Positions 1 to 64,000 of a DNA stretch of 64,000 bases are shown piece after piece. The notes below the pieces were generated by a model. That model was given only the letters and a program-made list of their open reading frames with translations, did no database searches and was not told the origin of the DNA. The stretch is from the NCBI RefSeq assembly GCF_018326425.1, contig NZ_AP024601.1, positions 794,001 to 858,000 of the forward strand. Direction: 5' to 3'. A program made the translations under genes and the position numbers. The stretch's first letter is position 1. Every line of letters begins with the position of its first letter. The stretch is from Polycladomyces abyssicola (GTDB lineage Bacteria > Bacillota > Bacilli > Thermoactinomycetales > JIR-001).

Positions 1-20
1 AAAAAAAGGAGGTGAGCGCG

Positions 21-1160
21 ATGACACCGGAGGAACTGAAGGAAAAGCTGATCGCCAGAGCGAAAGAACTGCACATCGACAAAATCGGCTTTGCTTCAGC
101 CGATCCGTTTACGGAGCTGAGGGAGCGATTGATCCGGCACCGGGAGTTGGGCTATGAGTCCGGATTTGAAGAACCCGACATCGATAAACGCACCCACCCG
201 GATCGAATTGTTCCCGAAGCCAAGACGATTATCGCCATCGCGCTCGCTTATCCGTCCAAGATGAACAACCCACCCCAATCCAAACCGGGCGCGTATCGCG
301 GTATTTTTGCGCGGGCTTCCTGGGGAAGGGATTATCACGATGTGTTGCGGGAGAAATTGCGCCTACTGGAAGCGTCACTGTTGGAATGGGTGCCTCATGC
401 GACGACCGAAATCATGGTGGACACCGGTGCATTGTCCGACCGTGCCGTCGCGGAACGGGCAGGAATCGGGTGGAGCGGCAAAAACACCGCAATCATCACA
501 CCGGAGTTCGGGTCCTGGGTCTATCTGGGCGAAATGGTGACGGATGTTTACCTTCCACCCGATCAACCCATCACCGAGCAATGCGGAGAGTGTACCGCCT
601 GTCTCGACGCGTGTCCGACAGGAGCATTGGTCCAGCCAGGTCAGCTCAACTCCCAGGCATGCTTGGCCTACTTGACGCAAACGAAGGGAATGTTGGAGGA
701 AGCGTACCGCGAAAAGCTGGGCAACCGTCTGTACGGATGTGACACCTGTCAAGTGGTTTGTCCCCACAATCGTAAGCGGAATTTCACTCATCACGAGGCA
801 TTTACGCCTGATCCCGAACAGGTGAAGCCATTGTTGAAACCTTTGCTTACGCTCAGTAATCGGGAGTTTCGCGAGCGGTTCGGTGACATGGCGGGTTCGT
901 GGCGGGGTAAAAAGCCGATTCAGCGCAACGCGATTATCGCGTTGGCCCATTTTCGCGATCGGACGGCGGTACCGCTTTTAAGTCGTTTGCTGAAAGAAGA
1001 TCCGCGACCCGTGATCCGCGCCACGGCAGCGTGGGCACTTGGTAAAATAGGCGGGGACGAGGCGAAAAACGCGTTAATGCAAGCGGAACGGGAGGAAACA
1101 GAAGCAGAAGTGCGCAAAGAAGTCGAAAATGCGATTTCATTGCTCACAGCTGGCAAATAA
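21..1160 (+). CDS. queG: Epoxyqueuosine reductase QueG
   Basis: Reduces epoxyqueuosine to queuosine in the wobble position of tRNAs, the last step of queuosine formation; a cytoplasmic iron-sulfur and cobamide enzyme. The protein (379 aa; B. subtilis QueG is similar in length) has two ferredoxin-type clusters, CGECTACLDACP near residue 188 and CDTCQVVCP near residue 240, followed by a C-terminal HEAT-like repeat stretch (about 295-345) typical of bacterial QueG. ATG at 21 is chosen over GTG at 12 because AGGAGGTGA sits 6 bases before it. It opens a run of genes in the B. subtilis order yhbA-yhbB-cspR...prkA-yhbH, with ogt inserted. Its promoter lies outside the window. Confidence 0.95.
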   Translation: MTPEELKEKLIARAKELHIDKIGFASADPFTELRERLIRHRELGYESGFEEPDIDKRTHPDRIVPEAKTIIAIALAYPSKMNNPPQSKPGAYRGIFARASWGRDYHDVLREKLRLLEASLLEWVPHATTEIMVDTGALSDRAVAERAGIGWSGKNTAIITPEFGSWVYLGEMVTDVYLPPDQPITEQCGECTACLDACPTGALVQPGQLNSQACLAYLTQTKGMLEEAYREKLGNRLYGCDTCQVVCPHNRKRNFTHHEAFTPDPEQVKPLLKPLLTLSNREFRERFGDMAGSWRGKKPIQRNAIIALAHFRDRTAVPLLSRLLKEDPRPVIRATAAWALGKIGGDEAKNALMQAEREETEAEVRKEVENAISLLTAGK

Positions 1161-1228
1161 AACATTCGCACACCGATCGTGGAAAGTGTAAAATAAAGGG
1201 AAGAGAAGGATATGGGGAGGGCTCACTG

Positions 1229-1771
1229 ATGATCCCGGGATCGCGCACGGTTGTATGGAGTCAGATGGACAGCCCGGTCGGTCCATTGACCTTGGCCATG
1301 ACAGCCAAAGGTGTTTGTGCCATTGAATTTGGCAAAAGCGATCAAACATTGGTCGGCATCAAAGTATGGGCAGAACAATGGGGCCGTTCAGTGAAAATAG
1401 AGCGAAACGATCGGACTTGTGTTCCGGTGGTGGAGCAGTTGAAAGAGTATTTCGAGGGGAAAAGACAACAGTTTGATGTACCCGTAGAATTGTTCGGTAC
1501 CCCTTTTCAAAAGGCGGTATGGCGTCAGTTGCAGGCGATCCCTTATGGACAAGTGCGTTCTTACAAGGAAATCGCGAAAGCGATCGGTGCACCCAAAGCC
1601 GTCCGCGCGGTGGGAGGGGCCAATAACAAAAATCCCGTCCCCATCATTGTGCCCTGCCATCGTGTGATCGGTTCCAACGGCTCCCTTGTCGGATACGGCG
1701 GCGGATTGCATATCAAAGAAAAGCTTTTGGCATTGGAAGGCTACCTACCCCGGAAAAACGTTTCCCATTGA
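1229..1771 (+). CDS. ogt: Methylated-DNA--protein-cysteine methyltransferase
   Basis: Suicidal repair protein that takes the alkyl group from O6-alkylguanine (and O4-alkylthymine) onto its own cysteine. The active-site motif VPCHRVIG is present with Cys143, preceded by the helix-turn-helix DNA-binding wing (FQKAVWRQLQAIPYG) and the conserved asparagine region ANNKNP. Length of 180 aa is usual for the family. GGGGAGG lies 8 bases before the ATG. The gene is followed at once by a terminator, so it probably ends the transcript shared with queG. Confidence 0.93.
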   Translation: MIPGSRTVVWSQMDSPVGPLTLAMTAKGVCAIEFGKSDQTLVGIKVWAEQWGRSVKIERNDRTCVPVVEQLKEYFEGKRQQFDVPVELFGTPFQKAVWRQLQAIPYGQVRSYKEIAKAIGAPKAVRAVGGANNKNPVPIIVPCHRVIGSNGSLVGYGGGLHIKEKLLALEGYLPRKNVSH

Positions 1772-1784
1772 TGAGTATTCACCT

Positions 1785-1810
1785 GGCCGAGATTTCTCGG
1801 TCTTTTTTTG
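1785..1810 (+). terminator. Rho-independent terminator after ogt
   Basis: CCGAG-ATTT-CTCGG stem extended by a G-T and a G-C pair, followed by seven T residues. Confidence 0.75.
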
Positions 1811-1879
1811 TCTGTTCGTCTGCACATACTGCTTGACCCGCTGACATAAAGATGAGGAAAAAAGTAAAGGAGTCGGGTC

Positions 1880-2827
1880 GTGATGGAAAGACGACCATGG
1901 CATCAACCGATCGCGATATGGTTTCAAATTCAAAACCGTTTATGGGTGGAAGGGGAGCCGGACGATCTATACGAACCGTTATTGAAGGATGGAAATGAAG
2001 CGTGGATTCAGTTGGAACAAGAGCGGCTGCGTCGGTTGCGGCTACAGCAGAGAGAACGGAATTGCCACCCGCTGAAAAGTGATTCTCGACTGCGGTTGGT
2101 CAAAGAAAAAATCCGCTCCGATGAGGAGGCGGATGTGTGGATGATCAGTGAGCATCGCATGTTTTACGAAATCCACGGAGACACTTATGAGGAAGAAGAG
2201 GCGATTTGTTGGAAGTTCAACGTCCGGTTTTCTGAGGGGAAATGGGGGATTGCCGACGGACGGTTGGCTGAGCCTTCGGAGTGGAAGGAACGGACCAGAG
2301 TCACCACGATCAGCGAACAAGAGGAATCGGCCGGTACCCGACAGGGATACAACCGAGCCAGAGCCGTGCAGTATGCGGAGATTTGGTGGAACAGCTACAA
2401 TCCCCGGTACAGTCGATTTGAAGTGGACTGCACCAACTATGTATCGCAATGTATGGTGGCTGGCGGCATTCCGATGAATTTTACGTCCAGACGGGATCGA
2501 GGTTGGTGGTACCGTGGACCGCACGAGCAATGGAGCTACAGTTGGGCGGTGGCGGACAGTCTGAAAAGGTATTTGGCGACGGGCGGCACTGCCAGAGCCG
2601 TTATGGTAGACCGACCGGATCAGCTGTCGCTCGGGGACATTATTTGTTACGATTGGGAAGGAAGCGGCCGATACGATCACAATACGATAGTCACTGCTTT
2701 CGACAACAACGGCATGCCGCTCGTCAACGCACATACGGTGAACAGCCGCCACCGCTACTGGGAGTATCGCGATTCGCATGCCTGGACACCACGTGTGCAA
2801 TATCGATTCTTTCATATACAGGGATAG
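1880..2827 (+). CDS. YhbB-like protein with amidase-type (Amidase_6) domain
   Basis: Protein of 315 aa with no signal peptide. The C-terminal half carries the putative amidase domain seen in sporulation-linked Bacillales proteins: YNRARAVQYAEIWW (about 155-168), the presumed catalytic cysteine in DCTNYVSQCM, and a histidine in YDHNTIV. The N-terminal half is charged and not recognised. It stands between ogt and trmL exactly where B. subtilis has yhbB, which supports orthology. The start is GTG 1880 or the adjacent ATG 1883; AAAGGAG precedes both. The substrate is unknown; a cysteine hydrolase acting on an amide or peptide bond is the inference. Confidence 0.75.
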   Translation: MMERRPWHQPIAIWFQIQNRLWVEGEPDDLYEPLLKDGNEAWIQLEQERLRRLRLQQRERNCHPLKSDSRLRLVKEKIRSDEEADVWMISEHRMFYEIHGDTYEEEEAICWKFNVRFSEGKWGIADGRLAEPSEWKERTRVTTISEQEESAGTRQGYNRARAVQYAEIWWNSYNPRYSRFEVDCTNYVSQCMVAGGIPMNFTSRRDRGWWYRGPHEQWSYSWAVADSLKRYLATGGTARAVMVDRPDQLSLGDIICYDWEGSGRYDHNTIVTAFDNNGMPLVNAHTVNSRHRYWEYRDSHAWTPRVQYRFFHIQG

Positions 2828-2897
2828 CGGAGGGTGGACCCAATCATTACAATAAAAATCGTACAAAAGCATGCGAAAAGGTGGAAAGGAAGGAATC

Positions 2898-3362
2898 ATG
2901 TCATTTCACATCGTGCTCGTCGAACCGGAAATACCCTACAATACCGGAAATATCGCTCGAACGTGCGCAGTCACCGGGGCAACGCTTCATTTGGTGGGTC
3001 CGTTAGGGTTTTCGATTGAAGATCGGTATCTCAAACGGGCGGGATTGGATTACTGGGATCAGGTCAACGTGCACCTGTACGACTCGTTCGCTGAACTAGA
3101 AGCGGCGCTCCCCGGCAGGCGCTTTTTTTGTGCCACGACCAAAGCAGACCGATCCTACACCGATTTTCGCTATCGGGAAGGCGATGTGTTGATATTCGGT
3201 AAAGAAACGGCAGGATTGCCGCAGGAGATCCTGGAAAAGTATCGCGACACCAATATCCGCATCCCGATGCGGGCGGATACCCGTTCGCTCAACCTGTCCA
3301 ACGCGGCAGCCATCGTATTGTATGAAGCGTTGCGGCAAAACGGCTTCCCCGGGCTGACGTGA
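2898..3362 (+). CDS. trmL: tRNA (cytidine(34)-2'-O)-methyltransferase TrmL
   Basis: SPOUT-class methyltransferase that 2'-O-methylates the wobble base of leucine tRNAs. The protein (154 aa, full length) shows the opening LVEPEIPYNTGNIARTC, the FGKETAGLP loop and the C-terminal knot motif IPMRADTRSLNLSNAAAIVLYE, all diagnostic of TrmL (formerly CspR). GGAAAGGAAGG precedes the ATG. It lies 70 bases after the YhbB-like gene, in the same orientation and order as in B. subtilis. No clear terminator follows; a minus-strand pseudogene comes next. Confidence 0.95.
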   Translation: MSFHIVLVEPEIPYNTGNIARTCAVTGATLHLVGPLGFSIEDRYLKRAGLDYWDQVNVHLYDSFAELEAALPGRRFFCATTKADRSYTDFRYREGDVLIFGKETAGLPQEILEKYRDTNIRIPMRADTRSLNLSNAAAIVLYEALRQNGFPGLT

Positions 3363-3388
3363 ATTTCACGCCACTGTCAGCATGGTCT

Positions 3389-4088
3389 TCACAGGATTTT
3401 TTCAAACAAAGAATCTTCATTCAGCGGTGTCCGTTTCTTGCGGCACACCGCTACCAGGTTGCCCGGTTCTCCGTTTTTGATCCCATCTGGCTCCGACCTT
3501 GGGCATTTCGATGGACATCTTTGGGGCTCGGGTCCAATCCCCACAATTGACAAAGCAACTGGAACGCGACGGAATCGACATCGTTCATGATGGTCTGGGA
3601 GTAAAGTTGGATCTCATAATGCGTCAACAAAGCCCCGATATATTCCGTATGCTATATTCAAAGCAATGGTAGGGGTTGAGCGGCTTTTCTTCGCGAAAGC
3701 GGCCCGGACTGCCAAAGTGTCGGTTCGGGGTGGAGATCAGCAGGAGGCCGTCGTCCTTCAGCACCCGCCACGATTCCTTGATCAATACGTCTCCGTTCGG
3801 AATATGCTCGATGGTATCAAATGAGACGACGATATCAAAAGTATTGTTTTGGAATGGAAGAGCACAGACGTCGGCAGTCTGAAATTGGATTTTGTCGTCA
3901 TGGTACTCCGTTTTTGCCAATTGAATGCTTTCCGGGTCAACATCGACGCCAATTGCGGAAGCGGCCCCCGCGATGGCCATGATTTTGGACCCGTAACCCG
4001 TTCTACAAGCGGCATCCAACACGTTTTTCCGGTGGGGGAAGAGTGGGAACGGGTGATGTACACTGTGGCCAACTCCCGTGGTCGTCAT
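3389..4088 (-). pseudogene. Class I SAM-dependent methyltransferase pseudogene (two frameshifts)
   Basis: Reading from 4088 leftwards, a methyltransferase-11 domain is evident: VLDAACRTGYGS (motif I), IGVDVDP (motif II), FDIVVSFDTIEHI and VLKDDGLLLISTPN. The frame stops at 3624 just after the NPYHCFEYSIRNISG segment. One base shift there restores ALLTHYEIQLYSQ and a further ~55 residues; a second shift near 3455 is needed to reach the natural-looking end at 3389. Such proteins usually act with glycosyltransferases, but no partner is nearby. Two independent breaks make a decayed gene more likely than a read error, though resequencing would decide. Confidence 0.75.
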
Positions 4089-4125
4089 CCTTTCTGATAT
4101 CCTTTTTTGCTATACTAAGAGTATG

Positions 4126-4148
4126 AACCGCGGTTCGCGGTTTTTTTG
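4126..4148 (+). terminator. Strong hairpin terminator
   Basis: AACCGCG-GTT-CGCGGTT, a perfect 7-bp stem with T tail. No plus-strand gene ends close by; the last one is trmL, more than 700 bases upstream. Confidence 0.65.
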
Positions 4149-4276
4149 TTGAAATGGAAACGGTCGGACGGCTTGATGGGTTTTTCGACCCCGTGATATT
4201 CTTGAGAGTGGAGATTTTTGTACTCGCCGGTCAAACCGGTTGTATGTATGATGATCCCGGAAAAGGTGGGATAACG

Positions 4277-5122
4277 ATGACAGACATTCCTCGCGTTGAC
4301 TTTGCCATTATCGGTGGTTCCAGCACGTTTTCCATCCGGTTTCCGGAGGATTTGAACCGTGAAGATACGGAAGTGTTGGCAAAGGGGATGGTGTTTGACA
4401 CACCCTACGGTGAAAGTCCGCAATTCAAGTTGATTCGGGTCGGCGATAAAACCGCATTGACCTGCCGGATGCACGGTTGGCGACCCGGCAAGGTGACGCG
4501 TGCCGATGCGTCCCGGCAGGTATTTTGGGTTTTCCAGCAGGCGGGTGTGAAAAAGATCTTCGCGGAGGGTGGCGTTGGCGCCATCAATCATCTGCTGGAG
4601 TTGCGCGATTTGGTCATTCCCAATGATTACATCGATCATTCAATGCGACAGGATGTCGGGTTTGATGGTCCATATCTGCTCGTGATGCGTGAACCGATCT
4701 GCCCCACTCAGGCGGATGCGTTGTACCAAACAGCCAAAGAGCGCGTGGAGCCTGAGGGGAGACATGTGTTCAAACGGGGTATCTACGTCAATACGGACGG
4801 CCGGCATTTCGAAAGCAGGGCGGAAGTCCAGATGTTTCGTACCTGGTTTGCGGACATCGTCGGTCAAAGCATCACCCCGGAAGTATATCTCGCCCGGGAA
4901 ATCGGCGCCTGCTACGCAGGGATCTACATGGTGGTCAACTATGCGGAAGGCATCATTCGGGACTGGGAGCACAAGGACTTAAGCGATATTTTCCACAATG
5001 AGTCCCATACCATCGGTCATATTTTGCTGGACAGTCTCAAGCGGATCGATGCCGAACAAACCCGGTGCAACTGTTTGTCTCTGCGCAAGGAAACATTGCT
5101 GAAACGTTACGAAGAGGATTGA
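4277..5122 (+). CDS. MTAP/purine nucleoside phosphorylase-family protein
   Basis: Belongs to the trimeric nucleoside phosphorylase family that cleaves 5'-methylthioadenosine or purine nucleosides with phosphate. Seen in the 281-aa sequence: opening IIGGSSTFSIRFP (the usual IGIIGGSG loop), AEGGVGAINHLLELRDLVIPNDYIDHS (equivalent to the VSAVGSL...GDFVIPDQ region), and HFESRAEVQMFRTWFADIVGQ...LAREIGACYA (equivalent to the family's substrate-methionine helix). The canonical RHG phosphate loop is replaced by RMHGW, so substrate choice may differ. AAAAGGTGGG precedes the ATG. The HAD gene follows after 26 bases, so they are probably co-transcribed. Confidence 0.75.
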   Translation: MTDIPRVDFAIIGGSSTFSIRFPEDLNREDTEVLAKGMVFDTPYGESPQFKLIRVGDKTALTCRMHGWRPGKVTRADASRQVFWVFQQAGVKKIFAEGGVGAINHLLELRDLVIPNDYIDHSMRQDVGFDGPYLLVMREPICPTQADALYQTAKERVEPEGRHVFKRGIYVNTDGRHFESRAEVQMFRTWFADIVGQSITPEVYLAREIGACYAGIYMVVNYAEGIIRDWEHKDLSDIFHNESHTIGHILLDSLKRIDAEQTRCNCLSLRKETLLKRYEED

Positions 5123-5148
5123 ATTGACGAGTAGGAAGGGTGTCGGGT

Positions 5149-5871
5149 GTGATCCGCGCTTGTTTGTTTGATTTGGACGGTACGTTGTTACCGATGGATA
5201 CGGAATCCTTCGTTCATCACTATCTCCAGGAATTGGCCTCTCATGTGGCTGACGTCGTCTCGCCGGACAAGCTGGTTCGTTATCTGTGGGAAGCAACGGA
5301 GGCGATGATCCGGAATAGTGAAGCTCACAAAACCAACGAAGAAGTGTTTGTGGAACACTTCCTCCAGTTGGCCGGTGTGTCAAAGGAGGAGATCTGGCCC
5401 CATTTCGACCGATTTTACGATGAGCACTATCCCAAGTTGAAAACGCATGTTGAACCGACACCCTTGTCCCGCCGGGTAGTGGAAGCGGCTTTGGAGAAAG
5501 GGTACAAAGTGGCGGTGGCGACAAACCCCGTTTTCCCACGCGTGGCCATAATGGAACGGTTGCGTTGGGCTGAAGTGGACGATTTGCCGTTTGAATGGGT
5601 AACCGTTTACGAGGATATGCATTTTTGCAAGCCGCGTCCGGAGTATTATCGGGAGATCGCGGATCGTCTCGGGGTCCGGCCGGAGGAATGCGTGATGATC
5701 GGCAACGATATGCAGGAAGACATGGTGGCTCAAACGGTGGGAATGAAAACGTTCTATTTGAACCAATGCCGGATCGACCGTGGGCATCCCGTTTATCAGC
5801 CGGATCAGGAAGGGAGCATGGAAGAATTATTGTCGGCCATCCGCGAAGGAACCGGGGTTTTTTCTGATTGA
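5149..5871 (+). CDS. HAD superfamily hydrolase
   Basis: Haloacid-dehalogenase fold phosphatase of 240 aa. Motif I FDLDGTLLP carries the nucleophile Asp8 and acid Asp10; motif II is ATNPVFP (Thr where Ser or Thr is expected); motif III lysine is in CKPRPEYY; motif IV is GNDMQEDM. The long cap inserted after motif I (about 20-100) is that of a C1-cap phosphatase. GTG 5149 is preferred to GTG 5140 because AGGAAGGG lies 8 bases before it. The gene next door makes a nucleotide or sugar-phosphate substrate plausible, but the sequence does not fix it. Confidence 0.82.
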   Translation: MIRACLFDLDGTLLPMDTESFVHHYLQELASHVADVVSPDKLVRYLWEATEAMIRNSEAHKTNEEVFVEHFLQLAGVSKEEIWPHFDRFYDEHYPKLKTHVEPTPLSRRVVEAALEKGYKVAVATNPVFPRVAIMERLRWAEVDDLPFEWVTVYEDMHFCKPRPEYYREIADRLGVRPEECVMIGNDMQEDMVAQTVGMKTFYLNQCRIDRGHPVYQPDQEGSMEELLSAIREGTGVFSD

Positions 5872-6177
5872 GGCTCGTGAAGCGAAATCACCCTGGCTTT
5901 GACGAATGAAGTTGCGGGCATTTCAACTGACTGTTTGCCACTTGTCTTTTCCCCCGATGACGGGGGTTTTTCTTTTTTCAAGGAAATCCGTTTCCCTCTT
6001 TTCTTCATAACGGGGCAGGAGGAGTGAAACATTGTCCGTGGCAACGCATAAATATATACCATCTTTCGGGCTATCCCTTTTCCCCTTGGATCATGGAACC
6101 GGGGGAGGCATATGTTGAGAATAGCTGATTTTGATGACGTACGGGAAGGAAGCGGTGCTGAAGGAGAGGAGGCTTCT
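5872..6177. other. Intergenic region between the HAD gene and prkA
   Basis: Holds one terminator (5951-5978) and then about 200 bases of leader for prkA. A sigma-E-type promoter was sought because prkA is a mother-cell gene in B. subtilis; the nearest CATA-type element is at 6109 and lacks a matching upstream box, so no promoter is claimed. Confidence 0.5.
5951..5978 (+). terminator. Rho-independent terminator after HAD gene
   Basis: CCCCCG-ATGA-CGGGGG stem followed by a T-rich tail. Confidence 0.85.
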
Positions 6178-8076
6178 ATGGACATCCTGAAGCGTATAGC
6201 GGAGCACCGGGAAAGGGAACATCAGTTGAAATGGGAAGGGACGTTTGCCGAGTATCTGGATATTGTTCGAGAGCGTCCATATATTGCGCAAACTGCGCAT
6301 GCCAGGGTGTACAACATGATTGCCAGTCAAGGTGTGGAGACGGACGATACAGGGAACAAATCCTACCTGTTTTTCAGTCGCGAACTCTTCGGTTTGGACC
6401 GTGCCATCGAACGTCTGGTGGAGGAGTATTTTCATTCTGCCGCCAAACGGCTGGAAGTTCGCAAGCGGATTTTGTTGCTCATGGGACCGGTCAGCGGTGG
6501 GAAATCCACCATTGTCGCCATGCTGAAAAAAGGGCTGGAACAATATTCGCGCACGGACGAAGGCGCGGTGTATGCCATCAAAGGATGTCCGATGCACGAG
6601 GAACCCTTGCATTTGGTTCCGCCTGCGCTTCGTTCCAATGTGGAGGAAGAGCTCGGCGTACGAATCGAAGGAAATTTGTGTCCGGCTTGCCGGTTGCGCC
6701 TACAGGAGGAGTATGGGGGCAGGGTGGAAGACGTCATGGTGGAGAGGGTGCTGTTATCCGAAGACGACCGCGTGGGGATTGGAACATTCAGTCCGTCCGA
6801 CCCCAAATCACAGGATATTGCCGATCTCACCGGGAGCATCGATTTTGCCACCATCACCGAATACGGGTCGGAGTCCGATCCGCGCGCCTATCGGTTTGAT
6901 GGAGAATTGAACAAGGCCAACCGTGGGCTGATGGAATTTCAGGAAATGCTCAAGTGTGATGAGAAGTTTTTGTGGAATCTGTTGTCCCTGACACAGGAAG
7001 GCAATTTCAAGGCGGGGCGTTTCGCCCTCATATCCGCTGATGAACTGATCGTTGCTCATACCAATGAATCGGAGTATCAAGCGTTTATCAGCAACAAGAA
7101 AAATGAGGCGTTGCAATCCCGGATCATCGTCATGCCGATCCCGTACAACCTTCGGGTATCGGATGAGGAAAAAATCTATCAAAAACTGATCCGCCAGAGT
7201 GATTTGGCTCATGTTCACATCGCGCCTCATGCCTTGCGTGCCGCCGCCATCTTCTCCATTTTGACACGGCTGAAGGAATCCAAAAAGCAAGGGATGGATC
7301 TCCTGAAGAAAATGCGGCTGTACGACGGGGAGTCGGTGGAGGGATTCAAAGTTTCCGACTTGGAAGAACTGCACAACGAACACCTGGACGAAGGGATGGA
7401 AGGCATCGATCCGCGTTATGTGATCAATCGCATTTCCAGTGCCCTGATCCGCAGCGACGCACCCTGTATCAACGCGTTGGATGTCCTGCGTGCGTTGAAG
7501 GAAGGATTGGATCAGCATCCGTCAATTACTCGGGATCAGCGCGAACGATATCTGAATTTTATTTCCATTGCGCGCAAAGAGTATGATGAACTGTCCAAAA
7601 AAGAAGTGCAAAAAGCGTTTGTCTACTCCTATGAGGAATCGGCGAAAACGTTGCTGGACAACTATCTGGACAACGTGGAGGCATACTGCAACTGGACCAA
7701 GATCCGCGATCCGATCACCGGTGAGGAACTAGATCCGGACGAGAAGCTGATGCGCTCGATCGAGGAGCAGATCGGCATCTCCGAGAATGCGAAAAAGGCG
7801 TTCCGGGAAGAGATCCTCATCCGCATCTCGGCCTATGCCCGCAAAGGTAAAAAATTCGACTACAACAGCCATGATCGTTTACGTGAAGCGATCCAGAAAA
7901 AGTTGTTTACCGACTTAAAGGACGTGGTCAAAATTACCACCTCCACCAAAACACCGGATGAGAATCAATTGAAGAAAATCAACGAAGTAACGGCTCGCTT
8001 GATTGATGATTACGGCTATTGTCCGGTATGCGCAAATGAATTGCTCCGTTATGTGGGCAGTCTCTTGAATCGTTGA
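6178..8076 (+). CDS. prkA: PrkA family serine protein kinase / AAA+ protein
   Basis: Cytoplasmic AAA+ protein (632 aa, B. subtilis PrkA 631 aa). The N-terminal AAA domain has the Walker A loop GPVSGGKST near residue 103; the C-terminal PrkA domain is complete. Originally described as a serine kinase, and some later work reports ATP-dependent protease activity; it supports sporulation in B. subtilis. ATG 6178 is preferred over the upstream in-frame ATG 6112 because AAGGAGAGGAGG precedes it and the length then matches. yhbH follows after 40 bases and spoVR lies 3 kb on, the same three functions that in enterobacteria occur as yeaG, yeaH and ycgB. Confidence 0.95.
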
Positions 8077-8116
8077 CGTCCCCGCCAAACCGTCAGGAGG
8101 GGAGGTGAATCGGACA

Positions 8117-9265
8117 GTGCAACATCCCCTTTTCATCGTGTCGGAGGAGGATTGGTCCCTGCACCGCAAGGGGTACCAGGATCAGCTGCGGCACCAGGAG
8201 AAAGTGAAGGAAGCGATCCGAAAGAACCTGCCCGATCTCATCACTGAAGAAAGCATTATTATGTCCGACGGCAAACAAGTGGTGAAAGTGCCGATCCGCT
8301 CGATGGAGGAATATCGGTTTCGGTACAATCACAACAAAAGCAAACATGTCGGCCAGGGGGACGGCAAAAGTCAGGTAGGCGACGTCATCGGCCGTGAATC
8401 GCAGCAGCAACCAGGGCCGGGCAAAGGGCAAGGAGCAGGCGATAAAGCCGGAGCGGATTATTATGAAGCAGAAATATCGGTGGAGGAATTGGAGGAAATC
8501 CTGTTTGGTGAAATGGAACTCCCCCGTTTGAAGCAAAAGGATCAGCATGAAATCACCACCCAGGACATCCGGTTCAATGATGTCCGCAAAAAAGGTCTGA
8601 TGGGCAACATTGACAAAAAGCGTACCATCCTGGAAGCGATCAAACGAAACGCACTCCGGGGTCACCGTCGGCCGAAAGGAATCTCCGTCGATGACTTACG
8701 CTTTAAAACCTGGGAAGAAATCGTGATTCCCCATTCCAACGCCGTCGTACTGGCGATGATGGACACATCGGGAAGTATGGGAATATTCGAAAAATATATT
8801 GCCCGCAGTTTCTTTTTCTGGATGGTTCGATTCCTCCGCACCAAATACGAAAAAGTAGAGATCGTCTTCATCGCTCACCATACCGAAGCGAAGGAAGTGA
8901 GTGAAGATCACTTTTTCACCAAAGGGGAAAGCGGCGGCACGATCTGCTCTTCCGCCTACCGGCTCGCACTGGAGATCATCGACAAGCGGTATCCCCCCAG
9001 CCGGTACAACATTTATCCGTTCCATTTCTCGGACGGCGACAACCTCACATCGGACAATGAACGTTGTATCAAGCTGGTGCGGGAACTAATGAAACGCGTG
9101 AATCTGTTCGGCTACGGTGAGGTGAACCAGTACAACCGGCATTCCACCCTGATGACCGCCTTTCGCAATTTCGCCGATCCCAAGTTTATGCACTATATTA
9201 TCAGGGAGAAAGGCCAAGTGTACGATGCATTGAAGCATTTTTTTGCCAAGAAAGAGAAGAGATAA
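8117..9265 (+). CDS. yhbH: YhbH, DUF444 sporulation protein
   Basis: 382-aa member of the DUF444 family (B. subtilis YhbH, E. coli YeaH). The N-terminal third is charged and glycine/glutamine-rich (about 75-115). The C-terminal part has a von Willebrand A-like fold with the metal site MDTSGSMG near residue 216. The family occurs beside PrkA and SpoVR, and the three are thought to act together. GTG 8117 is preferred over GTG 8105 because the strong AGGAGGGGAGGTGA run would otherwise touch the start. A terminator follows. Confidence 0.93.
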
Positions 9266-9280
9266 CGATCGATCCAATTA

Positions 9281-9320
9281 CGGCATTCATGCGCATCACA
9301 GTATGAATGTCGTTTTTTTT
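9281..9320 (+). terminator. Rho-independent terminator after yhbH
   Basis: CGGCATTCAT and ATGAATGTCG pair over 10 bp (one G-T) around a 12-base loop, followed by eight T residues. Confidence 0.85.
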
Positions 9321-9341
9321 ATTGTTTGTTTTCAGCGTATA

Positions 9342-9501
9342 TTCAGCTATGGCCCAATCAATGTTCAGTTCACCTTCATCGGCAATTCAGCTAAAGGGAG
9401 TATGATGACAAAAGTAAGAAGCCATCAGGACAAGGGAGTGTCTGGCCATTCCGTAAGGGAGCCGGGAAAACAATGTGGACAGTATTCACCAGACATACCC
9501 T
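9342..9501 (+). ncRNA. Divergent, shorter copy of the 32.7-kb structured RNA element
   Basis: This leader segment shares, in the same order, blocks found in the element at 32716-33013: TTCAGCTATGG (9342-9352), AGTTCACC (9367-9374), a GCTAAAG loop (9390-9396) closed by TCATC/GATGA, and a 3' block of about 45 bases (9457-9501) that includes GGACAGTATTCACCAGACA unchanged. The middle hairpins of the longer copy are absent. In both places the conserved 3' block ends a few tens of bases before a ribosome-binding site. It may be a decayed mobile-element RNA or a leader RNA. Confidence 0.45.
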
Positions 9502-9527
9502 GGGAAACAAAATGAAGGAGTAAAACG

Positions 9528-9644
9528 ATGACGGTGGAGACGAAACAGGGGCGGCGTATCGATTGGATCCTGATTGGAACTTCCTTATTGGCCGCTTTTT
9601 TGAATATTTTCGGAATATGGAATGATCCATATGCCAATTCCTGA
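9528..9644 (+). CDS. Small single-pass membrane peptide (38 aa)
   Basis: ATG 9528 follows GAAGGAG by 7 bases. The peptide has a short basic head (KQGRR), then one hydrophobic helix (WILIGTSLLAAFLNIFG, about 13-29) and a short polar tail. It is too short for family assignment. It sits between the RNA-like element and the 162-aa gene (start 24 bases downstream), so translation of the two may be linked. The ribosome-binding site and clean helix support it as a real gene, but nothing else does. Confidence 0.5.
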   Translation: MTVETKQGRRIDWILIGTSLLAAFLNIFGIWNDPYANS

Positions 9645-9667
9645 TATAAAGGAGAGATTGGTTAGAA

Positions 9668-10156
9668 GTGACGGAGTGGAGGATTGTCCGATTCCATGGC
9701 TATACCGTGAAGGCAGATCCGGATACCACACACAAATTGATTCGGGAATTGCCGAATATCGGAGAAAAAGAACACTGCAACTGTCAGGGTTGTAGCAATT
9801 ATGCTTTAGCTACCGAACACTTTCCGTTTGAGGTAAAGAAGTTGTTTGCTTTATTGGGAATGGACCCGGTAAAGGAAGGACATGTAACCCGTTATTTCCG
9901 TGCAGAGAACGGGCTCACAGGGGAAATCCTCGAACAACCATCTGAGTGGCCAGTGAAAGTTTACTACAAAAATGAAACAGACCACTTTTTGCTAACGCTG
10001 ACCCAAGTGTTGCCAAACAGTCACATCCCCACACATCTCCCCTTCCCGGAACCCTGGATGGAATTGTATATCGAAGCCTATCTGCCTTGGTTGTTAGAAG
10101 AGGAATACGAGGACTGGACTTTAGAAAAAGAGGAGGCTGACCCTTCCGACGCGTAA
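9668..10156 (+). CDS. Uncharacterised protein with CxCxxC motif
   Basis: 162 aa, no signal peptide or membrane segment, acidic C-terminus (EEEYEDWTLEKEEAD). The motif CNCQGCSNY (about 38-46) resembles that in short uncharacterised Bacillales proteins and could bind metal. GTG 9668 is preceded by AAGGAGA at 11 bases. It lies between yhbH and spoVR, where B. subtilis has nothing comparable. The function is not recognised. Confidence 0.7.
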   Translation: MTEWRIVRFHGYTVKADPDTTHKLIRELPNIGEKEHCNCQGCSNYALATEHFPFEVKKLFALLGMDPVKEGHVTRYFRAENGLTGEILEQPSEWPVKVYYKNETDHFLLTLTQVLPNSHIPTHLPFPEPWMELYIEAYLPWLLEEEYEDWTLEKEEADPSDA

Positions 10157-10220
10157 TTTTGTTTACCTGCTGATCAAAAGTGGGTCAAGCACAATTGCCT
10201 CAATCACATAATTTCTTATG

Positions 10221-10262
10221 AGCCCAAATAATTGATAAGTCGCTTGTTTGGGCTATTTTTCA
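10221..10262 (+). terminator. Rho-independent terminator
   Basis: AGCCCAAA (10221-10228) pairs with TTTGGGCT (10247-10254), followed by ATTTTT. It ends the transcript of the 162-aa gene. Confidence 0.8.
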
Positions 10263-10346
10263 TTATCCAAACTTCATATGAAGTAATGTAAACTAATCAT
10301 GTAGAATAATGGATAAATAGAAAATAGACAGAAAAGGGGAGTGTAG

Positions 10347-10811
10347 ATGACGCTGCAAAATCCATTGTGGTTGTTTGTAATCGCATCGGCCATTTGCGTG
10401 GTGGGAATCTTTTTCTCTTTTAAGCAAATGGTCTCCAACATTGTTTCCTCGGAATATTCGCAAGAACTGTTTGCTAAGGAGTTTGAACGTTTTATCGTTA
10501 GATTGGCGGCTATCGAGGCTGTTCCGGTTCTTCTCATCGCCTTTGGTATCTTACAGATTTTTGGCTCATTCCAAATCATTGACCATCCTGTTGTCGAACC
10601 TGTCGTCCCCTTAATTGTTACGCTTCTAATCATGGCTTTTGGTGCGGTAAACATTTTTCTGACCCGGATGCAAATCCAACAAGATCCTCATTTGACCGAT
10701 TCTGCGAAGCGATATGTTGCGAACCAGTCCATCATCGTTTTGGCTCTTGTTAACGCGCTTCCGCTCATTTCCTTGGTTTTTTGTATGATGGTCCTGACAG
10801 GTTCCGTATAA
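10347..10811 (+). CDS. Four-helix membrane protein, resembles ATP synthase c-type subunits
   Basis: 154 aa with four hydrophobic segments at about 7-26, 52-75, 84-104 and 126-150. The second carries an acidic residue in AAIEAVPVLLIAFGIL, reminiscent of the carboxylate helix of F-type ATP synthase c subunits, and the duplicated hairpin layout is similar. It is twice the usual c-subunit length and stands alone, so it is probably not part of the ATP synthase. AGGGGAG precedes the ATG and a terminator follows, so it appears to be a single-gene unit. Confidence 0.65.
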   Translation: MTLQNPLWLFVIASAICVVGIFFSFKQMVSNIVSSEYSQELFAKEFERFIVRLAAIEAVPVLLIAFGILQIFGSFQIIDHPVVEPVVPLIVTLLIMAFGAVNIFLTRMQIQQDPHLTDSAKRYVANQSIIVLALVNALPLISLVFCMMVLTGSV

Positions 10812-10835
10812 AGCTCTCTTCTTTTTGATTGTGTG

Positions 10836-10866
10836 GAGCCCCTCACTAAACGAAGGGCTCTTTTCA
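10836..10866 (+). terminator. Rho-independent terminator
   Basis: GAGCCC (10836-10841) pairs with GGGCTC (10855-10860), followed by TTTTC. Confidence 0.7.
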
Positions 10867-11073
10867 TACTTCTAAAACGATTAGGAGATTCAAGGGACAT
10901 CCAATAGTTTGTATGGAGACCATAAAACACCTGGCGAGAGACGCCCGGTGATGGACAAAACCGGTTGCAGATTTGTGAATGAATCATTCGCTTCCCGGCG
11001 TCCGACGGCAACTTGTTCCATCCTAGCGCATATAGATGTACCACACGAAGATGAATGGAAAGGATGTCCGGGG

Positions 11074-12489
11074 ATGATGAGTGAAGAGTTGAAGGCGTTG
11101 GAACGGGCAATCGATGAGATCACTGAAATCGCGAAAGGATTCGGTTTGGACTTTTATCCCATGCGATACGAGATTTGTCCGGCGGACATCATTTACACAT
11201 TTGGCGCCTACGGCATGCCGACACGTTTTTCCCACTGGAGTTTCGGCAAGTCGTTTCATCGGATGAAGTTGCAGTACGATTTCAATCTCAGTCGGATTTA
11301 TGAACTGGTCATCAATTCCAATCCCTGTTACGCCTTTTTGTTGAAGGGAAACTCCTTGATCCAGAACAAGCTCATCGTGGCCCACGTCCTGGCCCATTGC
11401 GATTTTTTCAAAAACAATGTTCGCTTCACCAATACGTCCCGCGACATGGTGGAAAGTATGGCGGCCAGCGCCGAACGAATCCGCTCGTATGAACTGCAAT
11501 ACGGTAAAGCAGACGTCGAGGCGTTTTTGGATCATGTACTGGCGATTCAGGAGCACATCGACCCTACACTGATTCGCCCGCCCCGTCGCAAACCGGAAGA
11601 CGACGATGAGACGTCTCGACGAGGGCCATCCACCCCGTATGATGACTTGTGGAAGCTGGATGAAAAAGAAGAGGAGCAAACGGCATCCGGTGTTGCTTTC
11701 AGAAAGAAGCTCCCCCCCAAAAAAGAGAAGGACCTGCTCCTGTTCATCATGAACCACAGCCGGGTTCTGGAAGATTGGCAACAGGACATTCTCACCATTC
11801 TGCGCGAGGAGATGTTGTATTTCTGGCCTCAACTGGAAACAAAGATCATGAACGAAGGATGGGCATCGTACTGGCACATTCGAATCATGAGGGAGCTGAA
11901 TCTGAATGAGGAAGAAGCCATCGAGTTTGCCAAGTTGAACGCATCCGTCATTCAACCGTCCAAAACCTCTCTTAACCCTTACTACCTGGGATTGAAAATA
12001 TTTGAAGACATCGAGCGCCGCTGGGACAACCCGACCGAAGAGGAACGGGAGCGGTTCGGCCGCGTCCCGGGTCAAGGACGGGAAAAGCTGTTCGAGGTGA
12101 GGGAACTGGATTCGGACATCTCGTTCATTCGCAACTATCTGACCGAGGAGTTGGTCGAAGAGCTTGATTTGTACGTGTTTCAACGTAAGGGAAATGAATG
12201 GAAGATCACGGACAAATCGTGGGAGAACGTGCGGGATGAATTGGTCGCCAGTCGGGTGAACGGCGGATTTCCCTATATTCAGGTCAAAGACGGGGACTAT
12301 TTGCAAAACGGGGAGCTGTATTTGGAGCACGTCTATGAAGGTACCGAGCTGGACGTGAAGTATTTGGAGAAAACGTTGCCTCACGTGTATCACCTGTGGG
12401 GGCGCACTGTCCATCTGGAGACGGTGATCGAGAAACGGCCTGTCATGTTCAGCTACAACGGGAAAAAATGCAGTCGGCGGTTTTTGTGA
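11074..12489 (+). CDS. spoVR: Stage V sporulation protein R
   Basis: SpoVR contributes to spore cortex formation in B. subtilis; its biochemical role is unknown. The 471-aa protein (B. subtilis 468 aa) has the family hallmarks [41 protein letters not shown] and a conserved C-terminal ATP-cone-like part. The in-frame region upstream to 10909 is excluded because AAAGGA lies 10 bases before ATG 11074 and the alignment begins there. The gene is monocistronic, closed by a strong terminator. Confidence 0.96.
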
Positions 12490-12510
12490 AAGGAGCGCCT
12501 TTTTTGAGAA

Positions 12511-12552
12511 AAAGACTGCTGACCTTTTACATTTGTCAGCAGTCTTTTTTGG
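12511..12552 (+). terminator. Rho-independent terminator after spoVR
   Basis: AAGACTGCTGAC (12512-12523) pairs perfectly over 12 bp with GTCAGCAGTCTT (12535-12546), then T residues. Confidence 0.92.
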
Positions 12553-12589
12553 GGTTTTTTATCCCGGTGCATACGTTTGAATATTCATG

Positions 12590-12626
12590 TGAAAGCCAAC
12601 AAACCCAGCGATTTTGCGCTGGGTTT
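12590..12626 (-). terminator. Terminator for the minus-strand repeat-protein gene
   Basis: AAACCCAGCG/CGCTGGGTTT perfect 10-bp stem with a 6-base loop, about 50 bases beyond the stop codon of the minus-strand gene, with a T-rich tail in that direction. Confidence 0.75.
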
Positions 12627-12674
12627 GTGCCTTACCGAGTACATAGCACTTGGTATTTTATCAACGTGTTAGGT

Positions 12675-15600
12675 TCACCATTCAAATGTTCCGTAATCTT
12701 CATCTGATTCATCAGTTTGGGAAGGTTCATCTTGTGTCGCATCGGTCTCTGTCGATTCCCCCTCAGTAATTCCTTTTTCCTGATCAGGGGTTTTCGTTTC
12801 CACATCAGATGCAGCAGAGATGTCTTCTACCGACAGTTGGTCATTTGTTGAGTAGGACTGGTTCGAGTTGGTGACAGGAAGGTCATCCGTTTCAGGTGGG
12901 GTATCATGTGTCACATCCTCCGAGACTTTCGATTGGGAAGGTGTTTGACTGATCATGGCGATGATCTCGGATTCCTTCGATCCCTCCAAAGAGTTTCTAT
13001 CGGATTGGGGTATCTTCGATAAAGCGGTAGAGGAGGTGGGGAGGGTGGCGATCCAGAAGAAAAATCCTTGCACCAATTGGTGATCTTCCCAATTTCGCTG
13101 CACGTGGATGGTAAACGCTTGCCGGGATCGGCTGACCAGACTGGCTGTGCAGTAAGGATGGTTCGTCATGGCGACAACGATGTATTCGTCTGTCTCCAAG
13201 GCGGGAGTGACGGGAACTTCAATCAATACCGCATCTTTTCCCTCGTGAAGGGTGAACCCCTGTATGCCTGCCCGAAGATTGTTGCCTCCAAACATGAGAG
13301 ACGGATCGAATGCCAGCTTTTCCACACCAATCGAGTGATCGGCCAAGTGATCCTGTCCAATGGCCCCTGCTTGGATATGCTGGGACTGGATGGTATCTGG
13401 TGCGAGATGGTGGGAACAGATAGCTTGCTCCTGGATGTGGGCATCGGAGACGGAGTCAGGTGTGAGATGTTCGGGAACAACGGCCTGCGGTGCGATTTTG
13501 GCTGTAGTGACGGCCTGATCGGCGAGGTGATCCCGCCCGACGGTTCCTGCTTGAATGTGATGGGATTGGATGGTATCTGGTGCGAGATGGTGGGAACTGA
13601 TAGCTTGCTCCTGGATGTGGGCATCGGAGACGGAGTCAGGTGTGAGATGTTCGGAAACAACGGCCTGCGGTGCGATTTTGGCAGTGTCGACGGATTGTTC
13701 GGCGAGGTGATCCCGCCCGACGGTTCCTGCTTGAATGTGATGGGACTGGATGGTATCTGGTGCGAGATGGCGTGTATTGACAGCTTGCTCCTGGATGTGG
13801 GCATCGGAGACGGAGTCAGGTGCGAGATGTTCGGAAATAACGGCCTGCGGTGCGATTTTGGCAGTGTCGACGGATTGTTCGGCGAGGTGATCCCGCCCGA
13901 CGGTTCCTGCCTGAATGTGATGGGACTGGACAGTATCTGGTGCGAGATGGCGTGTATTGACAGCTTGCTCCTGGATGTGGGCATCGGAGACGGAGTCAGG
14001 TGTGAGATGTTCGGAAACAACGGCCTGCGGTGCGATTTTGGCAGTGTCGACGGATTGTTCGGCGAGGTGATCCCGCCCGACGGTTCCGGTTTGAATGTGA
14101 TGGGACTGGATGGTATCTGGTGCGAGATGGCGTGTATTGACAGCTTGCTCCTGGATGTGGGCATCGGAGACGGAGTCAGGAGCGAGATGTTCGGGAACAA
14201 CGGCCTGCGGTGCGATTTTGGCTGTAGTGACGGCCTGATCGGCGAGGTGATCCCGCCCGACGGTTCCGGTTTGAATGTGATGGGACTGGACAGTATCTGG
14301 TGCGAGATGGCGTGTATTGACAGCTTGCTCCTGGATGTGGGCATCGGAGACGGAGTCAGGAGCGAGATGTTCGGAAACAACGGCCTGCGGTACGATTTTG
14401 GCAGTGTCGACGGATTGTTCGGCGAGGTGATCCCGATCGATGGTTCCTGCTTGAATGTGATGGGATTGGACAGTATCTGGTGCGAGATGGTGTGTACTGA
14501 CAGCTTGCTCCTGGATGTGAGAACCGGAGATGGATTCGGGAGCGAGATGTTCGGAAACAACAGCTTGTGATGCGATTTTGGCGGTAGCGACGGCATGATC
14601 GGCGAGGTGACTCCGTCCTATCGCCCCGGCTTGGATGTGATGGGATTGGACGATATCGGGTGCGAGATGGCGAGCGCCAACAACTTGGTTCTGGATATGG
14701 GAACCGGAGATGGATTCGGGAGCGAGATGTTCGGAAACAACGGCTTGTGATGCGATTTTGGCTGTAGTGACGGCATGATCGGCGAGGTGATCCCGCCCGA
14801 CGGCCCCGGCTTGGATGTGAAGGGATTGAATGGTATCTGGTGTGAGATGGTGGGAACTGATAGCTTGCTCCTGGATGTGGGAAGCGGAGATGGAGTCAGG
14901 AGCGAGATGTTCGGGAACAACGGCCTGCGGTGCGATTTTGGCAGTGTCGACGGATTGTTCAGCGAGGTGATCCCGCCCGACGGCCTCTGCTTGGATATGC
15001 TGGGACTGGATGGTATCTGGTGCAAGATGGTGGGAACTGATAGCTTGCTCCTGGATGTGGGAACCGGAGATGGATTCGGGAGCGAGATGTTCGGAAACAA
15101 CGGCTTGTGATGCGATTTTGGCTGTAGTGACGGCATGATCGGCGAGGTGATCCCGCCCGACGGCCCCGGCTTGGATGTGAAGGGATTGAATGGTATCTGG
15201 TGTGAGATGGTGGGAACTGATAGCTTGCTCCTGGATGTGGGAAGCGGAGATGGAGTCAGGAGCGAGATGTTCGGGAACAACGGCCTGCGGTGCGATTTTG
15301 GCAGTGTCGACGGATTGTTCAGCGAGGTGATCCCGCCCGACGGCCTCTGCTTGGATATGCTGGGACTGGATGGTATCTGGTGCAAGATGGTGGGAACTGA
15401 TAGCTTGCTCCTGGATGTGGGAAGCGGAGACGGAGTCAGGAGCGAGATGTTCGGGAACAACGGCCTGCGGTGCGATTTTGGCAGTGTCGACGGATTGTTC
15501 GGCGAGGTGATCCCGCCCGACGGCCCCTGCTTGGATATGCTGGGACTGGATGGTATCTGGTGCGAGATGGCGTGTATTGACAGCTTGATTCTGGATGTGG

Positions 15601-18212
15601 GAATCGGAGACGGAGTCAGGAGCGAGATGTTCGGAAACAACGGCCTGCGGTACGATTTTGGCAGTGTCGACGGATTGTTCGGCGAGGTGATCCCGATCGA
15701 CGGCCTCTGCTTGGATATGCTGGGACTGGATGGTATCTGGTGCAAGATGGTGGGAACTGATAGCTTGCTCCTGGATGTGGGAAGCGGAGACGGAGTCAGG
15801 AGCGAGATGTTCGGAAACAACGGCCTGCGGTACGATTTTGGTAGTGTCGACGGATTGTTCGGCGAGGTGATCCCGACCGACGGCCTCTGCTTGGATATGC
15901 TGGGACTGGATGGTATCTGGTGCGAGATGGCGTGTATTGACAGCTTGGTCCTGGATGTGGGCATCGGAGACGGAGTCAGGAGCGAGATGTTCGGAAACAA
16001 CGGCCTGCGGTACGATTTTGGCAGTGTCGACGGATTGTTCGGCGAGGTGATCCCGACCGACGGCCCCTGCTTGGATATGCTGGGACTGGATGGTATCTGG
16101 TGCGAGATGGCGTGTATTGACAGCTTGGTCCTGGATGTGGGCATCGGAGACGGAGTCAGGAGCGAGATGTTCGGAAACAACGGCCTGCGGTACGATTTTG
16201 GCAGTGTCGACGGATTGTTCGGCGAGGTGATCCCGACCGACGGCCCCTGCTTGGATATGCTGGGACTGGATGGTATCTGGTGCGAGATGGCGTGTATTGA
16301 CAGCTTGATTCTGGATGTGGGAATCGGAGACGGAGTCAGGAGCGAGATGTTCGGAAACAACGGCTTTCGGTGCGATTTTGGCAGTATCGACGGATTGTTT
16401 AGCGAGGTGATCCCGCCCGACGGCCCTTGCTTGGATATGCTGGGACTGGATGGTATCTGGTGCGAGATGGCGTGTATTGACAGCTTGGTCCTGGATGTGG
16501 GAATCGGAGACGGAGTCGGGTGTGAGATGTTCGGAAACAACGGCTTTCGGTGCGATTTTGGCAGTGTCGACGGATTGTTTAGCGAGGTGACCCCGCCCGA
16601 CGGCCCCTGCTTGGATATGCTGGGACTGGATGGTATCTGGTGCGAGATGGCGCGTATTGACAGCTTGATTCTGGATGTGGGAATCGGAGACGGAATCAGG
16701 TGCGAGATGTTCGGAAACAACGGCCTGTGGTGCGATTTTGCGAGAAATAACGGCACCGTCAGCCAATTTGTTGCTGTTGATGGCATAATCGATCAGTTTG
16801 TCAGTGGAGATGGATTCCGGGGACAACTTGGATGTAGTGATTGAATGATCCGCAATTTTCACTCCAGTGACGGCATTTTCGGCAAGATGTTGTTCCTGCA
16901 CGATCCCTTCCTGGAGATGGTCGGACTCAATCGCTCGACGGTTAAGATGTTTCGAATGAATGCTTTGTTTTTGAATGTGGTGACTTTGTATGGCCTGATC
17001 GTCCACCATATCGGACTGAATGGAACGAGGTGCGATTTTGGATTGGGTTACAGCGTTGTCGGCCAAATGATAATTGTGAATGGCACCTAGCTGCACATGT
17101 TCGTTGGTGACGGTTTTCCGTTGTAAATGCTCTGTGGCAATCGAACCGGGCGCGATTTTGGACCGGGTCACGGCACGCTCCGACAGGTGGGATTCGGTAA
17201 CGACGTTTTCTGACAGATGTTTACTGGTGATGGCTTGATCGATAATCGCTTCGCTGTAAACGGCATCGGGCGCGATTTTGGAAGCCGTCACGGAAAAGTT
17301 GGCCAAATGATCGGTTTTCACCGCTTGAGGAGTTAAATGATAATCGTGAATGGAAGAAGCAGCCAATTTATCGGCGTGAATCACTTCATCATCCAGTTTG
17401 TCTGCAGTGACGCTCTTATCTTGCAGTTTGGAGTTTGAAACGGATTGATCTGCCAGTTTGGCGTTAGTGATGCACTCGTTGACCAACTGTCGCGAATCGA
17501 TCGAGCCACTTTTGATTTTATTTCCAGTAATGGATTCATCAGCCAGATGGTCGGTTTCCACATGGCCCTTGACCAAGTGTTTGGAAGTGATGGATTGCTC
17601 TTTGAGTTTTCTGCCGTCAATACTGCGATCAGCCAGCTTATCTCCCGTGACGCTGTTTTCCTTTATGTGATCGGCATGAATCGCTTCCTTTCGGATTTTA
17701 TCGCTGGTAATGGCATCCACCGCAAGGTGATGCTCCTTGATTGTACCGGAAGCAATTTTCTGACCAATGACAGCTCCGTTGGCGATCTTGGCCGTGTTAA
17801 CCGCGCCGTCCACCAAGTGATCTTCCTTGATGGACTGGTTTTGCAGTTTAGAACCGTCAATCGCGCGCAGTGCAATTTTTTCCGCAGTGACAGCGCCGTC
17901 GGTAAGATCATCCGTGTAGATGAAGGCTTTGGTCGGCTGGGAAAGTTGGCGTTGCTTTTTTTGTTGTTGGACCGTTTGTTTCGCTGTGGGCAATACGCCG
18001 TCGGAAGACGGCGACTCCATCGGCTTTTTGTCCATTTCCTTTGTTTTCCTTATTTCTTCCTGTTCTTGTTTTATAATTTCCTCCAACACCTCCTCGTCAG
18101 CAAGTTCGCTGAATGTTCTCGATGGAAAAATCGGTTCCCCTTCCAACATACGAGACTGGATTTTTTTGTTGGAGAGGCTTTTGGATCTCTTTTTTCTCAC
18201 TCGTCTCTCCAT
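12675..18212 (-). CDS. Giant decapeptide-repeat protein with WIAG-type tail domain
   Basis: 1,845 aa in three parts. Residues 1-104 are basic then acidic and glutamine-rich with no signal peptide. Residues 105 to about 1633 are about 153 decapeptide repeats of the form xAVxxxHLAx / xSIxxxKIxx. Residues 1634-1845 are a compact domain ending in FFFWIATLP, like the WIAG-tail domain of Bacillales repeat proteins, plus an acidic Ser/Thr-rich tail. Alternating hydrophobic positions every ten residues suggest a beta-helix or fibre; a spore-surface filament is the inference. Start: ATG 18212 has GAAAGG touching it, so GTG 18200 may be used. Monocistronic, convergent with spoVR. Confidence 0.85.
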   Translation of the reverse strand: MERRVRKKRSKSLSNKKIQSRMLEGEPIFPSRTFSELADEEVLEEIIKQEQEEIRKTKEMDKKPMESPSSDGVLPTAKQTVQQQKKQRQLSQPTKAFIYTDDLTDGAVTAEKIALRAIDGSKLQNQSIKEDHLVDGAVNTAKIANGAVIGQKIASGTIKEHHLAVDAITSDKIRKEAIHADHIKENSVTGDKLADRSIDGRKLKEQSITSKHLVKGHVETDHLADESITGNKIKSGSIDSRQLVNECITNAKLADQSVSNSKLQDKSVTADKLDDEVIHADKLAASSIHDYHLTPQAVKTDHLANFSVTASKIAPDAVYSEAIIDQAITSKHLSENVVTESHLSERAVTRSKIAPGSIATEHLQRKTVTNEHVQLGAIHNYHLADNAVTQSKIAPRSIQSDMVDDQAIQSHHIQKQSIHSKHLNRRAIESDHLQEGIVQEQHLAENAVTGVKIADHSITTSKLSPESISTDKLIDYAINSNKLADGAVISRKIAPQAVVSEHLAPDSVSDSHIQNQAVNTRHLAPDTIQSQHIQAGAVGRGHLAKQSVDTAKIAPKAVVSEHLTPDSVSDSHIQDQAVNTRHLAPDTIQSQHIQARAVGRDHLAKQSVDTAKIAPKAVVSEHLAPDSVSDSHIQNQAVNTRHLAPDTIQSQHIQAGAVGRDHLAEQSVDTAKIVPQAVVSEHLAPDSVSDAHIQDQAVNTRHLAPDTIQSQHIQAGAVGRDHLAEQSVDTAKIVPQAVVSEHLAPDSVSDAHIQDQAVNTRHLAPDTIQSQHIQAEAVGRDHLAEQSVDTTKIVPQAVVSEHLAPDSVSASHIQEQAISSHHLAPDTIQSQHIQAEAVDRDHLAEQSVDTAKIVPQAVVSEHLAPDSVSDSHIQNQAVNTRHLAPDTIQSQHIQAGAVGRDHLAEQSVDTAKIAPQAVVPEHLAPDSVSASHIQEQAISSHHLAPDTIQSQHIQAEAVGRDHLAEQSVDTAKIAPQAVVPEHLAPDSISASHIQEQAISSHHLTPDTIQSLHIQAGAVGRDHLADHAVTTAKIASQAVVSEHLAPESISGSHIQEQAISSHHLAPDTIQSQHIQAEAVGRDHLAEQSVDTAKIAPQAVVPEHLAPDSISASHIQEQAISSHHLTPDTIQSLHIQAGAVGRDHLADHAVTTAKIASQAVVSEHLAPESISGSHIQNQVVGARHLAPDIVQSHHIQAGAIGRSHLADHAVATAKIASQAVVSEHLAPESISGSHIQEQAVSTHHLAPDTVQSHHIQAGTIDRDHLAEQSVDTAKIVPQAVVSEHLAPDSVSDAHIQEQAVNTRHLAPDTVQSHHIQTGTVGRDHLADQAVTTAKIAPQAVVPEHLAPDSVSDAHIQEQAVNTRHLAPDTIQSHHIQTGTVGRDHLAEQSVDTAKIAPQAVVSEHLTPDSVSDAHIQEQAVNTRHLAPDTVQSHHIQAGTVGRDHLAEQSVDTAKIAPQAVISEHLAPDSVSDAHIQEQAVNTRHLAPDTIQSHHIQAGTVGRDHLAEQSVDTAKIAPQAVVSEHLTPDSVSDAHIQEQAISSHHLAPDTIQSHHIQAGTVGRDHLADQAVTTAKIAPQAVVPEHLTPDSVSDAHIQEQAICSHHLAPDTIQSQHIQAGAIGQDHLADHSIGVEKLAFDPSLMFGGNNLRAGIQGFTLHEGKDAVLIEVPVTPALETDEYIVVAMTNHPYCTASLVSRSRQAFTIHVQRNWEDHQLVQGFFFWIATLPTSSTALSKIPQSDRNSLEGSKESEIIAMISQTPSQSKVSEDVTHDTPPETDDLPVTNSNQSYSTNDQLSVEDISAASDVETKTPDQEKGITEGESTETDATQDEPSQTDESDEDYGTFEW
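13321..16740 (-). repeat. Nineteen tandem 180-bp units inside the repeat-protein gene
   Basis: The same 180-bp module, six decapeptides, recurs 19 times in perfect register with no indels. Units differ mainly by point changes, and blocks of neighbours share variants (for example IDRDHLAEQ versus VGRDHLADH types), a sign of unequal crossing-over or gene conversion. The unit length is a multiple of three, which also leaves long open frames on the other strand. Confidence 0.95.
16741..17900 (-). repeat. Diverged 30-bp (decapeptide) repeats, N-terminal part
   Basis: About 38 decapeptides keep the xxVxxxKLxx pattern but differ widely from one another in DNA sequence. This looks like the older part of the repeat, from which the homogeneous 180-bp block later expanded. 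Confidence 0.85.
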
Positions 18213-18267
18213 CCTTTCGCATATAGAGTCAGTCGTCTATAGGTATATTCATCAGGGGTGAATGTGG

Positions 18268-18306
18268 AAACCGTTGAACTGAAAAATGGGTGGTAACAAA
18301 CGGTTT
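18268..18306. promoter_or_regulatory. Inverted repeat between divergent genes
   Basis: AAACCGTT (18268-18275) and AACGGTTT (18299-18306) form an 8-bp inverted repeat with a 23-base centre, in the 265-bp gap between the repeat-protein gene and the NlpC/P60 gene. It could be an operator for the divergent pair. No convincing -35/-10 pair was found in this AT-rich gap. Confidence 0.35.
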
Positions 18307-18477
18307 AAATTGAAGATATAGGATTAATATTGGATTATTATACAAATATTTGCTTTCATTAGGCGTGAATGGAGTATATTACATAAAACTAGCGTGGGCA
18401 TTTATGTTACCATAGACAAGGATTTTGGGATCATCCTGAAATCTAGAAAAAAGGGAGTAGGAGAAAAGGAGGATGTC

Positions 18478-19140
18478 ATGCGTTTTCAACGAGTGTTAAA
18501 AAAGTCGTTGCTGTTGGTGACTGCAACGTTGGTAACGGTTGTGGCATTGCCCGTTGGGATCGGTCATGCCGCACCGCAACAGGTTACGGTGACACCGTCC
18601 AACGCAAATGCATACAGCATGGTCCAAAAAATATTCCTTCAATATGGAAACGATGGAATATTCACTCATAATAATGCTCAGAAACAAGCGATTGCTCAGC
18701 GTCAAACCGTTCCACAAAACAACAAACCAGCTCAAGCGAATCAAACCGAGTCGACTGCTTCCCTGGCTGACCGGATTATCCAAACTGGGGAAAAATACCT
18801 GGGGACTCCCTACAAATATGGAGCACCGTCCGGCCAGACTCGATACTTTGACTGCTCGTTGTTTGTACAAACGGTTTTCAAAGAGAACGGTATCAAACTT
18901 CCCCGTTCTAGCAGAGAGCAAGCGCGGATGGGTACGTATGTGCCACGGGGCCAACTGCAAAAAGGGGATCTCGTGTTCTTCACGGCTGGCCGTTCGGACG
19001 GGCAGATCGGTCACGTGGGAATTTACGCAGGCAACAACAAAATTCTGCACACGTACGGACCGGGTGGGGTGCGTTACGACAGCATGAGTACCCCCTGGTT
19101 GGACAAGACGTATGTCACGGCACGCCGCGTGATCCGATAA
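18478..19140 (+). CDS. Secreted NlpC/P60 family peptidoglycan endopeptidase
   Basis: 220 aa. A signal peptide (basic head, hydrophobic 9-28, cleavage near GHAA at about 31) is followed by a Gln/Asn-rich linker (about 35-93) and an NlpC/P60 domain with the catalytic triad Cys126 (FDCSLF), His179 (GHVGIYAG) and His191. Such enzymes cut gamma-D-Glu-diamino acid bonds in the wall peptide. No SH3 or LysM binding domain is present, so targeting must come from elsewhere. AAAAGGAGG precedes the ATG. It is divergent from the repeat-protein gene and ends at a strong terminator. Confidence 0.9.
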   Translation: MRFQRVLKKSLLLVTATLVTVVALPVGIGHAAPQQVTVTPSNANAYSMVQKIFLQYGNDGIFTHNNAQKQAIAQRQTVPQNNKPAQANQTESTASLADRIIQTGEKYLGTPYKYGAPSGQTRYFDCSLFVQTVFKENGIKLPRSSREQARMGTYVPRGQLQKGDLVFFTAGRSDGQIGHVGIYAGNNKILHTYGPGGVRYDSMSTPWLDKTYVTARRVIR

Positions 19141-19150
19141 GAAGCGGACA

Positions 19151-19182
19151 AGCCCTTTGTTCCCAGAACAAAGGGCTTTTGT
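19151..19182 (+). terminator. Terminator after NlpC/P60 gene
   Basis: AGCCCTTTGTT (19151-19161) pairs perfectly with AACAAAGGGCT (19167-19177); T run follows. Confidence 0.9.
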
Positions 19183-19208
19183 TGTGGATGCGTTTTATCG
19201 AAGTCGGA

Positions 19209-19676
19209 TCACCCCGTCACTTCCGAGGGGTCCCAATCGCCGCCTGCCAGCCACAAGGTCGGCTTGCCCGTGGGGCCGAGGAACAGACGAAACGCCACCA
19301 ATCCGGAGGAGAAGCACAATTTGAGGCTGGGGGTGTTATCACAGGCAACGCGGGTATATACTTTCCCCAGATCGTCGATTGCGTGACCAAGTAGGGCTTC
19401 CCCGATCCCCTTTTTTCGAAAGGCGGGATGTACGGCGATCATCGATTCGTCCAGCCCGTAACGCCCAAAGACGATGATGCCGATGGCCTGTTTGTTTTCA
19501 AAAGCAATGGAGACAAGTGTGCCTTCCGGATATTGTTCGCCCGATAGTTGTTGAAGCCAGCGAAGCGCTTTGTGCGTGATTCGTTTTTCTCCGTATTTCC
19601 GGAAAAAAGAGAGGATTTTGAGGCGGTGTCGAGATAATTGCCGGGGTGTGAGTATTTGTATATGCACGGCGGTCAT
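19209..19676 (-). CDS. GNAT family N-acetyltransferase
   Basis: 155 aa with the acetyl-CoA-binding core: AIGIIVFGRYG, DESMIAVHPAFRKKGIGEALL (the RxxGxG/A loop) and a downstream CDN-S-K-F helix. It starts with an ATGA overlap on the stop of the upstream ATP-grasp gene, so it is the last gene of a five-gene minus-strand operon. Its substrate is unknown. The operon context suggests acetylation of a spore-coat or ATP-grasp product; that is inference only. Confidence 0.8.
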   Translation of the reverse strand: MTAVHIQILTPRQLSRHRLKILSFFRKYGEKRITHKALRWLQQLSGEQYPEGTLVSIAFENKQAIGIIVFGRYGLDESMIAVHPAFRKKGIGEALLGHAIDDLGKVYTRVACDNTPSLKLCFSSGLVAFRLFLGPTGKPTLWLAGGDWDPSEVTG

Positions 19677-20989
19677 GCCTCCTTACTTTGCTTGAATCCG
19701 CTGAGATAGAGACAATAATGGATCAATCGAGCCAAGGACAGGTGCCGAATGTCCGGTTCGTCGAATTTCATTGGTTTGGCATTGGCTTCGAAGAACCATA
19801 ACCGCCCGTTTGGTTCGATCCCCAGATCCATCGACATTTCCCCCAGGTTGCATCGTTTTTCCGCCTCGATGTGGCGGGCGATCTTGAGTGCTGTCCGCTC
19901 GATCTCCTCACGGATCTCGGCCTGGCGCTCCCGAAATACGTTCCTTAAAACTTCATGAGCGGGTGCGATGGATCCACCCATGGGAACATGCGTGGAAATG
20001 GCCTCTAATCCGGCAACGCGAATGCCCAGGCCAGTGACTTGCCAGCATCCGGCTCCGTCTTTTTGCAACAACAGTCGCAGGTCAAATGGACTGTTGTGGT
20101 AGGTAGCCAAGGGAATGCCCTGTTGCAGGATGTATTTTCTTTGTTTCGTCAAGCTCTCCAGCAATCGCCGCAATGACCTGAAGTGAGTTTCATGGTATCG
20201 TTTCTTGCCATTTTTCGATTGTTGGATCACTTCATAACCTTTCGGCTCGCGAATGATACGGATCATATCCAACCCTGCCTTGCCGTCGACTGGTTTCAAA
20301 AACAGGATGGGATGGCGCCGAAATAAATGACGGCATTCGGTTCCGTTGCCCCATTGAACCGTTTCGGGCAGATAGAGTTGAGTCTTTTCGGATTTCATCA
20401 GGTATTCATACAACGTCCATTTATCGAAGAAACCGGGGTTAAACAGTTGAATCCCGGGCGTCTCCAAGAAGAATTGAATCGCGTCCTGCTCTTCATGACG
20501 TTGTTCCGAAAGGCGGTCGGGGATGCGGTTGTATACAATGTTGGGCATGGGCATGGTAGCCGGAATCCAGTGTGTTTTCTCCCCGTGATCGTCCAACAGA
20601 AAGCACCGTACGGAGGAAGCGTGGGGATGGATGCCGTGGGGGGTAACGACGAAAACAGTCACACCGATCTTGCGCCCCATCCGAATAATGTCAATAAAAT
20701 TGCGCTTGTTTCCCCGAAAGCCGCGATTCCCACCGGAGGTGAGGATGGCGACGAACGGTCCGGCTCTGTATTCGTTACGGCTGGTGGGCATCACCCAGGC
20801 GGGTGTGTATCGAGTGTTGCTACTGTCGGTTCTTCTCTGTACGACGGGAATTTTGGTTTTCCAGCGCGATCCCAAAACAACCGACAATTGTTCGGGCAAC
20901 GGTTTCGGCGAGTACCGCGGATGAGGGATGAACGCAACGGGGATGGTCGCATTTTGCCATGCCAACCAACCAGCATTCGCTAACGCCAC
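19673..20989 (-). CDS. YheC/YheD family ATP-grasp protein (fourth paralogue)
   Basis: 438 aa. YheC/YheD proteins are coat-associated in B. subtilis spores and have an ATP-grasp fold. Seen here: GPFVAILTSGG entry to the core (about 75), VDGKAGLDMIRI nucleotide loop, YILQQGI..FDLRLLLQKDGAGCWQ, and MSMDLGIEPNGRLWFFEANAKPMK with the metal-ligand Glu/Asn. The N-terminal domain is shortened relative to the first and third paralogues. The start is GTG 20989 with GAGAGAGGA 9 bases before it, 16 bases after the preceding gene. Fourth of five genes. Confidence 0.85.
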   Translation of the reverse strand: MALANAGWLAWQNATIPVAFIPHPRYSPKPLPEQLSVVLGSRWKTKIPVVQRRTDSSNTRYTPAWVMPTSRNEYRAGPFVAILTSGGNRGFRGNKRNFIDIIRMGRKIGVTVFVVTPHGIHPHASSVRCFLLDDHGEKTHWIPATMPMPNIVYNRIPDRLSEQRHEEQDAIQFFLETPGIQLFNPGFFDKWTLYEYLMKSEKTQLYLPETVQWGNGTECRHLFRRHPILFLKPVDGKAGLDMIRIIREPKGYEVIQQSKNGKKRYHETHFRSLRRLLESLTKQRKYILQQGIPLATYHNSPFDLRLLLQKDGAGCWQVTGLGIRVAGLEAISTHVPMGGSIAPAHEVLRNVFRERQAEIREEIERTALKIARHIEAEKRCNLGEMSMDLGIEPNGRLWFFEANAKPMKFDEPDIRHLSLARLIHYCLYLSGFKQSKEA

Positions 20990-21005
20990 CGATCAACATC
21001 CTCTC

Positions 21006-22385
21006 TCACACAAAATTGGCGAGTCTCAGGCTGTATTCTGTGATGTACCGGGCCGATTTGCGGCCGGCATCACGTAGGTCGGGGTGGAGAAAAATGTGGC
21101 GTCCCGGCTTGGCGTTGACCTCAAACAGCCATATTTGATGATTTCGATCGACGCCGATATCCAGTCCCAACTCGCCGAGGGGACCGTCAATTTGCTTTTC
21201 CAATACTTGAGCGATGCGAATGGAGGCTTCGTGGATCTCTTCTTTGACAAATTGCTCCTGATCACCGAATATCTTTTGCATCAGCGTGGAGGTGGAAAGC
21301 AACTGACCACCGGTTCGCACATGGGTGGTTACACTGCCGAAACCCGCCACTTTGGTGCCGATTGCAACCACCTGCCATTGACCGGATTTGTCTTTGTTCA
21401 TATGCACGCGAAAGTCGACCGGACGATCTTCGTACTTGATCAACCGAATGCCTTGTTGCACCAGATAACGTTCAAAACGGTGCAATTGCTTGCCGAAATA
21501 ATATAAGATCAGCTTATCGAGTGAATGAAAACGGTGCAGGATATTTTTGTCCCCTTCGCGGAACCGGCAGTAATATCCGTTTGTCGGATGCCAGGTGATA
21601 CGAAAGATACCGAGGCCCAGGCTGCCTCCGCTGGGCTTGAGATAGACCATTTGGTGTCGATTCAGCATTTCCTGGATTTTATCGATGGATGGGCAAAGAA
21701 CGGATTCAGGGATGAATTGAGCGGTTAGCGGATGATTGTGGAGCAATTCGTGAATGGACCATTTGTTGAAAAATCCTTGGTTGAAAACACGGCAAACGGT
21801 CAATGATTTCAACCGGGTAAGACATTGTTGGACGTGAGGCAATGATTCGGATTTGCGATTGGGTACGCGTTCATAAATCACATCGGGGAAAGGGGCTGTT
21901 AGTCGTTCCCAGTGAAAAGGCCCCATCTTGTCTTTTCGGAGGAACCAACCGCTGATCACGCCGCGCTGCCAATCGATCATTTCCGGAGTGAAAACATAGA
22001 AGTACGGTTTTTCATCCTGTCCGGCGACGAGGAAGTTGCGGAACAGTTGTGATCGGTTGCCGAACGGTGAAGCGGTGGAGCCAGTATAACCGGTTGTCAG
22101 TATGGCAAGAACCGGTCCAATTTTGATGCACCGATTTTGGAAAGTGACCCGTACCTCGCCGAAGTACGGAATACTGAGTTGTCGGGCGGTTGCAACCGGA
22201 AGATAAATGATCGGTTCACGCCGCCTAATGCTGATCACCTGTGTGATCAGCATTTTGTTTCCCAAAGAAATTTTGACGGATTGCCCGTTTTTGCATCCCC
22301 ATTTTTCCATCAGCGGTTGTGTGAGGATGACGGCTTTGGTTGGGGCATTGGACAAAGGAAGAATGCGGCAGATAATTGAACTCAT
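21006..22385 (-). CDS. YheC/YheD family ATP-grasp protein (third paralogue)
   Basis: 459 aa, with an N-terminal all-beta-looking domain (1-100), then GPVLAILTTGYTGS and an ATP-grasp core: SGGSLGLGIFRIT, YLVQQGIRLI..VDFRVHMNKDKSGQWQ, LGELGLDIGVDRNHQIWLFEVNAKPG. The last block holds the acidic and Asn residues that bind metal in ATP-grasp enzymes. ATG 22385 overlaps the stop of the second paralogue (ATGA), so translation is coupled. Confidence 0.87.
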   Translation of the reverse strand: MSSIICRILPLSNAPTKAVILTQPLMEKWGCKNGQSVKISLGNKMLITQVISIRRREPIIYLPVATARQLSIPYFGEVRVTFQNRCIKIGPVLAILTTGYTGSTASPFGNRSQLFRNFLVAGQDEKPYFYVFTPEMIDWQRGVISGWFLRKDKMGPFHWERLTAPFPDVIYERVPNRKSESLPHVQQCLTRLKSLTVCRVFNQGFFNKWSIHELLHNHPLTAQFIPESVLCPSIDKIQEMLNRHQMVYLKPSGGSLGLGIFRITWHPTNGYYCRFREGDKNILHRFHSLDKLILYYFGKQLHRFERYLVQQGIRLIKYEDRPVDFRVHMNKDKSGQWQVVAIGTKVAGFGSVTTHVRTGGQLLSTSTLMQKIFGDQEQFVKEEIHEASIRIAQVLEKQIDGPLGELGLDIGVDRNHQIWLFEVNAKPGRHIFLHPDLRDAGRKSARYITEYSLRLANFV

Positions 22386-23506
22386 CGTGACCCTCCTACT
22401 TGCCCGTCCAACAGAGCCCGGGCATATCGCATCGGTAACTCAATGGAACGACGTCGGATTTCTTTCTCACCGGTCAGCAGGAATACGCTGCGTCCAGGCT
22501 TGGAATTGACCTCCAACAGCCAAACACGGCCCTGGGGATCGACACCGACGTCCAAGCCCACTTCCACCATGCGACCGTGTCGCGCCTCGATCTGCATCGG
22601 CACTTGAGTAGACAACCATTCCAGCCTCTCCAGGATATGTGTTCGAAGTTCCGGTTCGTATTGGCGGGAGAAAAACCATTCGGCCTTAACAGCTTTCCCT
22701 CCCCCATGAAGATTGGACGTCAGTGTTTGCGGTTTGCCTACGCGAACAGCCATGCCCGTTCGGACCCAATCTCCTCTTTCACTTTTTTGTATCAGGATCC
22801 GAACGTCGAACGGTCGGCCATCTGTGGTACACAGCGGCAGATACGGTTGAACTACGTAACGGGTGCCTTGAGTGAATTGGGATATCCACTGCTCCATTTG
22901 GGAACGGTTGACCAAACGGTCATCAAACGTTCGATTGCCGCGTGTGCGCCCGTGTACGCGAATGCCGTCTTTTCCGGGAAGGATGGCCGCTACTCCTTGA
23001 CCGTGACTGCCGCCATTGGGTTTGATCACCGCGGAACGGTAGCGCCCTAGGATCGTGTATAAATCTTGCATGGTCGTAAGACGTCGGGTTTCCGGAAGAT
23101 GAGGTCGAAGATCGGGATCTTTGGCCAGAAACAGATAGGTTTGCCATTTTCCGCCCAGCGGCCGCCCCAAAAGGCGGATCTGGGGATCGGTTGCCAGCCT
23201 GTTGACGTAGGGTTTGTAGTCCAGATAGTGACGAGCGTTGGTATAGTAACACCGATCGTAAATCAAGTGGGGAAGCGGGTAGATTGCAGCGATCCATTGC
23301 CCTCGTCGAGTAGAATAGTGCCATGCTGAAACCGAACGCCGTGCCCAGTTGACGTCTTTGGGGCAAAAGACGATCACCCGGATTCCGACCTGCTGACCTT
23401 CCCGCGTCAATTGTTTGAAATAGGCGGTTTCATGAAAAGGCGGGGTTCCGCGCGTTTTACAAACGGTGATCCCCAGGGTGGGCGTTTTGTCATGATCACC
23501 GCTCAT
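22382..23506 (-). CDS. YheC/YheD family ATP-grasp protein (second paralogue, short form)
   Basis: 374 aa, lacking the N-terminal domain of its neighbours and starting directly at PTLGITVCKTRG, as in the shorter YheC type. The core has KPNGGSHGQGVAAI, YVVQPYLPL..PFDVRILIQKSERGDW and MVEVGLDVGVDPQGRVWLLEVNSKPG. ATG 23506 is chosen: AGGAGG lies 9 bases before it and it overlaps the previous stop as ATGA. An in-frame extension to 23596 would bury it in the upstream gene. Confidence 0.87.
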   Translation of the reverse strand: MSGDHDKTPTLGITVCKTRGTPPFHETAYFKQLTREGQQVGIRVIVFCPKDVNWARRSVSAWHYSTRRGQWIAAIYPLPHLIYDRCYYTNARHYLDYKPYVNRLATDPQIRLLGRPLGGKWQTYLFLAKDPDLRPHLPETRRLTTMQDLYTILGRYRSAVIKPNGGSHGQGVAAILPGKDGIRVHGRTRGNRTFDDRLVNRSQMEQWISQFTQGTRYVVQPYLPLCTTDGRPFDVRILIQKSERGDWVRTGMAVRVGKPQTLTSNLHGGGKAVKAEWFFSRQYEPELRTHILERLEWLSTQVPMQIEARHGRMVEVGLDVGVDPQGRVWLLEVNSKPGRSVFLLTGEKEIRRRSIELPMRYARALLDGQVGGSR

Positions 23507-24939
23507 CGGGCTTTCCTCCTGACAGGTTTGGTTTGCGGTGTATGTTTCATATTGCGGCGCTTCTTGGCGGCAGGAACTAAACCGCAGAGGTGGCAAGTGT
23601 AATCAATCAGCCGGGAGACGGACGGCCGTGTGGTCAGAGTGGGATTTGTCACTGTATCGTCCGTTTTGGACGGTTTGGAATTGATCTCCAGTAACCACAG
23701 TTTTCCCTGAATATCCAATGCCAGGTCGATTCCCAGTTCTGCGTAGTGACCGTCGGCCAACTGCTCGAATGTCTGGGCGATCTGTATGGCTTTGGCGCGA
23801 AGCTGGGCGGGAGTCGGCTTATTGGGAACCTGCAGGCTCAGCAGCACTTCTCCCGCTTTGCGTAACGTTCCGCCCCGAGCGAGATTGGATACGATGTCCT
23901 GATCATTGGCGACGCGTCCCACCGTGGACGTGACCGCCCATTCGCCGCGAATGTTCTTTTGCACCAAGACGCGGAAATCAATTGGACGCCCATTCTCTTT
24001 GACCAGCGTCAATCCTTGTTGAATGATATAGGGAGACCGTCTGATACGTCGTCGCAGGCACTTCATCGCTTCCGGGATTGAACGTACCGTTTGCGTCAGA
24101 TTGCGCGTCGCAGATGTGTATTGGCACGTGATGCCTCCACCATGGTTGGTGACGCGAATAATGCCGTTTCCCAGGCTGCCATTGGTCGGCTTCAGGTACA
24201 GACAGGGGTATTTCATCAACATGATCCGCAGGATATTGGGGGAAAAAGGATAAGTTTGAGGCAACATGGTTCGAATATCCGGGTCCTGTTTTAAAATGTC
24301 GTACACTTGTTGTTTGTCCAGAAAACGCTCGTTGAAAATAGAGACATGATGCTGATGGCGCAGTTGCTGGATTTTTTGTTGCAGTTGCGGTTGCGCTTCG
24401 ATGCGGCGGGATGTGATCCGGTTGTATACCACATCGGGCAGTGGAAGCAACGCCTTTTGCCACTGATTTTGCTCGTATACCCATCCCCGAACCGTTTTTT
24501 TCTCTAAAAGGATTTCTTCCGGTCGGAGGACGGCCACGACAACACCGCGATTTTTGCCGGCGAGGGTGCATTCCTCCAGGAAGCGGGTCATCGCTCCAAA
24601 AGGCTGGTCAATTTCGGTTTCCTGAACATGTTGGTTGATCAGGATGCCGAGAATAGGTCCGAATCGTAACACGCGTCCTTGCGGATCATATCGTACATGG
24701 GTGGACAGTTGTTGTGTCAGATGGAGGCGATGCGCCAGCGAAGCGCTGATGCGAATCAGAGGGCTTCGGGTTTGGGCCAATGCGACGAGACCTGTTCCGA
24801 CGGCCGAACCGAAGGCGGTCCAGATGGTGTGCTGCTGGAGATGGAGCTTTCGGGCCAGATGACGGCTGATGACCATGTTCATTTGCGGGGGAAAGTATCG
24901 GTTCGGCACGATTTGAATTTGTACGCGATGTTGCCCCAT
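23503..24939 (-). CDS. YheC/YheD family ATP-grasp protein (first paralogue)
   Basis: 478 aa and first gene of the operon. An N-terminal domain (1-93) is followed by GPILGILINQH and an ATP-grasp core with KPTNGSLGNGIIRVT, YIIQQGLTLV..PIDFRVLVQKNIRGEW and ELGIDLALDIQGKLWLLEINSKPSK. A basic C-terminal tail (AAKKRRNMKHTPQTKPVRRK) is unlike the other three. AAGGGGAT precedes the ATG. A sigma-K-type promoter stands 32 bases upstream, fitting the family's location in the spore coat. Confidence 0.87.
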   Translation of the reverse strand: MGQHRVQIQIVPNRYFPPQMNMVISRHLARKLHLQQHTIWTAFGSAVGTGLVALAQTRSPLIRISASLAHRLHLTQQLSTHVRYDPQGRVLRFGPILGILINQHVQETEIDQPFGAMTRFLEECTLAGKNRGVVVAVLRPEEILLEKKTVRGWVYEQNQWQKALLPLPDVVYNRITSRRIEAQPQLQQKIQQLRHQHHVSIFNERFLDKQQVYDILKQDPDIRTMLPQTYPFSPNILRIMLMKYPCLYLKPTNGSLGNGIIRVTNHGGGITCQYTSATRNLTQTVRSIPEAMKCLRRRIRRSPYIIQQGLTLVKENGRPIDFRVLVQKNIRGEWAVTSTVGRVANDQDIVSNLARGGTLRKAGEVLLSLQVPNKPTPAQLRAKAIQIAQTFEQLADGHYAELGIDLALDIQGKLWLLEINSKPSKTDDTVTNPTLTTRPSVSRLIDYTCHLCGLVPAAKKRRNMKHTPQTKPVRRKAR

Positions 24940-24970
24940 GACGATCCCCTTCCGCTGTATTTGGCTAATG

Positions 24971-24999
24971 TATCGTATGTAGGCATGTATATGCGGGTG
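24971..24999 (-). promoter_or_regulatory. Sigma-K-type promoter of the yheC/yheD operon
   Basis: On the minus strand CACC (24996-24999) is followed after 16 bases by CATACGATA (24971-24979). This fits the B. subtilis sigma-K consensus mACm-N16/17-CATAnnnTA at every defined position, and lies 32 bases before the start codon. Confidence 0.7.
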
Positions 25000-25047
25000 A
25001 AAAAAAGGGGCTTGCCTCCGGACAGCCTGCGTGGGCAGGGAGGGACT

Positions 25048-25075
25048 TTGTCTTATCCGGCAAACACGTTACAAT
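25048..25075 (+). promoter_or_regulatory. Sigma-A-type promoter of ytkL
   Basis: TTGTCT (25048-25053), 16-base spacer, TACAAT (25070-25075), about 70 bases before the start codon. Confidence 0.5.
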
Positions 25076-25145
25076 GATAGAGAAGTGACCAGGGTGTGTC
25101 CGGTCAATCATCAAAACCAGGAAAAGATCGGGAGGGAGCATCACT

Positions 25146-25841
25146 GTGAAAATCCTGTTTCACGGGCACAGCTGTTTTGAGTTGGAACACGGCGGCAAAC
25201 GCGTGATCATCGATCCGTTCTTGACAGGTAACCCGAAAGCGACTGCCAAACCCGAAGATATCCGCGTGGATGCCATTCTGCTGACCCACGGACACGGGGA
25301 TCATGTCGGCGACGCCCTCCAAATTGCCAAAGAAAACGACGCCACGATCATCGCACCGTTTGAATTGGCCACATGGTTGGGATGGCAAGGAGCCAAAGTG
25401 CATCCCTTGCACATCGGCGGAGGTAATACGTTTGATTTTGGTCGCGTGAAATTGACGCCGGCATTCCACGGCTCCGGCTTTGTCCGTGAAGATACGCGGG
25501 AAATCATCTATCTCGGTATGCCAGCCGGCTTGATCGTCACCATGGGCGACTTCACCATCTACCATGCGGGAGACACCGGTTTGTTCTCCGACATGAAGCT
25601 GATCGGTATGCAACACAAAATTGATGTGGCCATGCTGCCGATCGGGGACAATTTTACGATGGGACCCGAGGATGCGTTGTTGGCGGCCGAATGGGTGGGT
25701 GCCAAACGCGTGATTCCCATGCATTACAACACCTTCCCGTTGATTGAGCAGGATGCCGACGCTTTTGTGAAACGGTTGGAGAAGAAAGGCATCCGGGGCG
25801 TCATCCTGCAGAGCGGGGAATCGATCGATCTCACCCGATAA
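25146..25841 (+). CDS. ytkL: UPF0173 metal-dependent hydrolase YtkL
   Basis: 231-aa metallo-beta-lactamase-fold hydrolase. Metal ligands are visible in [12 protein letters not shown] (HxHxDH motif), in [10 protein letters not shown] and in [10 protein letters not shown]. The length and motifs match B. subtilis YtkL, whose substrate is unknown. GTG 25146 follows GGGAGGGAG. The gene is bracketed by a promoter and a terminator, so it is probably transcribed alone. Confidence 0.92.
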
Positions 25842-25918
25842 AAAAATGTAAATGCGATGTAACCTGACTGTAATCTACTTCTATTACGATTAAAAACAGG
25901 ATGAAAACCCCCTTCATT

Positions 25919-25949
25919 GAGACGGAGCCACACCGTCTCTTTTTTTTTT
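25919..25949 (+). terminator. Terminator after ytkL
   Basis: GAGACGG/CCGTCTC perfect 7-bp stem with a 7-base loop and ten T residues. Confidence 0.92.
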
Positions 25950-26007
25950 GCATTCCGTACGAGGCCTGTACGTACAATGTAAAAACGGCGTGCGGGAGGG
26001 ATGGTGC

Positions 26008-26292
26008 ATGTTGCGGAACAAGCACGGCTTATCGCTGGTGTTGACGTTGACGATGATGTTGCTTGCGATTCCCCGTCTGCCGTTTTCCGCTGATTGGGGA
26101 TGGGGCTCATGGTTTGCCGTGTTGTGGACGTCATTGGCCGTACTCGTCGCGGCGGCCCATGGCTCGATGGCTTGGCGGACGGAGCGGGAGCGCGAGCGGC
26201 GGGAAGAGCGGGATCGGAGACAACGGTGGCTGGAAGCACAGCGGACATGGAACCACAGTCTGTCGGGCAGACAGAAGCGGCGTATGGGATAA
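26008..26292 (+). CDS. Small membrane protein with charged coiled tail
   Basis: 94 aa: basic N-terminus (MLRNKHG), two hydrophobic segments (about 8-23 and 30-52), then a strongly charged Arg/Glu-rich helix (RTERERERREERDRRQRW) ending in basic residues. ATG 26008 has GGGAGGG 7 bases upstream. It is followed 130 bases later by a terminator. No family is recognised. Confidence 0.6.
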   Translation: MLRNKHGLSLVLTLTMMLLAIPRLPFSADWGWGSWFAVLWTSLAVLVAAAHGSMAWRTERERERREERDRRQRWLEAQRTWNHSLSGRQKRRMG

Positions 26293-26420
26293 GAATGATG
26301 GGTGATCCTTTGCAGCAAACAACTGTGGAACGAAGCTGGAAACCGGAGGAAAAATGAACGCCTATGAGCGAAATATTGTGTTTCAGTTTGGAACGAAAAC
26401 TGTTACTTGGTAGAAAGATA

Positions 26421-26453
26421 AAGGAGAGTCTTAACTCTCCTTTTCTTTTTTTG
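26421..26453 (+). terminator. Terminator before ytoI
   Basis: AAGGAGAGT-CTTA-ACTCTCCTT, a 9-bp perfect stem with a long T-rich tail. Confidence 0.9.
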
Positions 26454-26477
26454 ACTGTATCTTATTTGGTGTATAAT
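26451..26477 (+). promoter_or_regulatory. Sigma-A-type promoter of ytoI
   Basis: TTGACT (26451-26456) and TATAAT (26472-26477). The spacer is 15 bases, shorter than ideal. It overlaps the T tail of the preceding terminator. Confidence 0.5.
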
Positions 26478-26521
26478 GTTATATAACAGGATCAACAAAT
26501 TGGGGGAAAGAAGGGTTGCGC

Positions 26522-27835
26522 ATGCCCACCAAACATGAGCAAATTTTGAAATATATTGAGCAGTTGGAGGTCGGTCACAAAATCTCCGTCCGTCAGATCG
26601 CCCAGACGCTGGGTGTTAGCGAAGGGACGGCGTATCGAGCGATCAAGGACGCCGAGGTTCAGGGACTGGTCAACACGATCGAACGCGTCGGCACGGTTCG
26701 GATCGAGAAAAAGCAGCGTTCGGATATCGAACGACTCACGTTTGCGGAAGTGGTGAATATCGTAGACGGCCAAGTGTTGGGCGGTCGGGGTGGATTACAC
26801 AAAACCCTGAACCGGTTCGTGATCGGTGCAATGAAACTGGAGGCGATGATGCGGTATGTGGAACCGGGCAACCTGTTGATTGTAGGCAACCGGGACAATG
26901 TGCATCGCATCTCCCTTCAGCGTGGCGCGGCAGTACTGATCACAGGCGGTTTCGATACGACGGAGGAAGTGAAGGCGCTGGCCGACGAGCTGGAGCTGCC
27001 CGTCATCTCCTGCAGTTATGATACGTTCACCGTGGCGTCAATGATCAATCGCGCAATCGACGACCGTTTGATCAAAAAGGAAATCCTGCTGGTGGAGGAT
27101 ATGTTGTCCCCGGAGCGCAATCCGGTTGCTCTGCATGTGGACGATCAAGTGGCACGTTTCCACGAGATGGTGCAACAGACGGGTCACAGCCGTTATCCTG
27201 TGGTGGACGACGGAAACAGGGTGGTCGGCATGGTGACCACCAAAGATGTGATGGGGCATGATCCGGAAGAGCGGCTGGAGAAGGTCATGACCAAACATCC
27301 CATCACCGTGACGCCGAAAACCTCGTTGGCATCTGCCGCTCACGAGATGGTGTGGGAAGGGATTGAGCTGTTGCCTGTGGTCAACGAACAGCGCAAACTG
27401 TTGGGTGTGATCAGCCGCCAGGATGTGATCAAATCGCTGCAATATATGTCCAAACAGCCACAAGTGGGGGAAACGATCCACGACCTGATCTTCCAGGGGT
27501 TCAGCGAAGTGCGGGACAAAAACGGCCAGGTGGCGTTCCGGGGCATGGTGACGCCGCAGATGACGGATTCGCTGGGGACGCTTAGTACCGGGGTGCTGAC
27601 TGCCCTGATCACGGAAGCGGCCAACCGCGTCCTGCGTCGCCAGCGGCGCAGCGACCTGGTGCCGGAAACCCTGACAATCTATCTGTTAAAGCCGGTACAG
27701 TTGGAGAGCGAAATCCAGCTCGTTCCACGCATATTGGAAATGGGACGCAAGTTCGCCAAGGTGGATATGGAAGTTTACCACGAAGAACAATTGGTTTCCA
27801 AAGCGTTGGTATCAGCGCAGGTGTTTGAACGGTGA
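26522..27835 (+). CDS. ytoI: YtoI: HTH-DRTGG-CBS-hotdog regulator
   Basis: 437 aa (B. subtilis YtoI 439). Domains in order: helix-turn-helix (about 5-60, ISVRQIAQTLGVSEGTAYRAI), DRTGG domain (about 70-180), two CBS domains (about 195-310, RYPVVDDGNRVVGMVTTKDVM and LLPVVNEQRKLLGVISRQDVI) that typically bind adenine nucleotides, and a C-terminal thioesterase-like hotdog (about 330-437). This suggests a ligand-sensing transcription factor, but the targets are unknown. ATG 26522 is chosen over TTG 26516 because of the AAGAAGGG spacing. Confidence 0.9.
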   Translation: MPTKHEQILKYIEQLEVGHKISVRQIAQTLGVSEGTAYRAIKDAEVQGLVNTIERVGTVRIEKKQRSDIERLTFAEVVNIVDGQVLGGRGGLHKTLNRFVIGAMKLEAMMRYVEPGNLLIVGNRDNVHRISLQRGAAVLITGGFDTTEEVKALADELELPVISCSYDTFTVASMINRAIDDRLIKKEILLVEDMLSPERNPVALHVDDQVARFHEMVQQTGHSRYPVVDDGNRVVGMVTTKDVMGHDPEERLEKVMTKHPITVTPKTSLASAAHEMVWEGIELLPVVNEQRKLLGVISRQDVIKSLQYMSKQPQVGETIHDLIFQGFSEVRDKNGQVAFRGMVTPQMTDSLGTLSTGVLTALITEAANRVLRRQRRSDLVPETLTIYLLKPVQLESEIQLVPRILEMGRKFAKVDMEVYHEEQLVSKALVSAQVFER

Positions 27836-27870
27836 TGAATCTCCTCTTGGAATTCCATGCTGACTTGTCA

Positions 27871-27944
27871 CGGGAGCCGGTATTCCCACGCTTACTCAGT
27901 AGACGGTTGGTCAGAGCTGGGGTGGGGAGCGGCTCCCGTTTTTT
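27871..27944 (+). terminator. Long hairpin terminator after ytoI
   Basis: CGGGAGCCG (27871-27879) pairs with CGGCTCCCG (27930-27938), with a nested CCCAC/GTGGG pairing in the 50-base loop and a T run after. Confidence 0.65.
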
Positions 27945-28030
27945 CAACGCAAGCACCCAATATATTTTTCTGCTATCGACACGCCGAATAAGACCCCTGA
28001 TATCGGACCCGTAATTCCGCTGAAGTTTAT

Positions 28031-28270
28031 TTAATTCTTCGCTTCTTTTTCCATGTTCTTCGCGATGGTCTCCAAATGTGTTTCGATCCTTTTCACCTTT
28101 TTTACCATCCAGACGATGAACCAGATGATAGTGATGGGAATGCCAACGAAAATCAGTAAACTGATCAACTGAAAGATCGAGGTGATGATCTCGAAGCCCA
28201 ATGAACTCACCTGCGCATGATGTTGATATACCTTCTCGAGAAAATACAACTCAGCCAGTCCGTGAATCAT
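28031..28270 (-). CDS. Small single-pass membrane protein, start uncertain
   Basis: About 79 aa from ATG 28270. It has one strong hydrophobic helix (IFQLISLLIFVGIPITIIWFIVW) and a basic/acidic C-terminal helix (KKVKRIETHLETIAKNMEKEAKN) that looks like a coiled coil. GAGAGGA lies 14 bases before the start, which is rather far. The open frame runs further upstream to 28453 but overlaps nothing that would support that start. The function is unknown. Confidence 0.45.
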   Translation of the reverse strand: MIHGLAELYFLEKVYQHHAQVSSLGFEIITSIFQLISLLIFVGIPITIIWFIVWMVKKVKRIETHLETIAKNMEKEAKN

Positions 28271-28469
28271 GTGAATAGAATGTCCTCTCTTTTTGAAATG
28301 TTTCCGGGGTGTCTGATCAATCTGGCGCTTGGGACTTCGCTGAAAAAAGATCACCTGACCAAGGAATGGTCTGACATTATCCAGAAAAATGATAAAGGAT
28401 TTCGGTTTATTCCTCAATCCTTCCATGGTCCGAGAAGTCGATACTATTTTCAATAGGAGTGAACAACCA

Positions 28470-29297
28470 GTGGAGAAAGTGATTCGCTATTACCAGTCAT
28501 TTGATGAGTGGGGGCGTCTTGACCGGGAGCCTCTCGAGTTTCACATCAATTGGCATTATATCAAACGATACCTTCCACCAGGCGGAAGCATATTGGACAA
28601 TGGAGCTGGCCCGGGAAAATACTCGATGGCATTGGCCCAACACGGATATCGTGTGACATTGACGGATATCACACCACGGCTGGTTGACATCGCCAGAAAC
28701 AAAGCGGCTGAGCTTGGATTGATGGATCGATTCGACGGTTTTTTCGTAGCAGATGCCAGAGATCTGAAACAATGGAAAGAGGGACAATTTGACGCCGCTT
28801 TGATGATGGGACCCTTATATCACCTGCAGGCCGAAGAGGATCGGATCGCAGCGGTGAAGGAGTTATATCGCGTTACCAAAAAAGGTGGGGTGGTCTTTGT
28901 TGCATTCATGTCCAGGGTGAGGCATGTGCTCAATTCGCTGTTGGAACCGCAGCAATGGAAGCCCAACGATGAGATGGACACGATCCGCCAATTTATGAAG
29001 ACGGGCATTTTTGATCACCATGACGAAGGACGATTTACGGGCGCATATTATTTTTCCATCGATGAAATCCGACCGTTTATGGAAAGCCATGGATTTGAGA
29101 CCTTGCGCTTGATCGGTTCAACCAACCTCGGGGCTGTTCTTACACCAAAGCAGTGGGAATATTGGCGGAATCGTGGGGAGAAAGAATTTGTAAAGCTGCT
29201 GGATTTACTGATTGAACTGGCGACAGACCCCTACCTGCTCGGTGTATCATCCCACTTATTATATATTGGCAGGAAAAAAGCCGCACTGAGCGGCTGA
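28470..29297 (+). CDS. Class I SAM-dependent methyltransferase
   Basis: 275 aa. Motif I is SILDNGAGPGKYSMAL (Asn where Gly is commoner), then VTLTDITP, DAALMMGPLYHL and VTKKGGVVFVAF. It resembles small-molecule methyltransferases of Bacillales; the substrate is unknown. GTG 28470 follows AATAGGAGTGA by 7 bases. The last 24 bases of the gene also encode a terminator for the convergent minus-strand gene. Confidence 0.82.
   Translation: MEKVIRYYQSFDEWGRLDREPLEFHINWHYIKRYLPPGGSILDNGAGPGKYSMALAQHGYRVTLTDITPRLVDIARNKAAELGLMDRFDGFFVADARDLKQWKEGQFDAALMMGPLYHLQAEEDRIAAVKELYRVTKKGGVVFVAFMSRVRHVLNSLLEPQQWKPNDEMDTIRQFMKTGIFDHHDEGRFTGAYYFSIDEIRPFMESHGFETLRLIGSTNLGAVLTPKQWEYWRNRGEKEFVKLLDLLIELATDPYLLGVSSHLLYIGRKKAALSG
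29274..29296 (-). terminator. Terminator embedded in a convergent gene's 3' end
   Basis: On the minus strand AGCCGC-TCAGT-GCGGCT is followed by a run of six T residues. It terminates the 29303-29584 gene while coding the last residues (KKAALSG) of the methyltransferase. Confidence 0.75.
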
Positions 29298-29302
29298 AGT
29301 AC

Positions 29303-29584
29303 TCACATCGACTCTCCCTTTTTGTCCCGAACTCGCCGAATGCCATCCAACAAACAACTCACGCCCAAGGCAAGTTTTAGCCACGGATGTCCGTCGTTGG
29401 TGACTGCCTCGATCAGGGACATGGAAAGAAAAATCATGCCGATATAGACGAAAAATTGTCCCTGGATCACCTGTTTTTTGGTTTCTTCCGCCCGTCGGAA
29501 CTTGAAATAAAGCCGTATCAGCAGTACGAAAGCGATCACAAAGACGAGGACGCCAACCAACAGGAGCAAACTGCTCAAGATCAT
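29303..29584 (-). CDS. YtpI-like small membrane protein
   Basis: About 93 aa with hydrophobic segments at about 3-23 and 45-60, a basic loop (KFRRAEETKK) and a conserved-looking GHPWLKLALGVSCLLDGIRRVR stretch. Its layout is similar to the ytpI product encoded just upstream, so the pair may be old duplicates. GGGAGGG touches ATG 29584; the TTG six bases further in has better spacing, so the start is uncertain. Confidence 0.55.
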   Translation of the reverse strand: MILSSLLLLVGVLVFVIAFVLLIRLYFKFRRAEETKKQVIQGQFFVYIGMIFLSMSLIEAVTNDGHPWLKLALGVSCLLDGIRRVRDKKGESM

Positions 29585-29609
29585 CCCTCCCAATAATGAA
29601 CATAAAAAG

Positions 29610-29634
29610 AAAACGGCCGGTCAAAAGCCGTCCC
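29610..29634 (-). terminator. Terminator after ytpI
   Basis: Minus-strand ACGGC/GCCGT stem with a 9-base loop, followed by TTTCTTTTT. Confidence 0.55.
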
Positions 29635-30012
29635 TTATCCACGGGCGGGATCGGTTTCGTTGTTGGAGTCATTGTCAGCGCTGTCGTCTTTGGTTGTCGG
29701 CGTTTCCGCAGTATCACCTTCCTGATCCAACAACGTGCGAAAATAGCGATAATGTTTAATTCCATAATACAAATTAATCAAGCCGATAACTAGGATCAAC
29801 GTGTTCAACAAGGTTCGCAACCAGGCACCGCCCGGAGTGGCGAAATGCATGCCGGCGATGGCGAGAAACATGACCCCCATGCTGATGTTCATTTTGGCTT
29901 GGTGAAAACCGCGCCGGTTTCCTTCAGAACGGCGGGCGGCCAGGTTGTTGATAAAGACGAGAATCGCCGTCACGATGATGATGGCGACGAAGAACAATAA
30001 AAGCGTTTTCAT
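29635..30012 (-). CDS. ytpI: YtpI family membrane protein
   Basis: 125 aa, with three predicted hydrophobic segments (about 2-20, 42-60, 67-86) and the family's KMNISMGVMFLAIAGMHF and LILVIGLINLYYGIKHYRYF stretches. The C-terminal 30 residues are acidic (DDSADNDSNNETD), longer than in B. subtilis YtpI. AGGAGGATGTC precedes the ATG. The position between ytoI and the ytrIH genes agrees with B. subtilis order. The function is unknown. Confidence 0.75.
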   Translation of the reverse strand: MKTLLLFFVAIIIVTAILVFINNLAARRSEGNRRGFHQAKMNISMGVMFLAIAGMHFATPGGAWLRTLLNTLILVIGLINLYYGIKHYRYFRTLLDQEGDTAETPTTKDDSADNDSNNETDPARG

Positions 30013-30055
30013 GACATCCTCCTACAGAACAACATGATTATGTACACAATAGAAC

Positions 30056-30081
30056 GCCGCCACCGTGACGGGTGGAGGCGA
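30056..30081 (-). terminator. Hairpin after the 62-aa gene
   Basis: Minus-strand CGCCTCCACC...GGTGGCGGCG imperfect stem with a weak T-containing tail, 19 bases beyond the stop codon of the 30100-30288 gene. Confidence 0.4.
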
Positions 30082-30099
30082 AACTTGTGGATGTTACCG

Positions 30100-30288
30100 T
30101 CAACCTTCCTGTTTTTCAGGGATGAACCAGTACCCATGCGGTGTGCGGTCGATATGAACCGGAATATCCATAGTGGCCAATTCTTTTTCAATCCATTGGG
30201 CCACTTCTTCCGTTTCCGCATATGCGGAATAGCCCTTTTTGATCTTTTCCAATTTGGCTTTGGCCAAGTGTTTACGACTGATGATCAT
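30100..30288 (-). CDS. Small conserved-looking soluble protein
   Basis: 62 aa: lysine-rich start (ISRKHLAKAKLEKIKKG), an amphipathic middle, and an ending HGYWFIPEKQEG suggestive of a small alpha/beta fold. ATG 30288 follows AAAGGGGGA by 6 bases; the upstream in-frame start at 30321 has no site. It is not recognised. Confidence 0.6.
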   Translation of the reverse strand: MIISRKHLAKAKLEKIKKGYSAYAETEEVAQWIEKELATMDIPVHIDRTPHGYWFIPEKQEG

Positions 30289-30392
30289 GGTGGTTCCCCC
30301 TTTCCTTCTATGTTTCATCATACCCTAAAATGAAAGGATTTGCGACACGTTTTGTCAACCGGTCACAGCATTGTCAGACCAGCTTGGGCTTC

Positions 30393-31166
30393 TCACTCTT
30401 TTTTGGTTCCGATGACCGCGAACACGCGATGAGGGATCATGAGCGGGTCTTGGTAGGAAGACGTCAATATTCTTTGCAATTCAGCGTCAAAGGCATTCAC
30501 TCGCTCGGGAGGCAAACTGGCTCCGACTCCGGCGCTGGCACGGATTCTCCCTCTCCAACTTTCATGTGTGTACGGCACATTTACATCGAACGAGAACGAT
30601 TCTAAGTCTTGAAATCCGGCTTCCGACAAGTCTGTCAGCCATTGAGGGTAAATACCCGTCCCACCGCCGCCTTTCCATTTCGGGTTGTAACGTAGAATCA
30701 GTTGTTCAGTGACGGAAACGACGTTTCCAGGAAGAGGAATCCAGTCGAAATTAACGATGGCAACTTTTCCTTCGGGTTGAAGTACCCGGTACACTTCCCG
30801 AGCGGCTTGATCCCTTTCAAACCAATGCCAGCACTGACCGGCTGTCACGACATGAAAGGAACGAGTCGGAAAAGGGAGATTTTCCGCTCTCCCCTGAACA
30901 TAACGGATGGTGACATCCTGTTCCCGGTCTAATTGTGCAGCTGCGGCTAACATTTCGGCGGAAGGATCCATTCCTGTCACTTTTGCTCCTTGTTTGGCCA
31001 GGGGCCGGGCCAAGTATCCCGTGCCCGTGCCGATATCCAGGATGGTCTGTCCGGTGTGTCCGATTCCAAAGGTTTTCAGGCAGCGGAACAACGATTCCGG
31101 ATAACCTACCCGATACTTTACGTAATCGCAGGTGGTATTGCCGAAATCCACTTTCCTATCCGTCAT
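30393..31166 (-). CDS. Class I SAM-dependent methyltransferase
   Basis: 257 aa of the methyltransferase-11 type: ILDIGTGTGYLARPLA (motif I), VTGMDPSAEML, FHVVTAGQCWHWFE and LQPEGKVAIVNFDW. The tryptophan-rich QCWHWF stretch is common in a group of putative quinone/small-molecule methyltransferases. AAAGGATGAAAAGGA precedes the ATG. A TATAAT-like box stands about 60 bases upstream on this strand without a good -35. Confidence 0.83.
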   Translation of the reverse strand: MTDRKVDFGNTTCDYVKYRVGYPESLFRCLKTFGIGHTGQTILDIGTGTGYLARPLAKQGAKVTGMDPSAEMLAAAAQLDREQDVTIRYVQGRAENLPFPTRSFHVVTAGQCWHWFERDQAAREVYRVLQPEGKVAIVNFDWIPLPGNVVSVTEQLILRYNPKWKGGGGTGIYPQWLTDLSEAGFQDLESFSFDVNVPYTHESWRGRIRASAGVGASLPPERVNAFDAELQRILTSSYQDPLMIPHRVFAVIGTKKE

Positions 31167-31404
31167 TCCTTTTCATCCTTTGTCGTACGAATAGAAAATG
31201 AAATGGCGCCCTATTCTTATTATAATGAATTTCTGAAAAAAATGTTCCTAGATCGTGATGATTTCATCGCCTAAAACTACATGATTTTCCATATTTCAGT
31301 ATACCGTCTCTGGGAAAAAAGGGCAAGTTTCCGACATATGAAAGGTAACGGTTTGGGAACATGTCGAAACTGTTGATGATAGAACAAAGTTACAGGGAGG
31401 AAAG

Positions 31405-31656
31405 ATGATGAAAAAGTATGCCTACAGATTATCGGGTACGTTGCTCCTGGTTTTTGGTGTGCTTTGCTTATGGAAGTTTGTAGAGCTGATGAACACATCC
31501 GTTCATGTCGGGGTGGAAATGGACTTTTATGGGATTGAAATCGATGAAACAGTTCCTGAAGGAGATATCCCCATATATGCAATCAGCTTTCTGGGAATGG
31601 GCGCACTTTTCTCGACTGTAGGCGGGTTGCTATTAAAAAATGTAAATAGACCCTGA
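31405..31656 (+). CDS. Small two-helix membrane protein
   Basis: 83 aa with helices at about 8-26 and 58-76 and an acidic loop between them (GVEMDFYGIEIDETVPEGD) that would face one side of the membrane. GGGAGGAAAG precedes ATG 31405/31408. Convergent with the next gene at a gap of 9 bases. The function is unknown. Confidence 0.6.
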   Translation: MMKKYAYRLSGTLLLVFGVLCLWKFVELMNTSVHVGVEMDFYGIEIDETVPEGDIPIYAISFLGMGALFSTVGGLLLKNVNRP

Positions 31657-31665
31657 TCCGTGTGC

Positions 31666-32619
31666 CTAACCAACTCTTTTCTCCTTTTGTATTTGTGGTT
31701 TTGGAAGCAGTATGCGGGCAACGATGAGGGAAATAATCATCGCTCCTCCAAATCTGATGATGATCATTGTGACAAGGTACGTGTTTAACGGAATAAAGGC
31801 AATCGTATCTTCAACTACTGCATGGCAGAGAGATAATAAAATCATCATGATTGTAAGGTCCCTTTTTTTGAATACCCTCTCCTTTACTTGTTGAATCATC
31901 ATTCCGGCACCAAACATGAGCCCGAACAATAATCCGCTGGTGATTGTGAGATTTGCTCGTTTTTCAATGCCAATCGATTCAACAAAGAAACTTGTCCATC
32001 TGGTAAACCGATGTATCAAATTCATGTCATGCAATGCTTGAATCATAATCAACAATGGAATGGCTATGAGACAAAATTGTAAAGTGTTGAAGGTAGCTGT
32101 CTTTAGCCCTTGCGTGAAGATTTCGGTCCATCCATTTGGAATTGCAGGATTCGTGTTGATTAATCCATATTGAGCTTGGGAATTACCTCCATTCCAGCAA
32201 ATTTGAACAATCCATCCAAATAAAATGGCGGTAAAAATTCGAAAGAAGGAAATGAGTAAGGGATTCACCCCAATCTTTTTGCATATGACGGACTCTAGAA
32301 CCAAATTATGAGAAAAACTAAGCATGACGGCCAAAATAAAGACCTCTTTCTTCGTCAGGGAAATGGATAAAATAGCCCCGATTCCTGCATACAAGTTAAT
32401 CAAATTACCAAGGATCAGGGGGATTGTCGCTTCCCCAGGTAATCCGATCCACTTCATGGTGGGTGTCAATGCTTGGGACAAATTTTTGATGACCGTTGTA
32501 TATTGAAGAATATTGACCAAGAGTGTTACTGTAAATATGACTTTTCCCAAAGTCCAAGATGTATGAATACCAGTTTTTAAGCCTTTTTTCCATGATATTG
32601 GGCTCATATTCATCATCAC
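31666..32619 (-). CDS. Nucleoside-recognition (Gate) domain membrane protein
   Basis: 317 aa, about eight membrane helices, with two copies of the Gate/nucleoside-recognition fold: GNLINLYAGIGAILSISLTKKE in the first half and SGLLFGLMFGAGMMIQQVKER..CHAVVEDT in the second. Related to SpmA/SpmB-like and transporter-associated proteins. The coding sequence is richer in AT than the flanking ytk/ytp genes. It is divergent from the LysR gene with a 421-base gap that holds the RNA-like element, so the LysR product may control it. Confidence 0.75.
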   Translation of the reverse strand: MMMNMSPISWKKGLKTGIHTSWTLGKVIFTVTLLVNILQYTTVIKNLSQALTPTMKWIGLPGEATIPLILGNLINLYAGIGAILSISLTKKEVFILAVMLSFSHNLVLESVICKKIGVNPLLISFFRIFTAILFGWIVQICWNGGNSQAQYGLINTNPAIPNGWTEIFTQGLKTATFNTLQFCLIAIPLLIMIQALHDMNLIHRFTRWTSFFVESIGIEKRANLTITSGLLFGLMFGAGMMIQQVKERVFKKRDLTIMMILLSLCHAVVEDTIAFIPLNTYLVTMIIIRFGGAMIISLIVARILLPKPQIQKEKRVG

Positions 32620-32715
32620 TGCCTTATTAGCTGTCTTTGTACCTTTATCTTACTACACCTCCATTGAACAAAGATAATTCTTAATATTGATACTTGCGCA
32701 TCACTATTATTTATA

Positions 32716-33013
32716 GGCGAGAAAACTCCCGGCTTCAGCTATGGGGGATGAGAGCGAGCGTTGGACGAAGGTGGTTCATTACTGATAGTTCACCATTGTA
32801 TGGGGCTAAAGAGGCAATGTTTTCTCAGGCGATCGACTGACCAAGCCCGGCCGATCGAAGACCCGGGAAGTGTAGGATTGAAATCGCGGGCAAAAACTTC
32901 TAAGCGAAGTGTACTTTACCCGCGTCCTGCGTACTGAAACGGCAAGCTTCCTTGCAGGGCGCAGGTGGAGTGAGCCGAGAAAGCGATTGGACAGTATTCA
33001 CCAGACACGCCCT
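32716..33013 (+). ncRNA. Candidate structured RNA, IS200/IS605-type (HEARO/omega-RNA-like), without nuclease gene
   Basis: A chain of paired elements fills the gap before the LysR gene: CTCCC/GGGGG around GGCTTCAGC (32726-32747); GGTG/CACC (32770-32794); CATTG/CAATG (32794-32819); CGATCG/CGATCG (32830-32857); GCGGG/CCCGC with inner ACTTC/GAAGT (32886-32923); CCTGCG/CGCAGG with inner GCAAG-CTTC-CTTGC (32926-32965). The first hairpin with GGGGGATGAG is typical of IS200/IS605-family ends, and a structured RNA followed directly by a reading frame recalls IscB-associated HEARO RNA. No iscB or tnpB lies nearby. The class is inference; the pairings are seen. Confidence 0.5.
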
Positions 33014-33040
33014 AATGAATTTGGTCAAAGGGGAGTCTTT

Positions 33041-33898
33041 ATGGAGATAAGTGATCTTGAAATTTTTTATGTCACTGCAAAAGGAGGGAGTATTTCGAAA
33101 GCAGCTAGAAAACTGAATTATGTACAATCAAACGTTACTTCCCGAATCAAGCACTTGGAGAAACAGCTAAAAACTCAACTGTTTTACAGGCATTCCAAAG
33201 GAGTGACATTAACACCAAAGGGGAAAATTCTTCTGCAATATGCAGAAAGAATCTTTGACTTAATTGAGGAAACAAAGGAAGCGGTGATGAAGACCAACAC
33301 ATCGATGGGATCGCTTCAAATCGGATCTATTGAATCCGTGGCGGTTTCGAGGTTGCCGGGTTCAATCTCCCGTTTTTCCAAAGAGTATCCTGATGTCAAC
33401 TTAAATCTGATAATCAATTCGTCAAAGAGGTTAGTTGAGGATGTTCTTGATTTTCAATTGGATGGAGCATTTGTAAGTGCGGCAATTGACCATCCCAATA
33501 TAGTACAGGAGCCTGTTTTTGAGGAAGAACTGGTCATGATATCTTCCCAAAATGAACCTCTCAGCTTATTGGATGTACGGAAAAAATATCTGTTGGTGTT
33601 TGAAGAGGGTTGCTCATATAGAAACAGGTTGATCACTTGGATGAATGAACAAGGGTACCACACCAACAGGATTATGGTTTTGGATTCGCTTGAGGCCATT
33701 TTGTCCTATGTCGAAGCTGGGATCGGAATCTCGATCGTGTCTCATCACTATTTGCAACACACCGGCCATCTCAACCGATTTACTCTTTACCCATTGCCCG
33801 AAAAAGTTTCTTTATCACACATTTATTTTATTCACCACAAAAATTCGCAAGCGGCGGTATTACTTGAAAGGTTTCTACAAACGGTGAAACAGAAGTAA
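33041..33898 (+). CDS. LysR family transcriptional regulator
   Basis: 285 aa, full length. The N-terminal winged helix-turn-helix (DLEIFYVTAKGGSISKAARKLNYVQSNVTSRIKHLE, about 4-40) is followed by a periplasmic-binding-fold effector domain (about 88-285). ATG 33041 has AAAGGGGAG 4 bases upstream, and the RNA-like element ends 27 bases before it. LysR regulators commonly act on a divergent neighbour, here the nucleoside-recognition membrane protein. The effector is unknown. Confidence 0.88.
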   Translation: MEISDLEIFYVTAKGGSISKAARKLNYVQSNVTSRIKHLEKQLKTQLFYRHSKGVTLTPKGKILLQYAERIFDLIEETKEAVMKTNTSMGSLQIGSIESVAVSRLPGSISRFSKEYPDVNLNLIINSSKRLVEDVLDFQLDGAFVSAAIDHPNIVQEPVFEEELVMISSQNEPLSLLDVRKKYLLVFEEGCSYRNRLITWMNEQGYHTNRIMVLDSLEAILSYVEAGIGISIVSHHYLQHTGHLNRFTLYPLPEKVSLSHIYFIHHKNSQAAVLLERFLQTVKQK

Positions 33899-33962
33899 AG
33901 AATAAACTAATGCCCTCAAAATGTGAACTCGTGGGCCAGATACACTCCCCTATTACACCACG

Positions 33963-34487
33963 CTATTCATCCGCGGGAACATCCCGCGCATCAATCCACA
34001 CTTTCAGGTCGGAATCCACCAGTGTCACATATTTGACATGGAGTTGAACCGCACTTGCCTTGGGATCGGACAAACGGATCGTTCTACCCTGCAGGACGGT
34101 GTCCACCAAATCCGGGTTGCGCCCCAACCACTCGATCGATTTACCCACGAACGGTTGCAATAATTTCTCCACCTCAGCTTTGATCGTTTCTTGTCCGAAA
34201 CGTTGCGGTGTCAACACTTCCACCTGTATTTTGCGGATCTTGCCGGCGGCTTCCCTGCGCTTCGATTCTTCGTGTGTCAGCCGGTCCAGTTCCGTTTTGA
34301 GACGTAAAATTTCCTTTTGCTTTTGGTTGTTGGCATAGTACATGGCATCCCGTTCCAGATAAAAACTGTCCAATTTTTCTCCCAGATAGACCAGCATACC
34401 AGCGGCACCAATCAGGATGCCGAAGATGAAGACGACCCAGATACGCGGATGAGGGCGGAATCGACCGGTTATGTGGTGTCTCATCAT
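33963..34487 (-). CDS. ytrI: Sporulation membrane protein YtrI
   Basis: 174 aa: one N-terminal membrane helix (IWVVFIFGILIGAAGMLVYLG, about 16-37), a coiled coil (about 45-85) and a C-terminal domain (KIQVEVLTP...WIDARDVP). Required with YtrH for efficient sporulation in B. subtilis. It starts inside the ytrH stop (ATGA overlap), so the pair is co-translated. Confidence 0.85.
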   Translation of the reverse strand: MMRHHITGRFRPHPRIWVVFIFGILIGAAGMLVYLGEKLDSFYLERDAMYYANNQKQKEILRLKTELDRLTHEESKRREAAGKIRKIQVEVLTPQRFGQETIKAEVEKLLQPFVGKSIEWLGRNPDLVDTVLQGRTIRLSDPKASAVQLHVKYVTLVDSDLKVWIDARDVPADE

Positions 34488-34834
34488 CCGTTCCCCTGGA
34501 TGAGCCAGCGGATCAGGACCGTGCCGACATGGGCACCGATAAACGCACTGAAGATGAACACCATCTGTTGAATCACTTGGTTCAATTTGCCTTCGAGAAT
34601 ATGGACTTCAAATGTGCGGATGGCGTCAAACGTACCCCCGATCGCGGCCACCATCGCCCAGATTTTGAGTTGTTCCGCCAAGTTGAGCATAGTGTCCATC
34701 GGCGGTTTTCCACCGATGACTGCACCGATGCCCCCCAGCAGAACCCCGCCCAAGACGACGCCCAAGGCGATGAAAAAATCAAGTACGGTCGTGGATATGA
34801 AATGGCTCACGGTCGATCCCGTCCTTTGGTACAT
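34484..34834 (-). CDS. ytrH: Sporulation protein YtrH
   Basis: 116 aa with three membrane segments and the signature IWAMVAAIGGTFDAIRTFE; it closely matches B. subtilis YtrH in length and layout. Made in the mother cell from a sigma-E promoter in B. subtilis; a matching promoter is seen just upstream here. The first ten residues (MYQRTGSTVS) are extra compared with B. subtilis. Confidence 0.88.
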   Translation of the reverse strand: MYQRTGSTVSHFISTTVLDFFIALGVVLGGVLLGGIGAVIGGKPPMDTMLNLAEQLKIWAMVAAIGGTFDAIRTFEVHILEGKLNQVIQQMVFIFSAFIGAHVGTVLIRWLIQGNG

Positions 34835-34857
34835 GGTTTCCCCATCCCTTTGTCACC

Positions 34858-34884
34858 ACTTTATGAACCGACCCGGAAAAATAT
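34858..34884 (-). promoter_or_regulatory. Sigma-E-type promoter of ytrHI
   Basis: On the minus strand ATATT (34880-34884), 14-base spacer, CATAAAGT (34858-34865). This fits the sigma-E pattern kmATATT-N14/15-CATACAnT with one mismatch, 24 bases before the ytrH start. Confidence 0.65.
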
Positions 34885-35096
34885 GTGGACAAGGGGAGCG
34901 TGAGGAATAGGAGCGGGCGGGGAGCAATCCGACAAGGCTGCTGATATAGCCCATTTTTTGTTTTGGGGGACTTTTGGTTTGATGGGCATGAGTCTTTAAA
35001 CGGTCGAGGCTAATCCGCCCAAAGCCAACATCGAAGAAAACCGCGGGCAAGAATGCGATACAATTGGATGAAAACAAAATCAAGGAGAGGGGATAA

Positions 35097-35672
35097 ATGG
35101 GATTGTCGTTAGTGTACATGGCTCCCTGGATGGTTGGCGTCTTTTTTGGTTTCTGGTTGTTGTACGGGTGGATAACATCGAGAGAAAATCAAAAAACTCA
35201 TGAGTCTACACCGATCTTTTACCGGATTCATCTGTTGATCGTCGCGTTGGCCATCACGGTCAGTGTGACACACCTTCCCGGCTGGTGGGGAGTCCGTCCA
35301 TTTTATCCCTTCAACTGGTCGTTGTGGACAGGATGGATTCTCTTGGTGTCGGGGATGGTTTGGGCGGTGTGGGCGCGACTGAATCTCGGCATACATTGGA
35401 GCTCCGCTGTGCAGTTGCGTGAGAAACAGCAGGTTGTGCAAACAGGGCCTTACCGCTGGGTCAGGCATCCCATCTACACCGGTATCATCCTGATCATCTT
35501 GGGATTGAACCTGATAAACCCGCAGTGGACGGGGTTTCTGGGATGGATCCTTGTGGTTGCTTCCTATTGGGTGAAAAGCGGATTGGAAGAAAAGCTGCTG
35601 GTCACACAATTTGGAGACGAATACCGGACGTATCAACAGCGATCCCGTCGGCTCATTCCCTGGATTCTGTAA
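35097..35672 (+). CDS. Isoprenylcysteine carboxyl methyltransferase-family membrane protein
   Basis: 191 aa, about five membrane helices. The C-terminal catalytic signature GPYRWVRHPIYTGIILIILGL and the later EEKLLVTQFGDEYRTYQQRS motif define the ICMT/PEMT-like family, which methylates hydrophobic or membrane-bound acceptors with S-adenosylmethionine. Bacterial members have varied and mostly unknown substrates. AAGGAGAGGGG precedes ATG 35097. Confidence 0.85.
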   Translation: MGLSLVYMAPWMVGVFFGFWLLYGWITSRENQKTHESTPIFYRIHLLIVALAITVSVTHLPGWWGVRPFYPFNWSLWTGWILLVSGMVWAVWARLNLGIHWSSAVQLREKQQVVQTGPYRWVRHPIYTGIILIILGLNLINPQWTGFLGWILVVASYWVKSGLEEKLLVTQFGDEYRTYQQRSRRLIPWIL

Positions 35673-35771
35673 ACCAAAGGAAATAATCGGAAATAGCATA
35701 TAGCATGAGCCATACTGATCAAAAGAGCCCCACCGACATGAAAAATACTGCGACTTTTCTCAATGTCGAAC

Positions 35772-35815
35772 CAAAAGAAAAACCCAGCAATAAAAAAGCT
35801 GGGCAAAATCCACAA
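35772..35815 (-). terminator. Terminator-like hairpin, left copy of a repeated element
   Basis: Minus-strand CCCAGC-(9)-GCTGGG followed by TTTTTCTTTT, preceded by TGGATTTTG. The same 34-base pattern recurs on the plus strand at 37187-37222, so the two copies face outward around the AT-rich segment. Confidence 0.6.
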
Positions 35816-36284
35816 TGTGGTTTTAATCCCTCCTACTATCTTAACATTGTAATAGGCCTGTGCCATCACCTCGATTTTTCGATCGGGCCTTGGGCGGTAG
35901 GTGCAGTAGCGTAGTGGCATGCATGCTCTTTTTTGATTTCTTCCTAACACAAAAAAGAAGGTGGCCCCATCCCGACCCTGACCACCCCCATCCTACAGCA
36001 TATGTGGCAAGCCGCCCCTGAAAATTAAAAATATTATTTATGTTATGTAACTATAGATGACATGTAGTTATATACTTTTAGACAGACCAGCTATTGCTGG
36101 CGATATAAGTCAGATACTTTTTAAAGCCTCTAATTTGCGTTTTAAGCCATTTTGACTAAAATATATAGTTGGAAATAGGTGTTGTTTAAGAACGTGTCTG
36201 AGCGGTTCTGTGAGGAGTTTTAACGACGAATGGGTTTGAGGAACTTCTTTGAACGACATAATTTTTATTTTAGGAGGGAACAAC
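35816..36284. other. AT-rich segment without a convincing gene
   Basis: Base composition drops sharply from about 36,000. A 49-codon minus-strand frame (36110-36259) reads like part of a longer protein (SSLKLLTEPLRHVLKQHLFP) but has no ribosome-binding site and is not identified. Nothing else was recognised up to the DUF1801 gene. Confidence 0.4.
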
Positions 36285-36656
36285 ATGGAAGTTTTTGCAG
36301 AATATTTAGCGCATATTGATAACCCGCAACATCGGGCCCGAACGGAAGAAGTTTTGACTTGGGTAACTAAGAAATTTCCAAATTTGGAACCGCAAATCAA
36401 GTGGAACAAACCCACGTTTACCGATCACGGCACATACATCATTATGTTTGCCACAGCAAAAAATCATTTGAGCATTTTACCCGAAGAACAGACAATGGTG
36501 CATTTTGCCGATGAAATCGCCCAAGCTGGCTACAGCGCTTCTTCACGCTTGTTCCGAATTCCGTGGACTGAACCTGTTAATTACGAATTGCTAGAGAAGA
36601 TAATTGAATTTAATATCAAGGATAAGGCAGACTGTTCAACTTTTTGGCGGAAATAG
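36285..36656 (+). CDS. DUF1801 family protein
   Basis: 123 aa of the YdhG/DUF1801 family, sometimes annotated as iron chaperones because of a frataxin-like fold: FPNLEPQIKWNKPTFTDHGTYIIMFATAKNHLSILPEE and a C-terminal helix LLEKIIEFNIKDKAD. TAGGAGGGAA precedes ATG 36285. The gene is clearly AT-rich and its codon use differs from the neighbours, which suggests acquisition from a low-GC Firmicute. Confidence 0.78.
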   Translation: MEVFAEYLAHIDNPQHRARTEEVLTWVTKKFPNLEPQIKWNKPTFTDHGTYIIMFATAKNHLSILPEEQTMVHFADEIAQAGYSASSRLFRIPWTEPVNYELLEKIIEFNIKDKADCSTFWRK

Positions 36657-36818
36657 AAAAAACAGGACCAAATAGCACTCCATGATATGCTCTAGGGTTT
36701 TTAGGGGTAAAGTTTCTACACAAAAAGGTAATTGGAATAAATATTTTAAATGAGGTTAATTGTTTTGTTTTTTTGTTGTTTTTTATCTGTTGTTTCTAAT
36801 GATTTATAAATATTAGTG

Positions 36819-36832
36819 GGTTCTGTTGCAAA
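36819..36832 (+). repeat. Solitary IS6-family terminal inverted repeat
   Basis: GGTTCTGTTGCAAA is identical to the outer part of the terminal repeats of IS6-family elements (IS431/IS257 type). No transposase frame and no second end were found, so this is a relic. Confidence 0.5.
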
Positions 36833-36890
36833 TTTTCCCCGGTCGTTCAAAAATGGGACTCCGAAAAAATACCGAAAACCATTCGTTCAT

Positions 36891-37151
36891 TTACACATCC
36901 TCCTGTGCCTCTTCCAGCCTCAACAAATCCTCAAAGCGTATGATTTTCCGACAATCCCTGTTGGCGATCTCCAACCACTTTTCATATGGATTCACCTTTG
37001 TTATAAAGCCGCAGAACTGTTCCGGTCCATAAATGGTGGCGTAAGTCACGACCTCCGCCATATCCTCATACAATGCTCTCTGCATGATGTACTCCATCTC
37101 TGCTATGTAGTCCTCATTCAACTCTGGTGACTGGAACACCGCCCTACCCAA
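36891..37151 (-). CDS. YolD-like protein, possibly N-truncated
   Basis: About 86 aa. The second half (GPEQFCGFITKVNPYEKWLEIANRDCRKIIRFEDLLRLEE) matches the beta-rich YolD domain: a G-x-I-x-x-(I/V)-(D/N)-P segment, then an I-x-(F/L)-x-D-(I/L)-(L/I) end. YolD genes usually accompany Y-family polymerases; here dnaE lies downstream on the other strand. The only start codon is a TTG without a clear ribosome-binding site, and the frame begins beside the IS6 relic, so the N-terminus may be lost. Confidence 0.5.
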   Translation of the reverse strand: MGRAVFQSPELNEDYIAEMEYIMQRALYEDMAEVVTYATIYGPEQFCGFITKVNPYEKWLEIANRDCRKIIRFEDLLRLEEAQEDV

Positions 37152-37186
37152 ATTTGGCTACTGTGAAATTAGAAAACCTCACTAAC

Positions 37187-37222
37187 ATGGATTTTGCCCA
37201 GCTTTTATGCTGGGTTCTTTCT
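37187..37222 (+). terminator. Terminator-like hairpin, right copy of a repeated element
   Basis: TGGATTTTG, then CCCAGC-TTTTAT-GCTGGG, then a T-rich tail. It matches the inverted copy at 35772-35815 over about 34 bases with a 3-base indel. Confidence 0.6.
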
Positions 37223-37416
37223 ATCCTCATATACCCCTCTTAGCCCCAAAATTTTGCCCTCTGAGGTGCCCAATTTTCCTTTGGAGGGTATTCGCCACAC
37301 AAAAAAGAGAGGGTTTTCCCTCTCCCCAACCCCCGTTTCTCCTGGCTATTTGGCATTGCGTTTCGTCCCTGTACGGGAATTCGTTATAATGAGGGGGAAA
37401 AGTCGGAAACCGGCGG

Positions 37417-40400
37417 GTGGTTCATGTGAATACCTCGTTCGTGCATCTGCATGTACATACTGAATACAGTTTGTTGGACGGCGCCGCCCGAATCGACGCG
37501 CTGGTCGAGGAAGCACGACGGCTCGGCATGCCGGCGTTGGCCATCACGGATCATGGGGCCATGTACGGGGTGGTGCCGTTTTACGAAGCGTGCCGGTCTG
37601 CGGGAATCAAGCCGATCATCGGTTGTGAATGTTATCTGACGGACGGCGATTTGCATGAACGTCCTTCCCCGCGAGAGCACCGGATGTATCACTTGTTGCT
37701 GATCGCTAAAAACAACGAAGGCTACCGCAACTTGATGAAACTTTCCACGATCGCGCATCTGGAGGGGTTTCACTACAAACCCCGGATCGACAAGCGCGTG
37801 CTGCGGGAGCTTTCAGGCGGCTTGATCGCTACCAGCTCCTGTCTGGCCGGGGAGATTCCGCAGGCGATTCTTCAAGATCGTTACTCGGATGCGCGACGGT
37901 TGGCAAGAGAATATCTGGAGATCTTCGGAGAAGGCCACTTTTTTCTCGAATTGCAGGATCATCGCATGCCGGAACAGCAAAAGGTGAACCGGTTTTTGAT
38001 CGAGCTGAGTCGGGAAACGGGCATACCGCTGATCGCCACCAATGATGTGCACTACCTCAGACAAGAGGACCATGGCGTGCACGACTGTCTGCTCTGTATT
38101 GGCACCGGGCGACGTCTGGCGGATGAGGACCGGATGCGGTTTCCGTCGGATCAGTTTTACCTGAAATCGCCGGAAGAAATGTGCCGCCTGTTTGCTCATG
38201 TGCCGGAAGCACTGGCCAACACGGTCAGGATTGCGGAGCAGTGCCATGTGGAGATTCCGCTGGGACAGCGATTATTGCCGCGTTTTCCCGTGCCGGATGA
38301 GGAGACAGCCGCTTCGTATTTGCGGAAGTTGTGCGAACGCGGTTTGCGGGAAAGATACGGAACCCCCACCGCGGAAGCGAAGCAGCGGTTGAATTATGAG
38401 TTGTCCGTGATCGAGCGGATGGGGTTCAGCGATTATTTTTTGATCGTATGGGACTTTGTCCGGTTTGCCCGTGAGCAGGGGATCATGACCGGACCCGGGC
38501 GCGGATCGGCGGCGGGCAGTCTCGTCTCGTACGTGTTGCGGATCACGGATATTGATCCGATTCGGTATGGCCTGCTGTTTGAACGCTTTTTGAACCCCGA
38601 GCGGGTATCGATGCCCGACATTGACATCGACTTTGATTACGAGCGGCGGGATGAAGTGATTGCGTATGTGACGCGTAAATACGGCGCTGATCGTGTTGCT
38701 CAGATCATCACCTTTGGTACGATGGCTCCCCGTGCTGCGGTACGGGATGTGGGCCGGGTGATGGGGTTACCGTACGCCGATGTGGATCGTGCGGCGAAAC
38801 TGATTCCGGCGGCACCGGGCATGACGCTGGAAAAAGCGTTTGCCGCTGAACCGCGGTTGCAACAGCTGTGCAACGATCATCCCCGGATTGCGGAGTTGAT
38901 GAAGGTCGTTAGGAAGGTGGAAGGGCTTCCCCGTCACGCCTCTACGCACGCCGCCGGAGTGGTGATCGCCGATCAGCCGTTGACAGCACATACACCGTTA
39001 CAGGAAGGGCACGATGGGGGCAGGTTGACCCAGTATCCGATGGAGGTGCTGGAGCGGATCGGATTGCTCAAGGCCGATTTCCTGGGATTGCGCAACTTGA
39101 CGGTGATCGGACGGGCGATCGAGTTGATCCGGAAGCATCACGGAAAAGCGATTGATTTCAGCCGCATGTCGTACGATGATCCCCAAACGTACGCCCTGCT
39201 TTCCCGCGGTGAAACGACCGGCGTGTTTCAATTGGAGTCGGCAGGGATGAGAAAGGTGCTCCGGGAGCTGAAACCGTCTCACTTTGAAGATCTGATCGCC
39301 GTCTTGGCCTTGTACCGCCCGGGACCGATGGATCAGATTCCGCGGTTTATCCGTGCCAAGCACGGGTTGGAAAAAGTACAGTATCCGCATCCTGATCTGG
39401 AGCCCATCCTGCGTGACACCTACGGGATTATCGTCTATCAGGAACAGATCATGCAAATCGCCGCCAAGATGGCTGGATTTACTTTGGGGCAGGCCGATTT
39501 GCTCCGGCGGGCTGTCTCCAAGAAAAATCGGACGTTGCTGGACGAACAGCGCACCGCATTTGTAAAGGGGTGTGTGGCCAACGGGTATGACGAGAAGACA
39601 GGCGAAAAAGTGTACGACCTGATTGTCCGATTCGCCGACTACGGTTTCAACCGCAGTCACTCCGCCGCCTATGCTGTGCTGGCTTACCAGACAGCGTTTC
39701 TGAAGGCGCATTATCCCCTGGAATATATGGCTGCTTTGCTTACTACGGTGATGGGCAGTCACGGTAAGATGGCCGAATACATCGAGGAGTGCCGCCGTAT
39801 GGGTATTGAAGTGCGGTTGCCGGATGTAAACCGAAGCGCCGCTGCGTTCTCAGTGGAAGATGGTGCGATCCGCTTCGGTCTGGCTGCAGTCAAACACGTG
39901 GGGAAGGGTGCAATCCGTACGCTTATCCGGGAGCGGGAAAAGCGTCCGTTTCGCGACTTGTTCGATTTGTGCGCGCGGGTGGATTTGCGCGTCTGCAATC
40001 GCAGGGTGTTGGAAGCGCTCATCCAATGCGGGGCGATGGACACGTTTCCCGGTCATCGCGCCCAATGGCTGGCCATGTTGGATGAAGCGATGGAGTACGG
40101 TACTTCAGTGCAAAAAAGCCGATCTGAGGACCAGCTGGGATTATTCGGGGATGAGGAGCCTGAGGGACCGCGTACCCGTTTCTCTTATGACAATGTGACT
40201 CCGTTTTCGGAAAAGGAGAAGTTGGAGCTGGAGCGGGAATTACTGGGCTTGTACGTATCCGGCCATCCCCTGCAACCCTACCGCCGCTTGATCGAAGCGT
40301 ATGCCACCCATACAGCTGCTCAACTGGATGAATGCCGCGAATCGGAAACGGTGACCGTGGCGGGCGTGATCACCGAAGTGAAGCCGATCACCACAAAACG

Positions 40401-40890
40401 CGGCGAGGCGATGGCATTCGCACAGATCGAGGAGAGAGGTGTGCAGGTGGAAGTGGTTCTGTTTCCCCGCGTGTTGGAACGGTATCGCGCATCGGTGCGT
40501 CTCGACCGGCTCGTGTTGGTAACGGGAAGGGTAAATCACCATGAGAACGGCGTCAAAATATTGGCCGACAAGGTGGAAGAGTTGGAGGTGTTGGCCCAAC
40601 GTCCCGATGCAGCAAAAAAGACGGAAAACAGGCGCGCATATATCCGTATCCCGGCAGATCGTGAGGAGAAAAGCCGCTTGGAAGCATTGAAACGCGTTCT
40701 GCTCGCCCACCGTGGAGAGGTGCCCGTTTATCTGTATTACGAGCGTACGCGAAAAGTTCTGGCGCTGCCCACCGACAAATTCGGTATCGACCCCACAGAC
40801 GAATGCCGAACGCAAATCGAGGCTATCCTAGGAAAACACGCGTTTCAAATCGTGAGACGAAGTGGAACCTTGTCTCCCTCAGGTGCATAA
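37417..40890 (+). CDS. dnaE: DNA polymerase III subunit alpha
   Basis: 1,157 aa replicative polymerase of the DnaE type (B. subtilis DnaE 1,115 aa). The N-terminal PHP domain starts HLHVHTEYSLLDG; the polymerase core has GPGRGSAAGSLVSYVL, MPDIDIDFDYERRDEVI (catalytic aspartates) and YRPGPMDQIPRFI; a helix-hairpin-helix region and an OB domain (VTVAGVITEVKP, about 985-1070) follow. In B. subtilis DnaE extends primers before PolC takes over. GTG 37417 or GTG 37426 could start it; neither has a strong ribosome-binding site. A TATAAT box at 37385-37390 lacks a good -35. Confidence 0.97.
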   Translation: MVHVNTSFVHLHVHTEYSLLDGAARIDALVEEARRLGMPALAITDHGAMYGVVPFYEACRSAGIKPIIGCECYLTDGDLHERPSPREHRMYHLLLIAKNNEGYRNLMKLSTIAHLEGFHYKPRIDKRVLRELSGGLIATSSCLAGEIPQAILQDRYSDARRLAREYLEIFGEGHFFLELQDHRMPEQQKVNRFLIELSRETGIPLIATNDVHYLRQEDHGVHDCLLCIGTGRRLADEDRMRFPSDQFYLKSPEEMCRLFAHVPEALANTVRIAEQCHVEIPLGQRLLPRFPVPDEETAASYLRKLCERGLRERYGTPTAEAKQRLNYELSVIERMGFSDYFLIVWDFVRFAREQGIMTGPGRGSAAGSLVSYVLRITDIDPIRYGLLFERFLNPERVSMPDIDIDFDYERRDEVIAYVTRKYGADRVAQIITFGTMAPRAAVRDVGRVMGLPYADVDRAAKLIPAAPGMTLEKAFAAEPRLQQLCNDHPRIAELMKVVRKVEGLPRHASTHAAGVVIADQPLTAHTPLQEGHDGGRLTQYPMEVLERIGLLKADFLGLRNLTVIGRAIELIRKHHGKAIDFSRMSYDDPQTYALLSRGETTGVFQLESAGMRKVLRELKPSHFEDLIAVLALYRPGPMDQIPRFIRAKHGLEKVQYPHPDLEPILRDTYGIIVYQEQIMQIAAKMAGFTLGQADLLRRAVSKKNRTLLDEQRTAFVKGCVANGYDEKTGEKVYDLIVRFADYGFNRSHSAAYAVLAYQTAFLKAHYPLEYMAALLTTVMGSHGKMAEYIEECRRMGIEVRLPDVNRSAAAFSVEDGAIRFGLAAVKHVGKGAIRTLIREREKRPFRDLFDLCARVDLRVCNRRVLEALIQCGAMDTFPGHRAQWLAMLDEAMEYGTSVQKSRSEDQLGLFGDEEPEGPRTRFSYDNVTPFSEKEKLELERELLGLYVSGHPLQPYRRLIEAYATHTAAQLDECRESETVTVAGVITEVKPITTKRGEAMAFAQIEERGVQVEVVLFPRVLERYRASVRLDRLVLVTGRVNHHENGVKILADKVEELEVLAQRPDAAKKTENRRAYIRIPADREEKSRLEALKRVLLAHRGEVPVYLYYERTRKVLALPTDKFGIDPTDECRTQIEAILGKHAFQIVRRSGTLSPSGA

Positions 40891-40928
40891 GATGGGGAAC
40901 GATTCGTTTTTTGGAAGAGGTGGGTGGC

Positions 40929-41450
40929 GTGTTTTATCGCCATGTGGTCAACCTGTTGGAGAAGCGGGGGGTGTCGCTGGAAGCGATCGGGGAGATCGTG
41001 TACGGGCTCCAGCGGCCCTACAATGATACACTTTCTCTGGATGAATGTGTGGAAAGCGTATCCCACGTCCTGAAAAAAAGGGAAGTCCAGAACGCACTCC
41101 TTACGGGAATTGCCCTCGATGAACTGGCGGAAGCCAAGAAACTGCCGCAACCCTTGCAAACGATGATGGAAATTGATGAGCCGCTCTTCGGTGTGGATGA
41201 AATCCTGGCGCTATCCATCATCAACGTGTACGGGACAATTGGGCTGACCAGCTTCGGCTATTTAGACAAAATCAAAGTGGGGATCTTGAAACGGTTGAAT
41301 CATCGAAATGGAAAAATCCATGTATTTTTGGACGATCTGGTGGCCGGTGTTGCGGCGGCGGCTTCTGCCCGCATCGCGCACCGTCATCCCGATATGGAGC
41401 GATATGAGGCGGATAAGGATAAATCAACCGGAATGGATGAGGAAGGATAA
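40929..41450 (+). CDS. Phosphatidylglycerophosphatase A-like protein (YutG type)
   Basis: 173 aa of the PgpA/YutG family, which removes the phosphate of phosphatidylglycerol phosphate or acts on related lipids. The conserved C-terminal part reads INVYGTIGLTSFGYLDKIKVGILKRLNH and FLDDLVAGVAAAASARIAH with the acidic pair in the last block. GTG 40929 has AGAGGTGGG upstream; it begins 38 bases after dnaE and ends at a strong terminator. Confidence 0.82.
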   Translation: MFYRHVVNLLEKRGVSLEAIGEIVYGLQRPYNDTLSLDECVESVSHVLKKREVQNALLTGIALDELAEAKKLPQPLQTMMEIDEPLFGVDEILALSIINVYGTIGLTSFGYLDKIKVGILKRLNHRNGKIHVFLDDLVAGVAAAASARIAHRHPDMERYEADKDKSTGMDEEG

Positions 41451-41468
41451 AGGCGAATCCGTACAAAA

Positions 41469-41510
41469 AACACCGGCTTCCGGTTTCGCGGAAAGCCGGT
41501 GTTTTTTTTG
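41469..41510 (+). terminator. Terminator after the PgpA-like gene
   Basis: AACACCGGCTT...AAGCCGGTGTT long stem with an internal CCG/CGG pairing and eight T residues. Confidence 0.92.
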
Positions 41511-41646
41511 AGGGATCTTTTTCGTGTGATGAATTTTTCGTTTTTCATCTGTTACCGTAACCCCTTTCCCCGTTATAATCGAATTAATATTGTGTATTTT
41601 CGGTTGAGATTGTTCTGTTCCACGTCAAAGGGAAGGGGCAAACGCG

Positions 41647-41864
41647 GTGCTGTTATCCGAGTTGGAAAGGGCGTTGAGCGAGATGACAGCAGAAGGCGCT
41701 TTCAAGAAATGATGGACTACGTCCCAACCACCTCGATGTCATTGATCGGTGTCTCCCATGCAGCATCGGAGTTTTTGGTGATGAAGACGCAGATGCGACA
41801 TTGGTTTGAACGGGAATGCGGGGTTATGACAGTTTTGCTGGAGCAAAGTTATTGGTGGCGATGA
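41647..41864 (+). pseudogene. Remnant of a small gene, one frameshift
   Basis: GTG 41647 follows AGGGAAGGGG and codes about 21 residues (LLSELERALSEMTAEGAFKK) before a stop. One base shift continues into a further ~50 residues (MMDYVPTTSMSLIGVSHAASEF...) ending at 41864. The product is not recognised. Its closeness to a decayed epimerase suggests the whole stretch is degenerating. Confidence 0.3.
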
Positions 41865-41901
41865 TTGGAGCGTCAAACCAGTGAGGTTGGGAGGAATCGT
41901 G

Positions 41902-42839
41902 ATGTCCGCACCCATTGCTACGGTATGCGGAGCTTCGGGAGGAGGGGACATTCCCTTGTCAAAGAATTGATCGAAGTAGGCTATCAGGTGCGCGCTGTGG
42001 CCCGCAATGCTCAAAGGATGCAGGAGCAATTCGGAAATCTCCCGGTCGAGATTTGTCCGGGTGACGCCACTGACCGTGCGTTTGTCCGCAGGATGTGTGA
42101 CGGAGTGGAGCTGGTTTTTCACTCGGTGGGACTTCCTTACCCGGAGTGGGAATCCAAGCAGATTCCCATTATGAACACGATCCTGCAAGGCGCTTCGGGA
42201 CTGGCGAAAAGGATGGTGTTGGTACATTCCGTTTATGCGTACGGATACCCCCAAACACCTTTGGTGTCGGAAACGCACCCCACCGATCCGCAAACCAAAA
42301 AAGGGAAAATTCGGCGTGAGATGGAGGAAATGTTGGCAAAAGCCCACGACAAAGGGAAGATCGAGGGAGTCGTTGCACGTTTCCCTGATTTTTACGGACC
42401 TTATGCGGACATTTGCATTCGGTTTTGCGGTCGTTTTTGGAAAAGAAAACCGTTTACTGGGTGGGTCCGCTGAATGTGGAGAGAGAGTACGTTTTCATGC
42501 CTGATGCCGCAAAGGCTTTGGTCCGATTGGCAAGGGAGGATCATGCAGCCGGGCAGGCGTGGAACGTTCCCGGAGAGGGCGGGATCACGGGGCACCAGGT
42601 GATCAAATACGCGTCCAAGATTCTGGGATATGAACCAAAAGTGGTTTCAGTGAAGAAATGGATGTTGAGACTGCTGGGGATCGGAGACAAAACGATGCGT
42701 GAAATGGTGGAACTGTACTATCTGTACGATCGACCGTTTTTATTGGACGGGCAAAAGTATCAAACACATCGGAGATATTCCGCGAACACCTTTTCAAGTG
42801 GGTCTTCAACAAACGTTGGACTGGATGAAAAATCGCTGA
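41902..42839 (+). pseudogene. NAD-dependent epimerase/dehydratase pseudogene (three frameshifts)
   Basis: ATG 41902 with GGGAGGAAT upstream begins SAPIATVCGASGG, the dinucleotide-binding loop, then loses frame near 41940. The next frame has GHSLVKELIEVGYQVRAVARN, FHSVGLPYPEWE and VLVHSVYAYGYPQTP (catalytic S-Y-K region) up to FYGPYAD near 42415. A second shift gives SFLEKKTVYWVGPLNVEREYVFMPDAAKALV to about 42765. A third is needed for the last ~20 residues. A complete SDR-extended protein of about 310 aa is thus recoverable only across three breaks. Confidence 0.8.
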
Positions 42840-43091
42840 ACTGAAACAAACAAATGTATGGGGAGGGCACACTTACATAGTGGGCCTTTCCATTTGTCAT
42901 ATAAAGGGTTGGCGGCCCACACCGATTTGGTACGCTTCTTTAGCTTCGGACTGAAATATCCCGACAAGTTTCCCCAAACCCTACTGCACCGGGGGTGACA
43001 GTGTACCGGAAAATCGGTTTCCTCTCGGTTGGCAAAAAACCGATCAACCGTTGACAAAACTGGGTTCATCGTTTTATTCCGACTATCACTT
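42840..43091. other. Intergenic region before the malic enzyme gene
   Basis: Contains a CAAATG...CATTTG inverted repeat (around 42848-42896) without a T tail and otherwise nothing recognised up to the extended -10 box. Confidence 0.4.
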
Positions 43092-43100
43092 TGGTATAAT
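43092..43100 (+). promoter_or_regulatory. Extended -10 promoter of the malic enzyme gene
   Basis: TGGTATAAT: a TG dinucleotide one base before a perfect TATAAT, 58 bases before the start codon. The -35 region is weak, as usual for extended -10 promoters. Confidence 0.55.
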
Positions 43101-43158
43101 AGTTGTACTTTGAAGTGGTCAGACCACCGGGGGTGTACATAAAAGGAGAGGATGGACG

Positions 43159-44412
43159 TTGTCATCACTGCGTGAAGAATCTTTGCGGCTGCATCTGGAG
43201 CACCAGGGAAAACTGCGTGTGGAATCCAAGGTTCCCGTCCATGATGCCCGCGATCTCAGTCTAGCGTATTCTCCAGGCGTGGCCGAGCCTTGTAAAGAGA
43301 TTCACAGCGATGTGAACAAGGTGTACGATTACACGATGAAAGGAAATCTGGTGGCCGTCGTGTCGGATGGGACGGCCGTTTTGGGGTTGGGTAACATCGG
43401 TCCGCATGCAGCCATGCCGGTGATGGAAGGAAAAGCAGTGCTGTTCAAATCGTTTGCCGGTGTGGATGCGTTTCCGCTGGTCATCGATTCCACGGAGATC
43501 GATAAGATCGTGGAAACGGTCAAGTTGCTCGCTCCCACTTTCGGCGGCGTCAACTTGGAAGACATCGCGGCACCGAAATGCTTCATCATTGAGGAACGGT
43601 TGAAGAAAGAAATCGACATCCCCGTGTTTCATGATGATCAGCATGGTACAGCGATCGTGACACTGGCAGGGTTACTCAACGCCCTCAAAGTAGTCGGCAA
43701 AAAGATGGAAGAGATTCGCGTTGTGGCCAATGGAGCCGGAGCGGCCGGGATCGCCATCGTCAAATTGCTTCTGCGCATGGGTGTACGGGATGTCATTATG
43801 TGCGACAGTAAGGGGGCCATATATGAGGGGCGCCCGTACGGGATGAACCCGATGAAGGAATCCCTGGCCCAAATGACCAACCGGGACAAGGTGCAGGGCA
43901 CATTGGCCGATGCGTTGAAAGGGGCGGACGTGTTTGTCGGGGTGTCTGTTGAAGGAGCGGTTACCAAAGAGATGGTCGCTTCGATGAACCGAGACCCGAT
44001 CATTTTTGCGATGGCCAATCCGGTACCCGAAATCATGCCGGAAGACGCTTATGAGGCCGGAGCGAAAGTGGTGGGGACGGGACGCTCCGATTTCCCCAAC
44101 CAGGTAAACAACGTGTTGGCATTCCCGGGAATTTTCCGTGGTGCTTTGGACGTACGGGCCCGGGCGATCAATGAAGAGATGAAAATCGCGGCGGCGTATG
44201 CAATCGCCGATTTGATCAGTGAAGACGAGTTGCAGCCGGATTACGTCATCCCCGCACCGTTTGATCCGCGAGTGGCACCGCATGTGGCGATGGCAGTGGC
44301 CAAGGCGGCGATGGAGACCGGTGAGGCGCGAATTCAAGTGGATGTTCAAGAAGTCTATGAGCGCACCATCCGCCTGACGCGCCGCGATCCGGAAGCAACC
44401 TTGGACGGATGA
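43159..44412 (+). CDS. NAD(P)-dependent malic enzyme
   Basis: Oxidative decarboxylation of malate to pyruvate. 417 aa, the short bacterial type (B. subtilis YtsJ-like). The catalytic tyrosine is in LAYSPGVAEPC (about 35), the metal-binding acids in IPVFHDDQHGTAIVTLAGLLNAL (about 155-178), and the Rossmann loop is VVANGAGAAGIAIVKLL. No phosphotransacetylase domain is fused. It starts at TTG 43159, 8 bases after AAAAGGAGAGG; no ATG in frame fits. It heads the malic enzyme-FadR-DUF2007-accDA group. Confidence 0.93.
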   Translation: MSSLREESLRLHLEHQGKLRVESKVPVHDARDLSLAYSPGVAEPCKEIHSDVNKVYDYTMKGNLVAVVSDGTAVLGLGNIGPHAAMPVMEGKAVLFKSFAGVDAFPLVIDSTEIDKIVETVKLLAPTFGGVNLEDIAAPKCFIIEERLKKEIDIPVFHDDQHGTAIVTLAGLLNALKVVGKKMEEIRVVANGAGAAGIAIVKLLLRMGVRDVIMCDSKGAIYEGRPYGMNPMKESLAQMTNRDKVQGTLADALKGADVFVGVSVEGAVTKEMVASMNRDPIIFAMANPVPEIMPEDAYEAGAKVVGTGRSDFPNQVNNVLAFPGIFRGALDVRARAINEEMKIAAAYAIADLISEDELQPDYVIPAPFDPRVAPHVAMAVAKAAMETGEARIQVDVQEVYERTIRLTRRDPEATLDG

Positions 44413-44428
44413 GGAAGGTGGGAAATTG

Positions 44429-45112
44429 ATGTTGCCGGAGGTGGGGTCCGACAAGTTTCAAGCCATCTTGCACGGCATCAATCATTTGATCGAAGAGGAC
44501 CGGTTAAAGCCGGGGGACCGTTTACCTTCGGAACGGGAGTTGGCCGAACGGCTGGGAGCAGGGCGCTCTTCCGTGCGGGAAGTGTTACGGGCATTGGAGT
44601 TGCTCGGTTTAATCACGACGCGTCGAGGCGAAGGAAGGTTTCTGAACCGGCATGATGCACATTATTTGGTAGATATTTTGGCGTTCTATATTTTGCGTGA
44701 TGAACGGTCCCAAGAAGATTTGCTGGAGATGCGTCTATTGTTGGAGATGGATGCGGCACGGCTGGCAGCTGAGCGCGTCACTGCCGAAGAAATTGCACAA
44801 ATGTCGGATATACTGGAGAAGATGAAGGAAAAGATCAGGCAGAACCAACTCCCGGTTGCGGAAGACTTCGCTTTTCATCGGCAGATCATCTCAGCCGCCA
44901 AAAACCGGTTGTTGTCGCGTGTGTGGTATCCCATCTTGCATTTTAGTCAATGTGTACGCCTAAACGCTTCATCCTGGCCCGGTCGACCCTTGCAAGCGTT
45001 GGCGGAACACCGGGAGGTGCTGGCGGCGATCGCATCGCATGACCCAGAGCGGGCTGCGGAAGCGATGAAGCACCACTTGGTGCAGTCAGGTCTCGCCAAC
45101 ACGAGTGCGTGA
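44429..45112 (+). CDS. GntR/FadR family transcriptional regulator
   Basis: 227 aa: N-terminal GntR winged helix-turn-helix (RLPSERELAERLGAGRSSVREVLRALELLGLITTRRGEG, about 30-70) and a C-terminal all-helical FCD ligand domain with metal-type histidines (FAFHRQII, EHREVL, MKHHL). It begins 16 bases after the malic enzyme gene and just before the acetyl-CoA carboxylase genes, so it may sense a carboxylic acid or acyl-CoA and control either neighbour. Confidence 0.88.
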   Translation: MLPEVGSDKFQAILHGINHLIEEDRLKPGDRLPSERELAERLGAGRSSVREVLRALELLGLITTRRGEGRFLNRHDAHYLVDILAFYILRDERSQEDLLEMRLLLEMDAARLAAERVTAEEIAQMSDILEKMKEKIRQNQLPVAEDFAFHRQIISAAKNRLLSRVWYPILHFSQCVRLNASSWPGRPLQALAEHREVLAAIASHDPERAAEAMKHHLVQSGLANTSA

Positions 45113-45303
45113 CGGTGATCGTGAAACCCGGCAAGGGACGGCCAGTTTCCAGCGAGCCACTGTTGGACAAAGCGAAACAGGAGCGAGAGGAAAAATGTAT
45201 CCACTACCTCGATCGGTCGACGGCGCTTACGGAACTTTGTCAACTCCCTCCATGCCGTAAAAGTGGTTGACAGTGGAGTTGGCAGGTTTCGGTATGTCGA
45301 AAG

Positions 45304-45333
45304 CGTTGCAGCGGTTTTTCCTGCTATGCTATG
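45304..45333 (+). promoter_or_regulatory. Putative promoter before the DUF2007-accDA genes
   Basis: TTGCAG (45304-45309), 18-base spacer, TATGAT (45328-45333), 36 bases before the start codon of the 60-aa gene. Confidence 0.4.
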
Positions 45334-45368
45334 ATGACTCCGATGTAGGGCGAGTTTGGAGGAAGCCT

Positions 45369-45551
45369 ATGTGGACGGTGATTTACCTCGCTCCCGATCG
45401 GTTAACGGCGGAACGGATCCGGGAGAAGATGGAATCGGAAGGGTTTTGGGTACGGATTCGTCCGTCGCATTATGCTGTTGGCCAATATGAAGTGCTCGTT
45501 CCCAGCGGTGAGCTGGAAGAAGCACAAGAGGTACTGCGTTCCATCTTGTAA
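45369..45551 (+). CDS. DUF2007-like small protein
   Basis: 60 aa. Opening WTVIYLAPDRLTAERIREKMESEGFWVRIR and ending YEVLVPSGELEEAQEVLRSIL are typical of the DUF2007 ferredoxin-like fold, which may sense a small molecule. Homologues before accD are sometimes misannotated as glutamate decarboxylase. GGAGGAAG precedes ATG 45369. accD starts 43 bases downstream. Confidence 0.78.
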   Translation: MWTVIYLAPDRLTAERIREKMESEGFWVRIRPSHYAVGQYEVLVPSGELEEAQEVLRSIL

Positions 45552-45594
45552 AATATAGATTGAAGCCGAGTTTATGTGCGGATGAGGTGTTAAC

Positions 45595-46461
45595 GTGTTA
45601 AAGGATCTGTTCAAGAAGCAACGAAAATATGCGACCATTACTATGCCTTCGGAACAGGCCAAACGGGAGATCCCCGAGGGCATCATGCAAAAGTGCCCGA
45701 AGTGTGGCACGATCATGTATGCCAAAGAACTGGAGAAAAACCTGAAGGTCTGCAAGGCGTGCGGCTATCATTTTTCGATGTCTGCACCGGAGAGAATTTG
45801 TGCCACTGTAGATGAAGGACGATTTTTCGAGTACGACGTGGACATGCTCTCCGAAGACCCACTTGGTTTTCCTGATTACCGAAAAAAGCTGAAGTCGGAT
45901 ATGGAGAAAACCAATCTGAATGAGGCCGTGGTTACGGGGGAAGGCACGATCGGTGGCTATCCTGCCGTGATCGGCGTAATGGACTCCCGTTTCCGGATGG
46001 GGAGCATGGGTTCCGTTGTTGGTGAGAAAATCGCTCGTGCGGCGGAAAGAGCGGTAACCAAACGGTATCCGTTCATCCTGTTTTCCGCCTCAGGCGGCGC
46101 ACGGATGCAGGAAGGGGTTCTCTCCCTGATGCAGATGGCCAAAACCAGTGCGGCTTTGGAGCGGATGCACAGGGAAAAAGTATTGTTCATTTCCGTGCTG
46201 ACCAACCCGACTACCGGGGGTGTGTCCGCCAGCTTCGCCTCGCTCGGTGACATCAACATCGCAGAACCCGGTGCACTGATCGGTTTTGCCGGCCGACGGG
46301 TGATTGAGCAGACGGTGCGGCAAAAATTGCCGGAAGACTTTCAGACGGCCGAGTTTTTGCTGAAACACGGCCAATTGGATATGGTCGTACCTCGCACGGA
46401 ACTGCGTGAGATGCTGATTCGTCTGCTGGACTTGCACTCGTACGGGAGGGAACACGAATGA
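45595..46461 (+). CDS. accD: Acetyl-CoA carboxylase carboxyltransferase subunit beta
   Basis: 288 aa. With AccA it transfers the carboxyl group from carboxybiotin to acetyl-CoA, giving malonyl-CoA for fatty acid synthesis. The four-cysteine zinc ribbon is complete (Cys34, Cys37, Cys53, Cys56) and the crotonase-like core shows [12 protein letters not shown] and [18 protein letters not shown] 45595 follows GATGAGGTG. It overlaps accA by ATGA. Confidence 0.96.
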
Positions 46462-47420
46462 GCAACGGATATTTGCCCTTTGAAAAACCGATCGCCGAAC
46501 TGCGAGAAAAGATTGCCGAGCTCAAAAAATTCACCCAACAATCCTCCCTGGATCTGTCCGAAGAGATCCGGACGCTGGAGGCACGGGCGGAGCGATTGGA
46601 GCAGGAGATTTACGGAAATTTGACACCGTGGCAAAAAGTGCAGATCGCCCGACACCCCTCCCGTCCGACGACATTGGATTATATTCGCCGTATTTTCACC
46701 GATTTCGTCGAGCTGCATGGAGACCGTCTGTATGGGGATGACCCTGCCATCGTCGGCGGCATCGCCAAATTGAACGGACGACCGGTGACAGTGATCGGGC
46801 ATGAGCGGGGGAAAGATACGAAGGACAAAATCGCCCGCAATTTCGGTCTGCCGCATCCCGAAGGATACCGCAAAGCGCTTCGCCTGATGCAACAGGCGGA
46901 TAAATTCGGACGACCGATCATCACATTTGTGGATACGCAAGGGGCACATCCGGGCGTCGAGGCGGAGGAGCGGGGGCAAAGTGAAGCGATTGCCCGCAAC
47001 CTGCGCGAGATGGCCGGATTTACCGTGCCCATCATCTGCGTGGTTACGGGGGAAGGCGGTAGCGGCGGTGCATTGGCGATCAGTGTCGGTAACCGCTTGC
47101 TGATGCTGGAGCATGCGTACTATTCTGTTATCTCGCCGGAAGGCGCAGCAGCCATTTTGTGGCGGGACGCGGCGCATGCCCAACAAGCGGCTGAGGCGCT
47201 CAAAATCACGGCTCAGGATTTGAAAGAGCTGGGTATTATCGACCGGATCATTCCTGAGCCCAAGGGAGGCGCACACAAAGACCCGGATGCACAAGCCGCA
47301 GAGATCAAAAAAGCGATCGAGGAAGAATTAAAGGATTTGTTGCAGATGAATGGTGAAGAATTACGGGAAGAGCGGTACAATAAATATGCGAGGATCGGAG
47401 TTTACACCAGCGTAGTGTGA
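46458..47420 (+). CDS. accA: Acetyl-CoA carboxylase carboxyltransferase subunit alpha
   Basis: 320 aa partner of AccD in an alpha2-beta2 complex. Seen: coiled N-terminus (about 10-45), [42 protein letters not shown] and [19 protein letters not shown], all diagnostic. Translation is coupled to accD by the ATGA overlap. Confidence 0.97.
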
Positions 47421-47631
47421 GAACCGCCCGCTCGCTTCCCAGCCGTATTCGGCATCAGATGTACCCAGATCCGGTGGTATCAGAAGAGGATGGCCTCTTT
47501 CGGTTGAGCAACCGTTGAGTTTGACCGCGAAAGGAAATAGGCGCCTTCGGATCATTCTCACACTCACTGGCCGGAGCCGTGTTGCCCAAGGACTTGGCAG
47601 TAACGGTTTCCGGTTCCTATCATGTTGTTTT

Positions 47632-48716
<1,085 letters not shown>

Positions 48717-48734
48717 CGGAAGAGGGGGAGAAGG

Positions 48735-50486
48735 ATGCGGAAGACGAAAATCGTGTGTACGATCGGACCGGCCAGTGAAGATCCGGAAACACTGAAACGG
48801 TTGATTTTGGCCGGGATGAACGTGGCACGGCTCAACTTTTCCCACGGCTCGCACGAAGAGCACGGTCGGCGCATTGACGCGGTCCGGCAGGCAGCAGCCG
48901 AATTGGGAAGAACGGTTGCCATTCTGTTGGACACCAAAGGACCGGAGATTCGTACAGGTGAGCTGCAAGGCGGAGAAGCAGAGCTGAAGGCTGGCGATCG
49001 GTTGACCCTGACGACGGAACCCATCCTGGGGAATGCCCAACGCGTATCGGTTTCTTATAAGGGATTACCGGCTGATGTGCAACCGGGTTCCACCATCTTG
49101 ATCGATGACGGCTTGATTCGGTTGGACGTGGAAGCGGTGGAAGGAACCGAGATCCATTGCCGCGTGGCCAACGGTGGTTTGTTGAAGAATCGCAAAGGAG
49201 TCAATCTCCCCGGTGTGAAGGTGAATCTGCCGGGTATTACATCCAAGGATGCCGATGATATCGTGTTCGGCATCCAAAAAGGGGTCGATTTCATTGCGGC
49301 CTCGTTCGTGCGGAAACCGGAGGATATCTTGGAAATCCGCAAAATTTTAGAAGAGCACGATGCGGATATTCAGATCATCGCCAAAATCGAGAACAGCGAA
49401 GGCTTGGAGCATTTGGATGAGATTTTGGAAGTGGCTGATGGCTTGATGGTTGCTCGCGGCGATCTGGGTGTGGAGATCCCTGCCGAAGAAGTGCCGTTGG
49501 TGCAAAAAGAGATGATCCGCAAATGTAACAATCTCGGCAAGCCGGTGATTACCGCCACGCAGATGCTGGATTCGATGCAGCGCAACCCGCGTCCGACACG
49601 GGCGGAGGCGAGCGACGTCGCCAACGCCATTCTGGACGGAACGGATGCAGTGATGTTGTCGGGAGAAACGGCCGCAGGAAAATATCCGGTGGAAGCAGTG
49701 GAAACGATGGACCGGATCGCACTGCGGACGGAAAAAGCGCTCCGATATCGGGATCTGTTCCGCCAGCGCCGTTTGGAGCAGGAAGTCAGCATCACCGATT
49801 CCATCAGTCAGGCGGTGGTGCACGCCGCGGAAAGCTTGCAGTCGTCGGCGATTATTACGTCTACCGAAAGCGGATTTACCGCCCGCATGGTTTCGAAATA
49901 CCGTCCGCGAGCGCCGATCATCGCTGTGACGCCCAATGATCGGGTGATGGCCAAGCTGTCGCTGGTTTGGGGCGTGTATCCCGTTAAAGGGACCAAAGTG
50001 ACCAATACGGATGAGATGTTGCAAGTGGCGATTCGTTCAGCGTTGGCTACCAAATACGTTCGCCACGGTGATCTCGTTGTTATCACGGCAGGTGTTCCCA
50101 GCGGTCAATCCGGTAGTACCAACCTGATGAAGGTACATGTAATCGGCGATGTGTTGGCGAGCGGTCAAGGGGTCGGCAAACAGGTGGTCACGGGAACCGT
50201 AGTCGTGGGACGGTCGGCGGAAGAGTTGCGTGAAAAAATGGTGGATGGAGCGATTCTTGTCACATCGGCAACCGATCGGGACATGATGGAATCCTTTGAA
50301 CGGGCTGCCGCGGTCATCACAGAAGAAGGCGGTTTGACTTCCCATGCGGCGGTGGTGGGATTGAGCCTTGGCATCCCTGTCATCGTCGGTGTGGAGAATG
50401 CAACGGAAATCTTGAAAGACGGAATGGAGATCACAGTGGATTCCGATCGGGGACAAATTTACTCCGGACGGGCCAAAGTGCTTTAA
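48735..50486 (+). CDS. pyk: Pyruvate kinase with C-terminal PEP-utiliser domain
   Basis: 583 aa, last step of glycolysis. The barrel has [25 protein letters not shown], the catalytic block [17 protein letters not shown] and [12 protein letters not shown], and TATQMLDSM. About 105 extra C-terminal residues ([21 protein letters not shown], with the TSH motif) form the phosphohistidine-type PEP-utilising domain found in Bacillus and Geobacillus enzymes. AGGGGGAG precedes the ATG. Confidence 0.97.
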
Positions 50487-50497
50487 CAGATCAAAAA

Positions 50498-50540
50498 GGG
50501 ACCGTTCCGCTGAAACAGCGGAATCGGTCCCTCGTTTTTT
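50498..50540. terminator. Bidirectional terminator between pyk and the 24-aa gene
   Basis: GGGACCG-TT-CCGCTG-AAA-CAGCGG-AAT-CGGTCCC with T residues on the right and A residues on the left, so it can stop transcription from both sides. Confidence 0.88.
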
Positions 50541-50595
50541 ATCAGGGTGTCCCGGCAGGCGGGAACGATTTCTTTGATAATGGCAGTAAGCCCGA

Positions 50596-50670
50596 TCAAA
50601 TGACGCGCAAACGAGGATAGATCCACAGGCGCAACCGTTTACGCCGCTTTCTTCTGCGAGCCAATTTCAT
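50596..50670 (-). CDS. 24-residue arginine-rich peptide
   Basis: ATG 50670 follows GGAAAGGAGTGAGG at an ideal distance. The peptide starts MKLARRRKRRKRLRLW, with 12 of 24 residues Arg or Lys, one Trp, one Tyr and no acidic residue. A promoter-like pair stands 55 bases upstream, and the gene ends before the bidirectional terminator, so it forms a complete tiny transcription unit. Function is unknown; nucleic-acid binding or membrane action is possible from composition. Confidence 0.55.
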   Translation of the reverse strand: MKLARRRKRRKRLRLWIYPRLRVI

Positions 50671-50724
50671 CGGCCTCACTCCTTTCCTTTCATCCAGTTA
50701 TCCGTTCACATGGTGTGTATTTTT

Positions 50725-50753
50725 ATTGTATCCGGAACCGTTACTTTTGGCTA
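50725..50753 (-). promoter_or_regulatory. Putative promoter of the 24-aa gene
   Basis: Minus-strand TAGCCA (50748-50753), 17-base spacer, TACAAT (50725-50730). Confidence 0.4.
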
Positions 50754-50834
50754 TTCACATTATGTGTTTCTTTGCATCAAAATATGTAAATATCGAGGGA
50801 GATCCCAAGACATGATGGGTTTACTCACCATATT

Positions 50835-50843
50835 TGTTATAAT
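50835..50843 (+). promoter_or_regulatory. Extended -10 promoter of the thioesterase-fxsA genes
   Basis: TGTTATAAT: a TG one base before a perfect TATAAT, 65 bases before the start codon. Confidence 0.5.
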
Positions 50844-50908
50844 AGCCTTATATACTGTCCAACTTGTTCATGGCCACACAAATCGCAGTCGTCGTGGAGG
50901 AATAAAAC

Positions 50909-51376
50909 ATGGGAAATCGACGTGTGTTTGAAACCACTGTTCGCGTTCGTTATCAAGAGACGGATCAAATGGGCGTGGTGTATCACACCAACTATATCGT
51001 TTGGTTTGAAGTGGCAAGGTCCGAAATGATTCGCGAGTTGGGCACTTCCTACCAAGACTTGGAGGAAAAAGGGTTGTTATTACCGGTAGTGGACGTGCAT
51101 TGCCGGTATTTGTCTCCAGCCCATTATGACGAGGAAGTGATCGTGCGCACTGTGGTGGAGGAGCTGACCGGCAGCAAGATCCGGTTTGCATATGAAGTGA
51201 TTCGACCTGCCGACAACCGGTTGTTGACAATCGGCTCCACCACACATATCTGGGTGAATCGTAAGATGAAGCGGGTCAACATCCAACGTGATAATCCGGA
51301 ACTGTATCGGCTGTTGGTGGAACAAACGGTTGAAGGGGAGAGCATTCCATGTTCCGATGGATCCTCTTGGCGCTGA
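50909..51376 (+). CDS. YbgC/4HBT family acyl-CoA thioesterase
   Basis: 155-aa hotdog-fold hydrolase. The signature VRYQETDQMGVVYHTNYIVWFEVARSEMIRELG contains the catalytic aspartate and the helix of 4-hydroxybenzoyl-CoA-type thioesterases. Substrates are probably short or medium acyl-CoA. It overlaps fxsA by 28 bases, so the two are translated from one mRNA. Confidence 0.88.
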   Translation: MGNRRVFETTVRVRYQETDQMGVVYHTNYIVWFEVARSEMIRELGTSYQDLEEKGLLLPVVDVHCRYLSPAHYDEEVIVRTVVEELTGSKIRFAYEVIRPADNRLLTIGSTTHIWVNRKMKRVNIQRDNPELYRLLVEQTVEGESIPCSDGSSWR

Positions 51377-51741
51377 TCGTCGTTCCTGTGCTGGAAATTA
51401 CCGGATTGGTCGCTATCGGCAACTGGATCGGACCATTGCCGACCGTAGTGCTTGTGCTGGCCACCGGCCTGCTTGGAGCATATCTGGCACGACAACAGGG
51501 ATGGCAAACATGGCGTCTGTTGCAGATCCAATTGCGAAACGGTGAAATGCCCGGTGAAACCCTGTTGGATGGCCTGTGTATCTTGATGGGTGGCGTTTGT
51601 CTTGTGATTCCCGGCTTTTTCAGCGATGTGATCGGGATATTCCTGTTAACTCCATATACTCGCGGTATAGCTCGGTTGTGGCTCAAACGTTGGCTGCTAA
51701 AAAAATTCAATAGTCGTCTTCATTGGTCATACCGGCGATAA
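51349..51741 (+). CDS. fxsA: FxsA family membrane protein
   Basis: 130 aa, with three or four membrane segments: RWILLALIVVPVLEITGLVAIG (1-25), TVVLVLATGLLGAYLARQQG and GGVCLVIPGFFSDVIGIFLLTPYTR, the last being the FxsA signature. In E. coli FxsA affects exclusion of phage T7; the role in Bacillales is unknown. The ribosome-binding site AAGGGGAG lies inside the thioesterase gene. Confidence 0.88.
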   Translation: MFRWILLALIVVPVLEITGLVAIGNWIGPLPTVVLVLATGLLGAYLARQQGWQTWRLLQIQLRNGEMPGETLLDGLCILMGGVCLVIPGFFSDVIGIFLLTPYTRGIARLWLKRWLLKKFNSRLHWSYRR

Positions 51742-51760
51742 GAATGTCGATTCGAAAAAA

Positions 51761-51812
51761 AGCCGTTTCCCATCGGTCAATCCGAATGCTCGACGGGAAA
51801 CGGCTTTTCTCT
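51761..51812. terminator. Bidirectional terminator between fxsA and ytvI
   Basis: AGCCGTTTCCC (51761-51771) pairs with GGGAAACGGCT (51795-51805), flanked by an A run and a T run, serving both convergent genes. Confidence 0.88.
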
Positions 51813-51815
51813 TAT

Positions 51816-52946
51816 TCAAGTTTCGACTTTGAAGCCCTGTAGGATGAATCGCCAGATGTCTCCCAGCACTCCTGCACGGTACAAAGCCATCAGGATGACC
51901 ACCGTGACCGGGCCGATGATGACACCGATGAAACCCAACAATTTGAGCCCTGCGAACAGAGCGATCAAGGTCGGCAGCGGGTCCAGACCGACATTGGAAG
52001 CGACCAGCTTGGGCTCCAACAGTTGCCGGACAATCACAATGACGCCGTACAATATGGCAATCCCCAATCCCAGATGGTAGTCGCCGGTCAGCAAAAGGTA
52101 AATCGACCAGGGAACCAGAATCGAACCGACTCCGATATACGGCAACAGGTCGAGCAGGAGTGCGATCAGCGCCATCGTCAACGCATAATTGACTCCCAGA
52201 ATCAACAAACCGATCAAGACGATGGTTGCCGTTATCGTGATCAATGTAAACTGGGCGCGAACAAATCCAAATAAGGCATGGCGCAGGTCACGCATGATAA
52301 TCCCGCCTGTTTTGCGCGCATGATTGGGGATGATGCCCAGCATGCGTTTGCGCAATTGAGGCCAGTCGATTCCGATGAAAAATGCCGCCAACACGATGAA
52401 TACAACCACGGTGGCAATATAAGGCAAGTCACTGAGAAACGATCCGACACCTGAGATGAAATCGGTGATCATCTCCGTTCCTTTGTTGGCCAACACGTCC
52501 AGGTTTTTTTGAATGCTGCTGATGATTTTCGCTTTGTGTTCCGGGTTGCGTTGAAGGTATTTTTGGACGTTGTCGATGGTACGGGACAATTGGGTATCCT
52601 TGGTGAGTATATCCACTATGTATTGATTAAAATATTGCAGATAAACCGGCAGGCGCTGGGCCAAATGCGTCAACTCCAGTACCATTTGGGCGATGAGGAT
52701 CAACAATCCTGTGATGATTGAACCGACAAAAAGAAACAGGATCAGGAATACGCCCAACCAACGGGGAAGACGAAGTCGACGTTCCAAAAATTGGACGGGT
52801 GGTTGGATCAGCAGGGCGATCACCCAACCGATCAAAAACGGATATACCAGCGGGATCAAAAAGCTCAGTACATAATAGGCCGTGATGATCGCGAGCAAAA
52901 CGACGGCGGCACGGATCGCGATACCCACCCCGGGATGCTGTGCCAT
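51816..52946 (-). CDS. ytvI: Sporulation integral membrane protein YtvI
   Basis: 376 aa of the AI-2E transporter/permease superfamily with about eight membrane helices; the order (ytvI next to fxsA and citZ) is that of B. subtilis. The C-terminal signature LPYIGVGSILVPWSIYLLLTG and LEPKLVASNVGLDPLPTLIALFAGLKLLG is intact. ATG 52946 follows GAGGAGGAACG; the open frame upstream of it is not used. Named for its sporulation-linked expression in B. subtilis; the transported substrate is unknown. Confidence 0.88.
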   Translation of the reverse strand: MAQHPGVGIAIRAAVVLLAIITAYYVLSFLIPLVYPFLIGWVIALLIQPPVQFLERRLRLPRWLGVFLILFLFVGSIITGLLILIAQMVLELTHLAQRLPVYLQYFNQYIVDILTKDTQLSRTIDNVQKYLQRNPEHKAKIISSIQKNLDVLANKGTEMITDFISGVGSFLSDLPYIATVVVFIVLAAFFIGIDWPQLRKRMLGIIPNHARKTGGIIMRDLRHALFGFVRAQFTLITITATIVLIGLLILGVNYALTMALIALLLDLLPYIGVGSILVPWSIYLLLTGDYHLGLGIAILYGVIVIVRQLLEPKLVASNVGLDPLPTLIALFAGLKLLGFIGVIIGPVTVVILMALYRAGVLGDIWRFILQGFKVET

Positions 52947-52982
52947 GGCGTTCCTCCTCGCTGTTTGCAGTTGATATGAATG

Positions 52983-53010
52983 ATTATACCATTTCCTTCC
53001 CCGCATCCAA
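52983..53010 (-). promoter_or_regulatory. Sigma-A-type promoter of ytvI
   Basis: Minus-strand TTGGAT (53005-53010), 16-base spacer, TATAAT (52983-52988). A sigma-E box was expected from B. subtilis but not found. Confidence 0.5.
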
Positions 53011-53241
53011 GTATTCAGAACGTTACAACCGTCACAATCTGGTGTCGACAAGGTTTGCGACGATGGATACCAACAGTGTTATTTTTATGTTACACTAATG
53101 ATGGCGGGGTTCAGGGAAATACGGAGATAAAACAATGTCAGACTGCAGGGGGTACGCTCCGGTACGGATCGAGAAGATATGCGATCGGTTGTTACCCGAT
53201 TATATGGGAAGATTACGAATGTTGTGCAATCCCGAACAAAG

Positions 53242-53270
53242 GCTGGCAACCGACGGGCGATTTCGTATAA
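53242..53270 (+). promoter_or_regulatory. Sigma-A-type promoter of the citZ-icd-mdh genes
   Basis: CTGGCA (53242-53247), 17-base spacer, TATAAT (53265-53270), 92 bases before the citrate synthase start. No clear cre or dyad was recognised in the remaining leader. Confidence 0.5.
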
Positions 53271-53361
53271 TCGAATTGTAATAAAAATATGATCCGTTTG
53301 ATTCGGGGCGTTGCGACAATGGTCCCCTGACAGTGCATTCCAGAAGCAAAGGAGCGATCAT

Positions 53362-54477
53362 ATGACGGTTGCGAAGGGATTGGAGGGCGTAGTAGCGGTA
53401 ACTTCCGAGATCAGCTCGATTATTGACGGCGTGTTGGCCTATCGCGGTATCGACATCGACGAGCTGGCCGAAAAGGCGAGTTTTGAAGAAGTTGTGTACC
53501 TGCTGTGGAAAGGCCATCTGCCGACGCGTACGCAGCTAGATGAACTGAAACGGCAATTGGATCAATATGCAACTTTGCCGGCTGAATTATTGGAACAGTT
53601 GAAAGTGTATTCGAAAACAGGCGCACATCCGATGGCCGTATTGCGTACTTCTGTTTCGGCATTGGCATTGTATGACAAGGAAGCGGATGACAACAGTGCA
53701 GAAGCAAACGAGAAGAAAGCGATTAAGCTGACAGCGCAGATTCCGACGATCATCACGGCGTTCTTCCGGATGCGCAAGGGATTGGAACCCGTCGCTCCGA
53801 AGAGCGGGCTCGGATTTGCAGCCAATTTCCTCTACATGTTAACCGGTAAGGAACCAGATCGCGTGGCGGTGGAAGCGTTTGACAAAGCGTTGATTCTCCA
53901 TGCTGACCATGAGTTGAATGCCTCCACGTTTGCGTCCCGCGTAACGACAGCGACGCTGTCCGACATGTATTCGGCGATCACCACTGCGATCGGCACCTTG
54001 AAGGGACCCCTGCACGGCGGGGCCAACGAACGCGTGATGGCGATGCTGGAGGAGATCGGATCACTGGATCGTGTGGAATCCTATATCAAGTCGAAATTGG
54101 CCAACAAGGAAAAAATCATGGGCTTCGGCCATCGTGTGTACAAAAATGGCGATCCGCGGGCCAAACACCTCCGCGAGATGTCCCGTCAATTGGCTGATCT
54201 GACAGGTGACAAGAAATGGTATGAGATGTCCACGCACATTGAGCGCTTGGTTGACCAGGAAAAAGGTCTGAAGCCGAACGTGGACTTCTACTCCGCTTCC
54301 GTCTACACCTACCTGGGTATCCCGCGCGATCTGTTTACCCCGATCTTTGCGATGAGCCGCGTAACGGGCTGGACCGCGCATGTGATGGAACAATACGCCA
54401 ACAACCGTCTGATCCGTCCGCGTGCAGAATACACGGGACCGTACAACCGTCCGTATATTCCGATCGATCAACGGTAA
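53362..54477 (+). CDS. citZ: Citrate synthase
   Basis: 371 aa, condenses oxaloacetate and acetyl-CoA. Type II-like short form (B. subtilis CitZ is similar). The catalytic His/Asp sites appear as GPLHGGANE, MGFGHRVYKNGDPRAKHLRE and NVDFYSASVYTYLGIP. AAAGGAG precedes ATG 53362. With icd and mdh it forms the classical tricarboxylic-acid branch operon. Confidence 0.96.
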   Translation: MTVAKGLEGVVAVTSEISSIIDGVLAYRGIDIDELAEKASFEEVVYLLWKGHLPTRTQLDELKRQLDQYATLPAELLEQLKVYSKTGAHPMAVLRTSVSALALYDKEADDNSAEANEKKAIKLTAQIPTIITAFFRMRKGLEPVAPKSGLGFAANFLYMLTGKEPDRVAVEAFDKALILHADHELNASTFASRVTTATLSDMYSAITTAIGTLKGPLHGGANERVMAMLEEIGSLDRVESYIKSKLANKEKIMGFGHRVYKNGDPRAKHLREMSRQLADLTGDKKWYEMSTHIERLVDQEKGLKPNVDFYSASVYTYLGIPRDLFTPIFAMSRVTGWTAHVMEQYANNRLIRPRAEYTGPYNRPYIPIDQR

Positions 54478-54557
54478 GCGGTTGCATAAGAGACCGTCAG
54501 GGGCGGGTTTGAGCCTGTCCCCTGTTTTTTGAGACAGAAACAGAAAGAGGGGTTGAC

Positions 54558-55844
54558 ATGGCACTCTGGGAGAAACCGACCACCGGTGAAAAAATCGTTG
54601 TCGACAACGGTAGATTGCATGTTCCGGATCATCCGATCATCCCGTTTATCGAGGGTGACGGGACAGGCCCGGACATTTGGGCAGCCGCCCGTCGCGTCTT
54701 GGATGCTGCTGTTGAAAAAGCTTACGGAGGCGCCAAAAAGATCGCATGGTATGAAGTGTATGCTGGGGAGAAAGCATACAACCGTTTCGGCCAATGGTTG
54801 CCGGAAGAGACGCTTCAAGCGGTTCGTGAATACTACGTAGCGATCAAGGGGCCGCTCACCACACCGGTCGGTGGTGGGATTCGTTCGTTGAACGTGACGC
54901 TCAGACAGGAGTTGGATCTCTACGTATGCTTGCGCCCGGTTCGTTACTTTGATGGCGTGCCGTCCCCGGTCAAGCATCCCGAGCTGGTGGATATGGTCAT
55001 TTTCCGGGAGAACTCGGAAGACATCTATGCCGGGATCGAGTGGCCGGCCGGGTCCGAAGAAGTGAAAAAAGTGATCCGTTTCCTGCAAGAGGAAATGGGT
55101 GTGAAAAAAATCCGTTTCCCAGAAACCGCCGGTATCGGTGTCAAACCGGTGTCTCGGGAGGGAACGGATCGGTTGGTGCGAGCGGCCATTAACTATGCGC
55201 TTAAGCACGGACGCAAAAGTGTCACCCTGGTACACAAGGGCAACATCATGAAATTTACGGAAGGTGCCTTTAAAAACTGGGGTTATGAGTTGGCGGAACG
55301 TGAATTTGCGGATCAGACCTTTACCTGGGCGCAATATGACCGCATCAAAGCGGAAAAAGGCGTGGAAGCGGCCAATCAGGCGCAAAAAGAGGCCGAAGAA
55401 GCAGGCAAAGTGATCGTGAAGGACTCGATCGCCGACGCCTTCCTGCAACAAATTCTGACGCGCCCGGCAGAGTATGACGTGATCGCCACGCTCAATCTAA
55501 ACGGAGACTACATTTCCGATGCTTTGGCGGCACAAGTGGGCGGCATCGGGATCGCGCCGGGAGCCAATATCAACTACGACACGGGACATGCGATTTTCGA
55601 AGCCACGCACGGAACCGCGCCGAAATATGCGGGTCTGGACAAAGTTAACCCGGGATCGGTCATTCTCTCCGGTGTGCTGATGTTGGAGCACCTCGGTTGG
55701 CAGGAAGCGGCAGATCGGATTTATGCCGCGATGAGCAAAACGATCAGCCAAAAAACGGTGACCTATGACTTCGCTCGCCTGATGGAAGGCGCAACCGAAG
55801 TGAAGTGCTCTGAATTTGCCGATCGTTTGATTGATAATCTGTAA
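54558..55844 (+). CDS. icd: NADP-dependent isocitrate dehydrogenase
   Basis: 428 aa, converts isocitrate to 2-oxoglutarate. Seen: [11 protein letters not shown], the phosphorylatable-serine loop [37 protein letters not shown] and the NADP-binding [26 protein letters not shown] precedes the ATG, 80 bases after citZ. Confidence 0.97.
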
Positions 55845-55910
55845 TTGCAAGATACAAAAAAGAGGATTCAAGGTCTCGGTAACAAACACTGACAGGAGGG
55901 GTAGAAGCAG

Positions 55911-56849
55911 ATGGCCATCCGTAGAAGAAAAATTTCCATCATCGGTGCAGGATTCACAGGTGCAACCACCGCACTTATGCTGGCGCAAAGAGAATTGGGC
56001 GATATCGTTTTGGTGGATATCCCCGAAGCGGAAGGACCGACCAAAGGTAAAGCGCTGGACATGTTGGAAGCCGGTCCGGTACAGGGCTTTGACGCCAACA
56101 TCGTCGGAACGAGCGACTACGCTGAAACAGCCGACTCCGACTTGGTGATCATCACAGCGGGTGTGGCGCGCAAACCGGGCATGAGCCGGGATGACCTCGT
56201 CAACATCAACGCCAAAGTGATGCGCTCCGTCACTGAGCAGGTGGTCAAATACTCGCCCAACAGCATCCTGCTGGTATTGACCAACCCGGTGGACGCGATG
56301 ACCTACGAGGTGTACCGGACGTCCGGATTCCCGAAACACCGCGTCATCGGGCAGTCTGGCGTATTGGACACTGCGCGCTTCCGCACTTTTGTAGCACAAG
56401 AGCTGGGCGTCTCCGTTGAAGACGTGACCGGATTCGTGTTGGGCGGTCATGGTGACGACATGGTACCGCTGGTCCGTTACTCCTATGCAGGCGGCATTCC
56501 GCTGGAAAAACTCCTGCCGAAAGAACGCCTGGATGCCATCGTCGAGCGCACCCGCAAAGGCGGCGGTGAAATCGTCAACCTCCTGGGTACGGGCAGCGCA
56601 TACTATGCTCCGGCTGCTTCGTTGGTGCAAATGGCCGAAGCGATTTTGAAAGACAAAAAGCGCATCCTGCCGGCCATTGCCTATCTGGAAGGCGAATATG
56701 GATACCACGACATGTACCTCGGCGTACCGACGATCATCGGTGGCAACGGACTGGAAAAAGTGATCGAACTGGATTTGACCGAGGAAGAGAAACAAGCATT
56801 GGACAAATCGGCGGAATCAGTCCGCAAAGTGATGAAGGTATTGGGATAA
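55911..56849 (+). CDS. mdh: Malate dehydrogenase
   Basis: 312 aa of the lactate-dehydrogenase-like type. Rossmann loop [63 protein letters not shown] and the catalytic [21 protein letters not shown]; the arginines MSR and ARF are those of malate-specific enzymes. AGGAGGGG precedes ATG 55911. Last gene of the citZ operon, ended by a terminator. Confidence 0.97.
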
Positions 56850-56859
56850 AGATACTTCG

Positions 56860-56882
56860 GCCCGGGGTTTTCCCGGGCTTTG
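56860..56882 (+). terminator. Terminator after mdh
   Basis: GCCCGGG-GTTTT-CCCGGGC perfect 7-bp stem, short T tail. Confidence 0.8.
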
Positions 56883-57022
56883 CTGTATATGATGAATGTA
56901 AGTGTTGTCATGAAATCAGTGAGATAGAGCGGAAACCGTCCGAAGGGTGACCTTTGAGCTCCCGTAACTGAGAGAGGAATATGTACATCCAAACAACAAC
57001 AAAGATAAAGGAGGAGAACCTT

Positions 57023-57796
57023 GTGGATCAACGGCGTGTCGTGGTGGTGACAGGTGCGGCCAGAGGCATCGGTTACAGTATCGCGGAAGCGTTTGCAAAC
57101 AACGGAGACCGCGTCGTGATCGGGGATTTGAATGAGGAAGCTGCATCAAACGCGGCTCGGCGCATCGCGGATCAAACAAGGAGTGGTTTCGCCGAGGGGC
57201 ATGTGCTGGATGTCACACAGGAACAATCGGTTCGATCACTGGTGGAGAAAGTGGAGAAGACACATGGGCGCATTGACATCGTCATCAACAATGCGGGTCT
57301 GCAGCATATTGATCGGGTGGAAGATTTTCCGTTGGAAAAGTGGAAGCAACTGATCGATGTGATGTTAACCGGGCCTTTTTTGCTGACCAAATATACGGTG
57401 CCTGTCATGAAGCGACAACGATTCGGCCGCATCATCAACATTTCCTCTGTTCACGGACGCACCGCTTCTCCGTTCAAATCCGCTTATATTGCCGCAAAAC
57501 ACGGTGTAGTGGGATTGACGCGGACCGTTGCGCTGGAAGTGGCCGAATACGGGATAACCGTCAATGCGATCATGCCAGGTGCAGTGGATACGCCGTTGGT
57601 TCGAAACCAACTGCAACATCTGGCGAAAACGGAACAGATCAGTCAGGAGGAAGCCTTGCACAAACATTTGTTGCACAAACAGGCGATCAAACGATTCGTC
57701 AAACCGGAAGAGGTGGCCGCTTGCGCCTTGTATCTGGCCTCGGACGCAGCTGCTGTCATCACGGGAGAATGCATCGGTGTCTCCGGCGGATGGTGA
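57023..57796 (+). CDS. SDR family dehydrogenase, 3-hydroxybutyrate dehydrogenase-like
   Basis: 257-aa classical short-chain dehydrogenase: TGAARGIG cofactor loop (10-17), NNAG (89-92), catalytic serine near 142 and Y155xxxK159 in SAYIAAKHG. The C-terminal part AEYGITVNAIMPGAVDTPLVRNQL..EEALHKHLLHKQAIKRFVKPEEVAACALYLAS..ITGECIGVSGGW is characteristic of D-3-hydroxybutyrate dehydrogenases. GTG 57023 follows AAAGGAGGAG. It stands alone, without acetoacetate genes, so the substrate remains to be shown. Confidence 0.82.
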   Translation: MDQRRVVVVTGAARGIGYSIAEAFANNGDRVVIGDLNEEAASNAARRIADQTRSGFAEGHVLDVTQEQSVRSLVEKVEKTHGRIDIVINNAGLQHIDRVEDFPLEKWKQLIDVMLTGPFLLTKYTVPVMKRQRFGRIINISSVHGRTASPFKSAYIAAKHGVVGLTRTVALEVAEYGITVNAIMPGAVDTPLVRNQLQHLAKTEQISQEEALHKHLLHKQAIKRFVKPEEVAACALYLASDAAAVITGECIGVSGGW

Positions 57797-58035
57797 AGGG
57801 ATTTCGTGGTATCCAGTCAATTCCCACTCGGTTCTTTCCCAAAAGGGCGCAAAAACGGAATACACAATCACGGATCGGATCGGGAATGCCAAGTTGCCAC
57901 TTGTCGGGGAGATAGATGGTTCCATTCCGTTCTCCGATGAATGGATCGGGCAGGCGATCAGCAGGGCATGGATAAGACACCGTTTTCTGGAGAACATATA
58001 TAAAGAGATCCCAAGATTTACCCCTTCTGTTCGAA
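57797..58035. other. Intergenic region, nothing recognised
   Basis: No gene, terminator or repeat was recognised between the SDR gene and the promoter of the MaoC-like gene. Confidence 0.4.
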
Positions 58036-58064
58036 TTGACTGAAATTGAATTTTGTGACATGAT
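58036..58064 (+). promoter_or_regulatory. Sigma-A-type promoter of the MaoC-like gene
   Basis: TTGACT (58036-58041), 17-base spacer, CATGAT (58059-58064), 38 bases before the start. Confidence 0.5.
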
Positions 58065-58102
58065 AGCATTGAGAGCGCATACATGGAGTGGAGGCGTCAA
58101 GG

Positions 58103-58570
58103 ATGATTCTCGGGAACAAGCAAACCGCCGGGAAAAAATGGGATGATCTCGGCGTCGGAGAGCGTGTGGAAGTCACCCGGACCGTTGCCGATCGTGACAT
58201 CCTCCTACATTTAGGTGTGATGGAAGATACCAACCCAATTTATTTGCATTCCCATGATATAGAGTACGGACAGTTGGCCGTTCCGCCGGGGCTTTTGGTC
58301 GGATGGCTGACATCATTGGTCTCTACGCGTTTACCGGGGCCGGGCAGTGTCATCCGGGAACAGCGGTTGCGTTTTCCCCGATTGTTGCCGCACGGCGCTA
58401 CTGTCACCCTGTCCGTGGAACTGACGGAAAAGCATCCGGAGAAAAAAATGGTAACCGTACAGGCGATGGTGCGGGATGAAGACGGGCGTTCCGTCGTGGA
58501 AGGCGAGTTGCTCGTTGCTCCGCCCCGACCCATCCCATCGTTGTTGCATCACGCGTTGGACAATTTTTAA
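58103..58570 (+). CDS. MaoC-like hotdog hydratase/dehydratase
   Basis: 155 aa of the MaoC/R-hydratase family, which acts on enoyl-CoA or related thioesters. Signature pieces: VTRTVADRDILLHLGVMEDTNPIYLHS (catalytic Asp/His hydratase motif, somewhat altered), YGQLAVPPGLLVGWLTSLVSTRLPGPGSVIREQRLRFPRLL. GGAGG lies 8 bases before ATG 58103; the upstream GTG 58088 is less well placed. It stands alone between its own promoter and terminator. Confidence 0.8.
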   Translation: MILGNKQTAGKKWDDLGVGERVEVTRTVADRDILLHLGVMEDTNPIYLHSHDIEYGQLAVPPGLLVGWLTSLVSTRLPGPGSVIREQRLRFPRLLPHGATVTLSVELTEKHPEKKMVTVQAMVRDEDGRSVVEGELLVAPPRPIPSLLHHALDNF

Positions 58571-58590
58571 TCAGGCAAGAACGGCAATGA

Positions 58591-58619
58591 AACGTCGGCT
58601 TTTCAGCCGGCGTTTTTTT
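58591..58619 (+). terminator. Terminator after the MaoC-like gene
   Basis: AACGTCGGCT/AGCCGGCGTT 10-bp stem (one G-T) with a TTTC loop and T run. Confidence 0.88.
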
Positions 58620-58645
58620 GCGTCTCGATGGTGCATCCAACCCAC

Positions 58646-58660
58646 ATGAAAACGTTTTCT
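58646..58660. promoter_or_regulatory. Catabolite-responsive element (cre) before phoP
   Basis: ATGAAAACGTTTTCT matches the CcpA-binding consensus WTGNAANCGNWNNCW at every position and is nearly palindromic, 123 bases before phoP. CcpA repression of phoPR is known in B. subtilis. Confidence 0.6.
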
Positions 58661-58782
58661 TTTTCTCAGCATAATCTTAACGTTTTCCGGGTTGAAAATT
58701 GACTTATGCTAAGATGAGGAGGGATTCCCTGACTCCTCATCCCGGATCAGGGAATCGAAAGCCGCAACCGGAGGGGAATGGA

Positions 58783-59502
58783 ATGGATCGTCAAAAGAGA
58801 GTGTTGGTCGTGGACGACGAACCGTCCATCGTGAAATTGGTGCAATTCAACCTGGAAAAAGAAGGGTTTTCCGTGGACAGTGCTTATGACGGCACAACCG
58901 CGTTGCAAAAGATTGAACAGGATCCTCCGGATCTGGTGGTATTGGACTGGATGTTGCCCAAGATGGACGGTTTGGATGTATGCAGAAAACTACGGCAACA
59001 ACCGAAACGGCATCTCCCGATTTTGATGCTAACGGCCAAATCGGATGAATTCGATAAAGTGCTCGGTTTGGAACTGGGCGCCGATGATTACATGACCAAG
59101 CCTTTCAGTCCTCGAGAGCTGGTTGCTCGTGTCAAGGCGATTTTGCGCCGGATGGAAGCGATCGAGCAGCAGGGTGATACGGTAGAACAGCAACCGATTC
59201 AGGTAGGAAACCTTCACATCGATCCAGTAGGGTACGAAGTGCGCAAAGATGAGCAAGAAGTGGAACTGACACCCAAGGAGTTTGAACTGCTGGTTTACAT
59301 GGCCAAAAATCGCGGACGCGTATTGTCGCGCGAACAGCTGCTCAATGCCGTCTGGAATTACGACTTTGTGGGCGACTCCCGGATCGTGGACGTACATGTC
59401 AGCCATTTGCGTGACAAAATCGAGGAAGATTCACGTAATCCGGTGTTTATCAAGACAGTACGGGGTATCGGCTACAAATTCGAGGGTCCGAAGGAAAAAT
59501 GA
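58783..59502 (+). CDS. phoP: Phosphate-regulon response regulator PhoP
   Basis: 239 aa OmpR-type regulator: receiver domain with acidic pocket VVDDE, phosphoacceptor Asp55 (VLDWMLP), Thr in MLTAKSD and Lys in TKPFSP; C-terminal winged helix (ELTPKEFELLVYMAKNRGRVLSREQLLNAVW, DVHVSHLRDKIE). Activates Pho-regulon genes on phosphate limitation. GGAGGGG precedes ATG 58783. phoR starts within its stop codon. Confidence 0.93.
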   Translation: MDRQKRVLVVDDEPSIVKLVQFNLEKEGFSVDSAYDGTTALQKIEQDPPDLVVLDWMLPKMDGLDVCRKLRQQPKRHLPILMLTAKSDEFDKVLGLELGADDYMTKPFSPRELVARVKAILRRMEAIEQQGDTVEQQPIQVGNLHIDPVGYEVRKDEQEVELTPKEFELLVYMAKNRGRVLSREQLLNAVWNYDFVGDSRIVDVHVSHLRDKIEEDSRNPVFIKTVRGIGYKFEGPKEK

Positions 59503-61238
59503 GAACGTTACGCAGTCGTTTGACCTGGATGTTTTTGGTGTTGATTGGTCTATCCATGTTGGGGACGGGGTTATTTGTTGGGCTGCTGTTACAGGCCACC
59601 TATCTGGACTCGCTGACGGGGCGACTCAACAAAGAGGGAACCTTGTTGGCGCAGACGTTGGACTGGGGAAAGCAGGATTCGTTTGATGCCCAAGCGGACG
59701 CATTTGGTCGGGCGTTGTCAGCACGGGTGATGATTCTGGATCGCGACGGTACAGTGTTGGGGGATTCCGTCAAGCAGAAGGCAGGGACACGCAACCTCCG
59801 TCACCTGCCGGAAGTTCGGCAGGCGTTGAAAGGGATGGCCCCTTCCAATCAATTCGCGCACAAACGGGATAACCGCTTGAACACCGCCATCCCCGTGATT
59901 CGGCATGGTCAAATCCTGGGGGCGGTATGGATCCAGTTGGATGTGACCGATGTCAACCGTTCCATCCGACAAATATGGTTTTCGATGGCGGGCGGATTGG
60001 CTGTCGCTTATCTGTTGGCGGCACTGGCCAGCTCGCGCTTCGCCCGGGATGTGACCCGGCCGATCGAGGATATCACCCGGGTAGCGGAAGATATCGCGCA
60101 CAACAAGCTGTATCGCAGTGTCGCGGTTTACGGGGAGGATGAGATCGGTCGCTTGGGAGAGGCGATCAATCGGATGGCACGCAGTCTCCGCAGTCAGATG
60201 AGTGCGATTCGCAAAAGCGAACGTCGGTTGACCAGTGTCATCGAGACGATGGAAAGTGTGTTGTTTCTAGTTGACCCCAGCGGTAGCGTCATTTTGGCCA
60301 ATCCGGCATTTGAACGGCTGTTCGGTGTTCCCGTTTCTGACATCCAGGGCAAATCGGTTCAGCATCTGCCCGGCCCCTATGAGCTGATCCAACTGATCAC
60401 CCGGTGCCAGGAGACAGGGGAGCGTCAGCGAAAAGAGCTTCACTTTTTCTATCCCGAGGAACGGATTGTAGAAGCCAGTCTGTCGCCGATGGGTGTCGAA
60501 AAAGACGGCAGGGGTGTGGTGGCGGTATTGCATGATATCACCGCCATTCGCAGGTTGGAAAAGATGCGGTCAGAGTTTGTGGCCAATGTATCTCATGAAC
60601 TGAAGACACCGATTACGTCTATTGTTGGGTTTACGGAAACATTGTTGGACGGAGCGATGCAAGACCCCAACACCTGCCGCGAGTTTTTGGAAATCATCCT
60701 GGAAGAGGGTAACCGCCTGCAGCGACTGGTGGGAGATATTCTCGATCTGTCGAAAATCGAATCCAAGCAAATCCATCTGGATCTGGAATCGGTCCCGGTG
60801 GGTGAGTTGATCCAGTCCGCCACAAAGACGATGGAGGACCAATTCCGTGCCAAACAGTTGACATTGGAGGTGCAATTGCCGGATCCATCGTTTACCGTGA
60901 CTGTGGATCGGGACCGCTTCCGGCAAATACTGCTCAATTTGCTTTCCAATGCGATGGCGTATACCCCATCGGGTGGAAAAGTGACTGTTCGAGCGGAACG
61001 GGATGCAGATTCTTGGCGGTTGCAGGTAGCGGATACGGGAATCGGCATTCCTAAAGAGGATTTACCGCGGATCTTTGAGCGCTTTTACCGTGTGGATAAA
61101 GCCCGATCGAGAGCATCGGGCGGTACCGGGTTGGGTCTGGCTATCGTCAAACATCTGGTGGAAGTGCACAAAGGTACGATTCATGTGGAAAGTCAAGTGG
61201 GAGAAGGAACGACGTTTACATTGACGTTTCCTTTATAG
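59499..61238 (+). CDS. phoR: Phosphate-regulon sensor histidine kinase PhoR
   Basis: 579 aa membrane kinase partner of PhoP. Order: TM1 (about 8-32), extracytoplasmic sensor (33-155), TM2 (about 158-178, WFSMAGGLAVAYLLAALASS), HAMP (about 180-235), PAS (about 245-350), dimerisation domain with His366 in FVANVSHELKTPITS, and ATPase domain (NLLSNAMAYTPSGGKV, DTGIGIPKEDLPRIFERFYR, GGTGLGLAIVKHLVE). The ATGA overlap with phoP couples the pair. Position before pstSCA supports the phosphate role. Confidence 0.93.
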   Translation: MRTLRSRLTWMFLVLIGLSMLGTGLFVGLLLQATYLDSLTGRLNKEGTLLAQTLDWGKQDSFDAQADAFGRALSARVMILDRDGTVLGDSVKQKAGTRNLRHLPEVRQALKGMAPSNQFAHKRDNRLNTAIPVIRHGQILGAVWIQLDVTDVNRSIRQIWFSMAGGLAVAYLLAALASSRFARDVTRPIEDITRVAEDIAHNKLYRSVAVYGEDEIGRLGEAINRMARSLRSQMSAIRKSERRLTSVIETMESVLFLVDPSGSVILANPAFERLFGVPVSDIQGKSVQHLPGPYELIQLITRCQETGERQRKELHFFYPEERIVEASLSPMGVEKDGRGVVAVLHDITAIRRLEKMRSEFVANVSHELKTPITSIVGFTETLLDGAMQDPNTCREFLEIILEEGNRLQRLVGDILDLSKIESKQIHLDLESVPVGELIQSATKTMEDQFRAKQLTLEVQLPDPSFTVTVDRDRFRQILLNLLSNAMAYTPSGGKVTVRAERDADSWRLQVADTGIGIPKEDLPRIFERFYRVDKARSRASGGTGLGLAIVKHLVEVHKGTIHVESQVGEGTTFTLTFPL

Positions 61239-61427
61239 AACTCTGAGTGATAGACAAAATCTGTCATTTCCGTTTTCCCGCTCTAAGCTCCGCCTGTTCA
61301 ACGAGTACTTCGACCGCTCCTGTTTAAACGTGTGGCCATTTCCCAACGAAACGTTCATTGTGAATGCATTGAAGGGGCGAGAGGGGAAATGGTTTCCTTT
61401 CTCAGATCAATGACCAGCCCCCTTTTC

Positions 61428-61481
61428 TTAACAAAAGCTTAACATTAGATTTAATAGCCGACAAAAGACGCAAGCTAATGT
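61428..61481 (+). promoter_or_regulatory. Pho boxes and -10 of the pst operon
   Basis: TTAACA (61428), TTAACA (61439) and TTTAAT (61450) are spaced exactly 11 bp apart, the layout of a PhoP-binding site; a -10-like TAATGT follows at 61476-61481. The block lies in the 297-base gap between phoR and pstS, 55 bases before the pstS start. Confidence 0.75.
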
Positions 61482-61535
61482 ATGTAATGGATGGATCAGA
61501 AAACCAAACGTGATCATTTAAGGGGGCACTCATCC

Positions 61536-62429
61536 ATGTGGAAGAAGACATTGGCCACCATCAGCTCGATGGTGTTGGTATTCGGTCTCGCCGTCGGCTG
61601 TGCCAAAGGGAATCAACAGGGCGGTGGAGCTGCGGGCGGAAAATTGACCGCTGTTGGCTCTACTGCGATGCAGCCGTTGGTGGAGGAAGCGGCGAACCAA
61701 TTCATGGCGCAAAATCCGGGTACACAAATTACGGTTCAGGGTGGGGGTAGCGGTGCCGGTTTGAGTGCTGTACTGAACGGCTCCGCCGACATCGGAAACT
61801 CCGATCTGTTTGCCGAAGAGAAGAAAAAAGATCCGACCAAAATGGTGGATCACAGAGTGTTTGTCGTTGGTATGGCGCCGGTCGTCAACCCGAAAGTGGG
61901 CATCGACAATCTGACTCAACAACAGTTGGTCGACATCTTCACCGGCAAAATCAAAAACTGGAGAGAAGTGGGCGGTCCCGATCAAAAAATCGTGCTGGTC
62001 AACCGTCCGGAAAACTCCGGTACCCGCGCGACTTTCGTCAAATATGCTCTGAACGGAGCGAATGAATACCGGGGCAAAGACAGCATTGTGCAAGACTCCT
62101 CGGGAACCGTGCGTAAAATCGTTGCGGAAACGCCGGGAGCGATCGGTTATCTCGCCTTCTCCTACTTCGACAAATCGATCAAGCCGGTCAAGTTGGATGG
62201 CGTGGAACCGACCAACGAAAACGTATATACCAACAAATGGAAAGTTTGGGCGTACGAGCACATGTACACCAACGCTGACGGCAAAAACAAAGAGCTGGAA
62301 GAAAAATTCATCAATTTCATTCTCACCCCGGAAGTGCAAAAGAACTTGGTTGAAAAAATGGGCTACATCCCGATGACCGAGATGAAAGTGGAACGGGATG
62401 CCCAAGGTAATGTAAAAAATAAAAAATAA
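61536..62429 (+). CDS. pstS: Phosphate-binding lipoprotein PstS
   Basis: 297 aa. Lipoprotein signal with lipobox LAVGC (Cys22), a Gly-rich tether, then the phosphate-binding fold: LTAVGSTAMQPLVEEAA, VQGGGSGAGLSAVLNGSADIGNSD, GKIKNWREVGGPDQKIVLVNRPENSGTRATF (phosphate loops with Ser, Arg and Thr). Captures phosphate outside the membrane for PstCA. ATG 61536 has AGGGGG 9 bases upstream. Confidence 0.96.
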   Translation: MWKKTLATISSMVLVFGLAVGCAKGNQQGGGAAGGKLTAVGSTAMQPLVEEAANQFMAQNPGTQITVQGGGSGAGLSAVLNGSADIGNSDLFAEEKKKDPTKMVDHRVFVVGMAPVVNPKVGIDNLTQQQLVDIFTGKIKNWREVGGPDQKIVLVNRPENSGTRATFVKYALNGANEYRGKDSIVQDSSGTVRKIVAETPGAIGYLAFSYFDKSIKPVKLDGVEPTNENVYTNKWKVWAYEHMYTNADGKNKELEEKFINFILTPEVQKNLVEKMGYIPMTEMKVERDAQGNVKNKK

Positions 62430-62464
62430 CATCCGAACTTAGATAGACACACTCCGGAAGAGCG

Positions 62465-62492
62465 AGGGGAGGCCACTTTATGGCTGTCCCCT
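62465..62492 (+). promoter_or_regulatory. Intercistronic hairpin between pstS and pstC
   Basis: GGGGA..GCCA-CTTTA-TGGC..TCCCC imperfect stem without a T run. Such hairpins often protect the upstream message, allowing more PstS than permease to be made. Confidence 0.5.
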
Positions 62493-62527
62493 GCTTTTCC
62501 GTGTAGAAGGGGTTGAATTTCGACAGG

Positions 62528-63448
62528 ATGGAGAACCGAGCGACGAGTGAATGGGCGAACCAATTGCTGCGCCCCGACAAAAAACAGCGTCGATTGGAAC
62601 TGCAAGGGCGATTGATGACGTTGATCAGTGCTTGGGTCATTATTCTCACGTTGTTTTCATTGCTGTATTTCATCGCTTCCAAGGGGATTTCTACGTTCCT
62701 GTTTGACGGTGTTTCGCTGTCCCAGTTTTTCTCTGGGAAATGGGCGCCGGCGGGAACACCGCCGTCCTTCGGTACCCTGCCGTTTATCCTGGGGTCGTTC
62801 ATGGTGACGGTGCTGGCGGCGGTCATCAGTGCGCCGCTGGGTATCGGTGCGGCGATCTATATGACGGAGATCGCTCCTTCGTGGGGGAAAAAGATTTTGC
62901 AACCGGTCATCGAGCTGCTGGTTGGCATCCCCTCAGTTGTATACGGGTTTGTCGGCTTGACGGTCATTGTTCCTTTTTTGCGGGATGTGACAGGTGGCCC
63001 CGGATTCAGTCTGCTTGCCGGGGTGCTGGTGCTGTCAGTGATGATTCTGCCCACGATCACCAGCATCGCCGTCGACACCCTGCAATCGATTCCCCGTTCG
63101 ATGCGGGAAGCTTCCTATGCATTGGGAGCCACGCGCTGGCAAACCATCTCCCGCGTTTTGGTACGTACGTCGTTGCCCGGTCTGATGACAGGGGTCGTTC
63201 TGGGAATGGCGCGTGCATTCGGGGAGGCGCTGGCCGTGCAGATGGTTATCGGGAACACCGATACCATGCCGACTAACCTGATCCAACCGATCAGCACCCT
63301 GACAAGCGTGATCACGTTGCACATGGGGGATACTGTTCCCGGAACTGTTTACAATGATGTGTTGTGGTCGATGGCATTGATTCTGCTATTGATGACGCTG
63401 GTCTTTATCGTGCTGATTCGTTGGATGACGAGAAGGGGAGAAAGTTGA
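62528..63448 (+). CDS. pstC: Phosphate ABC transporter permease PstC
   Basis: 306 aa from ATG 62528, six membrane helices. The permease coupling motif is REASYALGATRWQTISRVLVRTSLPGLMTG. A TTG at 62513 would add five residues but has the AAGGGG site touching it; the ATG has only a weak AGG, so the start is uncertain. pstA begins inside its stop (TGATG). Confidence 0.94.
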   Translation: MENRATSEWANQLLRPDKKQRRLELQGRLMTLISAWVIILTLFSLLYFIASKGISTFLFDGVSLSQFFSGKWAPAGTPPSFGTLPFILGSFMVTVLAAVISAPLGIGAAIYMTEIAPSWGKKILQPVIELLVGIPSVVYGFVGLTVIVPFLRDVTGGPGFSLLAGVLVLSVMILPTITSIAVDTLQSIPRSMREASYALGATRWQTISRVLVRTSLPGLMTGVVLGMARAFGEALAVQMVIGNTDTMPTNLIQPISTLTSVITLHMGDTVPGTVYNDVLWSMALILLLMTLVFIVLIRWMTRRGES

Positions 63449-64000
63449 TGAACGCAAAACTGGCCGACCGGATTGCGACAATCGTCTTTTATCTGATTGC
63501 GTTGTTGATTATAGGCATACTGTCAGGACTTATCGGTTTTATTCTGGTACGGGGTCTTAACGTAATCGATTGGCACTTCCTGACTTCCCCACCGTCAACG
63601 CTTACCGCAGGTGGCGGGGTGGCACCGCAGTTGTTCAACTCGTTGTATCTGTTAGTGTTGACGATGTTGATCACCATCCCGCTCGGCTTGGGAGGCGGCA
63701 TTTATCTGGCGGAATATGCCAAGCCCGGTAAGTGGACGGACATCCTCCGACTCAGCATCGAGGTGCTGTCCTCCCTGCCGTCAATCGTGGTGGGGTTGTT
63801 CGGTTTTCTGGTGTTTGTACAATATACCGGATGGGGATTTTCGCTTGCGGCGGGTGCTTTGGCATTGACGGTATTTAACCTACCGCTGATGGTGCGAGTG
63901 GTGGAGCAAGCCATCCGTGCGGTTCCGCGTGAGCAACGAGAAGCGTCGTATGCGTTGGGTGTTACCAAGTGGCAGACGATTACCCGAGTGGTGTTGCCTG
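63448..64000 (+). CDS. pstA: Phosphate ABC transporter permease PstA (partial)
   Basis: The first 184 codons, cut by the window end. ATG 63448 follows AGGGGAG and overlaps the pstC stop. The visible part has helix 1 (IVFYLIALLIIGILSGLIGFI), GGVAPQLFNSLYLLVLTMLITIPLGLGGGIYLAEYA and the coupling motif REASYALGVTKWQTI. pstB is expected just downstream. Confidence 0.95.
   Translation, partial: MNAKLADRIATIVFYLIALLIIGILSGLIGFILVRGLNVIDWHFLTSPPSTLTAGGGVAPQLFNSLYLLVLTMLITIPLGLGGGIYLAEYAKPGKWTDILRLSIEVLSSLPSIVVGLFGFLVFVQYTGWGFSLAAGALALTVFNLPLMVRVVEQAIRAVPREQREASYALGVTKWQTITRVVLP

Follow-up and report, generated by a model that had tools for sequence, protein, structure and literature searches.

Probable transposon debris, including a copy of a dispersed structured repeat, upstream of a LysR-family gene in Polycladomyces abyssicola

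The LysR locus and its insertion

The stretch of the P. abyssicola genome that was analysed (hereafter the window) comprises 64,000 nucleotides of contig NZ_AP024601.1. It includes a gene for a LysR-family regulator, separated from its divergent neighbour by an intergenic gap at positions 32620-33040 (Table 1). The LysR frame is preceded by its own ribosome-binding site, AGGGGAG, and both the regulator and this site are as the original prediction described them. That prediction concerned an interval (32716-33013) of consecutive stem-loops said to fill almost the whole gap. The stem-loops are indeed present, but the wording is generous because the interval covers only ~70% of 32620-33040. When 32700-33040 was folded, the plus strand gave z = -0.53 (26 of 100 shuffles equally or more stable) and the minus strand z = -2.04 (5 of 100). 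On the plus strand, the stability of the interval as a whole is not exceptional.

Table 1. Features in and around the LysR intergenic gap (window coordinates; a dot marks features given without strand)
Feature	Position	Strand	Basis or remark
Divergent neighbour, 317 aa, Gate (nucleoside recognition) domain protein	31666..32619	-	Domain match
Remnant resembling an IS200/IS605-type (tnpB) left end	32717..32774	+	74-76% matches to L053 and L057; most secure within the 20-base motif (32747-32766)
Whole insertion relative to the G002 site	32722..33028	.	Empty site in L082; edges uncertain by 7 bases
Stretch between the two pieces, where the MITE 5' terminal inverted repeat would stand	32775..32806	.	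Short chance-level matches only
5'-truncated, decayed copy of the ~240-bp MITE-like repeat	32807..33014	+	DNA search, alignments, model R1 (118.9 bits)
Short tail ending GGTCAA	33015..33028	+	Edge of the block missing in the G002 orthologue
LysR-family regulator, 285 aa	33041..33898	+	Pfam HTH_1 and LysR_substrate; orthologue 83% identical in G002

The only congeneric orthologue of the LysR gene that was found lies in G002, and G001 has none at E ≤ 1e-40. The orthologous site in G002 is empty: the entire block is missing, locus L082 reads straight through ...CTTATAGGGGAGTCTTTATGG... at the junction, and the sequences flanking the block are 89% (left) and 86% (right) identical to those of G002. 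The uncertainty of the edges arises because AGGCGAG (32715-32721) and AGGGGAG (33029-33035) fit the same G002 bases. The insertion spares the LysR ribosome-binding site and makes the region upstream of the gene longer by ~307 bases.

The first ~58 bases of the interval resemble the left end of a tnpB-type element, so the original prediction, which gave the first hairpin an IS200/IS605 look, was right in kind. The matching sequences are L053:343-398, which lies upstream of a tnpB frame, and L057:305-360; 42 bases of the left piece also match L047 at 86%. A TTTATA target-like sequence stands at 32710-32715, just before the remnant. The likeness is clearest in the 20-base motif GATGANAGCGAGCNTYGGAC, which has 12 matches in the same genome (≤2 mismatches, the one in the window included), compared with 0 for a reversed control. 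In the 50 bases preceding the motif the window aligns weakly, with a score of 14, compared with 50 for the reference L062 itself, 23-42 in eight other loci, and 7 and 11 in two more. The window thus has a recognisable end behind a TTTAT-type target, although the resemblance is weak outside the motif.

One of the 12 left-end motifs has an open tnpB frame downstream (L053, 403 codons), and five of the 12 have a right-end-like motif ~200 bp downstream (L059, L062, L063, L065 and L070), a spacing too close for an intervening tnpB gene. Such paired motifs have the layout of short non-autonomous IS200/IS605 derivatives. In the stretches examined of the tnpB loci L052, L054, L055 and L056, no such left end was found. 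The window site differs from an IS200/IS605 tnpB element in having neither tnpB nor, by eye, a right-end hairpin in 32775-33028, where the GGTCAA tail is the only right-end-like feature. TCAA is a known cleavage site of IS608, and by this analogy the tail is possibly what is left of the last bases of an IS605-type right end.

A dispersed repeat with IS5-type ends

The majority of the hairpins are part of a MITE-like repeat with many copies. As a DNA query, the interval gave at least 47 matches in the same genome (40 of 107 first-look candidates were scored): the query itself, six short pieces of its ends (15-26 bases), and a further 40 with 71-93% identity, on both strands, within window positions 32807-33024. 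The aligned copies define a ~240-bp element with terminal inverted repeats GGGYGTGTCTGGT and ACCAGACACRCCC, and a 15-base terminal pattern has 171 matches in the genome (≤2 mismatches), compared with 43 for a reversed control. The window copy has lost its 5' terminal repeat; what it retains is the conserved-structure core, at 32854-32991, and the 3' terminal repeat ACCAGACACGCCC, followed by TA. Elsewhere in the window, at 9434-9501, a short remnant combines a match to the 5' terminal repeat with a piece of the 3' core behind it.

Copies were aligned in three sets, of which A1 (19 of 26 copies from the P. abyssicola genome, G000) and A2 (38 of 47 copies) were picked for completeness, and A3 contains all 73 matches to R1, split into four rows from G035 and 67 distinct others. 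R1, a covariance model, describes the 151 positions of the core; because A2 was used to build it, its matches to the 38 rows of A2 hold by construction. At E ≤ 0.001 it found 89 or more matches in G000 and at least 146 and 128 in its two congeners, counts that are lower bounds because 150 of 1248-1504 candidates were scored per genome. With stricter filters, matches at E ≤ 1e-6 were found in four of 42 genomes of the order, namely these three congeners and G035, a member of another family with 12 matches; the repeat was not detected in the other 38. Pairwise identity averages 88.5% (71.4-97.4) among 13 rows from G001, which come from ten hand-picked loci, 85.5% among all 22 G001 rows, and 74.7% among 40 G000 rows, and the G001 copies therefore look younger than those of G000.

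The repeat is short, dispersed and present in many copies, and is inferred from its size and divergence to be non-coding; its terminal inverted repeats are shared with an insertion sequence. We consider it a new MITE-type family, undescribed as far as we searched: a limited search of the literature on MITEs, including those of Thermoactinomycetaceae, found no description of it. In distant mode, neither a plasmid collection (two queries) nor a phage collection (one query) gave a match, and one pattern scan of viral contigs was likewise negative. A tRNA or tmRNA identity was considered and rejected, as none was found in three loci. The repeat shows no orientation bias to genes: among 47 copies, a minority of the total, a simple and crude ORF caller placed the downstream frame on the same strand in 28 and on the opposite strand in 19. 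A second copy in G000, L009:3636-3846, has no clean empty site, since its position holds unrelated sequence of similar length in G002 and a 2.4-kb gap in G001. Another dispersed repeat family, distinct from this one, was noticed at L009:2030-2316 (G000:C1 ~2948029-2948315); it occurs many times in both congeners and also stands at the ends of several G002 contigs.

DDE_Tnp_1 and DDE_3 were the transposase families searched for a partner. A 951-bp element in G002 (L153:1034-1984), with TA on each side, has the terminal repeats of the MITE: GGGCGTGTCTGGT is common to both, and the other end has two mismatches. Its two frames, DUF4096 and DDE_Tnp_1, place it in the IS5 family by NCBIfam (NF033580). 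Unlike the repeat, this element codes for a transposase, and it has no match to R1. Among the three congeners, it is the only one of seven DDE_Tnp_1 loci with these terminal repeats; the single such locus in G000 is without them, and in G001, which has the youngest copies, there is no DDE_Tnp_1 match at E ≤ 1e-8. An IS630-type transposase was rejected as partner, there being no DDE_3 match in the three congeners at the same threshold. At G000 61-70.5 kb, facing pairs of terminal repeats only ~35-45 bp across and without a core were seen (L143:2139-2183 and L143:7379-7412). A long element with the same terminal repeats was considered in this region and rejected, as no transposase is among the listed frames.

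A TA target-site duplication is likely. The flank seen most often is TA, at one end in 15 of 43 copies and at the other in 21 of 46, although the flanking dinucleotides agree in only eight of the 43 copies with both ends found. Locus L107 of G001 has two copies that each interrupt a further copy of the repeat at a CTAG-like site, an arrangement that, as read from the sequence, would fit TA duplication. These two copies (L107:1440-3076) are ~1.3 kb apart and each inside the same loop of the surrounding copy, which is probably a segmental duplication of one nested insertion. A copy common to G000 and G002 starts where an open frame of 322 or 327 codons ends, at its TAG stop. The four G035 copies examined, out of 12, retain the core, and their flanks are without IS5-type ends. 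No significant inverted repeats were found in these flanks, where 38, 270, 141 and 286 of 300 shuffles reached the observed score.

Small repeats of comparable kind occur in other hosts. The ends of the bcr1 repeat differ from IS5-type ends, and the pneumococcal RUP shares its ends with an insertion sequence of IS630 type, whereas the partner candidate identified here is of the IS5 family. The P. abyssicola repeat further differs from bcr1 in that its core is common to a second genus whose copies, where seen, lack its IS5-type ends, and the likeness drawn here to the bcr repeats, which belong to another host group, is one of description. The bcr1-bcr3 repeats of the Bacillus cereus group, among the closest parallels, are high-copy, intergenic and MITE-like and are often located in untranslated regions of mRNAs; bcr10 and bcr18 are described as having a conserved secondary structure (PMC3446304). 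The pneumococcal RUP, BOX and SPRITE elements are likewise small, structured and scattered through the genome; their distribution led to the judgement that they are parasitic, and they are likely to influence genes co-transcribed with them (PMC3049150).

Structure and covariation of the core

The repeat core is structured, with support from covariation in the aligned sequences. The fold of an intact copy (L103) has z = -6.6, and 0 of 200 shuffles are as stable; a G035 copy has z = -3.05. The window copy (32807-33014, plus strand) is decayed, with z = -2.24 and seven of 200 shuffles equally or more stable.

Three stacked helices, of 7, 8 and 9 pairs, were scored on 71 distinct sequences. Helix cells are paired in 88.0% of cases, compared with 23.7-38.9% in versions of the structure slid along the alignment, and the covariation score is 0.133, compared with 0.016-0.052. 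Changes on both sides occur in 14 of 24 pairs, compared with 7.8 in shuffles, of which one in 500 reaches 14. The test is weakened because the slid versions come near on two measures (13 pairs with both-side changes at -1 and 12 at +1; 35 doubly changed cells at +1 compared with 31 observed), because A3 was fitted to R1, and because the consensus structure, having been drawn by hand from a single copy (L103), has an advantage over the slid versions.

At the consensus level, five pairs in the two outer helices were exchanged by both-side changes between the genus and G035: C-G to G-C twice, C-G to A-U, G-C to A-U, and A-U to G-C, the last of which is a tie (two of the four G035 rows). The helix cells of G035 comprise 89 Watson-Crick pairs out of 96, with one G-U and six neither. 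Consensus identity between the genus and G035 is 20/30 in the outer helices, 16/18 in the inner helix and 75/102 in unpaired columns. The closing stem, as read from the alignment, is TTTTCCC/GGGAAAGC in the genus and TTTTTCC/GGAAAAAC in G035. Within the genus, G-U cells outnumber A-C cells by 97 to 62, or by 76 to 62 without one subfamily-level column, a modest wobble excess of the size expected from drift of single copies after insertion.

The core matches no catalogued RNA family. At gathering score, no Rfam family is found in the window; at E ≤ 10, the region 32600-33100 gives five matches, none of them HEARO and none credible; and at E ≤ 1, nothing is found in five loci with intact copies.

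Origin of the interval and alternative readings

The interval is very probably transposon debris, composed of an IS605-type left-end remnant and a decayed copy of the high-copy IS5-type MITE. The original prediction had offered a relic as one of three readings, and this one is supported by the absence of the insertion from the orthologous site of the congener and by the resemblance of the first ~58 bases to an IS605-type left end. In the sequence of events that we propose, the LysR leader would first have acquired an IS605-type element behind a TTTAT(A) target; this element would later have received a copy of the repeat, and both would since have decayed. The repeat would behave as a non-autonomous MITE: it has the terminal inverted repeats of an IS5-family element, and the transposase of such an element would mobilise it in trans, with CTAG-like sites as targets and probably with duplication of TA. 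The active lineage, rather than each old copy, would keep a ~190-nt core with its branched fold, and any effect on LysR expression would be incidental.

The other two readings, an exapted guide-type RNA and a leader RNA controlling the LysR gene, fared poorly. A guide-type RNA (HEARO or TnpB omega RNA) is improbable in the extreme, even with a first hairpin that resembles an IS605-type end of a tnpB element and with repeat copies near a tnpB fragment and near a left-end motif. It is unsupported because there is no credible Rfam match, in the window or in the five loci with intact copies, and because the IS605 piece is like the end upstream of tnpB. TnpB guide RNAs lie at the right end of the element; the window piece is a left end, matching sequence upstream of the L053 tnpB frame, and the right end of L053 reads differently. 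The association of the repeat with tnpB elements is occasional, because in the stretches examined a core match lies near only one of 11 other left-end loci and one of seven tnpB loci, and none was found at the other ten and six. The first of these, L065:1850-1979 (L065/L010), is ~330 bases past the left-end motif and beyond the right-end motif of that element, and the second, L052:1951-2100, follows a tnpB fragment at a distance of a few hundred bases. Co-option of the inserted copy as a leader of the LysR gene is also very unlikely, if slightly less so. The copy lies in the sense orientation directly upstream of a gene with an intact ribosome-binding site and start codon, and one promoter-like site (32681-32710, 9 of 12 matches) lies upstream of it. 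A single such site does not exceed what shuffled sequences yield (0.5, sd 0.7), no terminator-like site was found, and the copy lacks its 5' end and has a 12-column gap in the core alignment as well as only a modest fold (z = -2.2). A dedicated leader is unsupported because the genome has at least 89 matches to the repeat, the repeat shows no orientation bias and the block is absent from the G002 orthologue, the only congeneric one found.

A more open alternative concerns the repeat family. Its core could be a functional mobile RNA of ~190 nt, transcribed from the elements and of service to them or to the host, in which case the DNA ends would be no more than a vehicle; we regard this as a real possibility, though one that falls short of an even chance. 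The stability of the intact copy, the excess of both-side changes over shuffles, the higher covariation score and paired fraction than in slid versions, the five pairs exchanged in the outer helices of G035, and the retention of the core in four G035 copies without IS5-type ends all argue for it. Against it stand the weaknesses of the covariation test, the decay of old copies almost like unconstrained DNA (the G-U and A-C counts given above) and the lack of orientation bias to genes. Templated repair can keep DNA palindromes complementary, and palindromes in the repeat may have stayed complementary as DNA in this way. The fuller proposal is somewhat more doubtful still, namely that the repeat carries an undescribed mobile structured RNA with a branched fold, a long-range closing stem, a long compound arm and conserved loops, which in one genus has used IS5-type MITE ends to reach 90-150 copies per genome or more, and which also occurs in G035, from another family of the order, without those ends where seen. 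Since the G035 copies were seen without IS5-type ends, the RNA, and not the transposon end, would be the conserved unit. Such an RNA might have a function of its own as RNA, for example a ribozyme-like activity, the binding of a protein or the regulation of transposition.

On the preferred reading, the hairpins of this locus are what mobile elements have left behind, and no regulatory RNA is dedicated to the gene. The repeat family, with at least 89-146 matches per genome in the genus, would amount to ~20-35 kb if every copy were full length, and it will keep yielding false calls of structured leader RNAs in front of genes. The locus itself is ordinary, and the part worth pursuing is the structured core that is common to the genus and, with other flanks, to G035. 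If this core is a working RNA that switched vehicles, it would offer a clean system in which to ask why mobile elements carry conserved RNA.

Pieces of the repeat were also seen shortly past the right ends of tnpB elements in G000, namely the copy at L052:1951-2100 and a remnant of the 3' terminal repeat at ~1912-1928 of L053. Their position could be due to chance or to a common site preference.
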